64,000 nt of DNA from positions 1,302,001-1,366,000 of the forward strand of contig NZ_FNQB01000002.1 of the NCBI RefSeq assembly GCF_900107455.1, read 5' to 3'. Made by a program: the position numbers and the translations under genes. Below are positions 1 through 64,000 of the stretch, one piece after another (within the stretch, counting starts at the first letter, position 1; each line of letters opens with the position of its first letter). Origin of the DNA: Asanoa ishikariensis (GTDB taxonomy: Bacteria > Actinomycetota > Actinomycetes > Mycobacteriales > Micromonosporaceae). The notes under the pieces are model-generated. The model was not told where the DNA came from. It searched no databases and worked only from the letters and a program-made list of their open reading frames with translations.

Positions 1-1212
1 CACCGCCTCGATGACGAAGTCCGCGTCGGCGAACGCCGCCTTGTCGACGGAGCCGCTGACCAGACCGCGCAACTTGGCGGCCGTACCCTCGTCGATCCGG
101 CCCTTGCCGTGCAGCTTGTCGATCTCGCCGTGCACGTAGGCGACGCCCTTGTCGACCCGGTCCTGGTCGAGGTCCGTCAGCACGACCGGGACCTCGAGCC
201 GGCGGGCGAACAGCAGCGCCATCTGCCCGGCCATCAGGCCGGCGCCGACCACGCCGACCTTGCTGACGTCGCGAGCCAGCGCTTTGTCCGGGGCTCCGGC
301 CGGCCGCTTGGCGCGGCGCTGCACCAGGTCGAACGCGTACAGGCTGTTGCGTAGCTGCGGGCCGGTGACCAGGTCGCCGAGCGCCTCGTCCTCGGCGGCG
401 GTGCCGGCGGCGAAGTCGGCGTCCTTGGCCAGCGCGAGCAGCTCCAGCGCCTTCTCCGCGGACGCGACCGCGCCGTGCAGCCGCTCGTCGAGCTGCATCT
501 TCGCGAAGTAGAGGACGCCGTCCCACATGTCGCGGTCGATCTCCGGCCGCTCGACCGTGACCTCGCCCGCGACCACGCCGGCGGCCCACTCCAGCGACCG
601 CTCCAGGAAGTCGGCCGGTTCCAGCAGCACGTCGGCGATGCCCAGCTCGCGGGCCTGCGGCGGGCGCAGCGTCTTCTGCGTCAGCGGGTTCTGGATGATC
701 ACCTGTGCGGCCGGCGCGATGCCGATCAGGTTGGGCAGCAACTGCGTGCCGCCCCAGGCCGGCACGAGGCCGAGCGAGACCTCGGGCAGGGCCAACGCAC
801 CCGCGCCGCCGGACAGGGTCCGGTAGTGGCAGTGCAGCGCCACCTCCAGGCCGCCGCCCATGGCCACGCCGTTGACGAACGCGAACGTCGGGATCGTCGA
901 CTCGCGCAGCCGGTTGAACACGCGGTGCCCGTACCGGCCGAGCTCGACCGCCTGCTCGCGGGACGCGATCGTCGGCATGCCCGTGATGTCGGCACCGACC
1001 GAGAAGATGTACGGCTTGCCGGTGATCGCGATGAACGCGGGCTCCAGCGCCTGCGCCGCGGTGATCGCCTCGTCCAGGCTGGCCAGCCCGCCCGGGCCGA
1101 ACGTGTTGGGCTTCGTGTGGTCGAGCCCGTTGTCGAGGGTGATCAGGGCGGCGGTGCGGCCCTGGACCTTGACCGTGCGCACCAGCGCCTTCGTGACGAC
1201 CTCAGTGCTCAT
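1..1212 (-). CDS. fadB: 3-hydroxyacyl-CoA dehydrogenase / enoyl-CoA hydratase (FadB/FadJ-type), 3' end outside window
   Basis: Multifunctional beta-oxidation enzyme that hydrates trans-2-enoyl-CoA and oxidises the product to 3-ketoacyl-CoA in the cytoplasm. The 404 visible codons start at ATG 1212 and run off the left edge, so the rest of the dehydrogenase part is not seen. The N-terminal half is a crotonase fold with the oxyanion-hole stretch NGVAMGGGLEVALHCHYR (around residue 115) and PEVSLGLVPAWGGTQ. A Rossmann NAD-binding motif, VGVVGAGLMAGQMA, begins near residue 315. It lies 73 bp downstream of the thiolase gene on the same strand, so the two probably form the FadA-FadB pair. Whether it is FadB or the short-chain FadJ type cannot be decided here. 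Confidence 0.9.
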   Translation of the reverse strand, partial: MSTEVVTKALVRTVKVQGRTAALITLDNGLDHTKPNTFGPGGLASLDEAITAAQALEPAFIAITGKPYIFSVGADITGMPTIASREQAVELGRYGHRVFNRLRESTIPTFAFVNGVAMGGGLEVALHCHYRTLSGGAGALALPEVSLGLVPAWGGTQLLPNLIGIAPAAQVIIQNPLTQKTLRPPQARELGIADVLLEPADFLERSLEWAAGVVAGEVTVERPEIDRDMWDGVLYFAKMQLDERLHGAVASAEKALELLALAKDADFAAGTAAEDEALGDLVTGPQLRNSLYAFDLVQRRAKRPAGAPDKALARDVSKVGVVGAGLMAGQMALLFARRLEVPVVLTDLDQDRVDKGVAYVHGEIDKLHGKGRIDEGTAAKLRGLVSGSVDKAAFADADFVIEAV

Positions 1213-1285
1213 GCGCCCTCCTCGCTTCGCGATGAGACGCCTTCGCGCAGGCTGCTGAGCCAACTGGTTCGTTCGCTTCGCTCTC

Positions 1286-2479
1286 TCACTTGGTGCCCTC
1301 CCAGTTCGGGTTCTCCCAGATGACCGAGCCGCCCATGCCGATGCCGATGCACATGGCGGTGACGCCGTACCGCACCTCGGGGTGCTCCGCGAACTGGCGC
1401 GCGAGCTGGGTCATCAGCCGCACGCCGGAGGAGGCCAGCGGGTGGCCGACCGCGATCGCGCCGCCCCACGGGTTGACCCGCGGGTCGTCGTCGGCGACGC
1501 CGAAGTGGTCGAGGAACGCCAGCACCTGCACGGCGAACGCCTCGTTGAGCTCGAACAGGCCGATGTCGGCGATGTCCAGGCCGGCGATCCGCAGCGCCTT
1601 CTCGGTCGCCGGGATCGGGCCGACACCCATCACCTCCGGCTCGACGCCGACGAAGCCGTACGAGACCAGCCGCATGGCCACCGGCAGGCCGAGCTCGCGG
1701 GCGGTGTCCTCGGCGGCGATGATGCTCGCGGTCGCGCCGTCGTTGAGACCGGCCGAGTTGCCTGCGGTGACCCGGCCGTGTGGGCGGAACGGGGTCTTCA
1801 GTGTGGCCAGCTTCGCCATGCTGGTCTCGCGCGGCGCCTCGTCGGCGGTGGCCAGACCCCAGCCGTTCTCCGGGTCGCGCAGCGCGACGCTCACCAGGTC
1901 GTCCTGGAGCTTGCCGTTCGCGTACGCCTTGGCCGTCTTGACCTGGCTCGCGAGGCCGAACGCGTCAGCGCGTTCCTTCGTCACGGCCGGGAGCCGGTCG
2001 TGCAGGTTCTCCGCGGTCTTGCCCATCACCAGCGCGGACGGGTCGACCAGCTTCTCGGCCAGGATCCGCGGGTTGGGGTCGACGCCCTCGCCCATCGGGT
2101 GCCGGCCCATGTGCTCGACACCGCCTGCGATCGCGAAGTCGTAGGCGCCCATCGCGATCCCGCCGGCGACGTTGGTGACCGCGGTCATCGCGCCCGCGCA
2201 CATCCGGTCGATCGCGAAGCCCGGCACGGTCTTGGGCAGACCGGCCAGCAGAGCGGCGGTGCGGCCGATGGTCAGGCCCTGGTCGCCGATCTGGGTGGTC
2301 GCGGCGATGGCGACCTCCTCGACCCGCTCCGGGGGAAGCTGCGGGTTGCGCCGGAGCAGCTCGCGGATGCACCGGATGACCAGATCGTCGGCGCGGGTGT
2401 GCGCGTACATGCCACCCGCCTTTCCGAAGGGAGTGCGGACGCCGTCGACGAACGCGACGTCGCGGACTGAACGGGGCAC
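1286..2479 (-). CDS. fadA: Acetyl-CoA C-acyltransferase (thiolase)
   Basis: Thiolase of 397 residues, a normal family length. It cleaves 3-ketoacyl-CoA with CoA in the last step of beta-oxidation. The active-site residues are visible: nucleophilic Cys94 in DRMCAGAMTA, His346 in GGAIAVGHPLASSG and Cys377 in AMCIGIGMGGS. The ATG start is preceded by a GAGGAGG-type ribosome site, so it is a leadered gene, unlike many neighbours. It is the first gene of a two-gene unit with the hydratase/dehydrogenase and is divergent from galE. A biosynthetic acetyl-CoA acetyltransferase role is possible, but the neighbour argues for fatty acid degradation. Confidence 0.92.
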   Translation of the reverse strand: MPRSVRDVAFVDGVRTPFGKAGGMYAHTRADDLVIRCIRELLRRNPQLPPERVEEVAIAATTQIGDQGLTIGRTAALLAGLPKTVPGFAIDRMCAGAMTAVTNVAGGIAMGAYDFAIAGGVEHMGRHPMGEGVDPNPRILAEKLVDPSALVMGKTAENLHDRLPAVTKERADAFGLASQVKTAKAYANGKLQDDLVSVALRDPENGWGLATADEAPRETSMAKLATLKTPFRPHGRVTAGNSAGLNDGATASIIAAEDTARELGLPVAMRLVSYGFVGVEPEVMGVGPIPATEKALRIAGLDIADIGLFELNEAFAVQVLAFLDHFGVADDDPRVNPWGGAIAVGHPLASSGVRLMTQLARQFAEHPEVRYGVTAMCIGIGMGGSVIWENPNWEGTK

Positions 2480-2569
2480 GGAAGGGCCTCCTCGGTACGG
2501 GGTATGAGCCGATGCTACTCGTCAGTAACCTCGCATGGTGCGTGGAGTGGGACACAAGCACGCGGTTGG

Positions 2570-2575
2570 TAGGGT
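2570..2575 (+). promoter_or_regulatory. -10 box of galE, leaderless type
   Basis: TAGGGT lies 8 nt before the galE ATG and no Shine-Dalgarno sequence is present, so transcription would start at or next to the start codon. No clear -35 hexamer is seen. The 13-mer GTTGGTAGGGTCC around it recurs at 52058-52070. Confidence 0.5.
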
Positions 2576-2583
2576 CCAACCCC

Positions 2584-3585
2584 ATGAAGGTCTTGATCGC
2601 GGGCGGGGCAGGGTTCATCGGCAGCACGATGGCCTCGGCCTGTATCGACTCCGGCATCACCCCGGTGATCGTCGACAACCTGGTCACCGGCCGCGCCGAG
2701 TACGTACGCGATCGCCTCTTCTACGAGGGCGACATCGCCGACGGCGCCCTGATCGACCGGATCTTCGCCGACCACCCGGACATCACGGCCGTGGTGCACG
2801 CCGCGGCGCTCATCGTGGTGCCCGAGTCGGTGGCCGAGCCGGTGCGCTACTACCGCGAGAACGTGGCGAAGTCGCTCGACCTGATCGCGCACGTGACCCG
2901 CAACGGCTGCGACCGCTACCTGTTCTCGTCGTCCGCCTCCATCTACGCCCCCGGCGCCGACTTCACCGTCGACGAGACGTCGGCGCTGCGCCCGGAGTCG
3001 CCGTACGCCCGGACCAAGGCCGTCATGGAGTGGGTGCTGGAGGACTGCACCAACGCCTATGACCTGCGGGTCATCTCGCTGCGCTACTTCAACCCGATCG
3101 GCGCGGACCCGAAGATGCGCACGGGCCTGCAGCACGCGCAGCCGACGCACCTGCTCGGCCGCCTGATCACGGCGCTGGAGGCCGGCGACGAGTTCCGGAT
3201 CACCGGCACCGACTGGCCGACCCGCGACGGCAGCGGCATCCGCGACTTCATCCACGTCTGGGATCTGGCCCGCGCCCACGTCGAGGCCCTGCGTCGGTTC
3301 GACGAGGTGCTGCCGGCCGACGGCGACCGGAAGTACGACGTGCTCAACCTGGGCACCGGCACGGGCACGACGGTCCGCGAGTTCGTGACGGCCTTCCAGC
3401 GGGTGGCGGACCGCCCACTGCGGGTGTCCGACGCCCCGTCCCGCCCGGGCGACGTCGTGGGTTCCTACACCCGCACGGACAAGGCCCACGCGGCCCTCGA
3501 CTGGACCCCCGACTACACGGTCGAAGACGGCATCCGCCACTCCCTGGAATGGGCCGCCCTCCGCCCCTCGATCCTGGGCGAGTAA
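2584..3585 (+). CDS. galE: UDP-glucose 4-epimerase
   Basis: NAD-dependent epimerase interconverting UDP-glucose and UDP-galactose, which supplies galactose for cell-wall or exopolysaccharide synthesis. It has 333 residues. It starts with the Rossmann motif MKVLIAGGAGFIGS and has the active-site SSSASIYA stretch and the catalytic YARTK (YxxxK). The later IRDFIHVWDLARAH segment is typical of GalE. The open frame extends upstream to 2512, but ATG 2584 is chosen because the NAD motif begins there and a -10 box sits 8 nt ahead. It stands alone between the divergent thiolase and the convergent rnd. Related sugar epimerases share these motifs, so the exact nucleotide sugar is an inference. Confidence 0.85.
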   Translation: MKVLIAGGAGFIGSTMASACIDSGITPVIVDNLVTGRAEYVRDRLFYEGDIADGALIDRIFADHPDITAVVHAAALIVVPESVAEPVRYYRENVAKSLDLIAHVTRNGCDRYLFSSSASIYAPGADFTVDETSALRPESPYARTKAVMEWVLEDCTNAYDLRVISLRYFNPIGADPKMRTGLQHAQPTHLLGRLITALEAGDEFRITGTDWPTRDGSGIRDFIHVWDLARAHVEALRRFDEVLPADGDRKYDVLNLGTGTGTTVREFVTAFQRVADRPLRVSDAPSRPGDVVGSYTRTDKAHAALDWTPDYTVEDGIRHSLEWAALRPSILGE

Positions 3586-3635
3586 CAGCCCAGAATCGGC
3601 GAGGGGCGAAGCTGGCGGCCCGTCCTAGGAGCGGG

Positions 3636-5027
3636 TCAGCCAGCGCTCCCGTCCGGCTCCGGCTCGGGCTCTGGGTCCGGCTTTGACTTTGGCTTTGGGT
3701 CGTCCAGGGCGTTGGCCAGGTCTGTGGCGATCAGGCCTACCTGCCAGGGGCGGGCGCCGTAGCCGCGTAGCGTGGCCGAGACTGTTTCCGGGGTGACGTC
3801 TTCCGGTGGGGTCCAGGCCAGGCGGCGGATCGAGTCCGGGGCGATCAGGTTCTCCGGCGGCAGCTTGTGCGCTCCCGCCGTCGTGGTGACCACCTCGCGG
3901 CAGCGGGACAGCCGGCCCGCTGCCACCGGGTCGCGTTCGGCCCAGCGGTGCGGTGGCGGCGGCCCGTCGATCGGCGGGTTGGTCGGCAGGGCGTCGTCGG
4001 GCAGGCCGCGGGCCGTGTCCAGGGCGTCGAGCCAGATCCGGGCCAGCCGGCGCACGGACCTGCCGCCGAAGCCCGGCAGCGTGAGCAGGGTGCGCTCGTC
4101 CTTCGGGTCGATCTCGGCGGCCGCCACGATCGCCGAGTCGGGCAGCACCCGGCCCGGCGCGGAGTCGCGGCGGGCGGCGACGTCGTCGCGGGCGTACCAG
4201 AGGGCGCGGACCCGGGCCTGAGCCCGCGCGCCGCGGATGCGGTGTATCCCCGAGGTGCGGCGCCACGGGTCGGGGCGGTTGCGTGGCGGCTGGGCGCCCC
4301 AGGCGACCAGTGCGGCGAACTCCTCGGCCGCCCAGTCCTGCTTGCCCTGGGTGATCAGCTCGGCCGCGAGCGCGTCGCGGAGGTCGACCAGCAGCTCGAC
4401 GTCGAGGGCGGCGTAGCTCAGCCACGAGTCCGGCAGCGGGCGGCTGGACCAGTCGGCGGCGGAATGGTGCTTCTCCAGCGCGAAGCCCAGCAACTGCTCG
4501 GTCAACGCCGCCAGGCCGACGCGTTCGAAGCCGGCCAGCCGGCCGGCCAGCTCGGTGTCGAACAGCCGCCGCGGGCGCAGTCCGAGGTCGGACAGGCACG
4601 GCAGGTCCTGGCTCGCGGCGTGCAGCACCCACTCGGCGTCGGCGATGGCGGCGTCGAGCGTACGCAGGTCGCCCAGCGGCAGCGGGTCGATCAGCACGGT
4701 GCCGGAGCCGCTGCGGCGTAGCTGGACCAGGTAGGCCCGCTGGCTGTAGCGGTAGCCGGAGGCACGTTCGGCGTCGATCGCCACCGGACCGGTGCCGCCG
4801 GCGAAGCGGGCCACCGCGTCGGCGAGGTCGTCGGGCGACTCGACGGGCGCGGGCGTGCCTTCCCGGGGCGCGGTGAGCAGCAGCGGCGTGGGGCCGGCCG
4901 CAAGGGGTTCGGGGGCCGCCGGGCCGTCGGGGGAGCCGGTGGAGGGGCCGTCCGCTTCGGGGGAGGTGGGCGACTCGTCCCCCGCTCGGCGTGCGGCCCG
5001 ACGGCGCAGGGGTGGTTCGTCGGTCAC
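3636..5027 (-). CDS. rnd: Ribonuclease D (3'-5' exoribonuclease with HRDC domain)
   Basis: DEDD-family 3'-5' exoribonuclease of 463 residues, expected to trim tRNA and other stable RNA 3' ends. The metal-binding acidic residues are visible: D85 and E87 in AIDAERASGY, D141 in HAASQDLPCLSDLG, and Y205/D209 in SYAALDVELLVDLRD. An HRDC domain follows around residues 265-350, and a second helical region reaches the highly charged proline/lysine/glutamate-rich tail. The first 60 residues look disordered (Pro, Ser, Glu). The GTG start is supported by TAGGGT 6 nt upstream. Its place near hemE and the DUF3000 gene matches the actinobacterial order known from Mycobacterium. Confidence 0.9.
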   Translation of the reverse strand: MTDEPPLRRRAARRAGDESPTSPEADGPSTGSPDGPAAPEPLAAGPTPLLLTAPREGTPAPVESPDDLADAVARFAGGTGPVAIDAERASGYRYSQRAYLVQLRRSGSGTVLIDPLPLGDLRTLDAAIADAEWVLHAASQDLPCLSDLGLRPRRLFDTELAGRLAGFERVGLAALTEQLLGFALEKHHSAADWSSRPLPDSWLSYAALDVELLVDLRDALAAELITQGKQDWAAEEFAALVAWGAQPPRNRPDPWRRTSGIHRIRGARAQARVRALWYARDDVAARRDSAPGRVLPDSAIVAAAEIDPKDERTLLTLPGFGGRSVRRLARIWLDALDTARGLPDDALPTNPPIDGPPPPHRWAERDPVAAGRLSRCREVVTTTAGAHKLPPENLIAPDSIRRLAWTPPEDVTPETVSATLRGYGARPWQVGLIATDLANALDDPKPKSKPDPEPEPEPDGSAG

Positions 5028-5033
5028 CTGCCA

Positions 5034-5039
5034 ACCCTA
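5034..5039 (-). promoter_or_regulatory. -10 box of rnd, leaderless type
   Basis: Minus-strand TAGGGT exactly 6 nt before the GTG start of ribonuclease D, with no ribosome site between. It decides the start codon. Confidence 0.55.
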
Positions 5040-5139
5040 GTAGGCACGCCGTCACGCATCGGACAGCCGGGTCGGCGCGTCGGGTGGTGCGGTACGGTCC
5101 TGCGGGGGTCCAGTCCGGTGCGACGGAGGGGAGCGGAGA

Positions 5140-6303
5140 ATGTCCGCCGGGGACGAACGCACAACCTGGCCCGAAACTTCACCCGGGTACGGCGCACCAC
5201 CGCCGCCCGAGGGCCCGATCTACATGCCGGTCGACCGTGACTTTCCGCCGGCCGACCTCGGACCGCCACCGCGGGCCGCGCACTACGCCCCACCAGGCCC
5301 GCGAGGCCCGGTCGAGCCGCCCGTCTCGTGGGCGCCGCCGCCCGATTTCGCCCCGCCGGCGCCGCGTGGCCCGATCGACTCGGCACCCTTCAATCCGGTG
5401 CCGTACAGCCCCGTTCCGCCGCGACCCGGTCCGCCGTTCACGCCACCGGCACCGCGCCAGCCGGGCCACGCGATTTTCGAAACCGGGTCCGGCGCGCCGC
5501 CCGCGGCGGACACCCGTAAAGGTGAAAAGCGCCGTTGGGTCGTCGGTGCCACGCTCGGCCTCGTCGTGGTGCTGGCCGGTGTGGTGGCCTACCAGGCGGT
5601 GCGCATCGAGCAGCTTGGTGACCGGCTCGCCAGCAACGAGCGGGTGCAGGCCGACGAACAGGCTCAGGCCGCCGGTCGCTTCGACGGACTCGACGGCCGG
5701 GCCACGGACCTGGAGAAACGGCTCGGTGCGGCGTTCAACCCGGAGGCGATCTCCAGCGCCGCGCTGCCCAGCGTGTTCCGCGTGGCGGCCGGCGACGTGA
5801 CCGGCACAGCGTTCGCGGTGGGCAAGCCGGCCAGCGGCGGCAAGACCAACATGATCACCAACTTCCATGTCGTCGAGGACGTGTACGAGGCCGGCGGGCG
5901 CCAGGTCTTCCTGGAGCGCGACAGCAAGCGCTACGCGGCCACGATCGTCGCCGTGAACAAGGCCGCTGACGTGGCCCACCTGCGTACCAGCACGAAGATC
6001 AATGGTCTGGTCACCGCCAAGGGCACGGTCAAGTCCGGCCAGCAGATCGTGGTGGTCGGCGCCCCGCTGGGCCTGAGCGACTCGGTGACGACGGGCGTCG
6101 TGAGCGCGGTCCGCGAACTGCCGGAGAGCAACGGCCCGATGATCCAGTTCGACGCGCCGATCAACCCCGGCAACTCCGGCGGCCCGGTGATCAACTCGGC
6201 CAAGCAGGTGGTCGGCATCGCCACCGCCAAGGCGCAGGACGCCGAGGGCATCGGGCTGGCCGTGCCCATCAAGGTCGCCTGCGACGCCTTCAAGATCTGC
6301 TGA
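5140..6303 (+). CDS. Membrane-anchored trypsin-like (S1C) serine protease
   Basis: 387-residue protein with three parts: a proline-rich cytoplasmic N-terminus (residues 1-125), one transmembrane helix (about 133-152, VVGATLGLVVVLAGVVAYQA) and an extracytoplasmic trypsin-like domain. The catalytic triad is visible: His243 in NFHVVED, Asp277 in AADVAHL and Ser346 in NPGNSGGP. A short coiled-coil-like stretch (155-195) links membrane and protease. No PDZ domain follows the protease, so it is not a full HtrA. ATG 5140 has GGAGGGGAGCGGAGA upstream as a ribosome site. Its role is likely envelope proteolysis or quality control; the substrate is unknown. A strong hairpin follows the stop codon. Confidence 0.85.
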   Translation: MSAGDERTTWPETSPGYGAPPPPEGPIYMPVDRDFPPADLGPPPRAAHYAPPGPRGPVEPPVSWAPPPDFAPPAPRGPIDSAPFNPVPYSPVPPRPGPPFTPPAPRQPGHAIFETGSGAPPAADTRKGEKRRWVVGATLGLVVVLAGVVAYQAVRIEQLGDRLASNERVQADEQAQAAGRFDGLDGRATDLEKRLGAAFNPEAISSAALPSVFRVAAGDVTGTAFAVGKPASGGKTNMITNFHVVEDVYEAGGRQVFLERDSKRYAATIVAVNKAADVAHLRTSTKINGLVTAKGTVKSGQQIVVVGAPLGLSDSVTTGVVSAVRELPESNGPMIQFDAPINPGNSGGPVINSAKQVVGIATAKAQDAEGIGLAVPIKVACDAFKIC

Positions 6304-6308
6304 CCGGC

Positions 6309-6344
6309 GTGCGGCCGCCGCGATCCCTTCCGCGGCGGCCGCAC
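6309..6344 (+). terminator. Hairpin terminator after the serine protease gene
   Basis: Perfect 14-bp inverted repeat GTGCGGCCGCCGCG (6309-6322) with its complement at 6331-6344 and an 8-nt loop. It begins 5 nt after the protease stop codon. There is no U-tract, which is usual for terminators in high-GC actinobacteria. Confidence 0.75.
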
Positions 6345-6383
6345 ACGGGTGCGCCGGGCCAGCGTCCCGCCGGCGGCGCGGAT

Positions 6384-6433
6384 GTTAATAAGGGTCCCTT
6401 GCGCTGCGGAAAGCGTTAACAAGGGACCCTTGC
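6384..6433. repeat. Two direct copies of GTTAAYAAGGGWCCCTTGC
   Basis: Copy 1 is at 6384-6402 and copy 2 at 6415-6433, a 31-bp period. They differ at two positions only. Each holds an 11-bp palindrome, AAGGGWCCCTT. The pair lies between the protease terminator and hemE and is AT-rich for this genome. It resembles short interspersed repeats I recall from Micromonospora genomes. Function is unknown; an operator or a mobile miniature repeat are both possible. Confidence 0.6.
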
Positions 6434-6476
6434 TTCGCCGAAGGCGGAGGTTGGCTCCCGATCGCAACGTGAAACG

Positions 6477-7526
6477 ATGGGCTCGATGACGACGACGACC
6501 CACACCGACTCCGCCCTGGTCCGCGCCGCGCGGGGCATCGACACCCCGCACACGCCCGTCTGGTTCATGCGCCAGGCCGGGCGCTCCCTCCCGGAGTACC
6601 GGGAGCTGCGCGCGGGCATCGGCATGCTCGACACCATCCGTCGGCCCGACCTGGTCGCGGAGATCACCCTGCAGCCGGTACGCCGGCACGGGGTCGACGC
6701 CGCGATCCTGTTCAGCGACATCGTGGTGCCCGTCGCGGCGGCCGGGGTCGACGTCGACATCGTCGCGGGCACCGGCCCGGTGGTCGCCGAGCCGATCCGG
6801 TCCGCGCAGGACGTGGCGGCGTTGCGCCGCCTGGACCCGAGCGACGTCTCCTACGTCGACGAGGCGGTCCGGCTGACCACCGCAGAGCTCGGCGACACCC
6901 CGCTGATCGGCTTCGCCGGAGCGCCCTTCACGCTGGCCAGCTACCTGATCGAGGGCGGCCCGTCGCGGACCCACGCGAAGACCAAGGCGCTGATGTACGG
7001 CGACCCGGACACCTGGCACGCCCTCTGCGCACGGCTGGCCGAGAACGCGCTGACCTTCCTGCGGGTCCAGATCGGCGCCGGCGTCGCCGCGGTGCAGCTC
7101 TTCGACTCGTGGGCCGGCGCGCTGTCCGAGGCGGACTACCGCCGCTACGTGCTGCCGCACTCGACCGCCGTGCTGACCGGGCTGGCCGAGGCGGGCGTGC
7201 CGCGGATCCACTTCGGTGTCGGGACCGCCGAGCTGCTCGGTGCGATGGGTGAGGCCGGTGCCGACGTGGTCGGGGTCGACTGGCGTACGCCGCTGGATGT
7301 CGCCACCCGCCGGATCGGCCCGGACAAGGCCGTGCAGGGCAACCTCGACCCGACCACGCTGCTGGCGCCCTGGGAGGTCATCGAGGCGGAGGTACGCCGG
7401 ATTCTCGACCAGGGCCGCGCCGCTCCGGGCCACATCTTCAACCTCGGCCACGGGGTGCTGCCGGAGATCGACCCCACGGTGCTGACCCGGGTCACGGAGC
7501 TGGTGCACACGCTTTCGGCCCGATAG
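6477..7526 (+). CDS. hemE: Uroporphyrinogen decarboxylase
   Basis: Converts uroporphyrinogen III to coproporphyrinogen III, a cytoplasmic haem-pathway step. The 349-residue product has the hallmark N-terminal motif [19 protein letters not shown] and the active-site Asp in [26 protein letters not shown] and the C-terminal NLGHGVLPE complete the picture. ATG 6477 is used; a second ATG three codons on (6486) is equally possible. CAACGT ends 6 nt before 6477, a near match to the leaderless -10 pattern seen in this window. It heads the group hemE, DUF3000, hemY, hemQ. Confidence 0.95.
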
Positions 7527-7606
7527 GTCGGGTTTGTCGGTTCCGCCTAGCCGATCATGCTAAGGCGCCCGGCGTGCCCTACCCCCATGGCGCCCCGAGG
7601 AATGCA

Positions 7607-7612
7607 TAGGCT
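7607..7612 (+). promoter_or_regulatory. -10 box of the DUF3000 gene, leaderless type
   Basis: TAGGCT ends 6 nt before ATG 7619; no Shine-Dalgarno sequence is present. This suggests the gene has its own promoter rather than only reading through from hemE. Confidence 0.5.
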
Positions 7613-7618
7613 GCGGTC

Positions 7619-8182
7619 ATGGCTCCGACAGCGGTTCCCGACGTCTTCGCGAACGCCGTCGCCAGCCTTCGCTCCGCGACACCGCGCGCCGAGATCCTCC
7701 TCGAGGAGGTCGGCGCACCACAGCGACTCGCGCCCTTCACGTTCGCCCTCAGCGCCTCGGTCACCAAGCCCGACGACGACGAGATGGCGACCGGCCGGCT
7801 GATCCTGCTCTACGACCCGGCCGGCCACGAGGCGTGGGAGGGCACGATGCGGCTGGTCACCTACGTGACCGCCGAGGTCGACGTCGACATGGCCGCCGAC
7901 CCGCTGCTGCCCACCGTGGGCTGGACCTGGCTGACCGACGCGCTCGACGCGCAGGACGCGCACTACCGGGCCATCGGCGGCACGGTCACCCAGACCATGT
8001 CGACCCGCTTCGGCGAGCTGGCCGGCCCTCCGACGGCGGCCGACATCGAGATCCGCGCGAGCTGGACGCCGACCGACGACGACCTCGGCGCCCACCTGCT
8101 CGCCTGGTCGACGCTGCTGGCCTCGACCGCCGGCCTGCCGCCGCCCGGCGTCACAGCGCTGCCCGGTCGCCGCAGCGCCTGA
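7619..8182 (+). CDS. DUF3000 family protein
   Basis: 187-residue soluble protein without signal peptide or membrane helix. It matches the actinobacterial family DUF3000 in size, in the opening PDVFANAVASLRSA, and in the middle segment GRLILLYDPAGHEAWEGTMR. No biochemical role is known for the family. In mycobacteria and streptomycetes its gene lies beside rnd and hemE, as here, which hints at a link with haem synthesis or RNA turnover, but this is only guilt by association. It starts 93 bp after hemE and ends 25 bp before the hemY start. Confidence 0.85.
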   Translation: MAPTAVPDVFANAVASLRSATPRAEILLEEVGAPQRLAPFTFALSASVTKPDDDEMATGRLILLYDPAGHEAWEGTMRLVTYVTAEVDVDMAADPLLPTVGWTWLTDALDAQDAHYRAIGGTVTQTMSTRFGELAGPPTAADIEIRASWTPTDDDLGAHLLAWSTLLASTAGLPPPGVTALPGRRSA

Positions 8183-8194
8183 TCCGGCCCGCCA

Positions 8195-8200
8195 TATGGT
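8195..8200 (+). promoter_or_regulatory. -10 box of hemY, leaderless type
   Basis: TATGGT ends 7 nt before ATG 8208. The alternative upstream ATG (8196) would lie inside this box, so the box favours 8208 as the start. Confidence 0.45.
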
Positions 8201-8207
8201 GGGTGCC

Positions 8208-9617
8208 ATGCAGAACCGGGTCGCCGTGATCGGCGGAGGGATCGCGGGGCTGGCCGCCGCGGTGCGGATCAACGACGCGGCGCCGGGCACCGCTGTCACG
8301 ATCTTCGAGCAGGGCGCCACGCTCGGCGGCAAGCTGCGCACCGGCGAGGTGGCCGGCTCGCCGGTCGAGCTAGGTGCCGAGGCGTTCCTGGTGCGGGACA
8401 CGGCCACCGGCGAGGACTCGCCCGCCATCAAGCTGGCCCGGCGGCTCGGCCTCGGCGACGACCTGGTCAACCCGGCTGTCGGCGCCGCCGCGCTGGCCGT
8501 CGGCGGCAAGCTGGTGCCGATGCCGCGGGGGACGCTGACCGGCGTGCCGGGCGACGTCGGCACGCTGGCCGGGGTGGCGGCCGTGGAGGACCACGACCTC
8601 GACGCCGGCGAGCCGCTGCTGGCCGAGGGCGAGGACGTCTCCGTGGGCGCGCTGGTCCGGCGCCGGCTCGGCGACCAGGTCGTGGACCGGTTGGTCGACC
8701 CCATGCTGGGCGGCGTGTACGCGGGTCGCGCCGACCGCCTCTCGCTGGCCGCCACGATGCCGGCGCTGGCCCGGCAGGCCAGGCGCGCGGGCACGCTCAC
8801 CGGCGCCGTGAAGGCGGCGCAGGCCGCGTTCCCCCGGGTGCCGGGCGGCGCCGTGTTCGCCACCGTCCGGGGCGGCGTGAGCCGGCTGGTCGAGGCCGCC
8901 GCCGAGGCCAGCGGTGCGGAGCTCCGACTCGGCGCGACGGTCCGCGAGCTGACCCGTCTGCCCGACGGCACGTGGCGGCTCACCGTCGGCCCAACCCGCG
9001 ACCCCGAGTACGTCACCGTCGACGCCGTCGTGCTCGCCGTGCCGGCCCGGCCCGCCGCCCGGCTGCTCCAGGCGATCGAGCCGGACGCGGCCCGCGAGGT
9101 CGGCGCGCTCGACTACGCCAGCGTGGCGCTGGTCACCCTGGCGCTGCCCCGGCTCGAGCTGCCGGAGCTGTCCGGCTTCCTGGTGCCGGCCGAGAACGGC
9201 ACCGCGGTCAAGGCGGCCACCTTCTTCTCGACCAAGTGGACCCACCAGCGCCGGTCGGACGGGGTCGCCCTGGTCCGCGCGTCCGTGGGCCGCTACGGCG
9301 ACGAGCACGTGCTCCAGCGCGACGACGCCGAGCTCGTCGGCATCGTCCACAGGGAACTGTCCACCCTGGTCGCCCACAGCCTGCCCAAGTCGCTGGACAC
9401 CAAGGTGCAGCGCTGGGGCGGTGCGCTGCCGCAGTACGCGCCCGGGCACCTCGACCGGGTCGCCGCGGCCCGGGCGGCGCTGCGCCGCGAGGCACCGACG
9501 CTGGCCCTGGCCGGCGCGGGCTACGACGGCGTCGGGATCCCGATCTGCGTACGTTCCGGCGAGTCCGCGGCCGACGCCGTGCTCGCCGCCCTGCGGGACC
9601 GGCAGCAGGCCGGCTGA
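8208..9617 (+). CDS. hemY: Coproporphyrinogen III oxidase / protoporphyrinogen oxidase (FAD, HemY/CgoX type)
   Basis: FAD-dependent porphyrinogen oxidase of 469 residues. In Gram-positive bacteria with HemQ this enzyme oxidises coproporphyrinogen III to coproporphyrin III. The FAD-binding Rossmann motif VAVIGGGIAGLAAAVR opens the protein. ATFFSTKWTH lies in the substrate region, and the C-terminal FAD segment AGAGYDGVGIPICVRSGESA is characteristic. The start is placed at 8208 because an upstream -10 box overlaps the earlier ATG. hemQ follows after 15 bp, so the two work in sequence. The symbol cgoX is used for the same gene in recent nomenclature. Confidence 0.92.
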   Translation: MQNRVAVIGGGIAGLAAAVRINDAAPGTAVTIFEQGATLGGKLRTGEVAGSPVELGAEAFLVRDTATGEDSPAIKLARRLGLGDDLVNPAVGAAALAVGGKLVPMPRGTLTGVPGDVGTLAGVAAVEDHDLDAGEPLLAEGEDVSVGALVRRRLGDQVVDRLVDPMLGGVYAGRADRLSLAATMPALARQARRAGTLTGAVKAAQAAFPRVPGGAVFATVRGGVSRLVEAAAEASGAELRLGATVRELTRLPDGTWRLTVGPTRDPEYVTVDAVVLAVPARPAARLLQAIEPDAAREVGALDYASVALVTLALPRLELPELSGFLVPAENGTAVKAATFFSTKWTHQRRSDGVALVRASVGRYGDEHVLQRDDAELVGIVHRELSTLVAHSLPKSLDTKVQRWGGALPQYAPGHLDRVAAARAALRREAPTLALAGAGYDGVGIPICVRSGESAADAVLAALRDRQQAG

Positions 9618-9632
9618 GAGAGGATGGTTCGC

Positions 9633-10334
9633 ATGACGGAGCAGACCAACGCCGCCCGGATCCGGGAGCTCAACGACACCATCCGCTACACGATGTGGTC
9701 GGTGTTCCGGGCCGCCGAGCCGTTGCCGGAGTCGCGCAGCGGGCTGGCCGCCGAGGTCGACACCCTCTTCGCCGACCTGGCGAGCAAGGACGTCACGGTC
9801 CGCGGCAGCTACGACGTCTCCGGGCTGCGCGCCGACGCCGACCTGATGATCTGGTGGCACGCGGCGTCCAGCGACGCGCTCCAGGAGGCGTACGCCCAGT
9901 TCCGCCGGACCGCGCTCGGCCGGCACCTGGCCCCCGTCTGGTCGCAGATGGCGCTGCACCGGCCGGCCGAGTTCAACAAGAGCCACCTGCCGGCGTTCCT
10001 GTCCGGTGAAGAGGCCCGGGCGTACATCTGCGTCTACCCGTTCGTCCGCTCCTACGAGTGGTACCTGCTGCCCGACGAGGACCGTCGGGACATGCTGGCC
10101 GAGCACGGCCGGCAGGCGCGCGGCTTCCCGGACGTGCGGGCCAACACGGTGGCCTCGTTCGCGCTCGGCGACTACGAGTGGATGCTGGCGTTCGAGGCCG
10201 ACGAGCTGCACCGGATCGTCGACCTGATGCGCGAGCTGCGCGCGTCGAGGGCCCGGCGGCACGTGCGCGAGGAGGTCCCGTTCTACACGGGGCGCCGGCG
10301 CTCGGTGGCCGAGCTCGTCGAAGCCCTGCCCTAA
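9633..10334 (+). CDS. hemQ: Coproheme decarboxylase HemQ (ChdC)
   Basis: Chlorite-dismutase-fold enzyme that oxidatively decarboxylates coproheme to haem b, the last step of the coproporphyrin-dependent pathway. It has 233 residues from ATG 9633, which has a GAGAGAGG site about 8 nt upstream; the ATG at 9624 is less well placed. The key tyrosine is probably Tyr135 in [14 protein letters not shown], and the haem-ligand histidine is probably His158 in [23 protein letters not shown] precedes them. The absence of the chlorite-dismutase distal Arg context and the neighbouring hemE/hemY support HemQ rather than chlorite dismutase. Its stop codon overlaps the convergent haemoglobin gene by 4 bp. Confidence 0.93.
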
Positions 10335-10792
10335 GACTGGTAGGGCGGCGCCACGCCCCAGCCCCAGTGCGGCACCGGCGCGTGCTCGACCGGGGTCGCG
10401 CCCGGCTGGGAGTTCTCCATCGCGATCCGGGTGCCCCACTCCAGGTAGCCGACCAGCGCCGCCCGGAACTCAGGATCGGGCGGCAGTTCGGCGTCGTCGG
10501 CGGCGAGGCTCATCAGCGACGCGAACCGGAAGCGGTGCTCGGGCGTGATCCCGAGGTTCTTGTGGTGGGCGAGCATGTTCTCGTAGCCACCGAGCTCGCC
10601 GGTGTAGTCCGACGGCCCGCCGAACACCTCGGACCACCAGGTCGTCACGTGCTCGCGATGCGGCACGGTGACACCGCCGGGGAAGAACGGGCTGAGCAGC
10701 TCGTCCTGCTCCACCCGGTCGTAGAACGCGTTGATCATTCGAGCGATCGCCGGCCGGCCGCCGGCCCACTCGTACAGCGTCGGGGTCGTCAT
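10331..10792 (-). CDS. glbO: Group II truncated haemoglobin (TrHbO type)
   Basis: 153-residue truncated haemoglobin, cytoplasmic, expected to bind O2/NO and protect against reactive species. [23 protein letters not shown] is the typical N-terminal helix region in this family, followed by LLSPFFPGG and the proximal-His region [17 protein letters not shown]. The C-terminal extension to [13 protein letters not shown] is usual in actinobacterial homologues. The ATG at 10792 is supported by TAGCTT 7 nt upstream; longer frames upstream are shadows of the acetyltransferase. It converges on hemQ with a 4-bp overlap of stop codons, which places a haem user directly against the haem maker. Confidence 0.88.
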
Positions 10793-10799
10793 GATCCCT

Positions 10800-10805
10800 A
10801 AGCTA
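10800..10805 (-). promoter_or_regulatory. -10 box of the truncated haemoglobin gene
   Basis: Minus-strand TAGCTT 7 nt before ATG 10792. It overlaps the last codons of the acetyltransferase gene, so the haemoglobin gene can be transcribed on its own. Confidence 0.4.
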
Positions 10806-11246
10806 ACCCCGCGCCATGGGCACGTGCGGGATGCCGTCCTCCAGGAAGCCGGGTCCGCTGACCGTGTAGCCGTAGCGGCCGTAGAAGCCGGCCAGGTGGG
10901 ACTGCGCGTCGAGGACCGACGGCCGGGCGCCGACGAGCTCCAGCGCCGTGTCCATGAGCCGGCCGGCCACGCCGGAGCCGCGGGCCTCCTTGGCGACCAC
11001 CACGCGGCCGACCCGCATGCCGCCGTCCGGCTCGCCGAGCACCCGCAGGTAGGCGACCGGGACGCCGTACCGAGCGACCCAGACGTGCCGGGTCGCCGGT
11101 TCGAGGTCCCGGCCGTCGATGTCGAGGTATGCCGCCTCCTGCTCGACCACGAACACCGTGCAGCGCAGCTCGAGCAGGCGGTACAGGGTGGTCGTGTCGA
11201 GGTCGGCGAAGGACGCCACGCGTAGCTCATCGGTGTTCGGCCGCAT
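10803..11246 (-). CDS. ElaA-type GNAT N-acetyltransferase
   Basis: GNAT-fold acetyltransferase of about 147 residues. The N-terminal stretch LYRLLELRCTVFVVEQEAAY and the DIDGRDLEPATRH that follows are typical of the ElaA subgroup. The acetyl-CoA pyrophosphate loop is VAKEARGSGVAGRLMD, and the C-terminal GFYGRYGYTVSGPGFLEDGIPH completes the fold. The substrate is unknown. An in-frame GTG two codons upstream (11252) is possible, but TATGCT lies 8 nt before ATG 11246, which favours the ATG. It lies just upstream of the haemoglobin gene on the same strand. Confidence 0.85.
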   Translation of the reverse strand: MRPNTDELRVASFADLDTTTLYRLLELRCTVFVVEQEAAYLDIDGRDLEPATRHVWVARYGVPVAYLRVLGEPDGGMRVGRVVVAKEARGSGVAGRLMDTALELVGARPSVLDAQSHLAGFYGRYGYTVSGPGFLEDGIPHVPMARG

Positions 11247-11254
11247 GGTCACCG

Positions 11255-11260
11255 AGCATA
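11255..11260 (-). promoter_or_regulatory. -10 box of the ElaA-type acetyltransferase gene
   Basis: Minus-strand TATGCT, 8 nt before ATG 11246 and 2 nt before the alternative GTG. The second spacing is too short for a promoter, so it argues for the ATG. Confidence 0.4.
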
Positions 11261-11261
11261 A

Positions 11262-11522
11262 TCAGCCCGGGTGGGCGCCCACGGTGTCGGTGATCGCCGC
11301 ACCCTCGGCGCCGGTGGTCGCCCGCGCGCAGTGCGCACAGCAGAAGAACCGGCCGGCCACCTCGACGCCGTGGCCGACGACCTTCACGCCGCAGTGCTCG
11401 CAGATCGGGGCGAGCCGCTGGATCGCGCATTCGAACGAGTCGAAGACGTGCCGGTCGCCGCTGATCGTCTTCACTTCGAAGGCCAGCCAGTAATCGTTGC
11501 CACAGGTCTCACACACCGCCAT
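11262..11522 (-). CDS. Small Cys/His-rich metal-binding protein, metallothionein-like annotation family
   Basis: 86-residue cytoplasmic protein that opens with MAVCETCGNDYW and has further pairs in ICEHCGVKVVGHGVEV and RFFCCAHCARA, plus a single Cys in DSFECAIQRLAP. These Cys-x2-Cys knuckles with nearby histidines suggest bound zinc. Similar actinobacterial proteins are often labelled prokaryotic metallothionein, but the fold looks like a treble-clef or zinc-ribbon unit rather than a true metallothionein. The frame continues upstream to 11678, but that part has no family signature, so ATG 11522 is used. Its stop is 16 bp from the acetyltransferase start. Function is unknown. Confidence 0.7.
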   Translation of the reverse strand: MAVCETCGNDYWLAFEVKTISGDRHVFDSFECAIQRLAPICEHCGVKVVGHGVEVAGRFFCCAHCARATTGAEGAAITDTVGAHPG

Positions 11523-11708
11523 GGTGCCCGCCCCCAATCGGTTACCCGCAGCGTGACCCGGAAGTACGCCTGCCGGCAACCGAAACGCCCGATAAGAGCT
11601 AGATTCGCGACTGATGAATGTCATGTAACGCGCGGTGTGTCGGTCCGCCCATGTCCGGGTCCGGCAGGGAAGCTCCATGAGGTTGTGTCCTTACCGGGAG
11701 GAGCCGAC

Positions 11709-12017
11709 ATGATCAAGAAAAGTAAGCTCTTCGGCAGCAAGACCCGCGTGACGTTCTGCCTGCCCAAGGACAACCCGGTCGGGCAGGTCAGCGTCGTGGG
11801 CTGCTTCAACGACTGGGAGCCCGGCCGGCACGAGCTCCAGCCGAGGCGCGACGGGACCCGCACGGTGACGCTCACCCTCGGCCCGGGCGAATACACCTTC
11901 CGCTATCTCGCCACCGGTGGCGTCTGGCTCGACGACGAGCAGGCCGACGGGGTCGACGGACGCGGCGGGCTGCTGGTTGTCGGCCAGCACGCCCTCGTCG
12001 GGCAGCACAGCAAGTAA
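11709..12017 (+). CDS. CBM48 / glycogen-recognition (isoamylase N-terminal-like) domain protein
   Basis: 102-residue single-domain protein. The core GQVSVVGCFNDWEPGRHELQ followed by GEYTFRYLATGGVWLDDEQA is the beta-sandwich glycogen-binding domain found in AMPK-beta and at the N-terminus of branching and debranching enzymes. No catalytic domain is attached. The ribosome site GGGAGGAG lies about 8 nt before ATG 11709. A role in binding glycogen or starch-like glucan, or in regulating an enzyme that does so, is likely. No glycogen gene is nearby in the window. Confidence 0.8.
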   Translation: MIKKSKLFGSKTRVTFCLPKDNPVGQVSVVGCFNDWEPGRHELQPRRDGTRTVTLTLGPGEYTFRYLATGGVWLDDEQADGVDGRGGLLVVGQHALVGQHSK

Positions 12018-12026
12018 TCAGCGGTC

Positions 12027-12032
12027 TAGCCT
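12027..12032 (+). promoter_or_regulatory. -10 box of the APH-like kinase gene, leaderless type
   Basis: TAGCCT ends exactly 6 nt before GTG 12039, with no Shine-Dalgarno sequence, and overlaps the region just after the preceding stop codon. Confidence 0.5.
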
Positions 12033-12038
12033 CACCGG

Positions 12039-12947
12039 GTGACCGCTGAGGACATCGTCGTACCCCCGGCTCTCGTAGCCGCCCAGGTCCGGTTCCGCGG
12101 CGACGCGGGCCGGGCCTGGGTGGACGGGGTGGCCCGCACCGCGGCCGAGTTCCTCGATCGCTGGCGGTTGCGGCGCGACGGCGCGCCGCGCAGCGGGGTG
12201 GCCGGTCTCGTGCTCCCGGTCGTCACCGAAGACGGCACGCCGGCGATGCTCAAGCTCCAGGACACCGACTGGGACCACCCCGGCGAGGGTCTCGCGCTGC
12301 GCACCTGGGCCGGTGACGGCGCGGCCCGCCTGCTCCGCGAGGACCCGCAGACCTGGACGCTGCTGATCGAGCGCCTGGATCCTTCTCGCGACTTGCGGTC
12401 CATCGAGGACGACACGGCGGCGGTACGGGTGATCGCCGAGCTGCTCAACCGGCTCAACGCGTACCCGGCGCCGCCGTCGATTCCGCTGCTGGCCGACAAG
12501 GCCGCCAAGATGATCGAAGACACCCCGGCGGCGGCAGCGCTGTTGGCGGACCCTTTTGAGGGAAAGCTGATCCAGCGCTGGGCCGACCAGCTCGCCGAGG
12601 TGGTCGGCGAGGCCGGTGACCGGCTGCTGCACTGGGATCTGCACTACGAGAACGTGCTGGCCGGCGGCCGGGAGCCGTGGCTGGCGATCGACCCGAAGCC
12701 GCTGGCCGGTGACCCGGGCTTCGAGCTCTGCCCGGCACTGTGGAACCGGTGGGACAAGTCAGCGCCGGACCGCACGATCCGGCGCCGGTTCGACGTCATG
12801 GTCGAGGCGATGGGCCTGGACCGGCAGCGTGCGGTCGTGTGGACGCTCGGCCGTACGCTGCAGAACTCGATCTGGTCGGTCGAGGACGGCGACCGCGCCC
12901 TCGAACCCGAAATGGTGGCGGTGGCCGCCGCTCTTACGCGGGGATGA
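12039..12947 (+). CDS. Aminoglycoside/hydroxyurea-resistance kinase family (APH(6)-like)
   Basis: 302-residue kinase-fold protein related to streptomycin 6-kinases, which transfer phosphate from ATP to a small-molecule hydroxyl. The ATP-binding Lys is probably in AMLKLQDTDW, and the catalytic loop is LLHWDLHYENVLAGG (H-x-D-x4-N pattern) followed by the metal-binding Asp in WLAIDPKPLAGDPGFEL. Many actinobacteria carry such genes without resistance phenotypes, so a metabolic kinase role is equally possible. It overlaps the end of the convergent msrB by 14 bp. GTG 12039 is chosen from the -10 box placed 6 nt upstream. Confidence 0.8.
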   Translation: MTAEDIVVPPALVAAQVRFRGDAGRAWVDGVARTAAEFLDRWRLRRDGAPRSGVAGLVLPVVTEDGTPAMLKLQDTDWDHPGEGLALRTWAGDGAARLLREDPQTWTLLIERLDPSRDLRSIEDDTAAVRVIAELLNRLNAYPAPPSIPLLADKAAKMIEDTPAAAALLADPFEGKLIQRWADQLAEVVGEAGDRLLHWDLHYENVLAGGREPWLAIDPKPLAGDPGFELCPALWNRWDKSAPDRTIRRRFDVMVEAMGLDRQRAVVWTLGRTLQNSIWSVEDGDRALEPEMVAVAAALTRG

Positions 12948-13365
12948 GCCGCATGCTCACCGAGTTGATGCAGTAGCGGGCGTCCTTGGCCGTGTAGCCC
13001 TCGCCGTCGAAGCGGTGGCCGAGGTGCGAGTCGCAGTGCGCGCAGCGCACCTCGACGCGGAGCATGCCCAGCGACCGGTCCTCGATGTACCGGATCGAGC
13101 CGGGGATCGCCTCGTCGAACGACGGCCAGCCGCAGTGCGAGTCGAACTTGGTGCCGCTGGTGAACAGCGCCGCGTTGCAGGCCCGACAGACGTAGGTGCC
13201 CGGTGTCTTGGTGTCGACGTACTCGCCGGTGAACGGCCGCTCGGTGCCGGCCTGACGCAGCACCCGGAACTCTTCGGGGTTGAGCCGGACCTGCCACTCG
13301 GCGTCGGTCTTAGGCAGCTCGTTGGTGGGGATTTCGGCCACGGGGGAGGGCTTCTCGGGTGCCAT
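12934..13365 (-). CDS. msrB: Peptide-methionine (R)-S-oxide reductase
   Basis: Repairs methionine-R-sulfoxide in proteins using thioredoxin. It has 143 residues. The structural zinc is held by Cys60/Cys63 (VCRAC) and Cys108/Cys111 (CAHCDSHLGHRF). HCGWPSF contains Cys78, and the catalytic Cys132 is in ARYCINS. ATG 13365 is supported by a TACGGT box 6 nt upstream. In Mycobacterium tuberculosis msrB also sits close to hemQ, so this is conserved synteny. The 3' end overlaps the kinase gene tail to tail. Confidence 0.95.
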   Translation of the reverse strand: MAPEKPSPVAEIPTNELPKTDAEWQVRLNPEEFRVLRQAGTERPFTGEYVDTKTPGTYVCRACNAALFTSGTKFDSHCGWPSFDEAIPGSIRYIEDRSLGMLRVEVRCAHCDSHLGHRFDGEGYTAKDARYCINSVSMRLIPA

Positions 13366-13371
13366 GCATCA

Positions 13372-13377
13372 ACCGTA
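13372..13377 (-). promoter_or_regulatory. -10 box of msrB, leaderless type
   Basis: Minus-strand TACGGT exactly 6 nt before ATG 13365; no ribosome site is present. Confidence 0.55.
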
Positions 13378-13433
13378 CGACCCCCTTAGCGGAAGAGCCG
13401 ATTACCTGGGTGTGACCTCGTCGTTAGCAGTGC

Positions 13434-13973
13434 ATGCGAACACCGGTCAGGGTGGTCAGCGCGGCGCAGGAGCCTTTACCGGGAGACCCGCTGCGCTTCC
13501 GGCCGACCTGGCGACAGGCGCTGGGGCGGGGCATGTGGGTGGGCGTCCTGGTGTCCGGCGCGCTGGCGCTGACGGGCCTGGCGGCGGTGCTGGCGCCGGA
13601 AGTGGCGCACTGGCTGACCGACGCCGAGTTGTACCGCACCGTGCCGCCACAGCTCTGGTGGCTGCTGGTGCTGCCGGTGCCGGTGAGCGCCGTGCTCGGC
13701 CTGCTGCTGCGCGGCCGGGTGGGTGCTGATCTGGACGCGGCGGGCGCCTGGGCGGTGCCGGGCGCGCTCGGTGACTCGGCGCCCTGGCACCGGGTGGTCG
13801 AGGTCCGGATGGAGCGGCGGGGCCGGCGAACGGTCGTCGCGCTGCCACTGCTGGACGGTTCGATCGTCCGGCTCCGGGCGCCCTACGACGGGCACCTGCT
13901 GGGCCGCGACCCCGACTTCGAGCGCAAGCAGTTCCGTATCCGATTGCTCTGGGAGACCCACCGGTACGGCTGA
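13434..13973 (+). CDS. Membrane protein with two helices and a PH-like C-terminal domain
   Basis: 179-residue protein of no named family that I recognise. Two transmembrane helices are predicted near residues 34-55 (GMWVGVLVSGALALTGLAAV) and 72-92 (LWWLLVLPVPVSAVLGLLL). The soluble C-terminus (about 105-179) has alternating strands, WHRVVEVRMERRGRRTVVAL and DGSIVRLRAPYD, like the bacterial PH domains that follow paired helices. ATG 13434 is the only good start. It is divergent from msrB with 68 bp between them. Confidence 0.65.
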   Translation: MRTPVRVVSAAQEPLPGDPLRFRPTWRQALGRGMWVGVLVSGALALTGLAAVLAPEVAHWLTDAELYRTVPPQLWWLLVLPVPVSAVLGLLLRGRVGADLDAAGAWAVPGALGDSAPWHRVVEVRMERRGRRTVVALPLLDGSIVRLRAPYDGHLLGRDPDFERKQFRIRLLWETHRYG

Positions 13974-14083
13974 CCCTGGCTGGGTGATCCATACCGGTCG
14001 CTTGGGCGTTTTCGGACATAGCGCTCTACGCTCCCACAAATGCTCCTTTCGGCACGAATTCTCCGGACGACAGGAACAGAACG

Positions 14084-14794
14084 ATGACGAACAAACGACG
14101 GCGGCGACTGGTCAGTGCCGCGGCCTTGCCGGCCGCCGGCCTCGCTGTGGTGGCCGGAGCGCTCGCCCTGAGTGGCCAGGCAGCCAGCGCGGCGGCGCTC
14201 GGCGACGGACCTGTTGGTGACGGCACCGACGCGGCCGCGGCGGCGGCGGACCGGGCGCAGGAGATCACCGACGGGGCGATGGCGGACGTGGTCACCGACG
14301 GAGCGCCGGTCGACCTGCCGGACACGACCTCGGCCCCCGACGACGAGGCGGACGAGGCGTCGAAGGGCCCGGCCGACCTGCCCGCGGCGGCGAAGTTCGG
14401 CAGCGGCGTCTCGCACATCGCCAGCGGCCACAACGCGGGCATCCTGAACGGCACGCAGGTGGTCGTACCGATCACGATCGACGTGGACGTCTGCGGCAAC
14501 AGCATCGCCGCTGCCGGGGGTGTCGCGTCTTCCTCGTGCGGTGACGACGACGAGGAAGAGCCGCCGCCTCCGCCGCCGGTGGACGAGGAGCCGCCGACCG
14601 CGCAGGAGCCGCCGCCGGCGCCTGTCGAAGAGCCGCCGGTGGCCGAGCCCGAACTGCCGAAGACCGGGCTGCCGGTGGGCTCGATCGCGGGCTTCGGCGG
14701 CGTACTCACCGCGGGCGGCGCAGCCATGTCACTCGCGGGCGTCCGCACGAACCGCTACATCGGCCGCCACCGCCGAGGCCCCCGGCCTTCCTGA
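14084..14794 (+). CDS. Chaplin-like surface protein with LPKTG sortase anchor
   Basis: 236-residue secreted protein. It has a signal peptide (residues 1-37, Arg-rich start, hydrophobic core, AASA cleavage region) and an Ala/Asp-rich spacer (40-105). A chaplin-like segment at about 108-152 has SGHNAGILNGTQVVVPITI, then VDVCGNS with Cys137 and a partner Cys152. An acidic proline-rich wall spacer (155-190) and the sorting signal LPKTG (191-195) follow, then a hydrophobic helix and a basic tail. Chaplins are amyloid-forming coat proteins of aerial hyphae and spores in Streptomyces. A single chaplin repeat in a sortase-anchored protein suggests a cell-wall-bound coat or nucleator. ATG 14084 has ACAGGAAC upstream. 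Confidence 0.75.
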   Translation: MTNKRRRRLVSAAALPAAGLAVVAGALALSGQAASAAALGDGPVGDGTDAAAAAADRAQEITDGAMADVVTDGAPVDLPDTTSAPDDEADEASKGPADLPAAAKFGSGVSHIASGHNAGILNGTQVVVPITIDVDVCGNSIAAAGGVASSSCGDDDEEEPPPPPPVDEEPPTAQEPPPAPVEEPPVAEPELPKTGLPVGSIAGFGGVLTAGGAAMSLAGVRTNRYIGRHRRGPRPS

Positions 14795-14799
14795 CGGGC

Positions 14800-14872
14800 G
14801 GCTTTGCTCTGCACCCAAATACGCACCACCCCCGTCACGGAGGTGGTGCGTATTTGGGTGCAGAGCAAAGCC
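14800..14872. terminator. Perfect 31-bp inverted repeat, likely bidirectional terminator
   Basis: The left arm (14800-14830) begins GGCTTTGCTCTGCACCCAAA and ends CGCACCACC. The right arm (14842-14872) is its exact complement, leaving an 11-nt loop. The repeat lies between two convergent genes and ends 4 nt before the stop codon of the minus-strand gene. A stem this long without mismatch is unusual; see findings. Confidence 0.75.
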
Positions 14873-14875
14873 GGG

Positions 14876-15679
14876 CTATGACCCTCGGGCCCATTGGGCC
14901 CGCCTGCGAGGCAACAACAGAAGAACCAAAGCAGTTGCCAGGACCGCCACTCCCAGCATGGACAGCGGGCGAATCAAGATATAGGTGTACGCGCTCCAGG
15001 TCGCCGGCGGTGAGACCATCGCGGAGTTGATCAGTTGGAGGTAAATGACGTCGCCGCTGCTGAGCACGGTGGCGGGCAGGAGCAGGAGACTTCCGACGCC
15101 GGCCAGTGCCGCAGCCGCCGGGCCGGACGCACCCCGTCCCGACAGCCGGCCAGCGCCCGCGAGGACTACCAGTCCGCCGAGAAGAAGCCCGACCAGCCAA
15201 CCGACCACAGTCAACGGCAGAACGGCCGCCGGCTCGGGGCGGACGAACTCCATGCCCAACTGCGCTTCCGGCGTCAGTTCGGGAAGGACCGCTCCGTCGC
15301 TCACCGGCAAGACGAAAAGAGCCAGGTCGGCTCGCGTCGCGGTCAGTTCGCGGCCAGGGGACGTGGGCGTAACTTTCCAGCCCTGCTGCCGCAGATTGGC
15401 CTCGACCCCGGTCAGCACCGAGCCGTAGGAACCGTCGGGCGTGTCCATGGTGCACAGAACGTAGCCGCCGTTGTAATTGTCTGAGCCGAGGATCCGAGTG
15501 GCCGGCCCCGTGGAGAACTGGTAGCTGAAGACCGGCTCCAGACGGTCGACCTCGGCGACCGACAGGCCTGGCGCAGCAGACATCGCCAGGCTGCGGGCCT
15601 CGACGTCAGCCGGCAGTCCGGCCGCCCACCTCCAGCCCAGCCACGCGCCGGCGGCCGCGAACAGAGCCGCGACCGTCAA
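14876..15679 (-). CDS. Hypothetical membrane protein, about 267 residues
   Basis: No family recognised. There is an N-terminal helix (TVAALFAAAGAWLGWRWAAG), an extracytoplasmic domain of about 110 residues (including SDNYNGGYVLCTMDTPDGS) and three C-terminal helices (about residues 150-172, 185-207 and 232-260). The tail is basic (RRRAQWARGS). The start is uncertain: TTG 15679 is the only usual start codon in a frame that stays open for about 34 more codons to an upstream TGA. It converges on the chaplin-like gene across the 31-bp inverted repeat. Confidence 0.6.
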   Translation of the reverse strand: MTVAALFAAAGAWLGWRWAAGLPADVEARSLAMSAAPGLSVAEVDRLEPVFSYQFSTGPATRILGSDNYNGGYVLCTMDTPDGSYGSVLTGVEANLRQQGWKVTPTSPGRELTATRADLALFVLPVSDGAVLPELTPEAQLGMEFVRPEPAAVLPLTVVGWLVGLLLGGLVVLAGAGRLSGRGASGPAAAALAGVGSLLLLPATVLSSGDVIYLQLINSAMVSPPATWSAYTYILIRPLSMLGVAVLATALVLLLLPRRRAQWARGS

Positions 15680-15875
15680 CGCGACCAGACAGCCAGGGCG
15701 CGAACCCCAATCCGGCGCCCCACCCGTGCCTCCCGTTGCCGCAGTCGAAGTGCCGCCAACTGTGAGTCAAAGTGGATCACTGCGTCAACACCCCTTTGAT
15801 GATCGAGTCTCATCTGCCGGGACATGTGGGCGGGCGGCGGCGGGTCGTGTGGCATCGCCCGGTGCACTGCTCTGC

Positions 15876-16346
15876 ATGGTCGAAATCGAGCTCGCTCAAC
15901 CCGAGGACGCCGGCGAGGTGCTCACGCTCCAGCGGGCCGCGTTCCTCACCGAGGCCCAGCGTTACGACAACCCGCACCTGCCGATGCTCACCGAGACGCT
16001 GGACGAGATCACGGCGGTGATCAGCGGGCCGGGCACCCTGCTGGTCGGCCGCACCGCGCGCGGGCGGCTGGTCGCCGTCGGGCGGGGTCGGCTCGACGAG
16101 CACGGCACTTGCCACCTCGCCCGCCTCGCGGTGGCACCTGACCTACGCGGACGCGGGCTCGGCTGGCGGATCTTGGTCGCGATCGAGGCCGCGCACCCCA
16201 AGGCATTGCGCTTCGAGTTGTTCACGGGCGCCGAGAGCCATGACAACATCCGGTTGTACGAGCGGAACGGCTACAAGATCTTCGACCGGCGGCTGCTGGA
16301 CCGCGGTCCGGGCCTGGTTTACCTGGCCAAACCGGCCGTGCGCTAG
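15876..16346 (+). CDS. GNAT family N-acetyltransferase
   Basis: 156-residue single-domain acetyltransferase. The acetyl-CoA loop is LAVAPDLRGRGLGWRILVAI and the C-terminal signature is GAESHDNIRLYERNGYKIFD. The upstream open frame to 15726 has no domain features, so ATG 15876 is used. It ends 9 bp before dgt. The substrate is unknown; the family includes ribosomal-protein and small-molecule acetyltransferases. Confidence 0.82.
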   Translation: MVEIELAQPEDAGEVLTLQRAAFLTEAQRYDNPHLPMLTETLDEITAVISGPGTLLVGRTARGRLVAVGRGRLDEHGTCHLARLAVAPDLRGRGLGWRILVAIEAAHPKALRFELFTGAESHDNIRLYERNGYKIFDRRLLDRGPGLVYLAKPAVR

Positions 16347-16349
16347 CGT
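16344..16349 (+). promoter_or_regulatory. -10 box of dgt, leaderless type
   Basis: TAGCGT overlapping the stop codon of the acetyltransferase gene, exactly 6 nt before ATG 16356. Confidence 0.55.
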
Positions 16350-16355
16350 CGGATC

Positions 16356-17867
16356 ATGACAGAGCCGGTCGATCCCCGCGCGCGGCGGCTGTTCGATACC
16401 GGGCGCACCGGGCCGGGTGACCTGGCCGCCAGCCCGTTTCGGGCCGACCGCGACCGGATCGTCACCTCGCCCTTCTTCGCCCGGCTGGGCGGCGTCACCC
16501 AGGTGATCAGCCCGGGCGGCAGCGGCCTGCTGGTGCACAACCGGCTGACCCACAGCCTCAAGGTCGCCCAGGTCGCGCGGGCCATCGCCGAGCGGCTCAC
16601 CGCCGACCCCGGCAACCTGGCCCTGCTCGACAAGCTCGGCGGCTGCGACCCGGACGTGGTCGAGGCGGCCGCGCTGGCCCACGACCTCGGCCACCCGCCG
16701 TTCGGGCACCTCGGGGAGGCCGTGCTGGACCGGCTGGCCCGCGAGCGGCTCGGGCTGCCCGACGGCTTCGAGGGCAACGCGCAGTCGTACCGCATCGTCA
16801 CCAGCACCGAGATCCGCGGCGCCGCCACGATCGGGCTCAACCTGACCGCCGCGGTGCGCGCGGCGATCGTCAAGTACCCGTGGACCCGGCTGGGCTATCC
16901 GGAGCCGCATCCGCGCCGGATGAGCCCGCCGCCGCGCGGTGCGTCCGCGCCCGACTGGGACTTGGCCAGCGGTTCGGCCAAGTTCGGCGCCTACACGACC
17001 GAGGTCGACGACCTGCGCGAGGCGCGCGCCCCGTTCGCCGGCAAGATCCCGGACTGGCAGCAGACCGTCGAGGCGTCCATCATGGACATCGCCGACGACA
17101 TCGCGTACGCGATCCACGACGTCGAGGACTTCCACCGGGTCGGCGTGCTCCAGCAGGGGACAGTCGCGGCCGAGCTGATCGGCTGGCAGCGCGAGACCAA
17201 GCGGCTCGGCGGGCTCACCGACGCCGCGCTGGACGCGGGCAGCCGCCAGGCCGGCGTCGCGATCGAGCGGCTGCGCCGCCGGCTGCACCGCCGGGACCGC
17301 TGGATCAGCGACGACGAGGCGTTCGCGGACGCCGTCGAGCAGGTCCGGCACGACCTGGTCGACGGGCTGCTGGCCGACCCGTTCGACGGGTCCGTCGCGG
17401 CCGAGCAGTACGTGGCCCGGTTCTCCGCACGCTGGACCCGCCGGCTGGTCGACGCCGTCCGGCTGACCGACAGCCCGGCGGTCCGCTCCGGCCACGTGCT
17501 GTTGGACCGGCCGCAGTGGCACGAGGTCCAGGTGCTCAAGCTGATCCACCACCGGTTCGTGCTCGACCGCCCCGACCTGGCGCTGCACCAGCGCGGCCAG
17601 GCCCGCCTGCTCGCCACCCTGGTCGAGGCGCTGCTGGCCTGGATCGTCGACCCGGCCGAGGAGGCCCGGCTGCCGCAGCGCCTGCACGACCTGGTCGAGC
17701 TCGCCGAGGCGGAGTTGCCGGCGGGAACCCCCGACCGGGCCGCGCGCGCCCGCGGCCGGGCGATCGTCGACTTCGTCGCCGCGCTGACCGACCAGCAGGC
17801 GGTGGCGCTCCTCGATGCCTTGTCGGGCCGGTCGGGTCAGCTCTGGACGGACGCGTTCGTTCTCTGA
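16356..17867 (+). CDS. dgt: Deoxyguanosinetriphosphate triphosphohydrolase-like protein
   Basis: HD-domain dNTP triphosphohydrolase of 503 residues that would cleave dGTP (or other dNTPs) to the nucleoside and triphosphate and so control the dNTP pool. The metal-binding HD motif is visible: His66 in NRLTHSLKVAQVAR, His109-Asp110 in ALAHDLGHPPFGHLGE, and a later Asp in MDIADDIAYAIHDVEDFH. Dgt in other actinobacteria lies near dnaG, but that neighbour is not here. The DUF456 gene follows after 16 bp. Confidence 0.9.
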   Translation: MTEPVDPRARRLFDTGRTGPGDLAASPFRADRDRIVTSPFFARLGGVTQVISPGGSGLLVHNRLTHSLKVAQVARAIAERLTADPGNLALLDKLGGCDPDVVEAAALAHDLGHPPFGHLGEAVLDRLARERLGLPDGFEGNAQSYRIVTSTEIRGAATIGLNLTAAVRAAIVKYPWTRLGYPEPHPRRMSPPPRGASAPDWDLASGSAKFGAYTTEVDDLREARAPFAGKIPDWQQTVEASIMDIADDIAYAIHDVEDFHRVGVLQQGTVAAELIGWQRETKRLGGLTDAALDAGSRQAGVAIERLRRRLHRRDRWISDDEAFADAVEQVRHDLVDGLLADPFDGSVAAEQYVARFSARWTRRLVDAVRLTDSPAVRSGHVLLDRPQWHEVQVLKLIHHRFVLDRPDLALHQRGQARLLATLVEALLAWIVDPAEEARLPQRLHDLVELAEAELPAGTPDRAARARGRAIVDFVAALTDQQAVALLDALSGRSGQLWTDAFVL

Positions 17868-17871
17868 CCAG

Positions 17872-17877
17872 TACAGT
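17872..17877 (+). promoter_or_regulatory. -10 box of the DUF456 gene, leaderless type
   Basis: TACAGT exactly 6 nt before ATG 17884, without a ribosome site. Confidence 0.5.
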
Positions 17878-17883
17878 GCGCCA

Positions 17884-18384
17884 ATGGATCTGACGCAGAC
17901 GGACACCAACATCACGATCCTGTGCGGGGTCGCCATGGTGATCGGTGTCTTCGGCGTGGTGATCCCGTTCCTGCCCGGGCTGCTGCTGACCTGGGCCTCC
18001 GCCACCGCCTGGGCGATCTTCGTGGGCGAGGGCAACGGCCGCTGGGGCGTACTCGCGCTGGTCACCGTGATCGCGATCCTCGGCATCGTCGTCAAGTACG
18101 CCTGGCCGGGGCGCAACCTCAAGCGCAGCGGCATACCCAACAAGACGCTGCTGCTCGGCGGTGTGCTGGCCATCGTCGGCTTCTTCGTGATCCCGGTGAT
18201 CGGTCTGATCATCGGCTTCGTGGCCGGCATCTGGCTGGCCGAGCTCGCCCGGCTCGGCGACACGAAACAGGCCTGGCCATCGACCAAACACGCGATCAAG
18301 GCCGCCGGCCTGGCCATGCTCGTGGAGCTCGGCGCGGCGCTGGCCATCGCGATCATCTGGGTCGCGGCCGTCGTGGTGAGCTGA
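17884..18384 (+). CDS. DUF456 family membrane protein
   Basis: 166-residue integral membrane protein with four or five helices, matching DUF456. The N-terminal helix contains GVFGVVIPFLPGLLLTWAS, a central glycine-rich helix GGVLAIVGFFVIPVIGLIIG follows, then GIWLAELARLGDTKQAWPST between helices. The function of the family is unknown. It sits between dgt and the LigC-type ligase gene on the same strand, with gaps of 16 and 20 bp. Confidence 0.8.
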   Translation: MDLTQTDTNITILCGVAMVIGVFGVVIPFLPGLLLTWASATAWAIFVGEGNGRWGVLALVTVIAILGIVVKYAWPGRNLKRSGIPNKTLLLGGVLAIVGFFVIPVIGLIIGFVAGIWLAELARLGDTKQAWPSTKHAIKAAGLAMLVELGAALAIAIIWVAAVVVS

Positions 18385-18404
18385 CGTCTGGAAGACTCTG
18401 AGGG

Positions 18405-19523
18405 ATGGACCTGCCGATCAACCCGCCGGTCGAGCCGATGCTTGCCAAGAGCGTGCCGCAGATCCCCGAGGCCGACGGCATGAGCTACGAGCCGAAATGG
18501 GATGGCTTCCGGTGCATCGTGTTCCGCGACGGTGACGAGGTCGAGCTGGCCAGCCGGGGTGGCAAGACCCTCACCCGCTACTTCCCCGAGGTGGTCGAGC
18601 AGGCCAAGGCCCAGCTCCCGGAGCGGTGTGCGGTCGACGGCGAGATCGTGGTCATCCACCGTGAGGAGGGTCAGCAGCCCAAGCTCGAGTGGGACTGGTT
18701 GACCCAGCGGATCCACCCGGCCGCGTCCCGGGTCAAGCTGCTGGCCGAGAGCACCCCGGCCGACTTCGTGGCGTTCGACCTGCTCGCGCTCGGCGACGAG
18801 TCGCTCGTCGACCAGCCGTACGCGACCCGCCGGGCCAAGCTGGAGAAGGCCCTGGCCAAGGTCAAGTCGCCGGTGCACATCACGCCCACGACGCACGACA
18901 TCGAGACCGCGCGGCGCTGGTTCGAGATCTTCGAGGGTGCCGGGCTCGACGGGCTGATCGCCAAGCCGGCCGACATCGCCTACGAGCCCAACAAGCGGCT
19001 GATGTTCAAGATCAAGCACGCGCGTACGGCCGATGCCGTGGTCGCCGGGTTCCGCTGGCACAAGTCCGGCCCGGTGGTCGGCTCGCTGCTCCTCGGCCTC
19101 TACGACGAAGCGGGCACCCTGCACCACATCGGCGTCTCCTCGTCGTTCAGCATGGCCCGCCGGTCGGAGCTGCTCGACGAGCTCGCCGACTACCGCGAGC
19201 CCGCCGAGCACCCCTGGATCGACGCGGACAACGACGAGCAGCAGGTGGGCCCGACCTCGGCGACCGGCCAGCGCCGCCCCGGCGGGGTGAGTCGGTGGAC
19301 CGGCGGCAAGAACCTGGCCTGGGAGCCGCTTCGGCCCGACCTGGTGGTCGAGGTCGGCTACGACGCGATGGAGGGCGACCGGTTCCGGCACACGGCCCAG
19401 TTCGTCCGCTGGCGTCCGGACCGCGACCCCCGATCCTGCGGCTACGACCAGCTCGACCGGCCGGTCCGGTTCGATGTCGACGAGGTGCTCGGCGGCGACC
19501 CGTCAGCCGGGACGGGAGTCTGA
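18405..19523 (+). CDS. ligC: ATP-dependent DNA ligase, LigC type
   Basis: ATP-dependent DNA ligase of 372 residues. The adenylated lysine is Lys31 in EPKWDGFR (motif I). Other ligase motifs are ASRGGKTLTRYFPEV, CAVDGEIVV (motif III region), FVAFDLLALG, GLDGLIAKPADIAYEP and FKIKHARTADAVV (motif V). The C-terminal OB-fold region ends with RFRHTAQFVRWRPDRD. LigC enzymes in mycobacteria act with the LigD-like primase-polymerase PolD1/Prim-PolC in excision repair. A matching gene lies at 21975-23009, 2.5 kb away. The 3' end is 2 bp from the next gene. Confidence 0.88.
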   Translation: MDLPINPPVEPMLAKSVPQIPEADGMSYEPKWDGFRCIVFRDGDEVELASRGGKTLTRYFPEVVEQAKAQLPERCAVDGEIVVIHREEGQQPKLEWDWLTQRIHPAASRVKLLAESTPADFVAFDLLALGDESLVDQPYATRRAKLEKALAKVKSPVHITPTTHDIETARRWFEIFEGAGLDGLIAKPADIAYEPNKRLMFKIKHARTADAVVAGFRWHKSGPVVGSLLLGLYDEAGTLHHIGVSSSFSMARRSELLDELADYREPAEHPWIDADNDEQQVGPTSATGQRRPGGVSRWTGGKNLAWEPLRPDLVVEVGYDAMEGDRFRHTAQFVRWRPDRDPRSCGYDQLDRPVRFDVDEVLGGDPSAGTGV

Positions 19524-19525
19524 AC

Positions 19526-21070
19526 GTGCGTAAGCGGCTTTTCCTGGTCGGCCTGCTCGCCGGCCTGCTCGTGCTGACCGGCTGCACCGTGCCGGTCATC
19601 TCACCGAACGCCGGCAACAACAACGCGGCGCCCTCCCCGGCCGCGCCCGGCCAGGCCGCCTGGCGCCCCTGCCCCGACGTGCCGAACCAGCTCGTCGGCC
19701 GGGGTGCGTCGGGGATGACGTACGACTGCGCGACCATCAAGGTTCCGCAGGACTGGTCCGACGCCGGCAACGGACAGACCTTCGACGTCGCGCTGATCCG
19801 GGTACGCAACAAGAAGCAGCACGACCGCATCGGCTCGCTGCTGGTCAACCCCGGCGGCCCCGGTGCCTCCGGCGTCAACCTGGCCGTCTACCTCTCGTTC
19901 GGCGCGGCCTTCCAGGGCATCCCCGACGAGGTGACCCAGCGCTTCGACATCGTCGGCTTCGACCCGCGCGGGGTCGACCGGTCCAGCCCGGTCGAGTGCA
20001 TCACCGACGCCCAGCTCGACGAGAGCTTCGGCTACGTGCCTGACCCGGAGACGCAGGCCCAGTTCGACGGGCTGGTCGACCTCAACAAGACCATCGGCCA
20101 GGAGTGCGAAGCCAAGTACGGCGACAAGCTCAAGCTCTTCTCCACGGTCCAGACCGCCAAGGACATGGACGCGATCCGCAAGGCCGTCGGCGACGAGAAG
20201 ACGACCTACCTCGGCTACTCGTACGGCACCCTGCTCGGCGCCACGTACGCCCAGCTCTTCCCGAAGAACGTGCGGGCGCTGGTGCTCGACGGCGCGGTCG
20301 ACCCGCGGCAGAGCTTCGTGGCCGGCTCGCAGAGCCAGGCCAAGGGCTTCGCGCTGGCGTTCGACAACTTCGCCAAGTGGTGCGACTCGACACCCGACCA
20401 GTGCCCGATCGCACCCGACGCCAAGGCGGCGGTCAACACCCAGATCGACAAGGCCGAGGTGTCACCGGTGACCGGCGCCGACGGACGCAAGGCGACGTCC
20501 GGCTGGGTCTTCTACGCGGTGATCTCGTCGCTCTACACCCAGTCGGGCTGGCAGGCCCTGGGCAGCGCGATCAAGGCGCTGGAGGACGGCAAGCCGGCGC
20601 AGGTGTTCCAGCTCGCCGACGCGTACGCGGAGCGGGCGCCCGACGGCACCTACTCCAACCTGTTCGACGCCAACATCGCCGTCAACTGCGCCGACGCGAA
20701 GGCGGTGCCCGACGTCAAGCAGGTCCGCACCCTCCAGGGCCAGTGGCGCTCGCAGATCCCGATGTTCGGTGCGCCGCTCGCCGTGGGCATGCTGACCTGC
20801 GCGGTCTGGCCGGGCGGGCACGACCCGTACCCGACCGGTCCGGCCACCGGTTCCGCGCCGATCGTGGTGGTCGGCACGACCGGCGACCCGGCCACGCCGT
20901 ACGCGCAGGCGCCCGCCCTGGCCAACATGCTCGGCGTCGGCCACCTGCTGACCTGGGAGGGCGAAGGCCACACGGCCTACCCCCAGACGAGCTGCATCAC
21001 CGACGCGGTCGACCAGTACCTGCTCAATCTGACCGTTCCGCCAGAGGGGAAGCGCTGCCCGGCGAAGTAG
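19526..21070 (+). CDS. Secreted lipoprotein alpha/beta hydrolase, tripeptidyl-aminopeptidase-like
   Basis: 514-residue secreted hydrolase. The start is GTG 19526, giving a lipoprotein signal peptide with the lipobox LTGC (Cys about residue 19). The fold is alpha/beta hydrolase: oxyanion segment LLVNPGGPGASGVN, FDPRGVDRSSPVEC, and nucleophile elbow GYSYGT. The C-terminal TAP-like domain carries Asp in VVVGTTGDPATPY and the catalytic His in WEGEGHTAY. Such enzymes in Streptomyces remove N-terminal tripeptides or act as proline-specific exopeptidases. The longer open frame upstream is a shadow of ligC. The 3' end overlaps the antisense K+ channel gene by 47 bp. Confidence 0.88.
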   Translation: MRKRLFLVGLLAGLLVLTGCTVPVISPNAGNNNAAPSPAAPGQAAWRPCPDVPNQLVGRGASGMTYDCATIKVPQDWSDAGNGQTFDVALIRVRNKKQHDRIGSLLVNPGGPGASGVNLAVYLSFGAAFQGIPDEVTQRFDIVGFDPRGVDRSSPVECITDAQLDESFGYVPDPETQAQFDGLVDLNKTIGQECEAKYGDKLKLFSTVQTAKDMDAIRKAVGDEKTTYLGYSYGTLLGATYAQLFPKNVRALVLDGAVDPRQSFVAGSQSQAKGFALAFDNFAKWCDSTPDQCPIAPDAKAAVNTQIDKAEVSPVTGADGRKATSGWVFYAVISSLYTQSGWQALGSAIKALEDGKPAQVFQLADAYAERAPDGTYSNLFDANIAVNCADAKAVPDVKQVRTLQGQWRSQIPMFGAPLAVGMLTCAVWPGGHDPYPTGPATGSAPIVVVGTTGDPATPYAQAPALANMLGVGHLLTWEGEGHTAYPQTSCITDAVDQYLLNLTVPPEGKRCPAK

Positions 21071-21473
21071 CCTGCCGGGCGCTCAGCTCCTCCAGCAGTT
21101 GGCGTACGACGCGCAGGTTGTTCTTCAGCTCTTCCTGCTCCTCGTGCCGGAACGCGTCGTTGTCGACGATCAGCCGGCTGGCGAAGTGCGCCGTGATCAG
21201 CGGGATCACCAGCAGCACCATGGTCGAGATCAGCACGACGGCGATCGCGCGCGCCTGCCAGGTGTCGGGCGAGATGTCGCCGTAGCCGACGGTGGACGCG
21301 GTGACCACCGCCCACCAGAGCGAGTCGCCGACGTTGACCTTCTCGAACACGCTGTATAGCGCCGCGGCAATGACGATCATCAGCGCGTACGACATCATCA
21401 GCGTCCGCGGCGAGTTGGCGAAGTAGACCAGCCCGCGGTGGATCACCTTGAACGGCAGCAGCAAGGCCCTCAT
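21024..21473 (-). CDS. Two-helix potassium channel protein (Kch-like)
   Basis: 149-residue ion channel subunit. One helix (about residues 25-43), a pore loop with the K+ selectivity filter TVGYGD (61-66) and a second helix (about 73-95, AIAVVLISTMVLLVIPLITA) form a minimal KcsA-like pore. The cytoplasmic tail (100-149) is charged, with HEEQEELKNNLRVVRQLLEE, which looks like a coiled coil for tetramer assembly. It has no RCK domain. It overlaps the convergent hydrolase gene by 47 bp. A role in membrane potential or K+ leak is expected. Confidence 0.88.
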   Translation of the reverse strand: MRALLLPFKVIHRGLVYFANSPRTLMMSYALMIVIAAALYSVFEKVNVGDSLWWAVVTASTVGYGDISPDTWQARAIAVVLISTMVLLVIPLITAHFASRLIVDNDAFRHEEQEELKNNLRVVRQLLEELSARQATSPGSASPLAERSD

Positions 21474-21519
21474 GGCGCATCATCATGCACCCGCCTGTCG
21501 ATGTGCGAGGCTGCTCCGC

Positions 21520-21978
21520 GTGACTGATCTGATCTTCCGGTCCGCTTTGCGGTCCGATGTACCGGCGATTGTCGGCCTTCTGGCAGACGACCCGATCGGC
21601 GCGGGCCGCGAAACGGTCACGGAGGAGATCGACGCGGCCTACTGGCAGGCGTTCGACGCCCTGGACGGCGACCCACGCAACACGGTGGTCGTGGCCGTCG
21701 TTGGCGGCTCGGTTGTGGGGACGATGCAGCTCATCCTGATCCCGTCGCTCACCCGCCGGGGGGCGTTGCGCATGGAGATCGAGGGTGTACGCGTCGCCGC
21801 CGCACACCGGGGTGCCGGCCTGGGCCGACGGATGATCTCGTGGGCAGTCTCGGAGGCGCGCGCGTCGGGTTGTGCGCTGGTGCAGCTCACCACCGACAAG
21901 CGCCGGTCGGAGGCGCGCCGCTTCTACGAGTCGCTGGGCTTCTCGGCGACCCACGAGGGCATGAAGCTGGCGCTCTAG
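21520..21978 (+). CDS. GNAT family N-acetyltransferase
   Basis: 152-residue acetyltransferase from GTG 21520. The acetyl-CoA loop is VRVAAAHRGAGLGRRMISWA, preceded by VVGTMQLILIPSLTRRGA, and the C-terminus has TTDKRRSEARRFYESLGFSA. The ORF extends upstream to 21448, but that section has no fold-specific features. The stop overlaps the convergent primase-polymerase gene by 4 bp. Substrate unknown. Confidence 0.82.
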   Translation: MTDLIFRSALRSDVPAIVGLLADDPIGAGRETVTEEIDAAYWQAFDALDGDPRNTVVVAVVGGSVVGTMQLILIPSLTRRGALRMEIEGVRVAAAHRGAGLGRRMISWAVSEARASGCALVQLTTDKRRSEARRFYESLGFSATHEGMKLAL

Positions 21979-23009
21979 CCTTCTGTCCAGTTGGCCGGGT
22001 TCTTCTTGCTCGGCTGCACGCGGGGCGGCTCGCCCGGCATCTTGGGGTGATCGGGCGGGTAGGGCATGTCGCCGTGGCCTTCGCGCTCGTCGGCCGCGGA
22101 CCACTCGAGCAGCGGTGTGATGTCGAACGCGGCGTCGTCGATCCCGGCGTGCGGGTCACCGACCTTGGCGAACCGCTGCGGCAGCGTACGCAGATCGAAG
22201 TCGTTGGGCTCGACGTCGGGAAGCTCGTCCCAGGTCAACGGCGTCGAGGCGGTGGCCCGGGCGTTGGCCCGCAGCGAGTAGGCGGCCGCGATGGTGCGGT
22301 CGCGGGCCATCTGGTTGAAGTCGACGAACACCCGCTCCCCGCGCTCCTCCTTCCACCAGCTAGTGGTGACGAGATCGGGCCGGCGCCGTTCCAGTGCCCT
22401 CGCCAGGGCGATCGTGGCGCGCCGCACCTCGACGAAGGTCCACCTCGGCTGGATCCGGAGGTAGACGTGCACCCCGCGGCCACCGGAGGTCTTGGGCCAG
22501 CCGATAGCGCCAATCTCATCGAGCACGGCACGAAGCTCCCCGGCGGCCTCGGCCGCGTTCCCGAAGTCAGTGCCCGGCTGGGGGTCGAGGTCGATCCGCA
22601 GCTCGTCGGGGTGGTCGGGATCCTTGGCCCGCACGGGCCAGGCGTGAAAGACGACGGTGTTCATCTGCGCGGCCCAGGCGACGTGGGCCAGGTCGACGGG
22701 ACAGAGCTCGGTGGCCTTGCGCCCACTCGGGAAGGTGATCTCGGCGCCGTTGAGCCAGTCCGGGGTGCCGCGAGCGGGCAGCCGCTTCTGGTAGAACGCC
22801 TCCCCGTCGATCCCGTCGGGGAACCGCTGGAGGGTGGTCGGGCGATGGTCGAGCGCGCGGCTGATCCCGTCGCCGACGGCCAGGTAGTAGTCGAACACGT
22901 CCTGCTTGGTATAGCCGGCCTGGGGAAACATCACCCGGTCCGGACTACTGAGCCGCACGGCGTGCCCGGCGACCTCGACCTCGACAGCAGGAGCCTTCTT
23001 CGACGGCAT
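21975..23009 (-). CDS. LigD-type primase-polymerase (Prim-PolC/PolD1-like)
   Basis: 344-residue archaeo-eukaryotic primase family polymerase, the stand-alone form of the LigD polymerase domain. The metal-binding pair is D140/D142 in RIDLDPQPG. SGGRGVHVYLRIQP carries the conserved Ser/His nucleotide-binding segment, and FVDFNQMARDRTIAAAYSLR holds the third acidic position. Such enzymes fill short gaps and insert ribonucleotides in end joining or base excision repair. The ATG at 23009 is backed by TAGGGT 7 nt upstream; longer frames reach 23288 but lack features. Together with ligC in the same region it probably forms a two-component gap-filling and ligation system. Confidence 0.87.
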   Translation of the reverse strand: MPSKKAPAVEVEVAGHAVRLSSPDRVMFPQAGYTKQDVFDYYLAVGDGISRALDHRPTTLQRFPDGIDGEAFYQKRLPARGTPDWLNGAEITFPSGRKATELCPVDLAHVAWAAQMNTVVFHAWPVRAKDPDHPDELRIDLDPQPGTDFGNAAEAAGELRAVLDEIGAIGWPKTSGGRGVHVYLRIQPRWTFVEVRRATIALARALERRRPDLVTTSWWKEERGERVFVDFNQMARDRTIAAAYSLRANARATASTPLTWDELPDVEPNDFDLRTLPQRFAKVGDPHAGIDDAAFDITPLLEWSAADEREGHGDMPYPPDHPKMPGEPPRVQPSKKNPANWTEG

Positions 23010-23016
23010 GTGGTCG

Positions 23017-23022
23017 ACCCTA
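23017..23022 (-). promoter_or_regulatory. -10 box of the primase-polymerase gene
   Basis: Minus-strand TAGGGT 7 nt before ATG 23009, supporting that start over the longer reading frame. Confidence 0.45.
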
Positions 23023-23152
23023 TGCCCCCGGGGATCTCCTTCCGACAGGTCACGTTCGAGTGATGGGAAGAAAGTTGCCCAACCCGACCAATCCGGGCGG
23101 CGGATAGATCCGAATCCCTTCTGCACACACGTTCTCCCCGAAGGGATCCACC

Positions 23153-23785
23153 ATGCGTCTCCCGAAGTTCGTCGCCGTTGCCGCCGTGGCAGCGTTCGCC
23201 TTGACCGTCGCCGCCTGCGGTAGTGATGCTGGCGACGCGCAGAACGCGAATCCACCGGCCAGCGCGCCTTCGTCAGCCATGACGTCAAGCCCCGCGATGG
23301 TCGCGGGTGAGTTCGGCTCAGGTTGCTCCGCCGTGCCCACCGATCCGATGAACGCCGGCAGTTTCCAGGCGATGGCGCAGGTGCCGGTCGCGACCGCCGC
23401 GTCGGGCAACCCGCTGCTGTCCACGCTGGTCACCGCGGTCAAGCAGGCGGGTCTGGTCGACTCGCTCAACAGCGCGGAAGACGTCACGCTCTTCGCACCG
23501 ACCAACGACGCGTTCGCGAAGATTCCCAAGGCGCAGCTCGACCAGGTGCTGGCCGACAAGGAGAAGCTGACGAAGATTCTGACCTACCACGTCGTGACGG
23601 GTGGGCAGCTCACTCCCGAGACGCTGGCCGGCACGCAGATGACCCTCGAAGGGCAGAACCTGATGGTCGCCGGCAGCGGCGCCAACTTCACCGCCAACGG
23701 CGACGCGAAGGTCGTCTGCGGCAACGTCAAGACCGCCAACGCCACGGTGTACATCGTGGACACCGTCCTCATGCCCCCGGCCTGA
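23153..23785 (+). CDS. Fasciclin-domain lipoprotein (MPT70/MPB83-like)
   Basis: 210-residue secreted lipoprotein with lipobox VAAC (Cys about 22) and a Ser/Ala/Pro linker to about residue 60. A single FAS1 domain follows: NPLLSTLVTAVKQAGLVDSL, VTLFAPTNDAFAKIP, ILTYHVVTGGQL and the C-terminal KTANATVYIVDTVLMPP. FAS1 domains mediate cell adhesion and surface interactions; mycobacterial relatives are the secreted antigens MPB70/MPB83. It lies 3 bp before the molybdopterin oxidoreductase, so both are probably one operon. Confidence 0.9.
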   Translation: MRLPKFVAVAAVAAFALTVAACGSDAGDAQNANPPASAPSSAMTSSPAMVAGEFGSGCSAVPTDPMNAGSFQAMAQVPVATAASGNPLLSTLVTAVKQAGLVDSLNSAEDVTLFAPTNDAFAKIPKAQLDQVLADKEKLTKILTYHVVTGGQLTPETLAGTQMTLEGQNLMVAGSGANFTANGDAKVVCGNVKTANATVYIVDTVLMPPA

Positions 23786-23788
23786 CGC

Positions 23789-25297
23789 GTGCGGCGGCTC
23801 CTCTGGCCCGGTTTCGCCGGCCTGGTCTCGGCGGCGCTCGGGGTCTCGACCGGGCAACTGGTCGCCACGGTCATCAACCAACAGTCCGGGCCGTTGTACG
23901 CGGTCGGCGCCATGGTTGTCGACGCCACGCCGGCCCGGGTCAAGGAGTTCGCCGTCCGCACGGCCGGCACGTACGACAAACCGTTGCTGCTTTTGGGAAT
24001 CGGAGGCGCGGTCGCCCTCGTGGCGGCCGTCCTCGGAATCGTCGCCGCCCGCAGGCGATGGGTTGGCCCGACCGGGTTCGCCGCCCTAGGGGGTCTCGGC
24101 GTCGTTGCGGCGCTGACTCGCCCCGGCGCATCGGGTCTGGACGTCATCCCGGCGCTGGTCAGCACGATCGTCGCGGGCGCGGTGCTGGTTGGGATGCTGA
24201 GGGCAGCGCCCCCAACAGGCAGCGTCGGCCGGACGGGTGTGTTGAACAGGCGGGCCTTCCTCGGTGGGGTCGCCATCGTCGTCACGACCGCTGGTGCTGC
24301 CGCCGGCTCGCAGATCCTCGGCGGGGCCGCCGCCCGCACCCGCGACCGCGTGCGCCTGCCCCGCCCAGCGCGACCTGCCCCGGCGCTGCCGGCCGGTCTG
24401 GCACCGGGATTCGTCACGCCGAACGCTGATTTCTATCGGGTGGACACCGCGTTGTCGGTGCCGCGGGTCGACGCGGACCGGTGGACGCTGAGCGTGGGGG
24501 GCATGGTCGACAAGCCCTTCGCGCTCAGCTTCGACGACCTGCTCCGGCAGCCGATGGTCGAGGAGTACGTCACCCTCAACTGTGTGTCGAACGAGGTCGG
24601 CGGGCCCTACGTCGGCACGGCCAAGTGGCTCGGCGTGCCCCTCGCGGCATTGCTGCGCCGAGCGGGCGTCCACGCCGGCGCCGACCAGATCGTCGCCCGA
24701 TCCGTGGACGGCATGACCATCGGCACGCCGACGGCCACCGTGCTCGACACCGGCACGACGCCCGGCACCCAGCAGGCTCTGCTCTGCGTCGGGATGAACG
24801 GCGAACCGCTCCCGCTCGAACACGGCTTCCCGGTCCGGATGCTCACTCCGGGCGTCTACGGCTATGCCGGCTCCGGCAAATGGATCACGCACATCGAGCT
24901 GTCAACCTTTGACGCCTTCGACGCCTACTGGGTGCGCCGTGGATACGCCGCACGGGCACCGGTCAAGACCGCGTCCCGCATCGACCGACCCGGCCCGTTC
25001 GCCCGCCTCGCCGCCGGGCCGGTGACGGTCGCCGGGGTCGCCTGGGCCCAGGGTCGAGGAATCGCCGCCGTCGAGGTGCAGGTCGACGACGGCGCGTGGG
25101 AGCCGGCGACGCTGCTCCCCGAACCGAACCTCGATACGTGGATCCAATGGACCCACCGTTGGCAGGCCCGACCCGGCCAGCACTCGCTACGCGTCCGAGC
25201 GGTCGACGGCAGCGGCACCGGGCAGCCCGGCGAACGTGCCAACCCGTTCCCCGACGGAGCCACCGGCTGGCACACCGTCGCCGTCACCGTCGCCTGA
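23789..25297 (+). CDS. Membrane-bound molybdopterin-dependent oxidoreductase (sulfite-oxidase fold)
   Basis: 502-residue protein, start GTG 23789. The N-terminal part has four helices (about residues 8-30, 62-85, 92-110 and 118-138). An Arg-Arg motif with hydrophobic stretch (NRRAFLGGVAIVVTTAGAA) may be a fifth helix or an internal Tat-like anchor. The soluble part is the sulfite-oxidase-type Mo-cofactor domain, with the Mo-ligand Cys in YVTLNCVSNEVGGPYVG, then ARSVDGMTIGTP and GFPVRMLTPGVYGYAGSGKW. A C-terminal dimerisation domain (VTVAGVAWAQGRGIAAVEVQ) ends the protein. The substrate is unknown; protein methionine sulfoxide reduction or sulfite oxidation are known in the family. The 3' end overlaps the AI-2E gene by 111 bp. 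Confidence 0.85.
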   Translation: MRRLLWPGFAGLVSAALGVSTGQLVATVINQQSGPLYAVGAMVVDATPARVKEFAVRTAGTYDKPLLLLGIGGAVALVAAVLGIVAARRRWVGPTGFAALGGLGVVAALTRPGASGLDVIPALVSTIVAGAVLVGMLRAAPPTGSVGRTGVLNRRAFLGGVAIVVTTAGAAAGSQILGGAAARTRDRVRLPRPARPAPALPAGLAPGFVTPNADFYRVDTALSVPRVDADRWTLSVGGMVDKPFALSFDDLLRQPMVEEYVTLNCVSNEVGGPYVGTAKWLGVPLAALLRRAGVHAGADQIVARSVDGMTIGTPTATVLDTGTTPGTQQALLCVGMNGEPLPLEHGFPVRMLTPGVYGYAGSGKWITHIELSTFDAFDAYWVRRGYAARAPVKTASRIDRPGPFARLAAGPVTVAGVAWAQGRGIAAVEVQVDDGAWEPATLLPEPNLDTWIQWTHRWQARPGQHSLRVRAVDGSGTGQPGERANPFPDGATGWHTVAVTVA

Positions 25298-26491
25298 CCC
25301 GTCGTCGGGTGTCGGGTCTCCGGCGGGGTGGTCGAGAAGGTATCGGATGGCCGTGTTGGCCACAGCGAGGATGGGAATGGCGACGAGACCGCCGACGACG
25401 CCGGCCACGACGATCCCGGTGGCGATCGCGAGCAGCACGGCGAGCGGGTGCAGGGACACGGCCCGGCCCATGATCATTGGTTGGAGCACGTTGCCTTCGA
25501 GCTGCTGCACGGCGATGACGATCGCCAGGACGATCAGGGCCGCCACCGGCCCGTTGGCAACGAGAGCGACGAGCACCGCGACGACACCGGAGACGGTGGC
25601 GCCGACCACGGGGATGAACGCGGTGAGGAAGACGAGAGCGGCCAGGGGCAACGCGAGCGGGACGCGCAACACCAGCAGGCCGATCCCGATCCCGACCGCG
25701 TCGACGAACGCGACGAAGACCGTTGCCCGGACGTACGACACAAGGCTGTGCCAGGCGTAGTGGCCGGCGCGCGCGGTCCTCCACCGAGCCGAGCGGGGCA
25801 CCAGGCGGCACACGAAGTGCCAGATCTGGGCGCCGTCGCGCAGAAAGAAGAACAGCGTGAACAGGACCAGGAAGAACCCCGTCAGCAGCTCGCCGACCGT
25901 CGTCGCGGTGGTGAGAGCGCCGGAGGCGACCGCGCCCTGGTTCTCCGTAACCTTCTGCTGTAGCGCGGCCACCGCATCGCTGAGCTGGCCTTCCGAGATC
26001 GCGAGGGGGCCTCGCGCCAGCCAGTCCTCGATCGTGACGATGCCTTCACGGACCTGGGTGGCCAACTCGTCCAACTGGGAGATGAAGGTCCACACGATGA
26101 GCCCCAGCCCGCCGAACACGGCGAGCAGTGCGCTGACGAGCACCAGCGCGGCGGCAACGGACCGGTTCATCCCCCGGGCGCGCAGCGCCGCGGCAGCCGG
26201 CTCGAACAACGCGGCCAGCAGCACGGCGATCGCGACGGGGATGACGACGATGCTGAGCATGCCGATGATCTTCAGCAGCAGGTACGCGGCGACGACGACC
26301 GCGATCGCTCGCCACGCCCAGGCGGCCGCCGTGCGCACACCGCGCGGAAGACCATCGTCCAGGGTGGGCCGCCGCTGCACGAGGATCGGCTGACTGCCAG
26401 CACCGTCGGGCGTGAACGGCGGCGGTGCTGCCAGGCGGGCGGCGATCAGCCGGTTCCGCGCGCGGGCACGTGCCTCGGACGCCCAGCTCAC
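25187..26491 (-). CDS. AI-2E family transporter (TqsA/YdiK-like)
   Basis: 434-residue membrane protein from GTG 26491. It has the family layout: two helices (IAVVVAAYLLLKIIGMLSIV and the next, VVIPVAIAVLLAALFEPAAA), another pair, a soluble segment with REGIVTIEDWLARGPLAISE, and then five C-terminal helices including FFLVLFTLFFFLRDG and FIPVVGATVSGVVAVLVALV. QQLEGNVLQPMIMGRAVSLHP is the family signature. Substrates of most members are unknown despite the name. The hydrophilic tail (GDGSGDGDGDG and beyond) reads through the antisense end of the molybdopterin oxidoreductase gene. The start is uncertain; the frame stays open to 26653. Confidence 0.82.
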   Translation of the reverse strand: MSWASEARARARNRLIAARLAAPPPFTPDGAGSQPILVQRRPTLDDGLPRGVRTAAAWAWRAIAVVVAAYLLLKIIGMLSIVVIPVAIAVLLAALFEPAAAALRARGMNRSVAAALVLVSALLAVFGGLGLIVWTFISQLDELATQVREGIVTIEDWLARGPLAISEGQLSDAVAALQQKVTENQGAVASGALTTATTVGELLTGFFLVLFTLFFFLRDGAQIWHFVCRLVPRSARWRTARAGHYAWHSLVSYVRATVFVAFVDAVGIGIGLLVLRVPLALPLAALVFLTAFIPVVGATVSGVVAVLVALVANGPVAALIVLAIVIAVQQLEGNVLQPMIMGRAVSLHPLAVLLAIATGIVVAGVVGGLVAIPILAVANTAIRYLLDHPAGDPTPDDGSGDGDGDGVPAGGSVGERVGTFAGLPGAAAVDRSDA

Positions 26492-26739
26492 CGGGTCAGC
26501 CGCTCGGGAGACGTGCGCTTGGCGGTGGTCAAGGGGAGCTCCTCGCGGGCCGGCGCGGCTCTCGAAGACTCGACGCGCGGGTGCTTCCGATACGTCACGC
26601 GACGCATCGCGGTTGCGGATACCCAGGCCTGCGCCGAGGCAAACGGCAGGCATCGGACGGCTGCCCGCGTAGTCTGGCCCCCGTCACTGACGGTTGAGCC
26701 ATGATCGATCACGAATCCGCAGGTGAGAGGCGGCCCAAC

Positions 26740-28020
26740 ATGACGGCGGAATCAGGTCAGCGGTTGACTGACGCGGATCCGGCGGCAGCGGGCCAACCAG
26801 CCGAGACGGATCTGCGGGGATTGTTCGGGCAGTCCAGCGCAGCCTTCGCGGCTCTTGCTGGTCCGACGCATGTGGTCGAGACGGCGAACCTGGCGTTCCG
26901 CGGCATGCTCGGCGAGCAACGGGACCCCACCGGGGTCGCGTTGGCGGACCTGGTGCCCGAACTGGCGGGTCAGAGCCTGGACCGGGTCTACCGCACGGGC
27001 GAGGCCTCCACGGACCGCGACGTCCGGGTCGTGCTGGGCACCGGCCCGTCGGCCCGCGAGGCGTTCTTCGACTTCACCTTCGAGCCGCGCCGAGACGCCG
27101 GCGGTGACGTGACCGGCACGCATGTGATCGGCGTGGAGACCACTCAGGTCAAGCACGCCCAACAGCTCATGGCCGAACACCGTGGCCTGCTGGAGCAGAT
27201 CGCCCGCCAGGCGCCCCTGGCCGAGGTGCTCGACGGGATGGCCCGCTGCATCGAGAGCCTCGCACCGCAGGAGGTGCTCGTCTCCGTCCTGCTCGCCGAT
27301 CCCGACGGTCGGCACCTGCGCCACGGCGCCGCACCCAGCCTGCCCGACTTCTACAACCAGGCCATCGACGGAATCGCCACCGGCGAAGGCGTCGGCTCCT
27401 GTGGCACCGCCGCCCACCGACGGCAACCGGTCATCGTCACCGACATCGCCACCGACCCGTTCTGGGCCGACTTCCGCGACCTGGCCGGCCAGGCCGGACT
27501 AGCTGCCTGCTGGTCCACCCCGATCCTCGCGCGCGACGGCGGCCTGCTGGGCACCTTCGCCATGTACCACCGGACGCCACGCGTCGCCCAGGACGTCGAC
27601 CTCGCCCTCGCCCGGGTCTTCGCCGGCACCGCGGCACTGGCGATCGAACGCCACCACATCGAACAGGCGAAGGCGGCCGCGGAAGCACGCGCCACGGCAG
27701 CCCATGACGAGCTCGCCGCCGCGGTGCGGGCGGAGCGGGAACTGCGCGCCGAGGCCGAGCAGCGTGCCGCCGTCGCCGCGGAGCTGACCGCCCAGATGCG
27801 CGCCGCGGCGGCCACCCAGGCCGCGAAGCCGCACCCCGAGCGCTGCCAGCTCGGCGGCGCCCGCGGCTGCACCGCACCGGCCGAGCTCAAGGTCGCCGAT
27901 TCGTGGGGCGACCCGGCATGGGGCTGCTCCGCCCACGTGGAGGAAGCCATCCTCAACGTGCGGTCGGTGTTCATCGCCAGCGAAGAGCTCGGTGGTCTGG
28001 CCGCCTACCTCAACCGCTGA
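26740..28020 (+). CDS. PAS-GAF sensor protein with coiled coil and Cys-containing C-terminal module
   Basis: About 426 residues from ATG 26740 (GGTGAGAGG upstream); ATG 26701 is an alternative. The PAS-like N-terminus begins LFGQSSAAFAALAGPTHVVE. A GAF domain follows from about residue 150 with GEGVGSCGTAAHRRQPVIVT and STPILARDGGLLGTFAMYHR. A charged alanine-rich coiled coil comes next. The last 60 residues carry CQLGGARGCTAPAELKVADS and GDPAWGCSAHVEEAI, three Cys and a His that could bind a metal. It has no catalytic output domain. It is followed head to tail (antisense) by an RsbW-like kinase and a PP2C phosphatase, so it may be the input of that partner-switching set. Confidence 0.78.
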   Translation: MTAESGQRLTDADPAAAGQPAETDLRGLFGQSSAAFAALAGPTHVVETANLAFRGMLGEQRDPTGVALADLVPELAGQSLDRVYRTGEASTDRDVRVVLGTGPSAREAFFDFTFEPRRDAGGDVTGTHVIGVETTQVKHAQQLMAEHRGLLEQIARQAPLAEVLDGMARCIESLAPQEVLVSVLLADPDGRHLRHGAAPSLPDFYNQAIDGIATGEGVGSCGTAAHRRQPVIVTDIATDPFWADFRDLAGQAGLAACWSTPILARDGGLLGTFAMYHRTPRVAQDVDLALARVFAGTAALAIERHHIEQAKAAAEARATAAHDELAAAVRAERELRAEAEQRAAVAAELTAQMRAAAATQAAKPHPERCQLGGARGCTAPAELKVADSWGDPAWGCSAHVEEAILNVRSVFIASEELGGLAAYLNR

Positions 28021-28445
28021 CCCGCACCGAGGTACGCGTGGACACCGATCGTCGTACCCGCCGGCCCGCTCGTGATGGTCAGTTTGTCGCTCATCCGGCG
28101 AGCCATCCACAGGCCCAGACCCCCTGACGAGGATGGCCGTGGCTTGCGGCGGCGCAGCACCGGGGCGACCTCGAAGCCCGGCCCGCGGTCGCTGACCTGG
28201 CACACCAGTTCGCTGTTCCGCCACAAGCGCAGGTGTCCGTTTCCACCGCCGTGTCGTACGACATTGGTCATGACCTCGTTGACGGCGACAACGAAGTCGT
28301 CGAGTCGGTCGCCGCTCATCCGACACCTGCCGGCGACGTCGAGCACCTTATGACGCACTGCCGCCAGTGAGGTGCCGTCGAACCTGGCGTGCAGCAACAG
28401 CGAGTAGCCGTCCATCGACGACTCCCACCCGTTGGCTTGGCTCAC
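28005..28445 (-). CDS. RsbW/SpoIIAB-like ATP-binding (anti-sigma/serine kinase) protein
   Basis: 146-residue single-domain GHKL ATPase. It has the N-box NEVMTNVVRHGG, the G1 box DRGPGF and the G2-like GGLGLWMARRM, then TITSGPAGTTIGVHAYL. Stand-alone HATPase domains of this size act as anti-sigma factors or anti-anti-sigma kinases in partner switching. GTG 28445 is chosen for the GGAGGAG site 3 nt upstream; the in-frame ATG 12 codons later is less well placed. It lies 46 bp downstream of the PP2C phosphatase gene on the same strand. It overlaps the convergent PAS-GAF gene by 16 bp. Confidence 0.82.
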   Translation of the reverse strand: MSQANGWESSMDGYSLLLHARFDGTSLAAVRHKVLDVAGRCRMSGDRLDDFVVAVNEVMTNVVRHGGGNGHLRLWRNSELVCQVSDRGPGFEVAPVLRRRKPRPSSSGGLGLWMARRMSDKLTITSGPAGTTIGVHAYLGAGQRLR

Positions 28446-28491
28446 GGTGCTCCTCCGGCTAAGTAACCAGTGATAACCGTGCGCCGGCCGT

Positions 28492-29787
28492 TCAAACCGA
28501 TCGAGACCGCGATGCGCTGAAATCGGGCGGCACGCGGATGGCGACCATGGCGATGTCGTCGCGGATGGATCCGTCGCTGTACGCGAGGGCCTGGTCACGG
28601 ACAGACTCGACGAGCTCGGCGGCCGTCGCCGTGGTGGCCCGCCCCAGGATGGCCCGCAGTCCCACGTCGTCGAGCATGGCGCGGCTGCGGTCGCGGGCCT
28701 CGGTGATCCCATCGGTGTAGAGCAGCATCGTGTCGCCTGGCCGCAGGACCGTCTCGTCGATCCTGAGCGTGACCCTGGCGAAGCCACCGAGCAACGTGCC
28801 GGGCAGCCCGAACTGCTCGACGTCACCGTTGGCCCTGACCAACAGGGCCGGCGGGTGACCGGCGGTGCACAGCCGCACCGCGACGTCATCGCCGCGCGGG
28901 CGCACGAGTGCATAGGCGACGGTCGCGAACCCCGTCGTGGACGTCTCCGCGAACCACTGGCGCAGCGCGGCGTTGAGCTCGGTCAACACCACGCCCGGCG
29001 AGGTGTGCCGCAACGCGCTGGCGCGCAGGGTGTAGCGGGCCAACGCGGTCGTCCGGGCGGCCCGGGCGCCCTTGCCGCTGACGTCGCCCACGAAGACCGC
29101 CCAGCCGCCGGGCGTGTAGACCACGTCGTAGAAGTCGCCGAGGACCTCACCGCCCTCGCCACCGGCCACGTACACCGCTGCGGTGTCCAGACCCGGGATG
29201 CCCGGCAGTTCCCGAGGCAGCAGGCTCTCCTGCAACGTCTCGGCGAGCACCCTGGTTTCCAGAGCGAGGCGGGACGCCTCATCGGCCTTGATCCGCAACG
29301 CCACCTCACCGCTGGCCGCGTGCGCGAGGACCTCCAACGTCCGAACCTGCTGCGCGGTCCATTCCCGCGGTCGCCCGTCGACGACGCAGAAGGTGCCCAG
29401 CACCTCACCGTCGGGCGACCGGACCGGGAAACCGGCCCAGGCGATCACGCCCATCGACGCGATGGACGGATTGTCGCGAGTCATCGGATTCAGCCGCGCG
29501 TCGCCGATGATGACGGCGTCGTCCGCTTCGATCACGTACTGGCAGAACGACTCGCCCACCGTGTTCTGCCTGTCGGCGAGCTCCGACGCCGTCGTCCCCA
29601 CACAGCTCTTCCAGAACGACCGACGGTCGTCGACGACGGTCACAAACCCGAACGGCGCGTCGAGCAGATCACAAGCCAGCCGGGTCAAGCGGTCGAACGG
29701 TTCTTCAGCACCGGTGTCGAGCAGTCCGGAGCGCCTGACAGCTTCCAGCCGACGAGGCTGCAGCAAGCGGACCGGAGAAGCATTCAC
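28492..29787 (-). CDS. GAF-domain PP2C (SpoIIE/RsbU-type) serine phosphatase
   Basis: 431-residue signalling phosphatase. The N-terminal GAF domain (about residues 20-165) has APFGFVTVVDDRRSFWKSCV and GVIAWAGFPVRSPDGEVLGT. A helical linker (VLAETLQESLLPRELPGIPG) leads to the SpoIIE PP2C domain with metal-binding Asp in GGEVLGDFYDVV, FVGDVSGKGARAA, CTAGHPPALL, LLYTDGITEARD and the last Asp in IRDDIAMVAIR. Such enzymes dephosphorylate STAS anti-sigma antagonists. No STAS gene is adjacent in the window. GTG 29787 is supported by TAGGAT exactly 6 nt upstream. It forms an operon with the RsbW-like gene. Confidence 0.88.
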   Translation of the reverse strand: MNASPVRLLQPRRLEAVRRSGLLDTGAEEPFDRLTRLACDLLDAPFGFVTVVDDRRSFWKSCVGTTASELADRQNTVGESFCQYVIEADDAVIIGDARLNPMTRDNPSIASMGVIAWAGFPVRSPDGEVLGTFCVVDGRPREWTAQQVRTLEVLAHAASGEVALRIKADEASRLALETRVLAETLQESLLPRELPGIPGLDTAAVYVAGGEGGEVLGDFYDVVYTPGGWAVFVGDVSGKGARAARTTALARYTLRASALRHTSPGVVLTELNAALRQWFAETSTTGFATVAYALVRPRGDDVAVRLCTAGHPPALLVRANGDVEQFGLPGTLLGGFARVTLRIDETVLRPGDTMLLYTDGITEARDRSRAMLDDVGLRAILGRATTATAAELVESVRDQALAYSDGSIRDDIAMVAIRVPPDFSASRSRSV

Positions 29788-29793
29788 CCACGA

Positions 29794-29799
29794 ATCCTA
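29794..29799 (-). promoter_or_regulatory. -10 box of the PP2C phosphatase gene, leaderless type
   Basis: Minus-strand TAGGAT exactly 6 nt before GTG 29787, with no ribosome site. Confidence 0.5.
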
Positions 29800-29813
29800 G
29801 GCCTGCCGCCGGG

Positions 29814-30137
29814 GTGGTCCGGGGACGAGCCGTTTGGAAGGCCTACCACTGGTTCGATCCGGAGTTGGCGCACCCGGAGATGGCCCGGCTGCTGCGGCCC
29901 GGCGGCGTGCTGACCGCGATCTGGAACGACCGGGACAAGGCCACGGCGTGGGCTGCGGAGCTGTCCCGGCTCATCGCGACCCACCAGCACGCGTCCGGCC
30001 GGTGTGCCGAGCTGGACAAGACGTGAGGCTTCGGTCCGCTCTTCGGCGATGTGACCAAGCAACAGTTCCCGCACGTCGTGCCGCAGAGCCCGTGGGGCAT
30101 CGCCGACCTTGTCGCCTTCCGGTCAGCTCGGCTGTCC
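29814..30137 (+). pseudogene. Remnant of a class I SAM-dependent methyltransferase
   Basis: The 335-bp stretch between the PP2C gene and the aldo/keto reductase gene holds only this relic. The frame reads AYHWFDPELAHPEMARLLRP, GGVLTAIWNDRDKATAWAAE and LSRLIATHQH, the middle of a UbiE/methyltransferase-11 type enzyme. An in-frame TGA at 30024-30026 interrupts it. The frame then continues with FGDVTKQQFPHVVPQ and PWGIADLVAFRSARLS, the usual C-terminal part. The N-terminal SAM-binding half is missing. No start codon with a ribosome site is present. It is therefore a truncated gene with a nonsense mutation and probably no product. Confidence 0.7.
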
Positions 30138-31160
30138 CGGACTCCCGGCGCGGCGGCGGCTGCGCTTGTCACCGAGAGTGGAGGGGAGGAAGAGGATGTC
30201 CTTCTGGTTGAGGTTGACGCCCGGCGGAACGATCTCGTCGATCCGGTCCAGCACATCGTCGTCGAGCTCAACGCCGGCGCCGGACAGCAGATTGGCGAGC
30301 TGTGCGGGGGTGCGTGGACCGATGAGTACCGAGGTGACCGCCGGGTGGGTGAGCACGAACGCGATCGCCAGATGGGACATCTTCAGCCCCGCCGCCGCCG
30401 CGAGGTCGGTGAGCTCCGCGACCGCATCCGCCTTCGCCTGGTTTCCCGGTTCTGCCTGGTCGAACAACCGTGTGGCAGGTCCGGCGTTACGGTGACCCGC
30501 CGCCGGGTCGGCCCGGCCGGAGAGCCAGCCGGAGCCGAGTGGGCCGAAGGTCAGCACACCCATGCCGTATCGCTGGGCGGTCGGGAGTGTCGTGGCCTCG
30601 ATGCCGCGCAGCAGGATGTTGTACGGCGGCTGCTCGGATCGGAACCGGTGGTGGTTACGCCGCTCGGCGACCCATTGCGCTTCGACCATCTGCTCCGGGT
30701 GGAACAGCGACGAGCCGATCGCGCGAAGCTTGCCTGCCCGGATCAGATCGGACAGCGCTGAGAGCGTCTCGTCGGGGTCCGTGGCCGGATCCCACCGGTG
30801 CATCTGGTAGAGGTCGATGTAGTCGGTGCCGAGACGGCGCAGGCTCGCCTCCACGGCTTGAATGATCCATCTGCGGGATCCGCCGCGTTGGTTGTCGTCC
30901 GATCCCATCGGCAGCGCGAACTTGGTGGCCAGGACGACGTCGTCGCGCCGCCCCTTCAGCGCCTTGCCGACGATCTCCTCGCTCTCGCCGCCGGAGTACA
31001 CGTCCGCGGTGTCGATGAAGTTGATGCCCGCGTCCAGCGCGGTGTGGATCATGCCCACCGACTCGTCGTGATCTGTGTTACCCATCGCGCCGAGCATCAT
31101 CGTGCCGAGCGCGAGCTCGCTCACCGAAATGCCCGTACCACCGAGGATTCTGTGTTTCAT
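30123..31160 (-). CDS. Aldo/keto reductase
   Basis: 345-residue NADPH-dependent aldo/keto reductase with a TIM-barrel fold. It opens with KHRILGGTGISVSELALGTM. The catalytic tetrad is visible: Asp and Tyr in NFIDTADVYSGGESE, Lys in VVLATKFALPMG, His in LYQMHRWDPATD. The NADPH segment VLTFGPLGSGWLSGR and the C-terminal TSVLIGPRTPAQL follow. ATG 31160 has GGAGAA upstream; the longer open frame to 31607 is antisense to the XRE regulator. It is divergent from the XRE regulator (147 bp), which probably controls it, as in many actinobacterial AKR/MmyB pairs. Confidence 0.9.
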   Translation of the reverse strand: MKHRILGGTGISVSELALGTMMLGAMGNTDHDESVGMIHTALDAGINFIDTADVYSGGESEEIVGKALKGRRDDVVLATKFALPMGSDDNQRGGSRRWIIQAVEASLRRLGTDYIDLYQMHRWDPATDPDETLSALSDLIRAGKLRAIGSSLFHPEQMVEAQWVAERRNHHRFRSEQPPYNILLRGIEATTLPTAQRYGMGVLTFGPLGSGWLSGRADPAAGHRNAGPATRLFDQAEPGNQAKADAVAELTDLAAAAGLKMSHLAIAFVLTHPAVTSVLIGPRTPAQLANLLSGAGVELDDDVLDRIDEIVPPGVNLNQKDILFLPSTLGDKRSRRRAGSPGQPS

Positions 31161-31307
31161 GGTGTGTTCTCCGCTGTTGTGCTGGCCTCGGGCCCAGTCA
31201 AACACCGCAGTGAACCGATTCCACGGGATGAGGGAGGCACCACTGGACCCCCTCACGACGGGTTCCGGCAGGTGGACCACCTGCTCGAGCGCAATAGCCT
31301 GGAGGCC

Positions 31308-32180
31308 ATGAGCGAGGGCAACACCGAACTTCGGGCCTTCCTGCGTACGCGCCGGGCGCGGTTGGCGCCGGAGGACGCGGGCCTGAACACGCAGCCGGGG
31401 AGCCGCCGAGTGCCGGGGTTGCGCCGCGAGGAGGTCGCCCGGCTCGCCGGAGTGAGCACCGACTACTACATCCGGCTGGAGCGTGGCCGAAACCTGAACG
31501 TCTCCGAGTCGGTGTTGACGGCATTGGCCCGCGCGCTGCGCCTCGACGAGACCGAGCGCATCCACCTCCTCACGCTGGCAAAGCCGCAGCGGTCCCCGTC
31601 GAGCCATCGGTTCATGCCGGGCCAGCGTGTGCGACCGGGTCTATCGCGCACCCTGAACGCGCTCACCGAGGTGCCGGCGCTCGTGATCGGCCGTCGCTGC
31701 GACGTGCTGGCCGCCAACGCGCTCGCCCGCGCCCTCTACACCGACTTCGACGCGCTGCCCCGCAGGGAGCGCAACCTCGTCCGGTTCCTGTTCCTGGACA
31801 CCGCGGCCCGCCAGCTCTACGTCGACTGGCCGGAAGCGGCCCGCAGCGCCGTCGCCGGTTTGCGTCTCTACGCCGGGCGCAATCCGGACGATGCGCAGCT
31901 TGCCGAACTGGTCGACGAGTTGTCGGCCCGCGACGGCGACTTCCGCCGCTGGTGGGCCGACCACGACGTGCACCGGCACAGCTACGGCGCCTACCGGCTG
32001 CGCCACCCGCTCGTCGGCGAGCTGACGCTCAACTACGAGGCGCTGGCACACACGGCCGATCCCGAGCAGATCCTGGCACTGCATACCGCCGAACCTGGTT
32101 CCTCCGCTGAGCAGGCCCTGCGCCGGCTGGCGAGCTGGTCACCGGCCCCGGCTGCGAACGGGCTCAGCACCCACCGTTGA
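31308..32180 (+). CDS. XRE-family regulator with MmyB-like ligand-binding domain
   Basis: 290-residue transcription factor. The N-terminal helix-turn-helix (residues 10-80) includes GLRREEVARLAGVSTDYYIR and LERGRNLNVSESVLTALARA. The C-terminal region is the MmyB-like PAS-type domain, with PALVIGRRCDVLAANALARA, VRFLFLDTAARQLYVDWPEA, and the late RHPLVGELTLNYEAL. This class usually represses or activates a divergent oxidoreductase gene, here the aldo/keto reductase. ATG 31308 follows GGAGG closely. The 3' end overlaps the MarR gene by 42 bp, tail to tail. Confidence 0.88.
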   Translation: MSEGNTELRAFLRTRRARLAPEDAGLNTQPGSRRVPGLRREEVARLAGVSTDYYIRLERGRNLNVSESVLTALARALRLDETERIHLLTLAKPQRSPSSHRFMPGQRVRPGLSRTLNALTEVPALVIGRRCDVLAANALARALYTDFDALPRRERNLVRFLFLDTAARQLYVDWPEAARSAVAGLRLYAGRNPDDAQLAELVDELSARDGDFRRWWADHDVHRHSYGAYRLRHPLVGELTLNYEALAHTADPEQILALHTAEPGSSAEQALRRLASWSPAPAANGLSTHR

Positions 32181-32612
32181 CAGCTGGTGGTCGAAGACAC
32201 GGCCCAGCAGGTTGACCAGTTGGTGGTGCTCGGCGGGCGTCAGCGGAGCGAACAGCTCGCGTTGGGCCTGCTCGAGCACGGCGTCCAGGCGCTCGAATCG
32301 GCGCCGACCCGCAGGGGTCAGGGTGATCACGTTGCGCCGTCGGTCGCCTGGGTCGGTGGCTCGCACGACCAGGCCCTGATCGACGAGTTCCGTCACCATC
32401 TCGGCCATGTCGCTGCGGTCGATCAGGCAACGCTGGCCGATGGTGATCTGGCTGGCGGGACCGAACTCCACCAGCGCCGCCAGGATCGAGAAGTGGTGGC
32501 CGTGCGCGCCCTCGCCGGCAAGCGCGTCGGCGATCCGCCGATGGGCGTACAGCGTGATTCTGCCGATCAGCCAACTGGCCTTTCCGCGCAACCGGGCAGG
32601 TGCGGTCTCCAT
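32139..32612 (-). CDS. MarR-family transcriptional regulator
   Basis: 157-residue winged-helix regulator. The DNA-binding region contains VEFGPASQITIGQRCLIDRS, DMAEMVTELVDQGLVVRATD and the wing DPGDRRRNVITLTPAGRRRF. ATG 32612 is preferred over the upstream TTG because TAGTAT lies 7 nt before it. It is divergent from the MFS exporter gene. The 83-bp gap holds two identical-arm palindromes, so it almost certainly represses both itself and the exporter until a ligand binds. The ligand is likely a drug or phenolic compound, by family analogy. Confidence 0.88.
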   Translation of the reverse strand: METAPARLRGKASWLIGRITLYAHRRIADALAGEGAHGHHFSILAALVEFGPASQITIGQRCLIDRSDMAEMVTELVDQGLVVRATDPGDRRRNVITLTPAGRRRFERLDAVLEQAQRELFAPLTPAEHHQLVNLLGRVFDHQLSTVGAEPVRSRGR

Positions 32613-32619
32613 GCGGCGA

Positions 32620-32625
32620 ATACTA
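32620..32625 (-). promoter_or_regulatory. -10 box of the marR gene
   Basis: Minus-strand TAGTAT 7 nt before ATG 32612. A TTGGCG -35 candidate at 32642-32647 (16-bp spacer) overlaps the first operator palindrome, as expected for autorepression. Confidence 0.5.
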
Positions 32626-32632
32626 GCCAACC

Positions 32633-32649
32633 CGTTGGCGGCGCCAACG
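32633..32649. promoter_or_regulatory. MarR operator site 1
   Basis: CGTTGGCGGCGCCAACG, a perfect palindrome of 8-bp arms around one central base. It overlaps the -35 region of the marR promoter and the upstream part of the exporter promoter. Its centre is 30 bp from that of site 2, about three helical turns, so both face the same side of the DNA. Confidence 0.7.
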
Positions 32650-32659
32650 GTTTCGCTGC

Positions 32660-32665
32660 TATCGT
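32660..32665 (+). promoter_or_regulatory. -10 box of the MFS exporter gene
   Basis: TATCGT, partly inside operator site 2, with a possible TTGGCG -35 at 32635-32640 (19-bp spacer, longer than ideal). The transcript would carry a short leader with GAGGA before ATG 32696. Confidence 0.35.
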
Positions 32666-32679
32666 TGGCGCCGCCAACG
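32663..32679. promoter_or_regulatory. MarR operator site 2
   Basis: CGTTGGCGCCGCCAACG, the same arms as site 1 with only the central base changed. It overlaps the -10 region and probable start point of the exporter gene, so bound repressor would block transcription. Confidence 0.7.
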
Positions 32680-32695
32680 AATTCGAGGATGTGCC

Positions 32696-34138
32696 ATGTC
32701 TACGACCGCCGCCCCTCCGATCGTCTCGGCGACCACGCCCGACAGCCGGCGATGGTGGGTGCTGGCCGCCGTCACGACCGCTCAGTTGATGATCGGCCTC
32801 GACCTCACGATCATGAACATCGCGCTGCCATCCGTGCAGAGATCGCTGGATCTCTCGGACCCGAGCCGCCAATGGGTGATCACGATCTTCGCTCTCGGTT
32901 ATGGAGGCCTGCTACTCCTGGGGGGCCGGTTGTCCGACCTCATGGGCCGCCGCCGCAGCTTGATCATCGGGCTGACCGGGTTCGCCGTCGCCTCCGCCAT
33001 CGGCGGCGCGGCGGCCGGCCCGACGATGCTGCTCACCGCGAGGGGCCTGCAGGGAGTCTTTGGTGCGTTGCTGACGCCGTCCATCCTCGCGGCCCTGGCG
33101 GACGCATTTCCCCTTCCTGCCGAGCGCGGCAAGGCGTTCGGGATCTACGCCGCGGCCATCGGCAGTTCCTCCGGCCTGGGCGTCGTGCTCGGTGGCGTGC
33201 TGACCAGCTTTCTCGACTGGCGCTGGTGCATGTACGTGAACCTGCCGATCGCCGTCGCCGCCACGGCGGGCGTGCTCTATGCGGTACGTCCGACGCCTCG
33301 TACGAGCGGGATACGCGTCGACATCACCGGGGCGCTGCTCGCCACCGCCGGCCTGATGGCCCTCGTCTACGGCTTCGCCCACGCCGAGTCCAACGGCTGG
33401 GGCAGTCGATCCACCGTCGGGGCGCTGACTGCCGGCGCGCTGGGGTTGGCCGCGTTCGCGCTGGTGCAAAGCCGCGTCAAGGGCCCGCTGTTGCCACCGC
33501 GAGTGGTACTCGACCGGCGCCGCGCCGGGTCCTACCTCGCGGTGCTCTGCCTGGCGGTGGGCATGTTCGCCGCCCTGTTCTTTCTCACCTTCTACCTGCA
33601 GAACGTGCTCGGCTACTCGCCGATTCGTGCGGGCCTGGCCTTCCTGCCCGTCACTGCCGGGCTGCTGGCCGGCATCCGCGTGGTCAGCCCGCTGCTGATG
33701 CGCGCACCGGTGCGGGCACTGCTCTGTCCGGGACTGCTGGCGATGGCGGCCGGCCTTCTGCTGCTCGGTTTCGTCCGGGTCGAAACCGGCTACTGGCTCC
33801 ACGTGTTCCCCGTGCTGCTGTTGGTCGGCCTTGGCACGGGCTGGATGCTGGTCTCCGCCAACAGCACCGCGACCTTCGGCGCCGGGGCCGACACCTCGGT
33901 GGCCGGCGCCACCGTCATGACTTCGCAGCAGATCGGCGCATCGCTCGGCACCGCCCTGCTGAGCACGATCGCCGGGACGGCGGCCGCGAGCTATCTCCGC
34001 ACGCATCCAGCCGCGGCCGACGCGGCGACCGTTCACGGCCTGAACGTGGCAAGCCTCGGAGCAGCCGGGTTCCTCTGCGCGGCCGCCGCGTTGGTCTTCC
34101 TCCTCGTCGGCCCGCAGAACGCCCGGGCGGATCGCTAG
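32696..34138 (+). CDS. MFS drug exporter, DHA2 (EmrB/QacA, 14-helix) family
   Basis: 480-residue major facilitator with about 14 helices. The first helix contains LTIMNIALPSVQRSLDLSDP, motif A is GGRLSDLMGRRRS, and motif C of antiporters is seen in IGSSSGLGVVLGGVLTSFLD. It is expected to export a toxic small molecule in exchange for protons. ATG 32696 has GAGGA 7-8 nt upstream. Divergent MarR and two operators between the genes indicate substrate-inducible repression. Confidence 0.9.
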   Translation: MSTTAAPPIVSATTPDSRRWWVLAAVTTAQLMIGLDLTIMNIALPSVQRSLDLSDPSRQWVITIFALGYGGLLLLGGRLSDLMGRRRSLIIGLTGFAVASAIGGAAAGPTMLLTARGLQGVFGALLTPSILAALADAFPLPAERGKAFGIYAAAIGSSSGLGVVLGGVLTSFLDWRWCMYVNLPIAVAATAGVLYAVRPTPRTSGIRVDITGALLATAGLMALVYGFAHAESNGWGSRSTVGALTAGALGLAAFALVQSRVKGPLLPPRVVLDRRRAGSYLAVLCLAVGMFAALFFLTFYLQNVLGYSPIRAGLAFLPVTAGLLAGIRVVSPLLMRAPVRALLCPGLLAMAAGLLLLGFVRVETGYWLHVFPVLLLVGLGTGWMLVSANSTATFGAGADTSVAGATVMTSQQIGASLGTALLSTIAGTAAASYLRTHPAAADAATVHGLNVASLGAAGFLCAAAALVFLLVGPQNARADR

Positions 34139-34147
34139 ATCCCCCGT

Positions 34148-34903
34148 TCACTCGCGCATTTTGTACGTCAGGGGCGGACGCATGTGGAACTGCCGGACGA
34201 GCACGTAATGGAGTGCTGCGCCGAGAACCGCACCCACCATCGGCGCGACCAGGTAGATCCACAGATCGTCGACCTGCCCGGCGAGCGACGCCGGGCCCAA
34301 CTGCCGCGCGGGATTGAGCGAGCCACCGGTGCGCGGGCCGAGCAGGGCGATCACCAAGGCAACGTAGAGGCCGATGAGGAAGGGCAGCAGGCGAGCGAGG
34401 CGGGCATAACCGAGGAAGAACCCGACGACGAGAATCAGGACGGTCATGCCCCCGGCCTCGGCGAGAAAGACCGAGGCGGGTCCCCAAGTCAGCGCGTGCT
34501 TGATCGTTGCGTAGTCGACCAACGGGACCGAGACCGCTCGTCCCCACACCACCCGCGCGAGAGCCGTGCCCGCCACGGAGCCCGCGAGTTGGGCGAGCAC
34601 GTACGGCAGGACGCTGCGACGGGGAAAGACGCCGACCAGCCATACCGTGACCGTCACGGCGGGATTCATGTGGCCCCCGCTGCGTCTGCCGGGCGGGGTG
34701 AAGATCAGCCCGCACAGGATGGCTCCGCTGAGGACGCCGATGACGGCGAGCGCGACGGTCAGGTCGGCGATGTAGAGCGGGGAGTCGGGGCCGCGCAACC
34801 ATCGGACAACCGTCACCGCGAGAAAGAGCAGGACGGTGGTGAGCACGAACTCGTCGGCGGCGCGCGCCAAGGGCAGCCGCGGAGTCGCATCTGTTGCACC
34901 CAC
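34148..34903 (-). CDS. MIP family channel (aquaporin/glycerol facilitator)
   Basis: 251-residue six-helix channel. The two pore half-helices carry the signature motifs GGHMNPAVTVTVWLVG and GGSLNPARQLGPASLAG. GTG 34903 is the start; there is no strong ribosome site. Residues around the pore decide between water and glycerol; the second NPA followed by Arg (NPAR) is present as in both classes, and I cannot assign the substrate. It converges on the exporter gene with a 9-bp gap and is divergent from the yndJ gene. Confidence 0.88.
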   Translation of the reverse strand: MGATDATPRLPLARAADEFVLTTVLLFLAVTVVRWLRGPDSPLYIADLTVALAVIGVLSGAILCGLIFTPPGRRSGGHMNPAVTVTVWLVGVFPRRSVLPYVLAQLAGSVAGTALARVVWGRAVSVPLVDYATIKHALTWGPASVFLAEAGGMTVLILVVGFFLGYARLARLLPFLIGLYVALVIALLGPRTGGSLNPARQLGPASLAGQVDDLWIYLVAPMVGAVLGAALHYVLVRQFHMRPPLTYKMRE

Positions 34904-35020
34904 CGGAATCTCCGAGTCAGTGCGCGGGAGCTCGACGACAGTGTTCTCGTCCGACTTCCGCGGTCGGGCATGGCCTTGATCCTATGGGCGGTGCCCGTCC
35001 GCGCGCCTCGACAGACTCAC

Positions 35021-35034
35021 TTGAACGTGTTCAA
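35021..35034. promoter_or_regulatory. Palindromic operator upstream of the yndJ-DUF1990 pair
   Basis: TTGAACGTGTTCAA, perfect 6-bp arms separated by GT, 8 bp before GTG 35043. The sequence type is typical of TetR-family operators. No TetR gene is nearby in the window. Binding here would block initiation of the two-gene unit. Confidence 0.55.
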
Positions 35035-35042
35035 ATGAGTCC

Positions 35043-35834
35043 GTGATCGTGCTCCTCAACCTCGTCGACGCGTTGGCCATGGTGGTGCTCGTGCCGATCG
35101 CGCTGGGACTGGTCGGCGCGCCGGTGGCGATTCGGCGGGTCTGGCCGTGGGTCGGGCTGCTGGCGGCGGTCGCGCTCTGGCTGCCGAGGGGAGCCGGTGC
35201 CGCCCTGCTCGCCGTCCCGTACCTGCTGCTGGCCGTGGCGCTCGCTCTGGTCGCGGTGCGGCGGCTGCGCAGGTTCGCGGCGGCCGACGTCGCGGTGGCC
35301 ACCGGGCTGGCCGCGCCGCTGGTCGCCGCCGCCGCGCTGGTGGCCGAGCGCGCCGGCCACCGGCTCCTCGGCTTCCCGCTCGAGACACTCGCGCTCACCG
35401 TGCCGCACCTGCACTACGCCGGGCTCGTCGCGGCCGTCATCGCCGCGCTGGTCTGTCGGGCGACCGGGGATGGCCCGCTCGGTCGCGCCGCCGCCTGGTG
35501 TGTGCCCGTCGGCACCGGCACCGTGCTGGTCGGCTACTTCCTCGGTGACCCGGTCGAACTGGCGGGCGCGGTGCTGCTCACCGCGGGGATGTGGTTGGTC
35601 GGCGGGCTCACCGTGGCCCGCCTACCGGCCACGCGTGGGGCCCGCACGCTGTTCGTGATCTCCTCGGGCATGCTGGTCGTCACCATGTTGCTCGCGCTCG
35701 ATTGGGCGGCCGGGCACGTGTTCCCGGTGCCGCACCTGTCGATCCCGTGGATGGTGGCGACGCACGGACTGCTCAACGCGGTCGGCTTCGCGTTGTGCGC
35801 ACTGCTGGCCTGGCGACGGATGGAGACCACGTGA
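35043..35834 (+). CDS. YndJ-like integral membrane protein
   Basis: 263-residue protein with about eight helices. The segment LGFPLETLALTVPHLHYAGL contains the conserved His-x-His seen in YndJ relatives. LGDPVELAGAVLLTAGMWLV and the late PWMVATHGLLNAVGFALCAL also match. No function is known. Its stop overlaps the start of the DUF1990 gene (GTGA), so the two are translationally coupled. It is preceded by a palindromic operator that ends 8 bp before the GTG start. Confidence 0.75.
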   Translation: MIVLLNLVDALAMVVLVPIALGLVGAPVAIRRVWPWVGLLAAVALWLPRGAGAALLAVPYLLLAVALALVAVRRLRRFAAADVAVATGLAAPLVAAAALVAERAGHRLLGFPLETLALTVPHLHYAGLVAAVIAALVCRATGDGPLGRAAAWCVPVGTGTVLVGYFLGDPVELAGAVLLTAGMWLVGGLTVARLPATRGARTLFVISSGMLVVTMLLALDWAAGHVFPVPHLSIPWMVATHGLLNAVGFALCALLAWRRMETT

Positions 35835-36319
35835 CGCCCCTGACCTACGCGGAGGTCGGCGCTACCGAGACCGGCGCGCTGCCGCCCGGCTACCGGCACC
35901 TGCGCTACCGCACGGCGATCGGGCACGACGTGTTCGCGACCGCCGCGGAGGCGGTGCTGACCTGGCGGATGCACCGGGCGGCGGGCATCAAGGTGAACAC
36001 GGCCGCGGAGCGGGCGGCGCCGGGCGTCGACGTGACCATGCACATCGGACCGCTGCCGGCGCCGTGCCGGGTCGTGTGGGTGGTCGACGAGCCGGGGCGC
36101 GCCGGTTGGGGCTACGGCACGCTGGAAGGGCATCCGGCGCGTGGCGAGGAGGCGTTCGTCGTCAGCCAGGGTGCCGACGGCGTGACCTGGTTCGAGGTGA
36201 CGGCGTTCAGCGTGCCGGCCGGATGGCTGATGAAAGCGGCCGGCCCAGGAGCACGGTTGTTCCAGCGGGCGTACGCGGTCTGGTGCGGCCGGGCCCTGCG
36301 CCGCCTGATGAAGCCCTAG
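35831..36319 (+). CDS. DUF1990 family protein
   Basis: 162-residue soluble protein starting at GTG 35831, which overlaps the yndJ stop by 4 bp. Family signatures are PPGYRHLRYRTAIGHDVFAT, the central VDEPGRAGWGYGTLEGHPAR and GEEAFVVSQGADGVTWFEVT. Plant and bacterial DUF1990 proteins have no proven activity, though a lipid- or ligand-binding fold is suspected. YndJ and DUF1990 genes are neighbours or fused in other bacteria, so a joint membrane-associated role is likely. It overlaps the convergent glycosylase gene by 4 bp. Confidence 0.85.
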   Translation: MTPLTYAEVGATETGALPPGYRHLRYRTAIGHDVFATAAEAVLTWRMHRAAGIKVNTAAERAAPGVDVTMHIGPLPAPCRVVWVVDEPGRAGWGYGTLEGHPARGEEAFVVSQGADGVTWFEVTAFSVPAGWLMKAAGPGARLFQRAYAVWCGRALRRLMKP

Positions 36320-37224
36320 AAACGGGCGAAAGACCTGATCGGCATCCGCGGGCCGAACTTCGGCGCCATGATGCCGCTGGCCTCCAGCAGCATGCAGACC
36401 CGGCCGCGGTGGCCGCGGAACGGCTCCAGGAGCTCCAGCATGCGGGCGTCGTCGCCGCGGGGCTCGCCGGCCAGGCTCCAGGCCACCGTGTTCGGGATGT
36501 GGAAGTCGCCGACGCTGACCGCGTCCGCGTCGCCATACGCGATGCGCACCACCTCGGCGGCCGTCCAGACGCCGATGCCGCGGATCGACCGCATCCGGGT
36601 CGTCGCCTCGGCCGCCGTCTCGCAGCGCTCGATCCGGTCGGCCTCGGCCGCGGCCCGGCGCAGCGTGTCGGCGCGCTTCTGCTCGACGCCGAACGGGTGG
36701 AACACCCAGTAGGGCTGGGCGGCGATCACTTCGGGCAGCGGCGGCAACGTCAGCCCCTCGAACGGGCCGGGTGCCGGGGTCCCGAAAGCACGTACCGTGC
36801 CGGCATAGCCCTTGTAGGCCTCTTTGCCGGTCACCTTCTGCTCGAAGATGGCCCGCATCAGGCGGGGGAAGACGACCCCGGTCGCCGGGATGCGCCGGCC
36901 CCGGTGCACCCGGGCCAGTTCACGGACCACCGGGTGGGCCGCCGCGAGCTCCGCGAAACCGGTGAGGTCGTCGCGCAGTCCGGCCACCGCGTCCGCTTGC
37001 GAGACCACCCAATCCTGGCCCGGTCCGTACCCGGTGGCGGTCAGTTCCTCGCCCGCCCGGCGTAGCGAAAGCGTGGCGGGGCCATCCGGGGTGTGGGTCG
37101 CCCACCAGAAGGTGTCGCCGTCGAACCGGGCGCACGGGTCCCAGCGGCTCATCGGGATCGCACCGACCGAGCCACCGAGGTGGTAGCCCTCCGGAACCCG
37201 CATCACCCGCTGCACGGAACCCAC
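36316..37224 (-). CDS. DNA-3-methyladenine glycosylase, AlkA-like HhH superfamily
   Basis: About 302 residues from GTG 37224; GTG 37215 and ATG 37203 are alternatives. The N-terminal half is the AlkA-type beta domain (WWATHTPDGPATLSLRR). The C-terminal half has the helix-hairpin-helix MRSIRGIGVWTAAEVVRIAY and the catalytic Asp in SVGDFHIPNTVAWSLAG. EQKVTGKEAYKGY is the typical helix before the hairpin. It should excise alkylated bases. It shares its 3' end with DUF1990 and follows the spermidine-synthase-like gene with a 4-bp gap. Confidence 0.85.
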   Translation of the reverse strand: MGSVQRVMRVPEGYHLGGSVGAIPMSRWDPCARFDGDTFWWATHTPDGPATLSLRRAGEELTATGYGPGQDWVVSQADAVAGLRDDLTGFAELAAAHPVVRELARVHRGRRIPATGVVFPRLMRAIFEQKVTGKEAYKGYAGTVRAFGTPAPGPFEGLTLPPLPEVIAAQPYWVFHPFGVEQKRADTLRRAAAEADRIERCETAAEATTRMRSIRGIGVWTAAEVVRIAYGDADAVSVGDFHIPNTVAWSLAGEPRGDDARMLELLEPFRGHRGRVCMLLEASGIMAPKFGPRMPIRSFARF

Positions 37225-37228
37225 TCTC

Positions 37229-38101
37229 TCACTCGACGACCTCAGGACGAGGGCCGAACATCCCGACCGGGGGCGGCGCGGACGGTGTGGCGGCCGCGTC
37301 CGTGACCACCGTCTCACCTCCGGCGAAGCGCGTCAGGTCGTCGCCCGTGACCAGCCGGCCCGGGAACCAGTCGCCGGCCACCCGTCGCGCGAGGGCGGCG
37401 GTCGGGAGCGGGCTGTTGGCCGCGGTCAGCACCAGGTTGCCGAACCGCCGGCCGCGCAGCACCGACGAGTCGGCCACCAGGGCGACCTGCGGGAAGACGG
37501 CGGACACCGTGGCCACCTGGGCGCGCGCCAGGCCCAGCGGCGGCCCGTCGGTCATGTTGACCAGGTAGCGCCCGTCCGGGTGCAGCACCCGGGCCGCCTC
37601 GTGAACGAACTCGACCGAGCGGACGCTGGCCGGGGTGCGGGCGCCCGCGAACACGTCGACGATCACCACGTCGAACTCGTCGTCGCGGGCCTTGGTCAGC
37701 TCCGTGCGGGCGTCGCCGACGCGGAGCTTCAGCTTGGGGTCGGCGGGCCAGGGCAGGTGCTCCCGGACGAAGTCGACCAGTTTGGCGTCGGCCTCGACCA
37801 CCCGTTGCCGGCTGCCCGGCCGGCTGGCGGTCAGGTAGCGGGCCAGGGTCAGCCCGCCGCCACCGAGGTGCAGCACCCGCAGCGGCATCGACGGCGGCGC
37901 GGTCAGGTCGAGCGAGGCGGCGATCCGGCGGACGTACTCGAACTCCAGGTACGTGGGATCGTCCAGGTCGACGTGCGACTGCGGTGCGCCGTCGACCAGC
38001 AACGTGTACGCGTGCGGCCGGTCATGGTCGGGCAACAGCTCGGCGACCCCCGCCCCGATCTGGGCGACCACCCGCCGCCCCTGCCCCCGCTGCCGACCCA
38101 C
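37229..38101 (-). CDS. Spermidine synthase-like (SpeE fold) methyltransferase/aminopropyltransferase
   Basis: 290-residue Rossmann-fold protein with the SAM-type glycine loop LRVLHLGGGGLTLARYLTAS, the acidic VVEADAKLVDFV, GDARTELTKARDDEFDVVIV and DVFAGARTPASVRSVEF. This is the spermidine synthase fold, but the family includes many actinobacterial proteins of unknown substrate, and the polyamine-site Asp pattern is only partly kept. GTG 38101 is supported by TAAGTT exactly 6 nt upstream. The glycosylase gene follows 4 bp after its stop. Confidence 0.78.
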   Translation of the reverse strand: MGRQRGQGRRVVAQIGAGVAELLPDHDRPHAYTLLVDGAPQSHVDLDDPTYLEFEYVRRIAASLDLTAPPSMPLRVLHLGGGGLTLARYLTASRPGSRQRVVEADAKLVDFVREHLPWPADPKLKLRVGDARTELTKARDDEFDVVIVDVFAGARTPASVRSVEFVHEAARVLHPDGRYLVNMTDGPPLGLARAQVATVSAVFPQVALVADSSVLRGRRFGNLVLTAANSPLPTAALARRVAGDWFPGRLVTGDDLTRFAGGETVVTDAAATPSAPPPVGMFGPRPEVVE

Positions 38102-38107
38102 CCCGCA

Positions 38108-38113
38108 AACTTA
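38108..38113 (-). promoter_or_regulatory. -10 box of the spermidine-synthase-like gene, leaderless type
   Basis: Minus-strand TAAGTT exactly 6 nt before GTG 38101. Confidence 0.5.
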
Positions 38114-38162
38114 GCCTCCCGAGCACCCCTCCGAACCGGCCCCGGGAAGCGTGTAACCAGAT

Positions 38163-38666
38163 ATGGCGGCTGAGGACTCGTTCCGCGACTACGTCGCGGC
38201 GCGGCTGGTGAGTCTGTCCCGCGCCGCCTACCTGCTGACGGGGGACCGGCATCTCGCGGAAGATCTGGTGCAGCAGGCGTTGATCCAGGTCGCCAGCCGG
38301 TGGGAGCGGATCTCCGCCGGCGGCGACCCGGACCCGTACGTCCGGCGGGTTCTCTACCACCAGCACGTCTCCTGGTGGCGGCGGCGCCGGCTGGTCGATC
38401 GGCCGCACGCCGACCTGCCCGAGAAGGCCGTCGCTGACCGGGCCGCCGACAAGGACGTCGAGATCACGGTGCGGCAGGCATTGCGCCGGCTGACCCCGAA
38501 GCAGCGGGCGGTGCTGGTGCTGCGCTACTTCGAGGACCTCACCGAGGTGCAGACGGCCGAGGTGCTGGGGTGCTCGGTCGGCACCGTGAAGAGCAACACC
38601 CGGGACGCGCTGGCTCGGCTGCGGTCGACCGCCCCGGAGCTCGCCGACCTGCGGGAGGCGCGATGA
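38163..38666 (+). CDS. ECF RNA polymerase sigma factor, SigE family
   Basis: 167-residue ECF sigma factor. Region 2 is AYLLTGDRHLAEDLVQQALI and SRWERISAGGDPDPYVRRVL. Region 4 is LTPKQRAVLVLRYFEDLTEV with the HTH QTAEVLGCSVGTVKSNTRDA. It belongs to the group often called the SigE family, abundant in Micromonosporaceae and Streptomyces. It overlaps the next gene at ATGA, so the downstream membrane protein is probably its regulator or effector. ATG 38163 is used; no ribosome site is evident. Confidence 0.92.
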   Translation: MAAEDSFRDYVAARLVSLSRAAYLLTGDRHLAEDLVQQALIQVASRWERISAGGDPDPYVRRVLYHQHVSWWRRRRLVDRPHADLPEKAVADRAADKDVEITVRQALRRLTPKQRAVLVLRYFEDLTEVQTAEVLGCSVGTVKSNTRDALARLRSTAPELADLREAR

Positions 38667-39973
38667 AAGAGCTCAAGGAGCTCGCCGACGAGATGACGCC
38701 CGCCCGGCTGCCGGACGACCTGTGGGGCGCGGGTCGGCGGCTGCGCCGCCGGCGCCGGGTCGGCTATGCCCTGGCGGCGGTGCTCGTGCTGGTGCTCGCG
38801 GTGACGTTGCCGGAGTGGGCCGCGCACCGGAGGGCCGCGATCGTGCCGGCGGACCGGCCCGGCGCGGTGCCGTCGCGGGTCGAGACGCCCCACCTCTGGC
38901 AGGCCAAGGTCGGTCAGTGGCCGGCAGGACCGGGCGGCCCGGCGTCCCTGGTGTTCTTCACCGGCCAGACCCGCTACCTCGAGGGCACCGGGGTGGTGGT
39001 CGGGACGAACGGCAGCTACCGGCTGATCTACCAGAAGGTCGGCGAGGGCGACGGCATGCTCACCCCGGACGGCCGGCACTACGTCGGTCCGGGGCTCCGG
39101 CTGCTCGACCTGACCACCGGCGACGAGAGACAGCTCTCCGGTGAGCCGATCTGGGGTGAGCCCCTCGCGTTCTCGCCCGACGGCACGGAGCTGCTGATCG
39201 GGGTCAACAACGACGACGGCGTCATCACGTACGGCGACGACACGGTCCCCGACAACGACCCCGAGAAGCCCGACGACCTGGTGGCCGTCGACCTCCGCAC
39301 CGGCGAGCGGCGGTTCGTGGCGGTCGGCCGGATGAACAGCTACACGACGGCGGCCTGGTCGCCGGACGGCACCCGGATCGCGGTCGAGGGACCGGTGGGT
39401 CGTGCTGACGTCGGGCGCCGGCTGTCGGTCATGGACGCCCGCACCGGTGCCCCGCTCTGGACCGTGGACAACTTCGCGCCGGACCGCAGGCTGGCCGGGC
39501 GGGCCGCCTGGACGCCGGACGGAGGCCTGCTGGCGGTGCTCGGGTTCGAAGGCTGCGTAAACGCGTGCGACCAGGCGGGGGAGAGCGCTCGGCGGTGGCG
39601 CCTGGACCTGGTCGACGCGGGCACGGGCAACGTCGTCGCGCAGCCGGTGCCGATCGAGGGTCTCCCGGGCGAGGTCGTCGGCTGGCGCGACGGACGCGAC
39701 GCGGTGCTCACCTACACCCCCGTCCGGGCCGAGCCGGACCACCGGACGCTCGTGGCGCTCCGGCCGAGCGGGGAGGTCGACACCCTGGTGGACACCCCGC
39801 CGGGCGTCTACAACCTGGAGGTCCCGGACGACCTGCTCCGGTCCGGCTCCTTCGGGGGAACGCCGCCGACGCCGTCACCGTGGGCCGCGCCGGCCTGGGC
39901 GTACCTCCTCGTGGCTTCGCCGTTCCTGCTGGTGCTCTGGATCTTCCGGCGGCGCCGTCAGCGCCGGGTGTAG
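38663..39973 (+). CDS. Membrane-anchored beta-propeller (WD40/TolB-like) protein coupled to the sigma factor
   Basis: 436-residue protein with a cytoplasmic N-terminus (1-33, with RRLRRRRRVG). A helix (about 34-50) leads to an extracytoplasmic domain with repeated LAFSPDGTELLIGV, AAWSPDGTRIAVEG and AAWTPDGGLLAVLGFEG units, as in TolB/WD40-type propellers, and there is a second helix near the C-terminus (PAWAYLLVASPFLLVLWIF) with a basic tail. The short N-terminus resembles a minimal anti-sigma region but lacks the zinc-binding HxxxCxxC. It starts inside the sigma factor stop (ATGA), which suggests co-translation. Its role as a sensor or anti-sigma partner is an inference. Confidence 0.72.
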   Translation: MKELKELADEMTPARLPDDLWGAGRRLRRRRRVGYALAAVLVLVLAVTLPEWAAHRRAAIVPADRPGAVPSRVETPHLWQAKVGQWPAGPGGPASLVFFTGQTRYLEGTGVVVGTNGSYRLIYQKVGEGDGMLTPDGRHYVGPGLRLLDLTTGDERQLSGEPIWGEPLAFSPDGTELLIGVNNDDGVITYGDDTVPDNDPEKPDDLVAVDLRTGERRFVAVGRMNSYTTAAWSPDGTRIAVEGPVGRADVGRRLSVMDARTGAPLWTVDNFAPDRRLAGRAAWTPDGGLLAVLGFEGCVNACDQAGESARRWRLDLVDAGTGNVVAQPVPIEGLPGEVVGWRDGRDAVLTYTPVRAEPDHRTLVALRPSGEVDTLVDTPPGVYNLEVPDDLLRSGSFGGTPPTPSPWAAPAWAYLLVASPFLLVLWIFRRRRQRRV

Positions 39974-40716
39974 CGCAGCAGCAGGAGGTCGTCGGCGAGC
40001 AGCGAATGCCGCAGCCGCAGCGGCAGCGGGCCGCCCTCCCGGTGCGGGCCGGCGGTGATCCGCCCTCCCCTGGGGCCGGCCAGCAGCGGCGAGACGGTCA
40101 GGCACAGCTCGTCGACCAGGTCCGCGGCGGTCAGGGTGCCGAGCAGGTGGGGGCCACCCTCGCAGAGGATCTGGTTGAGCCCGCGCTCGCGCAGCACGGC
40201 CAGGCCGGCGGTGATGTCGATCTCGCGCTCGCCGACGCGTATCACGTCGGCGACCTGGTCCAGGCCTTCTGGCGCGGTGGCCGCGGCGGTGGTCAGCACG
40301 ATCGGCCGGACCGGCGCCTCGGTGAACACCGGGGACGTGGGGTCGAGGGAGAGGCTGCCGGTGACCACCACCAGGGTCGGCACGGCGGGCAGGCCCTGGG
40401 CCACCCGCCAGGCCCGGCGGGGCTCGTCGAGCTTGATCGCCCGGTAGCCCTCGTGGCGCATGGTGCCGGCGCCGACCAGCAGGCCGTCGCAGACCTTGCG
40501 GAGGATGCCGAAGACCCGCTTGTCGGCCGGCCCGGACAGGCCCGCGGAGTAGCCGTCGACCTCCACCGCGCCATCGACGCTGGTCACGAAATTGACACGA
40601 ACGCACGGCTCTTCCGCGCGGCCGTAGCACCCGGTTAGCGCCTCGTCGTCCAGCTCCGCACCCGGGGTCTGAGCTGCGTCGATGCTCCACAACGCCCGGA
40701 TCGGCGGCCCGCTCAT
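39958..40716 (-). CDS. RibD C-terminal/dihydrofolate-reductase-fold pyrimidine reductase family protein
   Basis: 252-residue NADPH reductase-fold protein from ATG 40716; the frame is open to 40788. It carries RVNFVTSVDGAVEVDGYSAG, the RibD C-terminal opening, then DGLLVGAGTMRHEGYRAIKL, ILCEGGPHLLGTLTAADLVD and ELCLTVSPLLAGPRGGRITA. The family reduces the riboflavin intermediate, but stand-alone actinobacterial members have unknown substrates. No other riboflavin gene is nearby. It overlaps the beta-propeller gene by 16 bp, tail to tail. Confidence 0.85.
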   Translation of the reverse strand: MSGPPIRALWSIDAAQTPGAELDDEALTGCYGRAEEPCVRVNFVTSVDGAVEVDGYSAGLSGPADKRVFGILRKVCDGLLVGAGTMRHEGYRAIKLDEPRRAWRVAQGLPAVPTLVVVTGSLSLDPTSPVFTEAPVRPIVLTTAAATAPEGLDQVADVIRVGEREIDITAGLAVLRERGLNQILCEGGPHLLGTLTAADLVDELCLTVSPLLAGPRGGRITAGPHREGGPLPLRLRHSLLADDLLLLRYTRR

Positions 40717-40808
40717 GCGGCCACCGCGGCACGGATTACAGGGGCGTTGACGGGGGTACGGTGCTGACAGTCGCAGCTCATCCGGCAACCCTATTCGAGG
40801 GACCTTCC

Positions 40809-41354
40809 ATGACCCGGCAGATCTTCCAGCTCAAGGTGACGCTGGCCGACGTGCTGCCTGAGGTGTGGCGTCGGGTGGAGGTGCCGGGCGCGTACACGCT
40901 CGACCGGGTGCACCGGGTGATCCAGCTCGCGATGGGCTGGCAGAACTACCACCTGCATTCGTTCGAGATCGCCGGCGCGCAGTACGGCGATCCCGACCCC
41001 GACGGCGAGCTGGCCGTGAGTGACGAGCTCGAGGTGCGCCTCGACGCCGTCGCGCGCAAGGGCAGCCGGCTGCTCTACGTCTACGACTTCGGCGACTGGT
41101 GGGAGCACGAGTTGCTGGTGGAGGACGTCTTCGCCGCCGAGCCGGACGAGCGCTACCCCCGCTGCGTCGCGGGCGAGCGGGCCTGCCCGCCGGAGGACGT
41201 CGGCGGGGTGTTCGGTTACGCGGAGCTGTTGGTGGCCCTGCACGAGGCGGACCATCCCCAGCACGCCGAGCTGCGGAGCTGGGTCGGGCCCGGTTTCACG
41301 CCCGACGCGTTCGACCCGGCACGGGCGACGACGCTGCTGCGTCGCCTGACATAA
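40809..41354 (+). CDS. Plasmid pRiA4b ORF-3-like family protein
   Basis: 181-residue protein with the family's ferredoxin-like N-terminus (MTRQIFQLKVTLADVLPEVW then RRVEVPGAYTLDRVHRVIQL) and the signature YVYDFGDWWEHELLVEDVF. CVAGERACPPEDVGGVFGYA is also typical. The family occurs on plasmids, transposons and chromosomes and has no known activity. It is divergent from the RibD-like gene and lies 86 bp before the HerA-like operon on the same strand. GAGGGAC precedes ATG 40809. Confidence 0.85.
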   Translation: MTRQIFQLKVTLADVLPEVWRRVEVPGAYTLDRVHRVIQLAMGWQNYHLHSFEIAGAQYGDPDPDGELAVSDELEVRLDAVARKGSRLLYVYDFGDWWEHELLVEDVFAAEPDERYPRCVAGERACPPEDVGGVFGYAELLVALHEADHPQHAELRSWVGPGFTPDAFDPARATTLLRRLT

Positions 41355-41440
41355 GCCTCCCAAAAGGGTGAAACAGTCTTTCGTCCCATCTGGCACCGCC
41401 CCGCGCGTCGACTGTGAGCTGGTCGTACGGATGTTGCAAG

Positions 41441-43204
41441 ATGCCAGTCGTGGGAGTGGAAGCTTTGGGTGAACAGACCGCGGTCGGCCGGGTGCTCGGC
41501 ACCTCCGACGCCACTCCGTTGCAGTTCTGGACGGCTGTCGCGCCGGGCAGCTACCTGCAACTCGACGACGTCGTGGTGACCACCCGTGAGCTGCCCGACC
41601 GGCCACCGGTGCGGATCGCCGGCGTGGTGACGCAGGTCCGGGCTCGGCACGAGGGTGCGGTCTTCGACAGCGACGTCTTCTCGATCGCCGACGGCACGCT
41701 GCCCGCCCAGGTGCAGGAGGCCGCCGAGATCACCGTCACCCGGGTCGACCCGGAGCTCTACGTGCCGCCGGCGCCGGGCGCGATGGTCCACCGGGCCACC
41801 GGCGACCTGCGCGCTGCCGCGTTGCACTTCGACCGGATGGAACGGCAGATCCCGATGGGCACGGGGCGCGACGGCAACCCGGTCTACCTCAACGCCGACT
41901 TCCTCGACGGCACCCGGGGCGCGCACGTGTCGATCTCCGGCATCTCCGGCGTCGCCACCAAGACCAGCTTCGCGACGTTCCTGCTCTACGCGGTCTTCAA
42001 CTCGGGCGCGCTGGGCGGCGACGCGGTCAACGCCAAGGCGCTGATCTTCAACGTCAAGGGCGAGGACCTGCTCTTTCTCGACCACCCCAACGTCAAGCTC
42101 GACGAGAAGACCGTCGCGGCGTACGCGGGCCTCGGGCTGCCGGCCAAGCCGTTCGGCGACGTCCGGGTCTACGCGCCGCCGAGGATGGGTGACGCGTCCG
42201 GCACCCCCGACGTCAACAGCCGGCTGACCGGCGTCGACAGCTTCTACTGGACGCTCGAGGAGTTCTGCGGCGGCTCGCTGCTGCCCTACGTCTTCGCCGA
42301 CGCCGACGACGAGCGCCAGCAATACACGATGGTCGTGCACGCCGTCACCGCCCACCTGGCCCGGCACGCGGTGCCCGCCGACGGCGGGGTCGCGATCGAC
42401 GGCACCCGACTCAGCTCCTACGCCGACCTCGTCGACTTCGTGGTCGCGCAGCTCTCCGACGACGAGACCCGGTTCACCTGGACGGGCAGCGCGGTCGGGC
42501 TCGGCACCGTCAACGCGTTCGCCCGTCGGCTGATCGCGAGCAAGCGCGACCTCGGCCGGCTGATCCGCGGCGACCTGGCCACCCGCCGGCCGCACCAGAT
42601 CAACACCGACGAGAGCGCCCAGGTCACCGTCGTCGACCTGCACAACCTGCCGGACCGCGCCCAGCGGTTCGTGGTCGGCGTGACGCTCAAGAAGGAGTTC
42701 GAGCGCAAGGAGAAGAAGGGCACGGCCAAGCCGCTGCTCTTCGTGGTGCTCGACGAACTGAACAAGTACGCGCCCCGGGAGGGCTCCTCGCCGATCAAGG
42801 AGGTGCTGCTCGACATCGCCGAGCGGGGCCGCTCGCTCGGCGTGATCCTGATCGGCGCGCAGCAGACCGCCAGCGAGGTCGAGCGCCGCATCGTCACCAA
42901 CTCGGCGGTGCGCGTGGTCGGCCGGCTCGACCCGGCCGAGGCGTCGCGTCCGGAATACGGCTTCCTCCCGCCCGCTCAGCGGCAGCGGGTGCTGCTGGCC
43001 AAGCCCGGCACCATGTTCGTCAACCAGCCCGACATCCCGGTGCCGCTGTGCCTGGACTTCCCGTTCCCGTCGTGGGCCACCCGGCACTCCGAGGCGGGCG
43101 CGGCACCGAGCGGTTCGCTGCGCTCGGTCACCCAGTCCGCCGATCCGTTCGCGGTGATCGGCTCGCGGTCGGGCACGCTGTCCGACGACGACATCCCGTT
43201 CTAG
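41441..43204 (+). CDS. herA: HerA-like hexameric ATPase/translocase (DUF87)
   Basis: 587-residue ATPase of the FtsK-HerA superfamily. The N-terminal HAS-barrel-like domain (1-130) includes GRVLGTSDATPLQFWTAVAP and VVTQVRARHEGAVFDSDVFS. Walker A is GISGVATKT (167-175). Walker B is LLFVVLDEL with Asp438-Glu439, and sensor/arginine-finger region IGAQQTASEVERRIVTNSAV follows. HerA hexamers pump DNA and work with NurA in end resection. ATG 41441 is used; GTG 41450 is an alternative. sbcD follows after 13 bp, then sbcC and a NurA-like gene, so all four form one operon. Confidence 0.85.
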   Translation: MPVVGVEALGEQTAVGRVLGTSDATPLQFWTAVAPGSYLQLDDVVVTTRELPDRPPVRIAGVVTQVRARHEGAVFDSDVFSIADGTLPAQVQEAAEITVTRVDPELYVPPAPGAMVHRATGDLRAAALHFDRMERQIPMGTGRDGNPVYLNADFLDGTRGAHVSISGISGVATKTSFATFLLYAVFNSGALGGDAVNAKALIFNVKGEDLLFLDHPNVKLDEKTVAAYAGLGLPAKPFGDVRVYAPPRMGDASGTPDVNSRLTGVDSFYWTLEEFCGGSLLPYVFADADDERQQYTMVVHAVTAHLARHAVPADGGVAIDGTRLSSYADLVDFVVAQLSDDETRFTWTGSAVGLGTVNAFARRLIASKRDLGRLIRGDLATRRPHQINTDESAQVTVVDLHNLPDRAQRFVVGVTLKKEFERKEKKGTAKPLLFVVLDELNKYAPREGSSPIKEVLLDIAERGRSLGVILIGAQQTASEVERRIVTNSAVRVVGRLDPAEASRPEYGFLPPAQRQRVLLAKPGTMFVNQPDIPVPLCLDFPFPSWATRHSEAGAAPSGSLRSVTQSADPFAVIGSRSGTLSDDDIPF

Positions 43205-43217
43205 AGAAAGGCTCGCC

Positions 43218-44363
43218 GTGCGCATCCTGCACACCTCGGACTGGCACGTCGGCAAGGTCCTCAAGGGACAGTCGCGGGTCGAGGAGCACGTGGCCGTGCT
43301 CGCCCAGGTGGTCGAGATCGCCCGTGCCGAGCAGCCCGACCTGGTGATCGTGGCCGGCGACCTCTACGACACCGCGGCACCGTCGCCCGAGTCCACCCGG
43401 CTGGTCACCCGCGCCCTGTCGGCGTTGCGCCGCACGGGCGCCGACGTCGTCGCGATCGGCGGCAACCACGACAACGGCGCCGCGCTCGACGCCCTGCGGC
43501 CCTGGGCCGACGCGGCCGGCATCACGCTGCGCGGCAGCGTCCGCGACCAGCCGGCCGAGCACGTGATCGAGGGCACCACGTCGGCCGGTGAGCGGTGGCG
43601 CCTGGTCGCCCTGCCGTTCCTGTCGCAGCGCTACGCGGTCCGCGCGGTGGAGATGTACGACCTGACCGCGGCCGAGGCGACCCAGACCTACGCGGACCAC
43701 CTGGCCCGGCTGCTCGGCAAGCTGACCGAGGGCTTCAGCGAGGCGGGCGTGGTCAACCTGGTCACCGCGCACGTCACCGTGGTCGGCGCCAGCCAGGGCG
43801 GCGGCGAGCGTGAGTCGCAGACGGTCCTGGGCTATGCCGTGCCGGCCACCGTGTTCCCGAACAACACGCACTATGTGGCGCTCGGCCACCTGCACCGCGC
43901 CCAGACGGTGCTCGGGCCCTGCCAGATCCGCTACAGCGGCAGCCCGCTCGCGATCGACTTCGGCGAGGGCGAGAACGTGCCTGCGGTCTCGGTGGTCGAC
44001 GTCACCGCGCAGACCGCGGCCAAGGTACGCGAGGTGCCGGTCACCTCGGCGTCCGCGCTGCGCACCGTGCGGGGCTCCCTCGAACAGTTGGCTTCCTTGA
44101 AGACGGGCGATGCCTGGCTGCGGGTGTACGTGCGCGAACTGCCCCGGGCCGGCCTGCGCGAAGAGGTCCAGGAGATGCTGCCCCGTGCCCTGGAGGTGCG
44201 GATCGACCCGGACATGATCGCGTCCACCCCGGGCCCACGGGCGGAAGAACGGGCCGGGCGCTCGCCCCGCGACCTGTTCGCCGATTACCTGGCCAGCCGC
44301 GGCGTCTCCGACGAAGGCGTGCAGGAACTGTTCGACGAGTTGTACGAGGAGACTTCCGCATGA
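43218..44363 (+). CDS. sbcD: Exonuclease subunit SbcD (Mre11 homologue)
   Basis: 381-residue calcineurin-like phosphoesterase. Metal-binding motifs are in order: SDWHVG (D8, H10), AGDLYD (D48), GGNHDN (N83, H84), the His in VTAHVTVVG and GHLH near residue 218-221. It cleaves DNA ends and hairpins in complex with the SbcC ATPase. The C-terminal capping region (after residue 270) holds the SbcC contact. GTG 43218 has AGAAAGG upstream. Its stop overlaps the SbcC start (ATGA). Confidence 0.95.
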   Translation: MRILHTSDWHVGKVLKGQSRVEEHVAVLAQVVEIARAEQPDLVIVAGDLYDTAAPSPESTRLVTRALSALRRTGADVVAIGGNHDNGAALDALRPWADAAGITLRGSVRDQPAEHVIEGTTSAGERWRLVALPFLSQRYAVRAVEMYDLTAAEATQTYADHLARLLGKLTEGFSEAGVVNLVTAHVTVVGASQGGGERESQTVLGYAVPATVFPNNTHYVALGHLHRAQTVLGPCQIRYSGSPLAIDFGEGENVPAVSVVDVTAQTAAKVREVPVTSASALRTVRGSLEQLASLKTGDAWLRVYVRELPRAGLREEVQEMLPRALEVRIDPDMIASTPGPRAEERAGRSPRDLFADYLASRGVSDEGVQELFDELYEETSA

Positions 44364-46837
44364 GGCCGTTGAGGCTCGACATGGCGGGGTTCACGGTCTT
44401 CAGGGACGAGACCACCGTCGACTTCATGGATGCCGACTTCTTCGCGCTCGTCGGGCCGACGGGCTCCGGGAAGTCGACCGTGCTCGACGCGATCTGCTTC
44501 GCCCTGTACGGCCAGGTGCCGCGGTGGGGGAGCAGCCGGGGCATCGCCAACGCGCTGTCGCCCTCGGCGACCGAGGCCCGGGTGCGGCTGGTGTTCGAGT
44601 CGGCCGGCGCGCGCTACGTGGCCACCCGGGTGGTCCGCCGGGACAGCCGGGGCAACGTGAAGACCGGCGGCGCCGGCCTCCAACAGATGCCCGACAACTT
44701 CGACGTGTCCAAACTCGACACCGGGATGACGCCGGAGGACCTCGGCGACGTGCTGGCCGGCACCCCCGCCGAGATGGACGAGGCGGTGCTGCACGCCGTC
44801 GGGCTGCCGTACGAGCAGTTCACGAGCTGCGTCATCCTGCCGCAGGGGCAGTTCGCCGACTTCCTGCACGCCAAGCCCGCCACCCGCCAGCAGATCCTGG
44901 TCAACCTGCTCGGCCTGCACGTCTACGAAGACGTCCAGAAGCGGGCCTCCGCCCGCGCTCAGCAGGCCGACGCCGACCTGCGCGCGGTCGACCAACTGCT
45001 GGCCGGGCTCGACGACACCTCCGACGAGGCACTGGCCGACGCGGCCGAGCGGGTCGAGGCCATGCTCGCGCTGGCGACCAGGGTCACCGACGACATGCCG
45101 GGGCTCGACGAGGCGCGGCAGACGGCCCTCTCGGCGGCGGCCGGGCTGTCGGCCATCGACGACGAGATCGCGCTGCTCGACCGGGTCCGTCCGCCCCGCG
45201 GCGTGGCCGCCCTGGCCGAGGCGGCGACGGCCGCCCGCGAGACGGCCGAGGCAGCCGCCGACGGGGTGACCGCGGCCGAGGAGCACGAGGAGAAGCTGCG
45301 CGGCGAGCTCACCGCGGCCGGCGACGCCTCCGCGCTGCGGCTGTTGCTGCGCGCGCACGAGGAGCACGACGCGGTCGTCGCCGAGTCGACCTCCCTCCAG
45401 GATGGACTCGGCGCGGCCACCAAGGAGCACCGCACCGCGGCGGCGGCCCTGGAGACGGCACGCGCGGCGGCGCTGCGCACGGCGACCGAGTTGGACGCGG
45501 CCCGGCGGGCGTACCAGGACGCACAGGCGGCCGACCGGGCCGGGGCGCTGCGCGTACACCTGCATGCCGGTGCGCCCTGCCCGGTCTGCGAGCAGCCGGT
45601 GACGGCGGTGCCGGCGGTCCCGGCGACCTCGGCGGTGCCCGCGGCGGAGCAGGCCGGGCACGCGGCCAAGGCGGCCGACGAGAAGGCGCAGGCCCAGGTG
45701 ACCGAGCGGGAACAGGCTGCCCGGGCGTTGGAGCGCACCCTCGACCGGGCCCGCGCCCAGCACGAGCAGCTCGCGTCCCGGCTGGCCACCCTTGACACCC
45801 AGCTCGCCACGTCGCCCGGCGTCACCGCCCTGCGCCGGGAGCTGACCACCCTGGCGGGGCTGCAGAAGTCGTTGGACGCGGCGGTCGCGGCCCTGAAGTC
45901 GGCCCGTGAGCAGGCCCGCACCGCGGTGGCCGGGCGCGCGGCGGCGGAGCAGCGGTTGACCCGGGCGTGGCAGGAGTTCGACGCCGCCCGCGACGCGGTG
46001 GCCCGGTTCGCGCCACCGGCGGCGGCCCGCGAAGACCTGGCCGCTTCCTGGTCGGCCCTGGCCGGCTGGTCGGTGTCCGAAGTGGAGACCCGCCGGACCG
46101 CACGCGCCGCGCTGGCGGCGAGCGCGGCCGACGCCGACGCGGCGGTCGCGGTGGTGCGCGCGCGGCTCGACGCCGCATTCGTGGACGCCGGGCTGCCGGC
46201 ACCCGACGACCATGTCCGGGCGGCGACGGTGGCCGTCGAACGGGCCACCGCCGCACACGAGCGGGTCGAGGAGCGCCGGGCACAGGTGCGCGGGCTGCTC
46301 GACAAGCGGGTGGCGCACGAGCGCGACGGCCACGTGGCCAAGGCGCTCGCCGGCCACCTGCGGGCCAACAACTTCGAGCGCTGGCTGCTGGAGGAGGCGC
46401 TCGACCTGCTGGTCGAGGGCGCTTCGCGGATCCTGCGCGAGCTGTCCAGCGGACAATATGACCTCGTACACGAGAAGGGCGAGTTCTCGGTCGTCGACCA
46501 CCACGACGCCGGGCTGCGCCGGGGCGTCCGGACCCTGTCGGGCGGTGAGACGTTCCAGGCGTCGCTGGCCCTCGCGCTGGCGCTGGCCGAGCAGCTCGCC
46601 GGCATGTCGACGTCGGCGGCCAGCCTGGAGTCGATCCTGCTCGACGAGGGTTTCGGGACGTTGGACGCCGCGACGCTGGACACCGTGGCCGCGACGCTGG
46701 AAGGCCTGGCCGCCCGCGGCGACCGGATGGTCGGCGTGGTCACCCACGTGCCGGCGCTGGCCGAACGCGTGCCGGTGCGGTTCGACGTCAGCAAGGACGC
46801 CCGGTCCGTCGCCCACATCACCCGGAGCGGGATATGA
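44360..46837 (+). CDS. sbcC: SbcC (Rad50 homologue) SMC-like ATPase
   Basis: 825-residue SMC-family ATPase. Walker A is VGPTGSGKST (31-40). Q-loop region YEQFTSCVILPQGQFADFLH follows. Two coiled-coil arms (about 190-400 and 420-650) are joined by a zinc hook CPVC near residue 409. The signature is LSGGETFQASLALALALAEQ and Walker B SILLDEGFGTLD. It opens and tethers DNA ends for SbcD. The coils are shorter than in E. coli SbcC (about 1050 residues). The start overlaps sbcD by 4 bp and its stop overlaps the NurA-like gene by 4 bp. Confidence 0.95.
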   Translation: MRPLRLDMAGFTVFRDETTVDFMDADFFALVGPTGSGKSTVLDAICFALYGQVPRWGSSRGIANALSPSATEARVRLVFESAGARYVATRVVRRDSRGNVKTGGAGLQQMPDNFDVSKLDTGMTPEDLGDVLAGTPAEMDEAVLHAVGLPYEQFTSCVILPQGQFADFLHAKPATRQQILVNLLGLHVYEDVQKRASARAQQADADLRAVDQLLAGLDDTSDEALADAAERVEAMLALATRVTDDMPGLDEARQTALSAAAGLSAIDDEIALLDRVRPPRGVAALAEAATAARETAEAAADGVTAAEEHEEKLRGELTAAGDASALRLLLRAHEEHDAVVAESTSLQDGLGAATKEHRTAAAALETARAAALRTATELDAARRAYQDAQAADRAGALRVHLHAGAPCPVCEQPVTAVPAVPATSAVPAAEQAGHAAKAADEKAQAQVTEREQAARALERTLDRARAQHEQLASRLATLDTQLATSPGVTALRRELTTLAGLQKSLDAAVAALKSAREQARTAVAGRAAAEQRLTRAWQEFDAARDAVARFAPPAAAREDLAASWSALAGWSVSEVETRRTARAALAASAADADAAVAVVRARLDAAFVDAGLPAPDDHVRAATVAVERATAAHERVEERRAQVRGLLDKRVAHERDGHVAKALAGHLRANNFERWLLEEALDLLVEGASRILRELSSGQYDLVHEKGEFSVVDHHDAGLRRGVRTLSGGETFQASLALALALAEQLAGMSTSAASLESILLDEGFGTLDAATLDTVAATLEGLAARGDRMVGVVTHVPALAERVPVRFDVSKDARSVAHITRSGI

Positions 46838-47799
46838 CGGAATACTTCATCGACAACTGGGACCCGGCCTACGGAGCCTCCTTCGAAGCGGCGCCGGTCT
46901 CACAGAGCACGGCCCAGATCAACACCGACGTGGAGCTACCGGCGGCCGCCTGGCGCCCGCTCACCGCCCCACCGACGGTGCGGGCGCCCGACGTGGTCCT
47001 GCTGGTCGACGGCGTGCGCCGGATCGACGCGACACTGTGGACGCGCGAGGAGGACGGCACGTCGCATCCGGGCCTGGCGGCGTCCTACGCGGCCGGGGTG
47101 GTCCGCTGTGACCTGCGCGCGGGCGCGGCGACGTTGGCCGGCACGCTGGTCGAACGCGGCCTGTTCACCACGTCCCCGACGGCGACGGACATCGAGGCCG
47201 GCTCGGTCCGCTACGGCGTGCGCCAGATGGCCGGCGCGCCGGACCCGGCCCGGCTGGTGCCGGCCGTGCAGGGCCCGCTGACCGCGCTGGAGGTGGCGAT
47301 CTCCACCTCGGTCCGTGGCGAGTCCGAGGACCTGCTGGTCCTGGACGGCCCACTGCGCAACCGCCGCCAGCTCAGCCGCACGATCGGCTACGTCAAGACG
47401 CAGCAGAGCCAGTACCTGGACGCGACCCTGACCAAGGTGGTCACCGCCCTGCGCCCCGGCGAACGCTCGCCGGTCTTCCTGATGGGCACCGCGTGGGGCG
47501 GCTACTCCTGGTACCTGCGTCTCCCCGGCCCGGCCGGCGCACCGTGGGCGGGCATCGTCCGCGTCGAGTGCACGACCGAGATCCCGGCGCAGGAGGCGAT
47601 CGAGCTGGCCGACCTGTCGCTGGTCACGCTGCCGCGGTTCGCCTCGAACCCGTACAAGGACCCGCGGGCCCCCCAGAACCTGATCCCGATCGCGGGCCTC
47701 GAACGCCGCCTACGCGCCCTACTCGGCGACTCCCGCCTCCTGCACCGCGCCCTGACCCTCGCGGCCGCCCGCAGCACCGCGGTACCCGCAGCTTTGTAA
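46834..47799 (+). CDS. nurA: NurA-like DNA end-resection nuclease
   Basis: 321-residue protein with the NurA fold (RNase H-like). The first metal-binding Asp is D59 in VVLLVDGVRRIDATLW, a second is D171 in LLVLDGPLRNR, and the conserved Lys is K188 in GYVKTQQSQYL. The C-terminal PQNLIPIAGLERRLRALLGD is also typical. NurA removes the 5' strand while HerA moves DNA. It starts inside the sbcC stop codon (ATGA), and the HerA-like gene heads the same operon, which strongly supports the call. Sequence identity to archaeal NurA is low as far as I can judge from motifs alone. Confidence 0.8.
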   Translation: MTEYFIDNWDPAYGASFEAAPVSQSTAQINTDVELPAAAWRPLTAPPTVRAPDVVLLVDGVRRIDATLWTREEDGTSHPGLAASYAAGVVRCDLRAGAATLAGTLVERGLFTTSPTATDIEAGSVRYGVRQMAGAPDPARLVPAVQGPLTALEVAISTSVRGESEDLLVLDGPLRNRRQLSRTIGYVKTQQSQYLDATLTKVVTALRPGERSPVFLMGTAWGGYSWYLRLPGPAGAPWAGIVRVECTTEIPAQEAIELADLSLVTLPRFASNPYKDPRAPQNLIPIAGLERRLRALLGDSRLLHRALTLAAARSTAVPAAL

Positions 47800-47828
47800 T
47801 CATGCGAAACTGGACGCGGAGGTGAGTG

Positions 47829-48383
47829 ATGACGTTGGCAACGCTCGACTGGGCTTCCCTAGGGCCGTGGAGTGAGGACGACTTCTTCCAGCTAGGCGAA
47901 ACCCCCAACCGCATCGAACTCATCGACGGGAGCCTTCTGGTGAGCCCCGCGCCCTCCAAGCGCCACCAGCACCTGAGCCTCCAGCTCGCAGTGGCTTTCA
48001 ACGCCGCAGCCCGGGCGGGCGGTCTGGTGGTGTACGAAGCGGTTAACGTCCGCCTCAAGACCAACCGGATCGTGATTCCGGATCTTGTCGTGGCTGACAC
48101 TGATCATGAGGGATCCGTGGTCGAAGCTGGTGAGGTCAAGCTGGTTTGCGAGATCGTCTCCCCGAGCAACGCGGTAACGGACCGAGTGACCAAGATGAAC
48201 CTGTATGCCGATGCCGGCATACAGGGCTACCTGCTTGTGGAGCGGGACGATTCGGGTCTTCTGCTACGGATGTTCCGGCTTGAGGGCGAACACTATGTGC
48301 TCTCGGCTGAGGCGCGCAGCGGCCAGGTGCTACGGCTGGAGGATCCGGTCAGCCTCGACCTAGAAGTCGATCGGCTCGCGTAG
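47829..48383 (+). CDS. Uma2-family putative endonuclease (PD-(D/E)XK fold)
   Basis: 184-residue Uma2 protein (DUF820). Family signature: RIELIDGSLLVSPAPSKRHQ at the N-terminus, then IVIPDLVVAD (Asp) and KLVCEIVSPSNAVTDRVTKM with Glu and Lys as the restriction-nuclease-like active site, and LYADAGIQGYLLVERDDSGL. The function of Uma2 proteins is unclear; many copies occur in cyanobacteria and actinobacteria. ATG 47829 has GGAGGTG 4-5 nt upstream; the adjacent GTG 47826 is less likely. It overlaps the convergent monooxygenase gene by 35 bp. Confidence 0.85.
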   Translation: MTLATLDWASLGPWSEDDFFQLGETPNRIELIDGSLLVSPAPSKRHQHLSLQLAVAFNAAARAGGLVVYEAVNVRLKTNRIVIPDLVVADTDHEGSVVEAGEVKLVCEIVSPSNAVTDRVTKMNLYADAGIQGYLLVERDDSGLLLRMFRLEGEHYVLSAEARSGQVLRLEDPVSLDLEVDRLA

Positions 48384-49857
48384 CTGAGGTCAGCGAGCTT
48401 CTCGACCCCGCCTTTCCGAAGTGGAGCTCTGGGTCGACCACGTGGTCGGCTCGGAGGATTTTTACGTCTGTGTGGTAGTTCATCGAGGTCAGCCACGGTA
48501 GGCGGTCGCCCTGGCGGGGGAGTTGGTCGATCACGCGGCGGATGTAGCCGGCTCCGAAGTCCAGGAACGGGCGGGTGGGCATGTCCGGGTCGGCGGGCTC
48601 CGGTCGGCAGAGCTCGTAGCCGTGCTTGTCCATGTGGGCCAGCAGCAGGCAGAAGTGCTCGCAGAGCAGCCCTACCTTGAGCGTCCAGGACGAGTTCGTG
48701 TAGCCCACGATGAACGCGAAGTTCGGCACCCCCGAGAGCATCATGCCCTTGTACGCGATCGTGTCCGCCACGTTGACCGGTGCGCCGTCGACGGTCAGCG
48801 GCACGCCTCCCAGGGCCTGGACGTGCAGGCCCGTGGCGGTGACGATGATGTCGGCCGGCAGCTCTTCGCCGCTGCCCAGCCGGATGCCGTCCTCGGTGAA
48901 CGTCTCGATCCGGTCCGTGACGACCGAGGCCGTGCCCGCCCGGATCGCCTTGAACAGGTCACCGTCCGGGACCAGGCACAACCGCTGGTCCCACGGGTTG
49001 TACGGCGGCCGGAAGTGCTCGTCGACCGGGTATCCCTCCGGCAGGTGGCGGGCGTTGAGCCAGCGGATCACCCGGCGCGCCCGCTCGGGGTGCCGTTGGC
49101 AGAACCGCCAGATCGAGCGCTGCATCGCGATGTTCTTCCGCCGGGTCAGGGCGTGTCCACGGGCCGGACCCAGGTACTTCTTGAGCGCGTTGCCGATGGC
49201 GTCCCTGGTGGGCATCGACAGGATGTAGGTCGGGGTGCGTTGCAGCATCGTCACGTGTGCGGCGGTGTCGGCCATCGCCGGCACGATGGTGACCGCGGTC
49301 GCGCCGCTGCCGACCACGACGACCCGCTTGCCCGCGTGGTCCAGGTCTTCCGGCCAGTGCTGCGGGTGGACGATCGTGCCCCGGAACCGCGAGCGGCCCG
49401 GGAACTCCGGCGTGAAGCCCTGTTCGTAGCGGTAGTAGCCGCCCGCGCAGAACACCCAGTTGGCGGTCAGTGTCACGGGATCGCCGGCGCGGTCCACGGA
49501 CACCGTCCACAATGCTGTCTGCGAGTCGAACGCCGCCGCGCGTACCCGGTGGTGGTAGCGGATGTGTGGCTCCAGGCCGTTCTCCGTCACGGTTTCCCGC
49601 AGGTAGGCGAGGATCCGGGGCGCGGAGGCGATGGCCTCCTTGTCGCGCCAGGGCTTGAACGCGTACCCGAAGGTGTGCAGGTCGGAGTCCGACCGGGTGC
49701 CGGGATAGCGGAACAGGTCCCAGGTGCCGCCGGACGCGCCGCGGGCCTCGAGGATCGCGAACGTCTTGCCCGGAAGCTCCGTCTTGAGATAGCGCCCGGC
49801 CCCGATGCCGGAGATCCCGGCACCGATGATCAGCACATCGAAATGCTCCACCGCCAT
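48349..49857 (-). CDS. Flavin-dependent monooxygenase, Baeyer-Villiger type
   Basis: 502-residue FAD/NADPH monooxygenase. The FAD Rossmann motif is VLIIGAGISGIGAGRYL, the BVMO fingerprint is FRGTIVHPQHWP, and the NADPH Rossmann motif is VVVVGSGATAVTIVPAM. The class inserts an oxygen next to a carbonyl in ketones or steroids. ATG 49857 is chosen because the FAD motif follows within 10 residues; the longer frame to 50688 is a shadow of the PucR gene. It is divergent from a PucR-type regulator across 96 bp, so it is probably induced by its substrate. Confidence 0.9.
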   Translation of the reverse strand: MAVEHFDVLIIGAGISGIGAGRYLKTELPGKTFAILEARGASGGTWDLFRYPGTRSDSDLHTFGYAFKPWRDKEAIASAPRILAYLRETVTENGLEPHIRYHHRVRAAAFDSQTALWTVSVDRAGDPVTLTANWVFCAGGYYRYEQGFTPEFPGRSRFRGTIVHPQHWPEDLDHAGKRVVVVGSGATAVTIVPAMADTAAHVTMLQRTPTYILSMPTRDAIGNALKKYLGPARGHALTRRKNIAMQRSIWRFCQRHPERARRVIRWLNARHLPEGYPVDEHFRPPYNPWDQRLCLVPDGDLFKAIRAGTASVVTDRIETFTEDGIRLGSGEELPADIIVTATGLHVQALGGVPLTVDGAPVNVADTIAYKGMMLSGVPNFAFIVGYTNSSWTLKVGLLCEHFCLLLAHMDKHGYELCRPEPADPDMPTRPFLDFGAGYIRRVIDQLPRQGDRLPWLTSMNYHTDVKILRADHVVDPELHFGKAGSRSSLTSATRADRLLGRG

Positions 49858-49924
49858 CTGTTCATGGTCGACCCAGGTCTGCCGTTGTCGCGCGGACGAT
49901 CTGCACCGTTGTGAAGCCTGGCGA

Positions 49925-49939
49925 GGTGCGAACTGCACC
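49925..49939. promoter_or_regulatory. Inverted repeat in the monooxygenase/PucR divergent region
   Basis: GGTGC-GAACT-GCACC, arms of 5 bp with a 5-bp spacer, just upstream of the TACCGT box of the regulator gene. It is a possible operator for the PucR-type protein. Short arms make this tentative. Confidence 0.35.
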
Positions 49940-49941
49940 AC

Positions 49942-49947
49942 TACCGT
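49942..49947 (+). promoter_or_regulatory. -10 box of the PucR-type regulator gene, leaderless type
   Basis: TACCGT exactly 6 nt before ATG 49954, with no ribosome site. Confidence 0.5.
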
Positions 49948-49953
49948 GACGGC

Positions 49954-51150
49954 ATGTCGTGGGACCCGCCGTCGCCCCGGGTGCGGGAGTTGATCCGTCA
50001 GGGCGCCGAGATCGCCCTCAATCCGCGCCCGGAGTGGCTTGCCGAGATCGACGCCGCGACGCTGGCCGGTGAGGCGCGCCGGGCGATCGCCGCCGACCCC
50101 GTGCTCGCCGCCGCCACCCGCCGGACCAACCGGTCCAACCTGCTGTTCTGGGCCGCCGCCAACGTACGCGCACCCGGGCAGCCCGTGCCCGCCAACGACG
50201 ACGCGGCGCCGCTGGCGATCGCCCGCGACCTCGTCCGCCGCGGGTTGGACGAGTCGGCGCTGGACTCCTACCGGGTCGGCGAGGCGGTCGCGGCCCGGCT
50301 GTGGACGCAGATCGCCTGCTCGCTGACGAGCGACACCGACGAACTGCGGGAGGTGCTCGACGTCTCGCTGCGGTCGATCGCCGCGTTCGTCGACGCCACA
50401 GTCGCCGCCATCTCGTTGCGGATGCGCGCCGAACGCGCGGCGCTGACCCAGGGCAGCCACGCCGAACGCCGCGAGACGGTCATCCTGCTGCTCGACGGCG
50501 CACCGATCACGGGTGCCGAGACCAGGCTCGGGTACGCACTGGACCGCACCCACACCGCCGCGGTGGTCTGGAGCGACGACCCCGACGCCGACCTGCGCCA
50601 GCTCGACCGGGCCGCCGACGCGCTGGCCGGGGCGGCGCGGCCGCTGAGCGTCGTCGCCAGCGCCGCGACCCGCTGGGTGTGGGTGCACGGCCGACCCGAC
50701 CCGGGCGACCTGCGCGCGGCGCTGGACCGGCTGCCCGCGGTGCGGGTCGCGCTCGGCTCACCGGCGGCCGGTGTCGACGGTTTCCGCCGCAGCCACCACG
50801 ACGCGCTGACCACGCAGCGCCTGCTGGCCCGGCTGACCCCGGCGCACCGGCTGGCGGCGTTCGACGAGGTGGAGCTGGTCGCCCTGGTGACACAGGATTC
50901 CGAGAGCGCCGACCGGTTCGTCACCCGCACGTTGGGCGCGCTGGAGACGGCGCCGGTGGAGCTCCGGGCCGCCGTGCGGGCCTTCATCGCCGAGCAGTGC
51001 AACGCCTCCCGGGCGGCGGCCCGGCTGTTCACCCACCGCAACACCTTGCTGCGGCGGCTGGCCCGCGCCGACCGGTTGCTGCCCCGCCCCCTCGCGGGCC
51101 GCGCCGTGGAAGTCGGCGCGGCCCTCGAGATCCTGCACTGGCGGGGTTAG
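49954..51150 (+). CDS. PucR/CdaR-family helix-turn-helix regulator
   Basis: 398-residue regulator. The N-terminal and central parts form the ligand-sensing region (LARDLVRRGL-type helices, SYRVGEAVAARLWTQIACSL, and a GGDEF-like central fold with VVASAATRWVWVHGRPDPGD). The C-terminal HTH_30 domain is LRAAVRAFIAEQCNASRAAA and RLFTHRNTLLRRLARADRLL. Such proteins control genes for purine, sugar-diacid or ketone catabolism. The divergent Baeyer-Villiger monooxygenase gene is its most likely target. Its stop overlaps the DUF6745-like gene by 4 bp. Confidence 0.87.
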   Translation: MSWDPPSPRVRELIRQGAEIALNPRPEWLAEIDAATLAGEARRAIAADPVLAAATRRTNRSNLLFWAAANVRAPGQPVPANDDAAPLAIARDLVRRGLDESALDSYRVGEAVAARLWTQIACSLTSDTDELREVLDVSLRSIAAFVDATVAAISLRMRAERAALTQGSHAERRETVILLLDGAPITGAETRLGYALDRTHTAAVVWSDDPDADLRQLDRAADALAGAARPLSVVASAATRWVWVHGRPDPGDLRAALDRLPAVRVALGSPAAGVDGFRRSHHDALTTQRLLARLTPAHRLAAFDEVELVALVTQDSESADRFVTRTLGALETAPVELRAAVRAFIAEQCNASRAAARLFTHRNTLLRRLARADRLLPRPLAGRAVEVGAALEILHWRG

Positions 51151-51971
51151 AAAGGTTGCCAGCCGTCGCGGTAGGCGACGGAGGTCAGCGCGACCTCCTC
51201 GTGCCGGCCGTGTGGCACCGGCTCGACCCGCACCCGGGCCGGCCGGTCGACCAGCACGCACACCTGCTCACCCGGCCACCACCAACCGGTCGACCGGGCC
51301 AGGTCGGCCCACACTCCGAAGTGGTCGATGGTGCCGGGAGACCAGTCGGCCAGGTCGAGCCGGCGCAGTGTGTCGTAGTAGCCGATCCAGCAGGCGTCCT
51401 GCTGGCCGTACCAGCAGACCGGCGCGTCCGGACCCAGGGCCGCCCGCACCGGCTGCCGGAATCCCTTGCCCAGACTGCGATGCAGCGCACCACGGATGGA
51501 CTGGTGGAGCACCACGGGCAGCGGTACGCCACGGGCCAGCGCGTCCAGGGGCGCCAGCTCCGGCCAGGGTTCCTTTGCCTTACCGGGTTTTCGGGCCGGT
51601 GACAGCTCAGGGTCGGCATACGCGACACCGGCGCTGAGTGCGGCCCGCAACCGGGACGCCACCGTGGCCAGGTCGCTGGCCAGCGACGGTCGTCCCCGCG
51701 GATCGCGGATCCACCGGTAGAGGTCGTCCAGTGTGGGCCAGCCGTCGACCGGGGCGAGGGCCTTGGCGGGGGAGTCGACCCACTCGAACCGGGGACGCGG
51801 TCGGGACATCCGGGCGTAGATGGCGGTCACGGACCGCTGCGCGGTTTCCCGGTCGGCGGGCACGGTCGACAGGCCGTGTTCGAGCCATTCCCGGCGGATC
51901 AGAGAGGCTTCCCGCCAGACGTCGGCGGCGGGAGCGTGGGCGGCGTCTTTGCGCCGCACCGGCGCGGTCAT
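51147..51971 (-). CDS. DUF6745-like hypothetical protein
   Basis: 274-residue soluble protein. The C-terminal half has CWYGQQDACWIGYYDTLRRL, the tryptophan-rich DLARSTGWWWPGEQVCVLVD, then RPARVRVEPVPHG. This resembles the DUF6745 domain found in actinobacterial proteins of unknown function, often near leucine-rich-repeat or similar predicted surface genes. No catalytic residues can be named. It is divergent from the zinc-ribbon/TerB gene by 135 bp. Confidence 0.65.
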   Translation of the reverse strand: MTAPVRRKDAAHAPAADVWREASLIRREWLEHGLSTVPADRETAQRSVTAIYARMSRPRPRFEWVDSPAKALAPVDGWPTLDDLYRWIRDPRGRPSLASDLATVASRLRAALSAGVAYADPELSPARKPGKAKEPWPELAPLDALARGVPLPVVLHQSIRGALHRSLGKGFRQPVRAALGPDAPVCWYGQQDACWIGYYDTLRRLDLADWSPGTIDHFGVWADLARSTGWWWPGEQVCVLVDRPARVRVEPVPHGRHEEVALTSVAYRDGWQPF

Positions 51972-52062
51972 CGCGCGAGGGCGTACGCGCCCTTTCCGTT
52001 GGAGATCATTTGCCTATGGTCCCCTACCTCGCGACCGGCACGCAAGAGGGGCACCGCGTTGG

Positions 52063-52068
52063 TAGGGT
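52063..52068 (+). promoter_or_regulatory. -10 box candidate of the zinc-ribbon/TerB gene
   Basis: TAGGGT about 38 nt before ATG 52107, in the 13-mer GTTGGTAGGGTCC that also forms the galE promoter. A transcript from here would have a short leader. Confidence 0.35.
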
Positions 52069-52106
52069 CCCCCAGGTCACAGCCTTCCCCTCAGTGCGGA
52101 GTCGCA

Positions 52107-52721
52107 ATGATCATTTTTGGTGTGTCGGTCTTCTACATCTTCGGCCTGATCGACACCGGGCAGTTCCACTGCCCGCATTGCGGCGGCGACCGGGAGTACG
52201 AGCACCGGACCGCGCGCCGGTTCTTCACGCTCTTCTTCCTGCCGGTGATCCCGCTGGACAAGGTCGGCGAGATCGTCAAGTGCAAGACCTGCGGCACCAA
52301 GTTCGACCCCATCGTGCTGCGCCGGGCGACCACCGCACAGCTCGCCAGCGCGCTTCCGGCGGGCATGCGCGCCGCCGCCGCGCTGGTGCTCCGCGCCGGC
52401 GGCGCCAACGACGCCGCGATCCGTGCCGCGGTCAACGCGGTCCACGAAGCCGGGGAGCCGGGCTACGACGCGACGCAGTTGATGGCCGACGCCCAGCAGC
52501 CCACCGAGCTCGCTGTCGAGCCGCTGCGCGGCCTGGCCGCCAACTTCACCCAGGACGCGTGCGAGCGCCAGTTGGCCAACGCGGTCCGGGTCGCCCTGGC
52601 CGACGGCCCGATCAACGCGTCGGAGCGCGAGGCGATCGGCTGGATCGCCGGGCAGCTCGGCATGACCCCGGCCCACGCGACCGGCGTCATCTCCACGGTC
52701 GAGCAGTCGATCAACCGCTAG
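52107..52721 (+). CDS. Zinc-ribbon and TerB-like domain protein
   Basis: 204-residue protein. An N-terminal hydrophobic stretch (MIIFGVSVFYIFGLI) leads into a zinc ribbon of FHCPHCGGDR and VKCKTCGTKF, separated by FFTLFFLPVIPLDKVGE. This zinc-ribbon plus central hydrophobic segment is common in small actinobacterial proteins. The C-terminal helical part, VRVALADGPINASEREAIGW, has the acidic signature of TerB/tellurite-resistance-like domains. Its function is unknown. The stop codon abuts that of the convergent acetyltransferase gene with no base between. Confidence 0.72.
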   Translation: MIIFGVSVFYIFGLIDTGQFHCPHCGGDREYEHRTARRFFTLFFLPVIPLDKVGEIVKCKTCGTKFDPIVLRRATTAQLASALPAGMRAAAALVLRAGGANDAAIRAAVNAVHEAGEPGYDATQLMADAQQPTELAVEPLRGLAANFTQDACERQLANAVRVALADGPINASEREAIGWIAGQLGMTPAHATGVISTVEQSINR

Positions 52722-53462
52722 CTACAGGTCGCGCACCTCGATCACCCGCGTCGTCGGGGCGGCCTCGCCGATCGCTTCGCGGTGGGCGAGCCGCTCCGGG
52801 TCGACCATGAAGGACTCGATGCCCGCGCGCGACGTGAAACGGATCAGGTGCACCTCGGTCGTGCCGTCGGTGCCTCGGGTCCGGCGTTCGAGCGTGCCGC
52901 CGTGCCGGCCGAGCAGGGCCAGCACCGCGTCCTCGTAGCGCTGGCCGGTCTCGGCGTGGTCGTCGACGAACTCGACGAGGGCGGCCAGCAGCACGCCGGT
53001 CCCGGGGCGCTCCAACCAGACCTCCCCGGGCCAGCCGGGCTGGTCGGCGTCCTGGTCGTGGTGGTGTGCGAAGCCGTGGCGTGCGTAGAAGGCGGCGGCG
53101 CGGTCGTTGCCTGCCAGGTAGGACAGCCGCACCGGGCGCCCGCCGGCCCGCTCGACCAGCGCGGACAGCAGCGCCGAGCCCGCTCCCGTGCCCTGCGCGG
53201 AGGGCCGCACGTAGAGCTTCCAGAGGATCGGCACCGGACCGCGCAGGTCCACGTTGCCGACCCCGACCACCTCGTCGCCCTCCGCCGCGACGAGTGAGAC
53301 GGTTGCCTCCAGCGAGCGCGTGATGGCCTCCGGCGACCACCATGTCGCCAGGCCGTGTGCGATGTAGTCCTGACCGGCGAACGCGTACGTCGCCGGCCAC
53401 GTCTCGTGGCCGACCGCGATGATCGCGGCGACGTCGTCGAGCCTGGCCTCTCTGATCTCCAT
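52722..53462 (-). CDS. GNAT acetyltransferase fused to a ferredoxin-like C-terminal domain
   Basis: 246-residue two-domain protein. The N-terminal GNAT domain (1-150) has LYVRPSAQGTGAGSALLSAL and YLAGNDRAAAFYARHGFAHH. The C-terminal part (about 165-246, YEDAVLALLGRHGGTLERRT then TEVHLIRFTSRAGIESFMVD) looks like the dimeric alpha-beta barrel seen in DUF1330 and antibiotic-synthesis monooxygenase families. The substrate is unknown. It is the last of a four-gene minus-strand run from the STAND ATPase gene. Confidence 0.78.
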   Translation of the reverse strand: MEIREARLDDVAAIIAVGHETWPATYAFAGQDYIAHGLATWWSPEAITRSLEATVSLVAAEGDEVVGVGNVDLRGPVPILWKLYVRPSAQGTGAGSALLSALVERAGGRPVRLSYLAGNDRAAAFYARHGFAHHHDQDADQPGWPGEVWLERPGTGVLLAALVEFVDDHAETGQRYEDAVLALLGRHGGTLERRTRGTDGTTEVHLIRFTSRAGIESFMVDPERLAHREAIGEAAPTTRVIEVRDL

Positions 53463-53495
53463 AACGACCCAGCCTGCGGCACCGGCCGGGTCAGA

Positions 53496-54200
53496 TCAAC
53501 AGCCCGCCCGTGGCGCGGATGTTCTGGCCGGTGATCCAGCCCGCGTCCGCGTGGTCAGGAACGCCACCACCGCGGCCACGTCGTCGGGCCGGCCGAGCCG
53601 CCCGAGCGCGGACCACGTGGCCGACTCCGCCAGCTCCTCCGCGCTGTTGTGGGCCCGCAGCAGATCGGTGTCGGTGGCGCCCGGCGAGACCGTGTTGACG
53701 GTGATCCCGCGCGGGCCCAACTCGCGCGCCGCCACCGCCGTCACCTGCTCGAGCGCGGCCTTGCTCGCGCAGTAGAGGACGTTGCCCGGAGCCGGCACGA
53801 TCGTGTTGATGGTGGAGATGTTGACGATCCGGCCGCCGTCGCGCAGCAGCGTGGAGCCGCGCGCGATGGCCAGCAGCGGGACCTTCGTGTTGGCCGTCAT
53901 CGCCCGGTCGAAGTCTTCGGCGGTGACGTCGGCGATCGCCGCGGGCACGATCAGGCCCACGTTGTTGACGAGGATGTCCAGTCCATCATGGACAGGCGCG
54001 AACATCGCGTCCAGGCAGGAGACGTCGGTCTGGTCGGCCCGCACCGCGACCGCGCCCGGGCAGCGCGCGACCACCTCGTCAGCGGCCGCCTTGTCCTTCT
54101 GGTAGGTGAAGACGACGCGGTGGCCGGCCGAGGCCAGCCGCTCGACGATGGCCCGGCCGATGCCACGGGAGCCGCCGGTGACGAGTGCGGTGGAGGTCAT
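53496..54200 (-). CDS. SDR-family oxidoreductase, 3' end frameshifted
   Basis: Short-chain dehydrogenase/reductase. The nucleotide motif is TGGSRGIGRAIVE, then NNVGLIVPAAI, catalytic Ser in IVNISTINTIV and the YCASKAALE (YxxxK). The normal end would be GWITGQNIRATGGLLI. That sequence is present in the +1-shifted frame up to TGA at 53491-53493, while the open frame ends TTRTRAGSPARTSAPRAGC. A single base seems to be missing near 53551-53558. The start ATG 54200 has TAACGT 8 nt upstream. The active site is intact, so a product with a changed tail could still work. Confidence 0.8.
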   Translation of the reverse strand: MTSTALVTGGSRGIGRAIVERLASAGHRVVFTYQKDKAAADEVVARCPGAVAVRADQTDVSCLDAMFAPVHDGLDILVNNVGLIVPAAIADVTAEDFDRAMTANTKVPLLAIARGSTLLRDGGRIVNISTINTIVPAPGNVLYCASKAALEQVTAVAARELGPRGITVNTVSPGATDTDLLRAHNSAEELAESATWSALGRLGRPDDVAAVVAFLTTRTRAGSPARTSAPRAGC

Positions 54201-54208
54201 GTCCGGGC

Positions 54209-54214
54209 ACGTTA
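54209..54214 (-). promoter_or_regulatory. -10 box of the SDR gene
   Basis: Minus-strand TAACGT 8 nt before ATG 54200, overlapping the stop codon of the AraC gene. It would allow transcription independent of the upstream genes. Confidence 0.4.
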
Positions 54215-55003
54215 CGCACCGGACAGCGGCTGGTATTGAACGATTGCGCACAGCTGCGCGGGGGTCAGCCCGGCCAGCGTCCGCGCGGCGCGGGTGAAGT
54301 GTGGCTGGTCGGCATAGCCGGCGGCGGTCGCCGCGCCGGCCGGGCCGGCACCGTCGGCGAGCAGGTTGAGCGCGGCCTGGAAGCGGAACACGCGCGCCAA
54401 GGTGGCCGGCGACAGCCCGATCTCCCGGCGGAAGCCGACCTCCAGCGCCCGCCGGCTGACGCCGAGCCGATCGGCGAGCGTGCCGACCGGGATCGGCGGA
54501 CCCTGGAGCCTTCGCCAGGCGGCCTCGACGAACGGTGCTGGCCCGGGATCGCCCAGCCGGCTCAGCAGGACCTCGTCGAGCAGCGCGAAGCGGGCCGGCC
54601 ACGTCGGCGCCGCCGCCAGCCGTTCGGCGAGCGGGGCCGCCCGCGGCCCGAGCACGTCGTGCCAGTCGACGATCTGTCCGGCGAGCGCGCTCATCGGGAG
54701 TCCGAACAGGACGGACACGCCGGCGGGTGTCAGCCCGACGCCGACGCCGACGCCCCAGGTCGTCGGCCCGTCGACCGCCGCGTCGGCGCGTGGTCCGCTG
54801 AACAGGGTGAACGAGCCGTCGAACGAGATCACGAGGGTCGCCGAGGGGACGGGAAGCAGGCGGTGCGCGACCGGCCCGCCGTCGTGCGACGCGAATCCGC
54901 CGTAGCAGAGCACGTACGGCCGCAGTCGCGGGTCCGGCCGGCCGGCAGCCGCACGGCACGCCGCGGCGGGCGGGTGCAACGGCACCGAATGAATCAGCGG
55001 CAC
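54212..55003 (-). CDS. AraC-family transcriptional regulator
   Basis: 263-residue regulator. The N-terminal sensing domain contains PYVLCYGGFASHDGGPVAHR and LLPVPSATLVISFDG. The C-terminal double HTH has PVGTLADRLGVSRRALEVGF, RREIGLSPATLARVFRFQAA and AAGYADQPHFTRAARTLAGL. The start is GTG 55003, 7 bp after the stop of the STAND ATPase gene, so both are probably co-transcribed. The target may be the SDR or GNAT gene downstream. Confidence 0.88.
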   Translation of the reverse strand: MPLIHSVPLHPPAAACRAAAGRPDPRLRPYVLCYGGFASHDGGPVAHRLLPVPSATLVISFDGSFTLFSGPRADAAVDGPTTWGVGVGVGLTPAGVSVLFGLPMSALAGQIVDWHDVLGPRAAPLAERLAAAPTWPARFALLDEVLLSRLGDPGPAPFVEAAWRRLQGPPIPVGTLADRLGVSRRALEVGFRREIGLSPATLARVFRFQAALNLLADGAGPAGAATAAGYADQPHFTRAARTLAGLTPAQLCAIVQYQPLSGA

Positions 55004-55010
55004 CGATCCA

Positions 55011-57599
55011 TCATCGCCGAGCCTCCAGCGCGTACGCCACGGCCGAACCGAGGTTGTCCGCGGTCCCCTGGGCCCAGGCCTCGGGGTGCAGGCGGGCGTC
55101 CAGCTCGGGTCCGCCGCCGTCCGGCCACGCCGGCACGTACGCCCGCATCCAGGCGGCGCCCGTGACGGTCTGCAGCTTGCGGGCCGCGGCGACCAACCGG
55201 ACCGCCCGTTGCGTCGCGCCGGTTCGGGCCGCGAGGTTGGCCATCGCCTCCAGGAACAGGCCTGCCCCGGCCTCGTCGCCGACCTGGGCCGAGACGCGCA
55301 GGCCGGACTCCAGGGAGGTGGCCGCGGTATCCGCGTCGCCGCCGGCGAGCGCCGCGACGGCCAGGCTGTAGAGCGCGACGACCTCGCCGAGATGGTCGTT
55401 GGTCTTGCGGGCCAGCCGCAGGCCGTCGGCGAACTGTGCGGTGGCGGCCGCGAAGTCGCCTTCGCCGAGCGGCACCAGGCCGAGCCGGGTGTAGTAGAGC
55501 GCGATCATCCACTCTTCGCCGAGTCGCTCGCTGATCTGGCGGGTCTCCTCCAGCAGCTCGCGGGCCAGGTCGTAGTCGCCGCGGGCGAGGGCGAGCTGAC
55601 CCAGCATGCCGGCCGTCCGCGCGGTGGCGTCCTCGTCGCCGATCTCGCGCAGCAGCGGCAGGGCCCGTTCGAGCTGCATCCGGCCCCGGACGAGCTGCCC
55701 GGTGATGAACGACATCGCGCCGTCGCCGAAGATCAGGCGCGCGTACGCCTTCGGGGACAGCGCGTCCGCCTTCTCCAGCACCCGTTCGATGTTGCGCGCA
55801 CCCTCGTCGCTGCGGCCGCGCAGCCACCACAGCGCCCAGACCACCCAGCCCAGCCGGACCGCGTCCTCGAGCTGGTCGGTGTCGATGAACCAGGTCATCG
55901 CCGCGCGCAGGTTGTCCTGCTCGCCCTCGAGCAAGTTGAGCGACTCGGGGTTGGCCGCCGTGCGGCCCAGCGGCGGAGAGGTGCGCTCGGCGAACTCCAG
56001 GAAGTGCCGGGCGTGCCGGTCGTGGGTGTCCTTCCAGTCGCCGAAGTCCCGAAGCTGCTCGAGGGCGAAGTCGCGGATGATGCCGAGCATGGTGAACCGC
56101 GGCTCGCGGTCGCCCGTCTCCTGCTTGACCAGGCTGCTCTCGACCAGCGAGGTGAGCGCGTCCAGGCCGGCGTAGCGCGCCGGCACCCCGGCGACGGCGC
56201 GGGCGGCGTCGAGGTCGAAACCGCCGGCGAACACGCCGAGTCGGGCGAACAGCTCCTGCTCGCGCCGGGGGAGCAACTGGTAGCTCCAGGCGATGGCGTC
56301 GCGCAGCGTGCGCTGGCGGGTGGGCAGGTCGCGGGCGCCACCGGTCAGCGTGCCGAGCCGGCTGGTCAGGCGGTTGAGTAGGGCCTGCGGGGTGAGCACC
56401 CTGACCTTGGCGGCGGCGAGCTCGACGGCCAGCGGCAGGCCGTCGAGCCGGCGGACGATCTCGGCGATCGCCACCGCGTTCTCCGGGCTGACGGCGAAGT
56501 CGGCCTTGACCGCGCGGGCGCGTTCGACGAACAGGCGGGCCGCGCCGTCGCGGCGGACCGCCGCCGTCGGGTCCTCGTTCAGCGTCGGGACGGGCAGCGG
56601 CGGCACGGTGAAGACGTGCTCACCGGTCAGCCGGAGCGGGACCCGGCTGGTCGCCAGGATCGTGACGCCGGACGCGGCGCTGAGCACGGCACCCAGCACG
56701 GGTGAGGCCTCCGCGACGTGCTCCATGTTGTCGACGACCAGCAAGAGCGAGCGGTTGCGCAGGTAGGTGACGAGGTCGTCGATCGGGGGACGGTTCGGCA
56801 CGGTACGCAGCCCGAGCGACTGCGCCAGCGCGGCGGGCACCAGGTCGGGGTCGGTGACCGCGGACAGGTCGACGAACCGCACGCCGTCGGCGAAGGTGTC
56901 GCGCAGCTCGGAGCCGAGCTCCATCGCCAGCCGGGTCTTGCCCACACCGCCCGGGCCGATCAGCGTGACCAGCCGCACGTCCCGGTCGGTGAGCAGTTCG
57001 CGCAGCGCGTGCTGTTCGCCGGTGCGGCCGAGCAGCGGGTTCGGCGGGATGGGCAGCTCGTCGCGGGGCAGCGGCTCCGGCTCGGCCTGCTGGGCGGGCC
57101 GCGGGTTGAACCGCTCGGTGAGCAGCAGCGCGATGTCCTCGCCGACCACCCGGCGCAGCTCGTCCGCCGAGTGGAAGTGCCGGTAGCTGACCCGGGCGTC
57201 GTCCCGGATCCGGTCGAGCAGCGCGGTCAGCCGGGGGTCGCGGTTCGGCGCCGGTGACTTGACGTAGATCAGCTTCGGCAGGTGCCCGGACATCCGGTAC
57301 TCGTCCTCGAGCCCGGAGATGCTGGCGTCGGGACCGAGCCAGCCGTAGCTCTCCCAGTAGACGCCGATGAAGAGCTGGCTCTGCTCCAGGTACGCGCGGT
57401 AGACGTCGCGCGGCGCGTGCGGGCGGGCGCCCAACTCGAACATCACCGGGACCAGGCGCATCCGGGAGATGGCGTCCCGGACGGCGAGCCGCTCAGGCTC
57501 GAGCTCTTCCAGCGTCGACGAGACGAAGACCCGCAACCGGCGGTCCGGTGTGTGGATCACGTTGCGCGCAGCGGACACAGGCTCGCCTGAGCTTGCCAT
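55011..57599 (-). CDS. DUF4062-STAND (NB-ARC) ATPase with TPR-like repeats
   Basis: 862-residue signal-transduction ATPase. The N-terminal DUF4062 domain begins RLRVFVSSTLEELEPERLAV (22-41) and continues to about residue 165. The NB-ARC module has Walker A GPGGVGKT (215-222), Walker B LLLVVD (285-290), ILATSRVPLRLTGEHVF and GLPLAVELAA. A winged-helix region with SLVESSLVKQETGD leads to a long C-terminal helical-repeat half (about 500-862, TPR-like, LAQVGDEAGAGLFLEAMANL). DUF4062 is a TIR/Toll-like signalling or nuclease-related domain seen in STAND proteins, some linked to phage defence. Its activity here is unknown. ATG 57599 has GGGGGAAG upstream. Confidence 0.82.
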   Translation of the reverse strand: MASSGEPVSAARNVIHTPDRRLRVFVSSTLEELEPERLAVRDAISRMRLVPVMFELGARPHAPRDVYRAYLEQSQLFIGVYWESYGWLGPDASISGLEDEYRMSGHLPKLIYVKSPAPNRDPRLTALLDRIRDDARVSYRHFHSADELRRVVGEDIALLLTERFNPRPAQQAEPEPLPRDELPIPPNPLLGRTGEQHALRELLTDRDVRLVTLIGPGGVGKTRLAMELGSELRDTFADGVRFVDLSAVTDPDLVPAALAQSLGLRTVPNRPPIDDLVTYLRNRSLLLVVDNMEHVAEASPVLGAVLSAASGVTILATSRVPLRLTGEHVFTVPPLPVPTLNEDPTAAVRRDGAARLFVERARAVKADFAVSPENAVAIAEIVRRLDGLPLAVELAAAKVRVLTPQALLNRLTSRLGTLTGGARDLPTRQRTLRDAIAWSYQLLPRREQELFARLGVFAGGFDLDAARAVAGVPARYAGLDALTSLVESSLVKQETGDREPRFTMLGIIRDFALEQLRDFGDWKDTHDRHARHFLEFAERTSPPLGRTAANPESLNLLEGEQDNLRAAMTWFIDTDQLEDAVRLGWVVWALWWLRGRSDEGARNIERVLEKADALSPKAYARLIFGDGAMSFITGQLVRGRMQLERALPLLREIGDEDATARTAGMLGQLALARGDYDLARELLEETRQISERLGEEWMIALYYTRLGLVPLGEGDFAAATAQFADGLRLARKTNDHLGEVVALYSLAVAALAGGDADTAATSLESGLRVSAQVGDEAGAGLFLEAMANLAARTGATQRAVRLVAAARKLQTVTGAAWMRAYVPAWPDGGGPELDARLHPEAWAQGTADNLGSAVAYALEARR

Positions 57600-57684
57600 G
57601 AAAAACCATCACTTCCCCCCGTACGGTCACCGAAGGTACCTGCCGTGACCGCCAATTCGTAGAACGGTCCTGGGGGATCACGCG

Positions 57685-57698
57685 TGAGAGCGCTCCCA
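57685..57698. promoter_or_regulatory. CebR-type operator 1
   Basis: TGAGAGCGCTCCCA, one base different from the CebR consensus TGGGAGCGCTCCCA known from Streptomyces. Confidence 0.75.
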
Positions 57699-57706
57699 TA
57701 ACGATA

Positions 57707-57720
57707 TGGGAACGCTCCCA
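57707..57720. promoter_or_regulatory. CebR-type operator 2
   Basis: TGGGAACGCTCCCA, one base different from the consensus. It lies upstream of the -35 element and 22 bp from site 1. Confidence 0.8.
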
Positions 57721-57730
57721 TCGATTGGTA

Positions 57731-57759
57731 TTGACGTCGGCGAAACCTGTCGGCAATCT
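57731..57759 (+). promoter_or_regulatory. Promoter of the cellobiose operon
   Basis: -35 TTGACG (57731-57736), 17-bp spacer, -10 CAATCT (57754-57759). It is flanked by operators 2 and 3, which suits repression by a LacI-type protein. Confidence 0.6.
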
Positions 57760-57761
57760 CG

Positions 57762-57775
57762 TGGGAGCGCTCCCG
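57762..57775. promoter_or_regulatory. CebR-type operator 3
   Basis: TGGGAGCGCTCCCG, one base different from the consensus, directly after the -10 box and covering the likely transcription start. Confidence 0.8.
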
Positions 57776-57855
57776 GGAAATGGTGGAACACGACGCATCC
57801 GGGTTTCGCCGACCAACCCCACCACTTGCATCTCCTGACCTGAGAGGGGTCCTGG

Positions 57856-59151
57856 ATGAGCGTCAGCGGACGCGGAAGCAAGCTGGTCGCGCTCGCCGCA
57901 GTTACCGCACTCGTGCTCGGAGTCACTGCCTGCGGCAGCGACGACGGCGACAGCGGCACCACTGCCGGCGGCAAGCCCGACAAGCTGGTCCTCGAGACCT
58001 TCAGCGAGTTCGGCTACGACGAGCTGGTCAAGCAGTACGAGAAGGACACCGGCATCAAGGTTGAGCTGCGCAAGACCGCCCAGCTCAACGAATACCGTCC
58101 CAAGATCGTGCGCAGCCTGGCCACCGGCAAGGGCATCGCCGACGTCGTCGCGCTGGAAGAGGGCATCCTCAACGAGTTCAAGACCAACCCGGCCAACTGG
58201 GCCGACCTGACGCCGCTCGTCAAGGACCACAGCACCGAATACCTGCCGTGGAAGTGGGAGCTCGGAAAGGCCGGCGACGGCCGGCTGATCGGCCTGCCCA
58301 CCGACGTCGGCAGCCTCGCGGTCTGCTACCGCACCGACCTGTTCAAGGAGGCCGGCCTGCCGGTCGAGCGGGACGCGGTCACGGCGCTCTGGCCGGACTG
58401 GCCGGCGTTCATCGAGACCGGCAAGAAGTACCGCGACAAGACCGGCAAGGGCCTGCTCGACTCGGTCACCACCGCGTCCAGCGCGATCACCATGCAGATC
58501 GGCGGTGACATCTTCTACGACGCCGAGAACAACATCGTCGCTGACAAGAGCGCGTCGGTGAAGCAGGCGTGGGACATCTCGCTGCAGATGGTCGACGCCA
58601 ACATCACCGCGAAGACGGCCACCTGGTCGCCGGAGTGGAGCGCGGGCTTCAAGCAGGGCACGTTCGCGGCGACGTTCTGTCCTTCGTGGATGCTCGGCAT
58701 CGTGCAGGACAACTCCGGCCCGGAGAACAAGGGCAAGTGGGACGTCGCCGGTGTGCCCGGTGGCTCCGGCAACTGGGGTGGCTCGTGGCTCGCTGTGCCT
58801 GAACGAGGGAAGCACAAGGCCGAGGCCGCCAAGCTCGCCGAGTACCTGACCAGCGCCACGAGCCAGGTGGCGGCATTCAAGCTCAAGGGCCCACTGCCGA
58901 CCAACCTGGAAGCGCTGAAGAACCCGGACTTCCAGTCGTACACGAACCCGTACTTCAGTGACGCACCGACGGGCAAGATCTTCGGCGGCAGCGTCGAGGG
59001 CATCAAGCCCGTCCACCTCGGCCCGAAGCACCAGGCCGTGAAGGAACAGGCCATGGAGCCCGCGTTGCGGGCGTACGAGAACGGCGAGGCGAACGCCAAG
59101 GCCGCCTGGGACCAGTTCATCAAGGACGCCGCGACACAGGGCGCCTTCTGA
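57856..59151 (+). CDS. cebE: Cellobiose/cello-oligosaccharide ABC transporter substrate-binding lipoprotein
   Basis: 431-residue extracellular solute-binding protein with lipobox VTAC (Cys about 26). The mature part is family 1 (MalE/CebE-like): KLVLETFSEFGYDELVKQYE at the start, VVALEEGILNEFK and GLPTDVGSLAVCYRTDLFKE, then ESCWxGG-type ligand residues in GGSGNWGGSWLAVPERGKHK. It is first in an operon with two permeases, a GH1 beta-glucosidase and a LacI-type regulator, and is preceded by three CebR-type operators. Sugar assignment to cellobiose is by this context. GAGAGGGG precedes ATG 57856. Confidence 0.85.
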   Translation: MSVSGRGSKLVALAAVTALVLGVTACGSDDGDSGTTAGGKPDKLVLETFSEFGYDELVKQYEKDTGIKVELRKTAQLNEYRPKIVRSLATGKGIADVVALEEGILNEFKTNPANWADLTPLVKDHSTEYLPWKWELGKAGDGRLIGLPTDVGSLAVCYRTDLFKEAGLPVERDAVTALWPDWPAFIETGKKYRDKTGKGLLDSVTTASSAITMQIGGDIFYDAENNIVADKSASVKQAWDISLQMVDANITAKTATWSPEWSAGFKQGTFAATFCPSWMLGIVQDNSGPENKGKWDVAGVPGGSGNWGGSWLAVPERGKHKAEAAKLAEYLTSATSQVAAFKLKGPLPTNLEALKNPDFQSYTNPYFSDAPTGKIFGGSVEGIKPVHLGPKHQAVKEQAMEPALRAYENGEANAKAAWDQFIKDAATQGAF

Positions 59152-59162
59152 CGGATCCCGAC

Positions 59163-59195
59163 CGGAAGGGCCCTTCTGTGCGAAGGGCCCTTCCG
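59163..59195 (+). terminator. Intra-operon hairpin between cebE and cebF
   Basis: Perfect 14-bp inverted repeat CGGAAGGGCCCTTC, TGTGC loop, then the complement, 12 nt after the cebE stop. It may end part of the transcripts and stabilise the cebE mRNA, giving more binding protein than permease. Each arm also holds a palindromic AAGGGCCCTT. Confidence 0.7.
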
Positions 59196-59235
59196 CACGG
59201 TCGCCCGGGTTCGAAGGTCCAGAAAGGACACGTCC

Positions 59236-60201
59236 ATGGCTCTCGCCACGCCAGCACGCCCGGCGGCGCCCGCACAGACGGGGCCGCCCCGGCACCGGAC
59301 CACCGGCAGCGCCAAGCGCGCCCGCTGGGACATGAAGTACTCGCCGTACCTCTACATCGCCCCGTTCTTCATCGTGTTCGGCATCTTCGGGCTCTACCCG
59401 ATGGTCAAGACCGCCTGGATGTCCCTGCACGACTGGGACCTGATCGGCGAACACACCTTCATCGGCTTCGACAACTACGTCGAGCTGATGAAGGACGACT
59501 ACTTCTGGAACGCGCTCGTCAACACGCTCGGCATCTTCGTCGTCGCGACGGTCCCGCAGCTCATCCTCGCGCTGTTCCTCGCCAACCTGCTCAACCGCAC
59601 CCGGCTGCGGGGCAAGACGTTCTTCCGGATGGCCATCTTCGTACCCAACATCACCTCGGTGGCGGCGGTGGCGATCGTCTTCGGGATGCTCTTCCAGCGT
59701 GACTTCGGCGTCGTCAACTGGCTGCTGAGCTTCGCCGGTGTCGACGCGATCGACTGGGACGCGCAGCGGTGGAGCTCGTGGACCGCGATCGCGTTCATGG
59801 TCGACTGGCGGTGGACCGGCTACAACGCGCTGATCCTGCTGGCCGGCATGCAGGCGATCCCGCGCGACCTCTACGAGGCGGCGGCGCTCGACGGCGCCAA
59901 CCACTGGCGGCAGTTCTGGCGGATCACCCTGCCGATGCTCACGCCCACGTTCGTCTTCGTCGTGCTGCTGTCGACGATCGGCGGCCTGCAGCTCTTCACC
60001 GAGCCGCTGCTGTTCGGCAACGGCAACATGCGCGGTGGCACGCAGCGGGAGTTCCAGACGCTCGCCATGTACATGTATGAGAAGGGCATCAACAGCTTGA
60101 ACACAGCCGGATACGGAGCCGCGATCGCCTGGGCTCTCTTCGTGCTGATCGGCATCATCGCCGCGATCAACCTGGCCGTCGTCCGCCGTACCGTGAAGTG
60201 A
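59236..60201 (+). CDS. cebF: ABC transporter permease, cellobiose (CebF-like)
   Basis: 321-residue membrane permease with six helices. The cytoplasmic N-terminus is Pro/Arg-rich; the first helix is [20 protein letters not shown]. The EAA motif, contact site for the shared ATPase, is [20 protein letters not shown]. It forms a heterodimer with the next gene. The ATPase subunit (MsiK type in Streptomyces) is not in the operon and must come from elsewhere. ATG 59236 has AGAAAGGA upstream. Confidence 0.88.
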
Positions 60202-60212
60202 GGGAGCCCACG

Positions 60213-61051
60213 ATGGTCGCGGCCTCCGCCCGCCTGTGGAAGACCAGCCCGCTGACGTACATCGCGCTGGTCATCGCCGTTCTGGCGTCGATCTACCCGT
60301 TCTACTACATGTTCGTCATCGCCACCCGCAGCCTGGACGCCATCAACTCGGTGCCGCCGCCCTTCACACCGGGCGAGGCGTTCGGCGCGAACTTCCAGCG
60401 GGTGCTCGACAACGAGAACGCCAACTTCTTCAAGGGCGTCATCAACTCGGTCATCGTGTCGACGGTCGTGACCGTCGCGGTCGTGCTGACCGGCACACTG
60501 GCCGGGTTCGCCTTCGCCAAGCTGCGGTTCCGCGGCCGCAACGGGCTGCTGCTCGCCATCGTCGTGACGATGATGGTGCCGACCCAGCTCGGGCTGATTC
60601 CGCTCTGGTCGATGATGCAGGACCTGGGCTGGTACGACACGCTGTACGCCGTCACGGTGCCGTTCCTGGTCAGTGCCTTCGGCGTGTTCATGATGCGTCA
60701 GTACGCGACCCAGGCCGTCTCGGACGAGCTGATCGAGGCCGCACGCGTCGACGGGTGCAGCACGTTCCGGATCTACTGGAACGTCGTGCTGCCCGCGTTG
60801 CGTCCGGCGGCCGCGGTGCTCGGCCTGCTCACCTTCATGGACACCTGGAACCAGTTCCTCTGGCCCTTCGCCGCGCTGACCAACGAGAACCCCACACTCC
60901 AGGTCTCGCTGGCGTTCCTGTCCTACGCCTACTACACCGACTACTCGCAGGTCTTCGCCGCGACCGCGGTCGGCACCGTCCCCCTGTTGCTCGTGTTCAT
61001 TCTCTTCGGCCGTCAGATCGTCGGCGGCATCATGGAAGGCGCCGTCAAGTC

Positions 61052-61055
<4 letters not shown>
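60213..61055 (+). CDS. cebG: ABC transporter permease, cellobiose (CebG-like)
   Basis: 280-residue six-helix permease. EAA motif: [20 protein letters not shown], followed by [23 protein letters not shown] 60213 has AGGGAG 7 nt upstream; the GTG at 60198, which overlaps the cebF stop, is an alternative. It pairs with CebF. The stop overlaps the beta-glucosidase start (GTGA), so translation is coupled. Confidence 0.88.
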
Positions 61056-62416
<1,361 letters not shown>

Positions 62417-62439
62417 GGCCGCCTGCGGAGGAGTAAACG

Positions 62440-63486
62440 ATGACGACCCAACGAACCCGGTCTCTAGGCCGGCCGACCCTCGACGCGGTTGCCGCGCGGG
62501 CCGGGGTCGGCCGTGGCACCGTCTCCCGGGTCGTCAACGGCTCGCCGCAGGTCAGCCCGGAAGCGCGGGCGGCGGTGCAGGCAGCGATCGCCGAACTCGG
62601 CTACGTGCCCAACCGCGCTGCCCGCGCCCTGGTCACCCAGCGCACCGACTCGGTCGCCCTGGTGGTCTCGGAGTCGGAGGAGCGTGTCTTCGGCGAGCCG
62701 TTCTTCGCGGCCATCGTGCGCGGCGTGAGCTCGGGCCTGCTCGACACGTCGATGCAGCTCTGGCTGGCGATGGCGCAGTCGCCGGCCGAGCGCGAGCGGA
62801 TCGAGCACCACCTGACCAACCAGCACATCGACGGCGTGCTGCTGCTGTCGCTGCACGACGCCGACCCGCTGCCCACCCTGCTGGAGCAGCGCGGCCTGCC
62901 GGCGGTGCTGGGCGGCCGCCCGGCCCGGATGCTCCAGCCCGACGCCCAAGAGGCGTACTACGTCGACGTCGACAACGCCGGCGGTGCCCGGCAGGCGGTC
63001 GAATATCTGTTCGGCCGTGGCCGCCGCCGGATCGCCACGATCGCCGGCCCGCAGGACATGGGCGCGGGCGTCACCCGCCTGGCCGGCTATCGCGAGGCGG
63101 TCGCGGCCACCGGCGCCCAGGTCGACGAGAAGCTCATCGCCTACGGCGACTTCAGCGAGGCCAGCGGCACCGCGGCGATGCGCCGGCTGCTCGAGGACCA
63201 CCCGACCCTCGACGCGGTCTTCGCCGCTTCGGACCTGATGGCGTACGGGGCGGTGCGCGCCCTTCAGGAGGCCGGCCGTCGGGTGCCGGAGGAGGTGTCG
63301 GTGGTCGGCTTCGACGACGCCCCGATCGCCCGCCAGGCGAACCCGGCGCTGACCACGGTGCACCAGCCGATCGAGGAGATGGGCCGCGAGATGGCCCGGC
63401 TGCTCGTCGCCCGCATCCGCCGCGAGGAGATCACCCAGCCGCACGTCGTGCTCGACACCTGGCTCGTCGAACGCGAGAGCGCCTAG
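62440..63486 (+). CDS. cebR: LacI-family repressor, CebR-like
   Basis: 348-residue LacI/GalR regulator. The HTH is [20 protein letters not shown] followed by [20 protein letters not shown]. The sugar-binding domain includes [40 protein letters not shown] and [20 protein letters not shown]. It lies 23 bp after bglC with GGAGGAG as ribosome site. The three TGGGAGCGCTCCCA-like boxes before cebE match the known CebR operator, so this is very likely their ligand and the operon's own repressor, released by cellobiose. Confidence 0.88.
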
Positions 63487-63489
63487 GGT
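63484..63489 (+). promoter_or_regulatory. -10 box of the GrpB-family gene
   Basis: TAGGGT overlapping the cebR stop codon, 8 nt before GTG 63498, the same spacing as at galE. Confidence 0.4.
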
Positions 63490-63497
63490 TCTTGGAC

Positions 63498-64000
63498 GTG
63501 ATCAACGTCCGCGAGTACGACCCGGCCTGGCCCACTTACGCGCAGCGCGCTCTCGACGAGGTGCTGGGCGTGCTGCCCGGCCTGCTGACGGCGATCGAGC
63601 ACATCGGCAGCACGGCGGTGCCGGGGTTGGCCGCCAAGCCGGTGATCGACCTGATGGCCGCGACGGAGTCGCTGTCCGCGGTGGTGTCGGCGTCGGACGC
63701 GCTCGCCGCGATCGGCTACCAGCGGATCGAGCCGAGCATGCCTGGGCGGCTGTTCTACCGCCGGGAGGGCGAGCCGGTCGCGTACCACCTGCACATCGTG
63801 ACGGCGGCTTCCTGGGACACGCGCAACCAGCGGATCCTGCGTGACCACCTGCGCGAGCATCCGGAAGACCGGGAATCCTACGGCCGACTCAAACACGACC
63901 TGGCCGCCACGGACGGCGACGCCTACACCCGAGCCAAAACCGCCCTGATCCAGCGCCTGGTCGACAAAGCCCGCACCGCCCGCAGCCTGCCGTTGGTGGA
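63498..64000 (+). CDS. GrpB family protein (nucleotidyltransferase fold), 3' end outside window
   Basis: The visible 167 codons begin at GTG 63498 and reach the window edge without a stop. The GrpB signature is VREYDPAWPTYAQRALDEVL, then AIEHIGSTAVPGLAAKPVID (GSTAVPG-x-KPVID) and FYRREGEPVAYHLHIVTAAS. Late QRILRDHLREHPEDRESYGR is also conserved. GrpB proteins have a nucleotidyltransferase-like fold of unknown substrate. Family members are about 170-190 residues, so little is missing. Confidence 0.88.
   Translation, partial: MINVREYDPAWPTYAQRALDEVLGVLPGLLTAIEHIGSTAVPGLAAKPVIDLMAATESLSAVVSASDALAAIGYQRIEPSMPGRLFYRREGEPVAYHLHIVTAASWDTRNQRILRDHLREHPEDRESYGRLKHDLAATDGDAYTRAKTALIQRLVDKARTARSLPLV

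Follow-up and report, generated by a model that had tools for sequence, protein, structure and literature searches.

In archaea, the genes for HerA, Mre11, Rad50 and NurA follow the order herA-mre11-rad50-nurA. The four functions are united in one operon in Sulfolobus, Thermococcus and other archaea (PMC2288612, PMC4351679, PMC12977600), and the genes are described as essential in S. islandicus (PMC4351679). Opinions differ on whether HerA-NurA serves repair by resecting broken ends or instead breaks down foreign DNA (PMC12977600). For bacteria, the available sections of PMC9960219 place NurA-HerA in only a few organisms, describe the Deinococcus phylum as being without RecBCD, and state that archaeal and bacterial NurA-HerA are less than 20% identical. 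The protein families are known, and for the bacterial four-gene arrangement a limited literature search returned one published precedent, the nurA-hepA-sbcD-sbcC cluster of Oceanithermus profundus (Thermales), which the accessible text of PMC5448004 presents as a recruitment in that organism.

Here we describe the same four genes in the actinobacterium Asanoa ishikariensis, where they lie co-directionally on one strand (41441..47799) of the window, i.e. the whole 64 kb stretch of DNA that was analysed (Table 1). Compared with Oceanithermus, in which nurA precedes hepA and sbcD and sbcC follow it, herA comes first and sbcDC separates it from nurA. A 13 bp gap (43205-43217) divides herA from sbcD, and ATGA overlaps join sbcD to sbcC (44360-44363) and sbcC to nurA (46834-46837), just as the initial annotation had it; only the start of herA was revised. 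Translation probably begins at an in-frame TTG 24 bases downstream of the ATG at 41441, because this ATG falls inside a conserved promoter-like element and congeners (L002-L005) have an ATG at the TTG position. The gene is present as a single copy in the genome. The earlier description of the operon as archaeal-type holds for the gene set and the four co-directional genes but not for the proteins, as SbcD and SbcC are bacterial and HerA and NurA of the Deinococcus type according to the best models.

Table 1 Features of the four-gene locus in the A. ishikariensis window. The table indicates the feature with its predicted product, the position, the strand and the basis of the assignment.
Feature	Position	Strand	Basis
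Promoter-like element, GGTCGTAC-N8-CAAGAT	41421..41442	+	The 64 kb window has no other.GTCGTAC-N8-[CT]ANNNT match
herA, putative hexameric DNA translocase/ATPase, Deinococcus type	41465..43204	+	phmmer, family profile, catalytic residues, start position
sbcD, predicted mre11-like nuclease, GTG start	43218..44363	+	TIGR00619, five phosphoesterase motifs, solved SbcD chains
sbcC, rad50-like ATPase, 825 amino acids, CPVC zinc hook	44360..46837	+	TIGR00618, motifs
nurA, predicted bacterial NurA-type nuclease, RNase H-like fold judged from solved NurA homologues	46834..47799	+	7F6D_H, 1ZUP, profiles, invariant residues

A close described counterpart is the D. radiodurans NurA-HerA complex (7F6D, 7WRW, 7WRX; PMC9960219), whose catalytic and translocation residues are the same. 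The product read from 41441 has D. radiodurans HerA (drHerA) as its best match (phmmer, 7F6D_B, E=1.8e-148; 54% identity, 541 residues compared), and the HerA family profile returned E=1.6e-199. Its Walker A motif reads GISGVATKT (167-175), and K174/T175, D438/E439, D209, K206 and R464 correspond to drHerA K175/T176, D487/E488, D220, K217 and R513, while the DNA-translocation residues R446 and R503 correspond to R495 and R552. In an alignment of 26 sequences K174, T175, D209, D438 and E439 are invariant and R446 and R503 are at least 90% conserved; drHerA R154 is replaced by D153 in the pairwise comparison. The initial annotation had suggested a search against DUF87, for which no Pfam match was found. 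An assignment as FtsK-like or T7SS ATPase was rejected, as NCBIfam gave partial matches only (E=0.0016 or weaker) against the E=1.8e-148 for drHerA.

NurA is a clear homologue of D. radiodurans NurA (drNurA, 7F6D_H, E=2.6e-19), matches T. maritima NurA (1ZUP) with E=0.0026, and a profile built from 37 NurA sequences hits the solved drNurA with E=9.9e-64 (second value 4.1e-26). The suggested search with PF09376 gave a match (E=0.0027) that at 17.7 bits lies below the curated cut-off of 21, so that a check based on Pfam only would miss both HerA and NurA. D59, D171, K188 and R278 are invariant in alignments of 26 and 37 sequences, and D59, K188 and R278 correspond to drNurA D53, K201 and R309, mutants of which are reported to have lost nuclease activity (PMC9960219). 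That the fourth protein is not a NurA and the four genes are merely a chance or loose neighbourhood could draw on the Pfam score below cut-off and on searches of NCBIfam and PADLOC, which returned no match for this protein; the drNurA match, the profile and the presence of all four genes in 55 of 60 loci refute this reading, to which we assign practically no probability.

SbcD scores above the cut-off of TIGR00619 (E=9.7e-52), matches solved SbcD chains (4LTY, E=1.1e-33; 6S6V, E=1.6e-33) and carries five phosphoesterase motifs (DWH, GDLYD, GNHD, HVT and GHLH). SbcC matches TIGR00618 with E=1.1e-75 and 255 bits, under the whole-protein cut-off of 478.5 of that model, and contains GPTGSGKS, CPVC (407-410), LSGGE and DEGFGTLD. 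Family and structure-sequence matches uphold the four protein identities, and the Walker A motif, D438/E439, the CPVC hook, D59 and D171 were found at the positions noted before when rechecked in the translations.

The reading we favour draws on sequence homology and retained catalytic residues, on the order of the genes and their conserved linkage, on an SbcD lineage of its own, on the promoter element seen in relatives, and on AdnAB and PafBC being encoded in the same genome. The operon likely has a role in DNA-end processing, judged from sequence, and there is a good chance that it forms a DNA-damage-responsive end-resection system, composed of SbcCD and HerA-NurA behind a PafBC-type promoter, that operates beside AdnAB. 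In Actinobacteria, a PafBC-type damage-responsive promoter would drive the operon, which would be transcribed as a unit and induced upon damage. SbcC-SbcD may open or clean blocked, hairpin or protein-bound ends; the HerA hexamer would next pump duplex DNA into an active NurA dimer bound at the HAS-barrel ring of HerA, and degradation by NurA would leave a 3' single strand for RecA. HerA, SbcCD and NurA could thereby act in complex as one machine, as had been suggested in the initial annotation. Two published observations count against the resection part: deletion of nurA or herA in D. radiodurans and Thermus is described as affecting damage resistance only modestly or even improving it (PMC9960219), and a 2026 study of T. 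kodakarensis argues that HerA-NurA may not be the resection enzyme (PMC12977600).

Within the Micromonosporaceae, herA was detected in 100 of 101 genomes, including all of the high-quality ones (89/89). The supposed linkage to sbcDC is conserved in relatives: all four genes occur in 55 of 60 fetched loci of the phylum, a set hand-picked from herA matches (20 from the family, 7 of 14 from other members of the class and 33 of 64 from outside the class), in the order herA-sbcD-sbcC-nurA or nurA-herA-sbcD-sbcC. In the latter, nurA directly adjoins herA. Two of the 60 loci (L089, L091) contain herA without adjacent partners. Among 80 named loci, 49 have the four genes together and at least seven others are interrupted by contig ends; the same cluster is present in cyanobacteria, Thermaceae and Gemmatimonadota MAGs (MAG phyla as given in record titles) and on plasmids. 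In quick trees with SH-aLRT as the only support measure, all sampled herA-first operons cluster both for HerA (97) and for SbcD (99). The herA-linked SbcD forms a lineage distinct from the SbcD of herA-less Actinomycetia, a distinction that holds against the herA-less genomes included, namely Actinomycetia and E. coli, and one herA-less genome (L226) falls inside the lineage.

These data also bear on the possibility that HerA-NurA and SbcCD are separate DNA-end nucleases which share a promoter because damage calls for each of them, and that neither passes DNA directly to the other. The loci of Thermus and Deinococcales (three fetched for the latter) contain nurA-herA without sbcDC within the fetched stretch, 1 to approximately 11 kb separate herA from sbcD or sbcC from nurA in some loci, and the sbcD genes of herA-less Actinomycetia have the same promoter element in 9 of 17 cases. 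Nevertheless, the linkage is maintained across phyla in two gene orders, herA-bearing genomes have one SbcD lineage in common apart from L226, and Mre11 of Sulfolobus acidocaldarius is reported to interact with HerA (PMC2288612), which makes separate enzymes the unlikely reading.

The end-resection reading leans further on the region upstream of herA. Of 79 Micromonosporaceae loci (the A. ishikariensis window not among them), 49 have TGTC-N12-[TC]ANNNT no more than 250 nt upstream of the gene, and the count is 44 of 69 after removal of similar sequences, compared with 0.7 expected from shuffles and approximately 1.2 from a rate of 1.5% per 250 nt in the surrounding DNA. The element is strand-specific (2/79 in reverse orientation) and appears to match the mycobacterial RecA-independent DNA-damage promoter (TGTC-N12-TANNNT), which is a new observation for herA. 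With GGTC and CAAGAT, the A. ishikariensis copy fits the pattern except for the first base, which is G or A in the window and four congeners (G in the window), and it shows more mismatches to the strict consensus tTGTCRgtg-N8-TAnnnT, which is mycobacterial; 21 of the 79 family loci stay unmatched when any first base is allowed. Since the pattern was first noticed in Micromonosporaceae, other sets, unlinked sbcD included, serve as independent tests. It precedes recA in 21/21 cases (within 300 nt), other herA-first operons in 10/31 and nurA in nurA-first operons in 9/19 (2/19 in reverse), with 0/19 before herA in the latter and 0/17 before cyanobacterial and Deinococcota nurA. Given its presence before sbcD in herA-less Actinomycetia, the element may mark SbcCD units rather than the four-gene operon. 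A spacer of 15 gave 11/79 matches and internal operon genes with spacer 12 gave 2/20, 1/20 and 2/19, so the background exceeds the shuffle estimate; in background counts, spacers 12 and 15 (116 and 118) are commoner than others (17 to 62). The TGTC-N12 element is absent from the 400 nt upstream of herA on a Streptomyces plasmid (L284) and in Nonomuraea (L285) and from 4 kb around the adnA start (L288). PafB and PafC, recognised by HTH_PafC, WYL and WCX domains, are encoded in the A. ishikariensis genome next to pafA, which belongs to the Pup ligase family. Control by LexA was not supported, as neither GAACN4GTTC nor CGAAN6TTCG occurs upstream of herA in the window or in the plus-strand loci among 18 relatives.

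The A. ishikariensis genome encodes both AdnA and AdnB; the AdnA query was without its N-terminal part, which lies outside the fetched stretch. In 296 genomes of the phylum, adnB was counted in 28 of 56 canonical herA-positive genomes versus 43 of 240 others, both being lower bounds (E<=1e-70, few candidates scored per genome), in a count that drops 10 genomes (group f18) with a distant herA match (E 1e-31 to 1e-37). The operon had been proposed to act in place of or beside AdnAB; the first option was rejected, as the two systems co-occur rather than exclude each other, and the second agrees with the gene content. This differs from what PMC9960219 describes, in that A. ishikariensis has AdnAB in addition and the operon is family-wide in Micromonosporaceae.

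Immunity had been named as a second possibility, in which HerA would feed foreign linear DNA to NurA while SbcCD attacks ends, comparable to Sir2-HerA and DUF4297-HerA. PDB entries 8XAU and 8YHO, which we take to be structures of HerA-based phage-defence systems, show partial and weak similarity to A. ishikariensis HerA (E=0.0017 and 0.059). Such complexes likewise pair a HerA-family hexameric ATPase with an effector (PMC11291478), although a different one, and searches of Pfam, NCBIfam and PADLOC detected no Sir2, DUF4297 or similar effector among the four genes. HerA partners do act in immunity elsewhere (PMC11291478, PMC12977600), and complete operons reside on a conjugative cyanobacterial plasmid and on a 451 kb Streptomyces plasmid. 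PADLOC matched mad8 (best overall, E=4.6e-8, 112 residues) and, as best HerA-named model, one with E=3.7e-6 over 142 residues to HerA, and mad3 (partial, E=5e-28) and LmuB (E=1e-19) to SbcC. Such ATPase matches are generic, and those on HerA cover just approximately 75 to 140 of 587 residues, none being full-length; NurA had none. The near-universality of herA in the family, its fairly stable position relative to recA (of the 21 genomes compared, 13 carry both genes on a single contig, and the distance is 121-171 kb in 10 of them) and the damage-type promoter in relatives weaken the defence reading for Micromonosporaceae, and we regard it as quite improbable, the plasmid copies notwithstanding.

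The four-gene set is thus probably an overlooked break-repair system. More tentatively, and with somewhat less than even confidence, it may represent a widespread damage-inducible resection route of bacteria, in which HerA-NurA and its own SbcCD lineage form a mobile cassette on chromosomes and plasmids, replace the ordinary SbcCD in Micromonosporaceae and act in parallel to AdnAB. Published accounts that limit bacterial HerA-NurA to a handful of bacteria, Deinococcus-Thermus among them, would then be wrong. Being near-universal in a culturable actinobacterial family, clustered with SbcCD, often located behind a recA-type promoter and present beside AdnAB, the system offers a tractable bacterial setting in which the dispute over HerA-NurA could be settled.

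The operon on the 451 kb Streptomyces plasmid lies beside TIGR02680, TIGR02678 and DUF2397 genes, which are presumably Wadjet-like. In the public annotation of this copy, HerA is labelled as 'ATP-binding protein' and NurA as 'hypothetical protein', which renders the system invisible in annotation, at least there.

The herA-sbcD-sbcC-nurA operon is real and conserved; its protein families are known, and its bacterial form is little recognised. An ORF check in the window bore out the four genes where the initial annotation had placed them, with herA probably starting at 41465 (41441 in that annotation), and the motifs it had named in the HerA, SbcC and NurA products each lie at the residue given. 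Pfam by itself would have been equivocal: the proposed NurA assignment received a weak match (PF09376, E=0.0027), albeit under the cut-off, and the HerA assignment to DUF87 none. Sequence searches matched HerA and NurA to their Deinococcus radiodurans counterparts (drHerA, E=1.8e-148; drNurA, E=2.6e-19), and SbcD and SbcC to the bacterial models (E=9.7e-52 and 1.1e-75). Because of these values, there is, at the sequence level, no room for chance as the source of the four-protein similarity. Against solved proteins, a 37-sequence NurA profile found drNurA (E=9.9e-64) and Thermotoga maritima NurA 1ZUP (E=4.1e-26), with nothing else up to E=1. A 26-sequence HerA profile found drHerA (E=1.6e-199), its sole further matches being two other HerA-type chains (E=2.3e-5 and 3.9e-4).

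Features of the window, in its own numbering
Feature	Start	End	Strand	Remark
Odd tRNA, anticodon not assignable	30568	30658		ARAGORN; probably spurious
PRiA4 ORF-3-like protein gene	40761	41354		PF07929, E=9.7e-66
Promoter-like element	41421	41442		
herA	41465 (probable)		+	
sbcD	43218	44363	+	
sbcC	44360	46837	+	
nurA	46834	47799	+	
Uma2-family putative nuclease gene	47826	48383		PF05685, E=9.8e-26

PMC9960219 links drHerA K175, T176, D487, E488, D220, K217, R513, R495 and R552 to the handling of ATP or DNA, and drNurA D53, K201 and R309 to catalysis. Alignments identified HerA K174, T175, D438, E439, D209, K206, R464, R446 and R503, in the same order, and NurA D59, K188 and R278 as the equivalents, all invariant or kept in at least 90% of 26 sequences. 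The position of drHerA R154 is not kept, being D153 in the window's HerA. Motif checks recovered five phosphoesterase motifs in SbcD, and Walker A, signature, Walker B and the CPVC hook in SbcC; among the SbcC of more than 700 aa encoded in the fetched loci, 52 of 53 keep CPxC.

Conserved linkage, which the initial annotation had proposed to survey, was confirmed in the 60 loci fetched from the phylum (20 from Micromonosporaceae, 7 from two other families of the class and 33 from elsewhere). All four genes lie on one strand in 55 of them, ordered herA-sbcD-sbcC-nurA (36, herA-first) or nurA-herA-sbcD-sbcC (19, nurA-first), some with inserts of 1 to 4 kb. Five loci were incomplete: in L070 sbcD lies 9.6 kb from herA and nurA falls outside the fetched stretch, in L089 the sole partner is an sbcD 10.7 kb distant, in L091 no partner was found in the fetched stretch, L095 reaches a contig end, and L119 carries a distant HerA. 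Among 80 named loci, the best of 520 candidates, 42 were herA-first and 7 nurA-first, 7 more were interrupted by contig ends, 11 had nurA-herA only and 13 herA only; two of these 24 partial loci (L170 and L195) likewise reach a contig end. The genes flanking the window's operon have relatives in few of the 60 phylum stretches (PRiA4 ORF-3-like, 2/60; Uma2-family, 1/60).

Within Micromonosporaceae, herA is present in 100 of 101 genomes, including the window's, and in all 89 of high quality. It occurred in 17/295 genomes of the class sample (3 Micromonosporaceae, 14 in two other families) and in 66/296 of the phylum sample (2 Micromonosporaceae, 64 outside the class, ten of the latter with a distant type). 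The HerA of Nonomuraea groups with one of the two other class families, which on this ground is probably Streptosporangiaceae. Further holders among the best 80 of 520 candidates, named after record titles, were Acidimicrobiia, Deinococcales, Thermaceae, Trueperaceae, Nostocales and Pseudanabaena cyanobacteria, and Gemmatimonadota MAGs. The ten distant HerA come from one phylum family (f18) and match at E 1e-31 to 1e-37 over residues ~142-563 only; in L119, the sole f18 locus fetched, neither nurA nor sbcD was found nearby, and a weak SbcC-like match lies 3.9 kb off.

In a 197-genome sample, SbcD of herA-positive class members scored at least 334 bits against the window's SbcD and those of herA-less members at most 141 bits; G469, which is herA-positive, carries an SbcD of each kind. 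A tree of 86 rows placed every included SbcD of herA-positive genomes, linked and unlinked copies from four phyla, in one group (SH-aLRT 99), separate from E. coli and 16 SbcD of herA-less Actinomycetia. The sole exception, L226, is a second, long-branched SbcD of a herA-less genome of the same class (G272) that falls inside the herA-associated group. A 71-row HerA tree agrees: herA-first operons form one group (SH-aLRT 97), and Micromonosporaceae cluster with both of the other class families, with Nonomuraea and with the copy from a Streptomyces plasmid (99). At E<=1e-20, a single SbcD, of the linked kind, is found in the window's genome and in each of the two further Micromonosporaceae of the class sample. 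The simplest reading would be one four-gene unit, transferred or retained.

The initial annotation had raised the possibility of action in place of or beside AdnAB/RecBCD. AdnA (E=2.8e-163, its N-terminal part outside the fetched stretch) and AdnB (E=4.8e-250) are encoded in tandem elsewhere in the genome, which favours "beside" and speaks against "in place of"; both E values refer to solved chains of the AdnAB type. Nothing points to herA and adnB replacing each other, because both co-occur: adnB is present in 28/56 canonical herA-positive phylum genomes versus 43/240 others (raw counts, kinship ignored).

Aligned upstream regions revealed TGTCGTAC-N8-CA..AT before herA, similar to the mycobacterial LexA/RecA-independent DNA-damage consensus, tTGTCRgtg-8 nt-TAnnnT (PMC5656591); the activator PafBC works through a -26 motif (PMC11804915). 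In 49/79 Micromonosporaceae loci (44/69 without similar sequences), the 250 nt preceding herA contain the pattern TGTC-N12-[TC]ANNNT, where shuffles yield ~0.7, the reverse strand 2/79 and the surrounding DNA, at ~1.5% per 250 nt, ~1.2/79. The window's own copy deviates from TGTC at the first base; with that base free, 21/79 loci still lack a match. Other spacers from 8 to 16 gave 0 to 4 matches of 79, except spacer 15 (11/79), a minor second peak that is frequent in surrounding DNA as well. The element precedes 10/31 other herA-first operons (8/29 without similar ones) and, in nurA-first operons of deep Actinobacteria, nurA in 9/19 (reverse 2/19) and herA in 0/19; before cyanobacterial and Deinococcota nurA it was found in 0/17. 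It occurs within 300 nt upstream of recA in 21/21 Micromonosporaceae genomes, and before operon-internal genes in 2/20, 1/20 and 2/19. Since sbcD of herA-less Actinomycetia (L217-L233) has it in 9/17, and at spacer 12 alone among those of 8 to 16, it may mark SbcCD units in general. PafB and PafC are encoded in the window's genome; together with the element, they support a putative damage-response role, short of proof of regulation.

Among the titles and abstract openings listed, with subscription papers largely outside the search, we found no paper on the actinobacterial operon. PMC5448004 describes nurA-hepA with sbcD and sbcC downstream in Oceanithermus profundus, PMC9960219 describes bacterial NurA-HerA as occurring in few bacteria only, and PMC12977600 doubts a resection role for HerA-NurA and suggests antiviral action. 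The function with the best support for the operon is DNA-end resection during repair; physical coupling of HerA-NurA to SbcCD and induction by damage are putative.

herA and recA share a contig in 13 of 21 family genomes; the two lie 121-171 kb apart in ten of these, and 285, 319 and 531 kb apart in the others. HerA matches at E<=1e-5 occurred in 6 of 72,556 plasmid records, of which that of Nonomuraea (11.85 Mb) looks like a chromosome. A complete herA-first operon lies within 411754-431376 (locus L284) of the 451 kb linear plasmid NZ_CP134205.1 of Streptomyces sp. BB1-1-1, adjoining genes for TIGR02680, TIGR02678, DUF2397, an IrrE-like peptidase and a helicase-associated-domain protein; we take the TIGR02680/TIGR02678/DUF2397 set to be Wadjet-like. 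A complete nurA-first operon (L286), its nurA and herA annotated as hypothetical, lies on the 255 kb Sphaerospermopsis kisseleviana plasmid AP018315.1, typed as conjugative. Two distant HerA matches were found among 50,697 phage records. In KP836355.1 (Marinitoga camini virus 1), the gene at 38522-39847 is annotated as 'bipolar DNA helicase HerA' and its product is 25% identical to the window's HerA.
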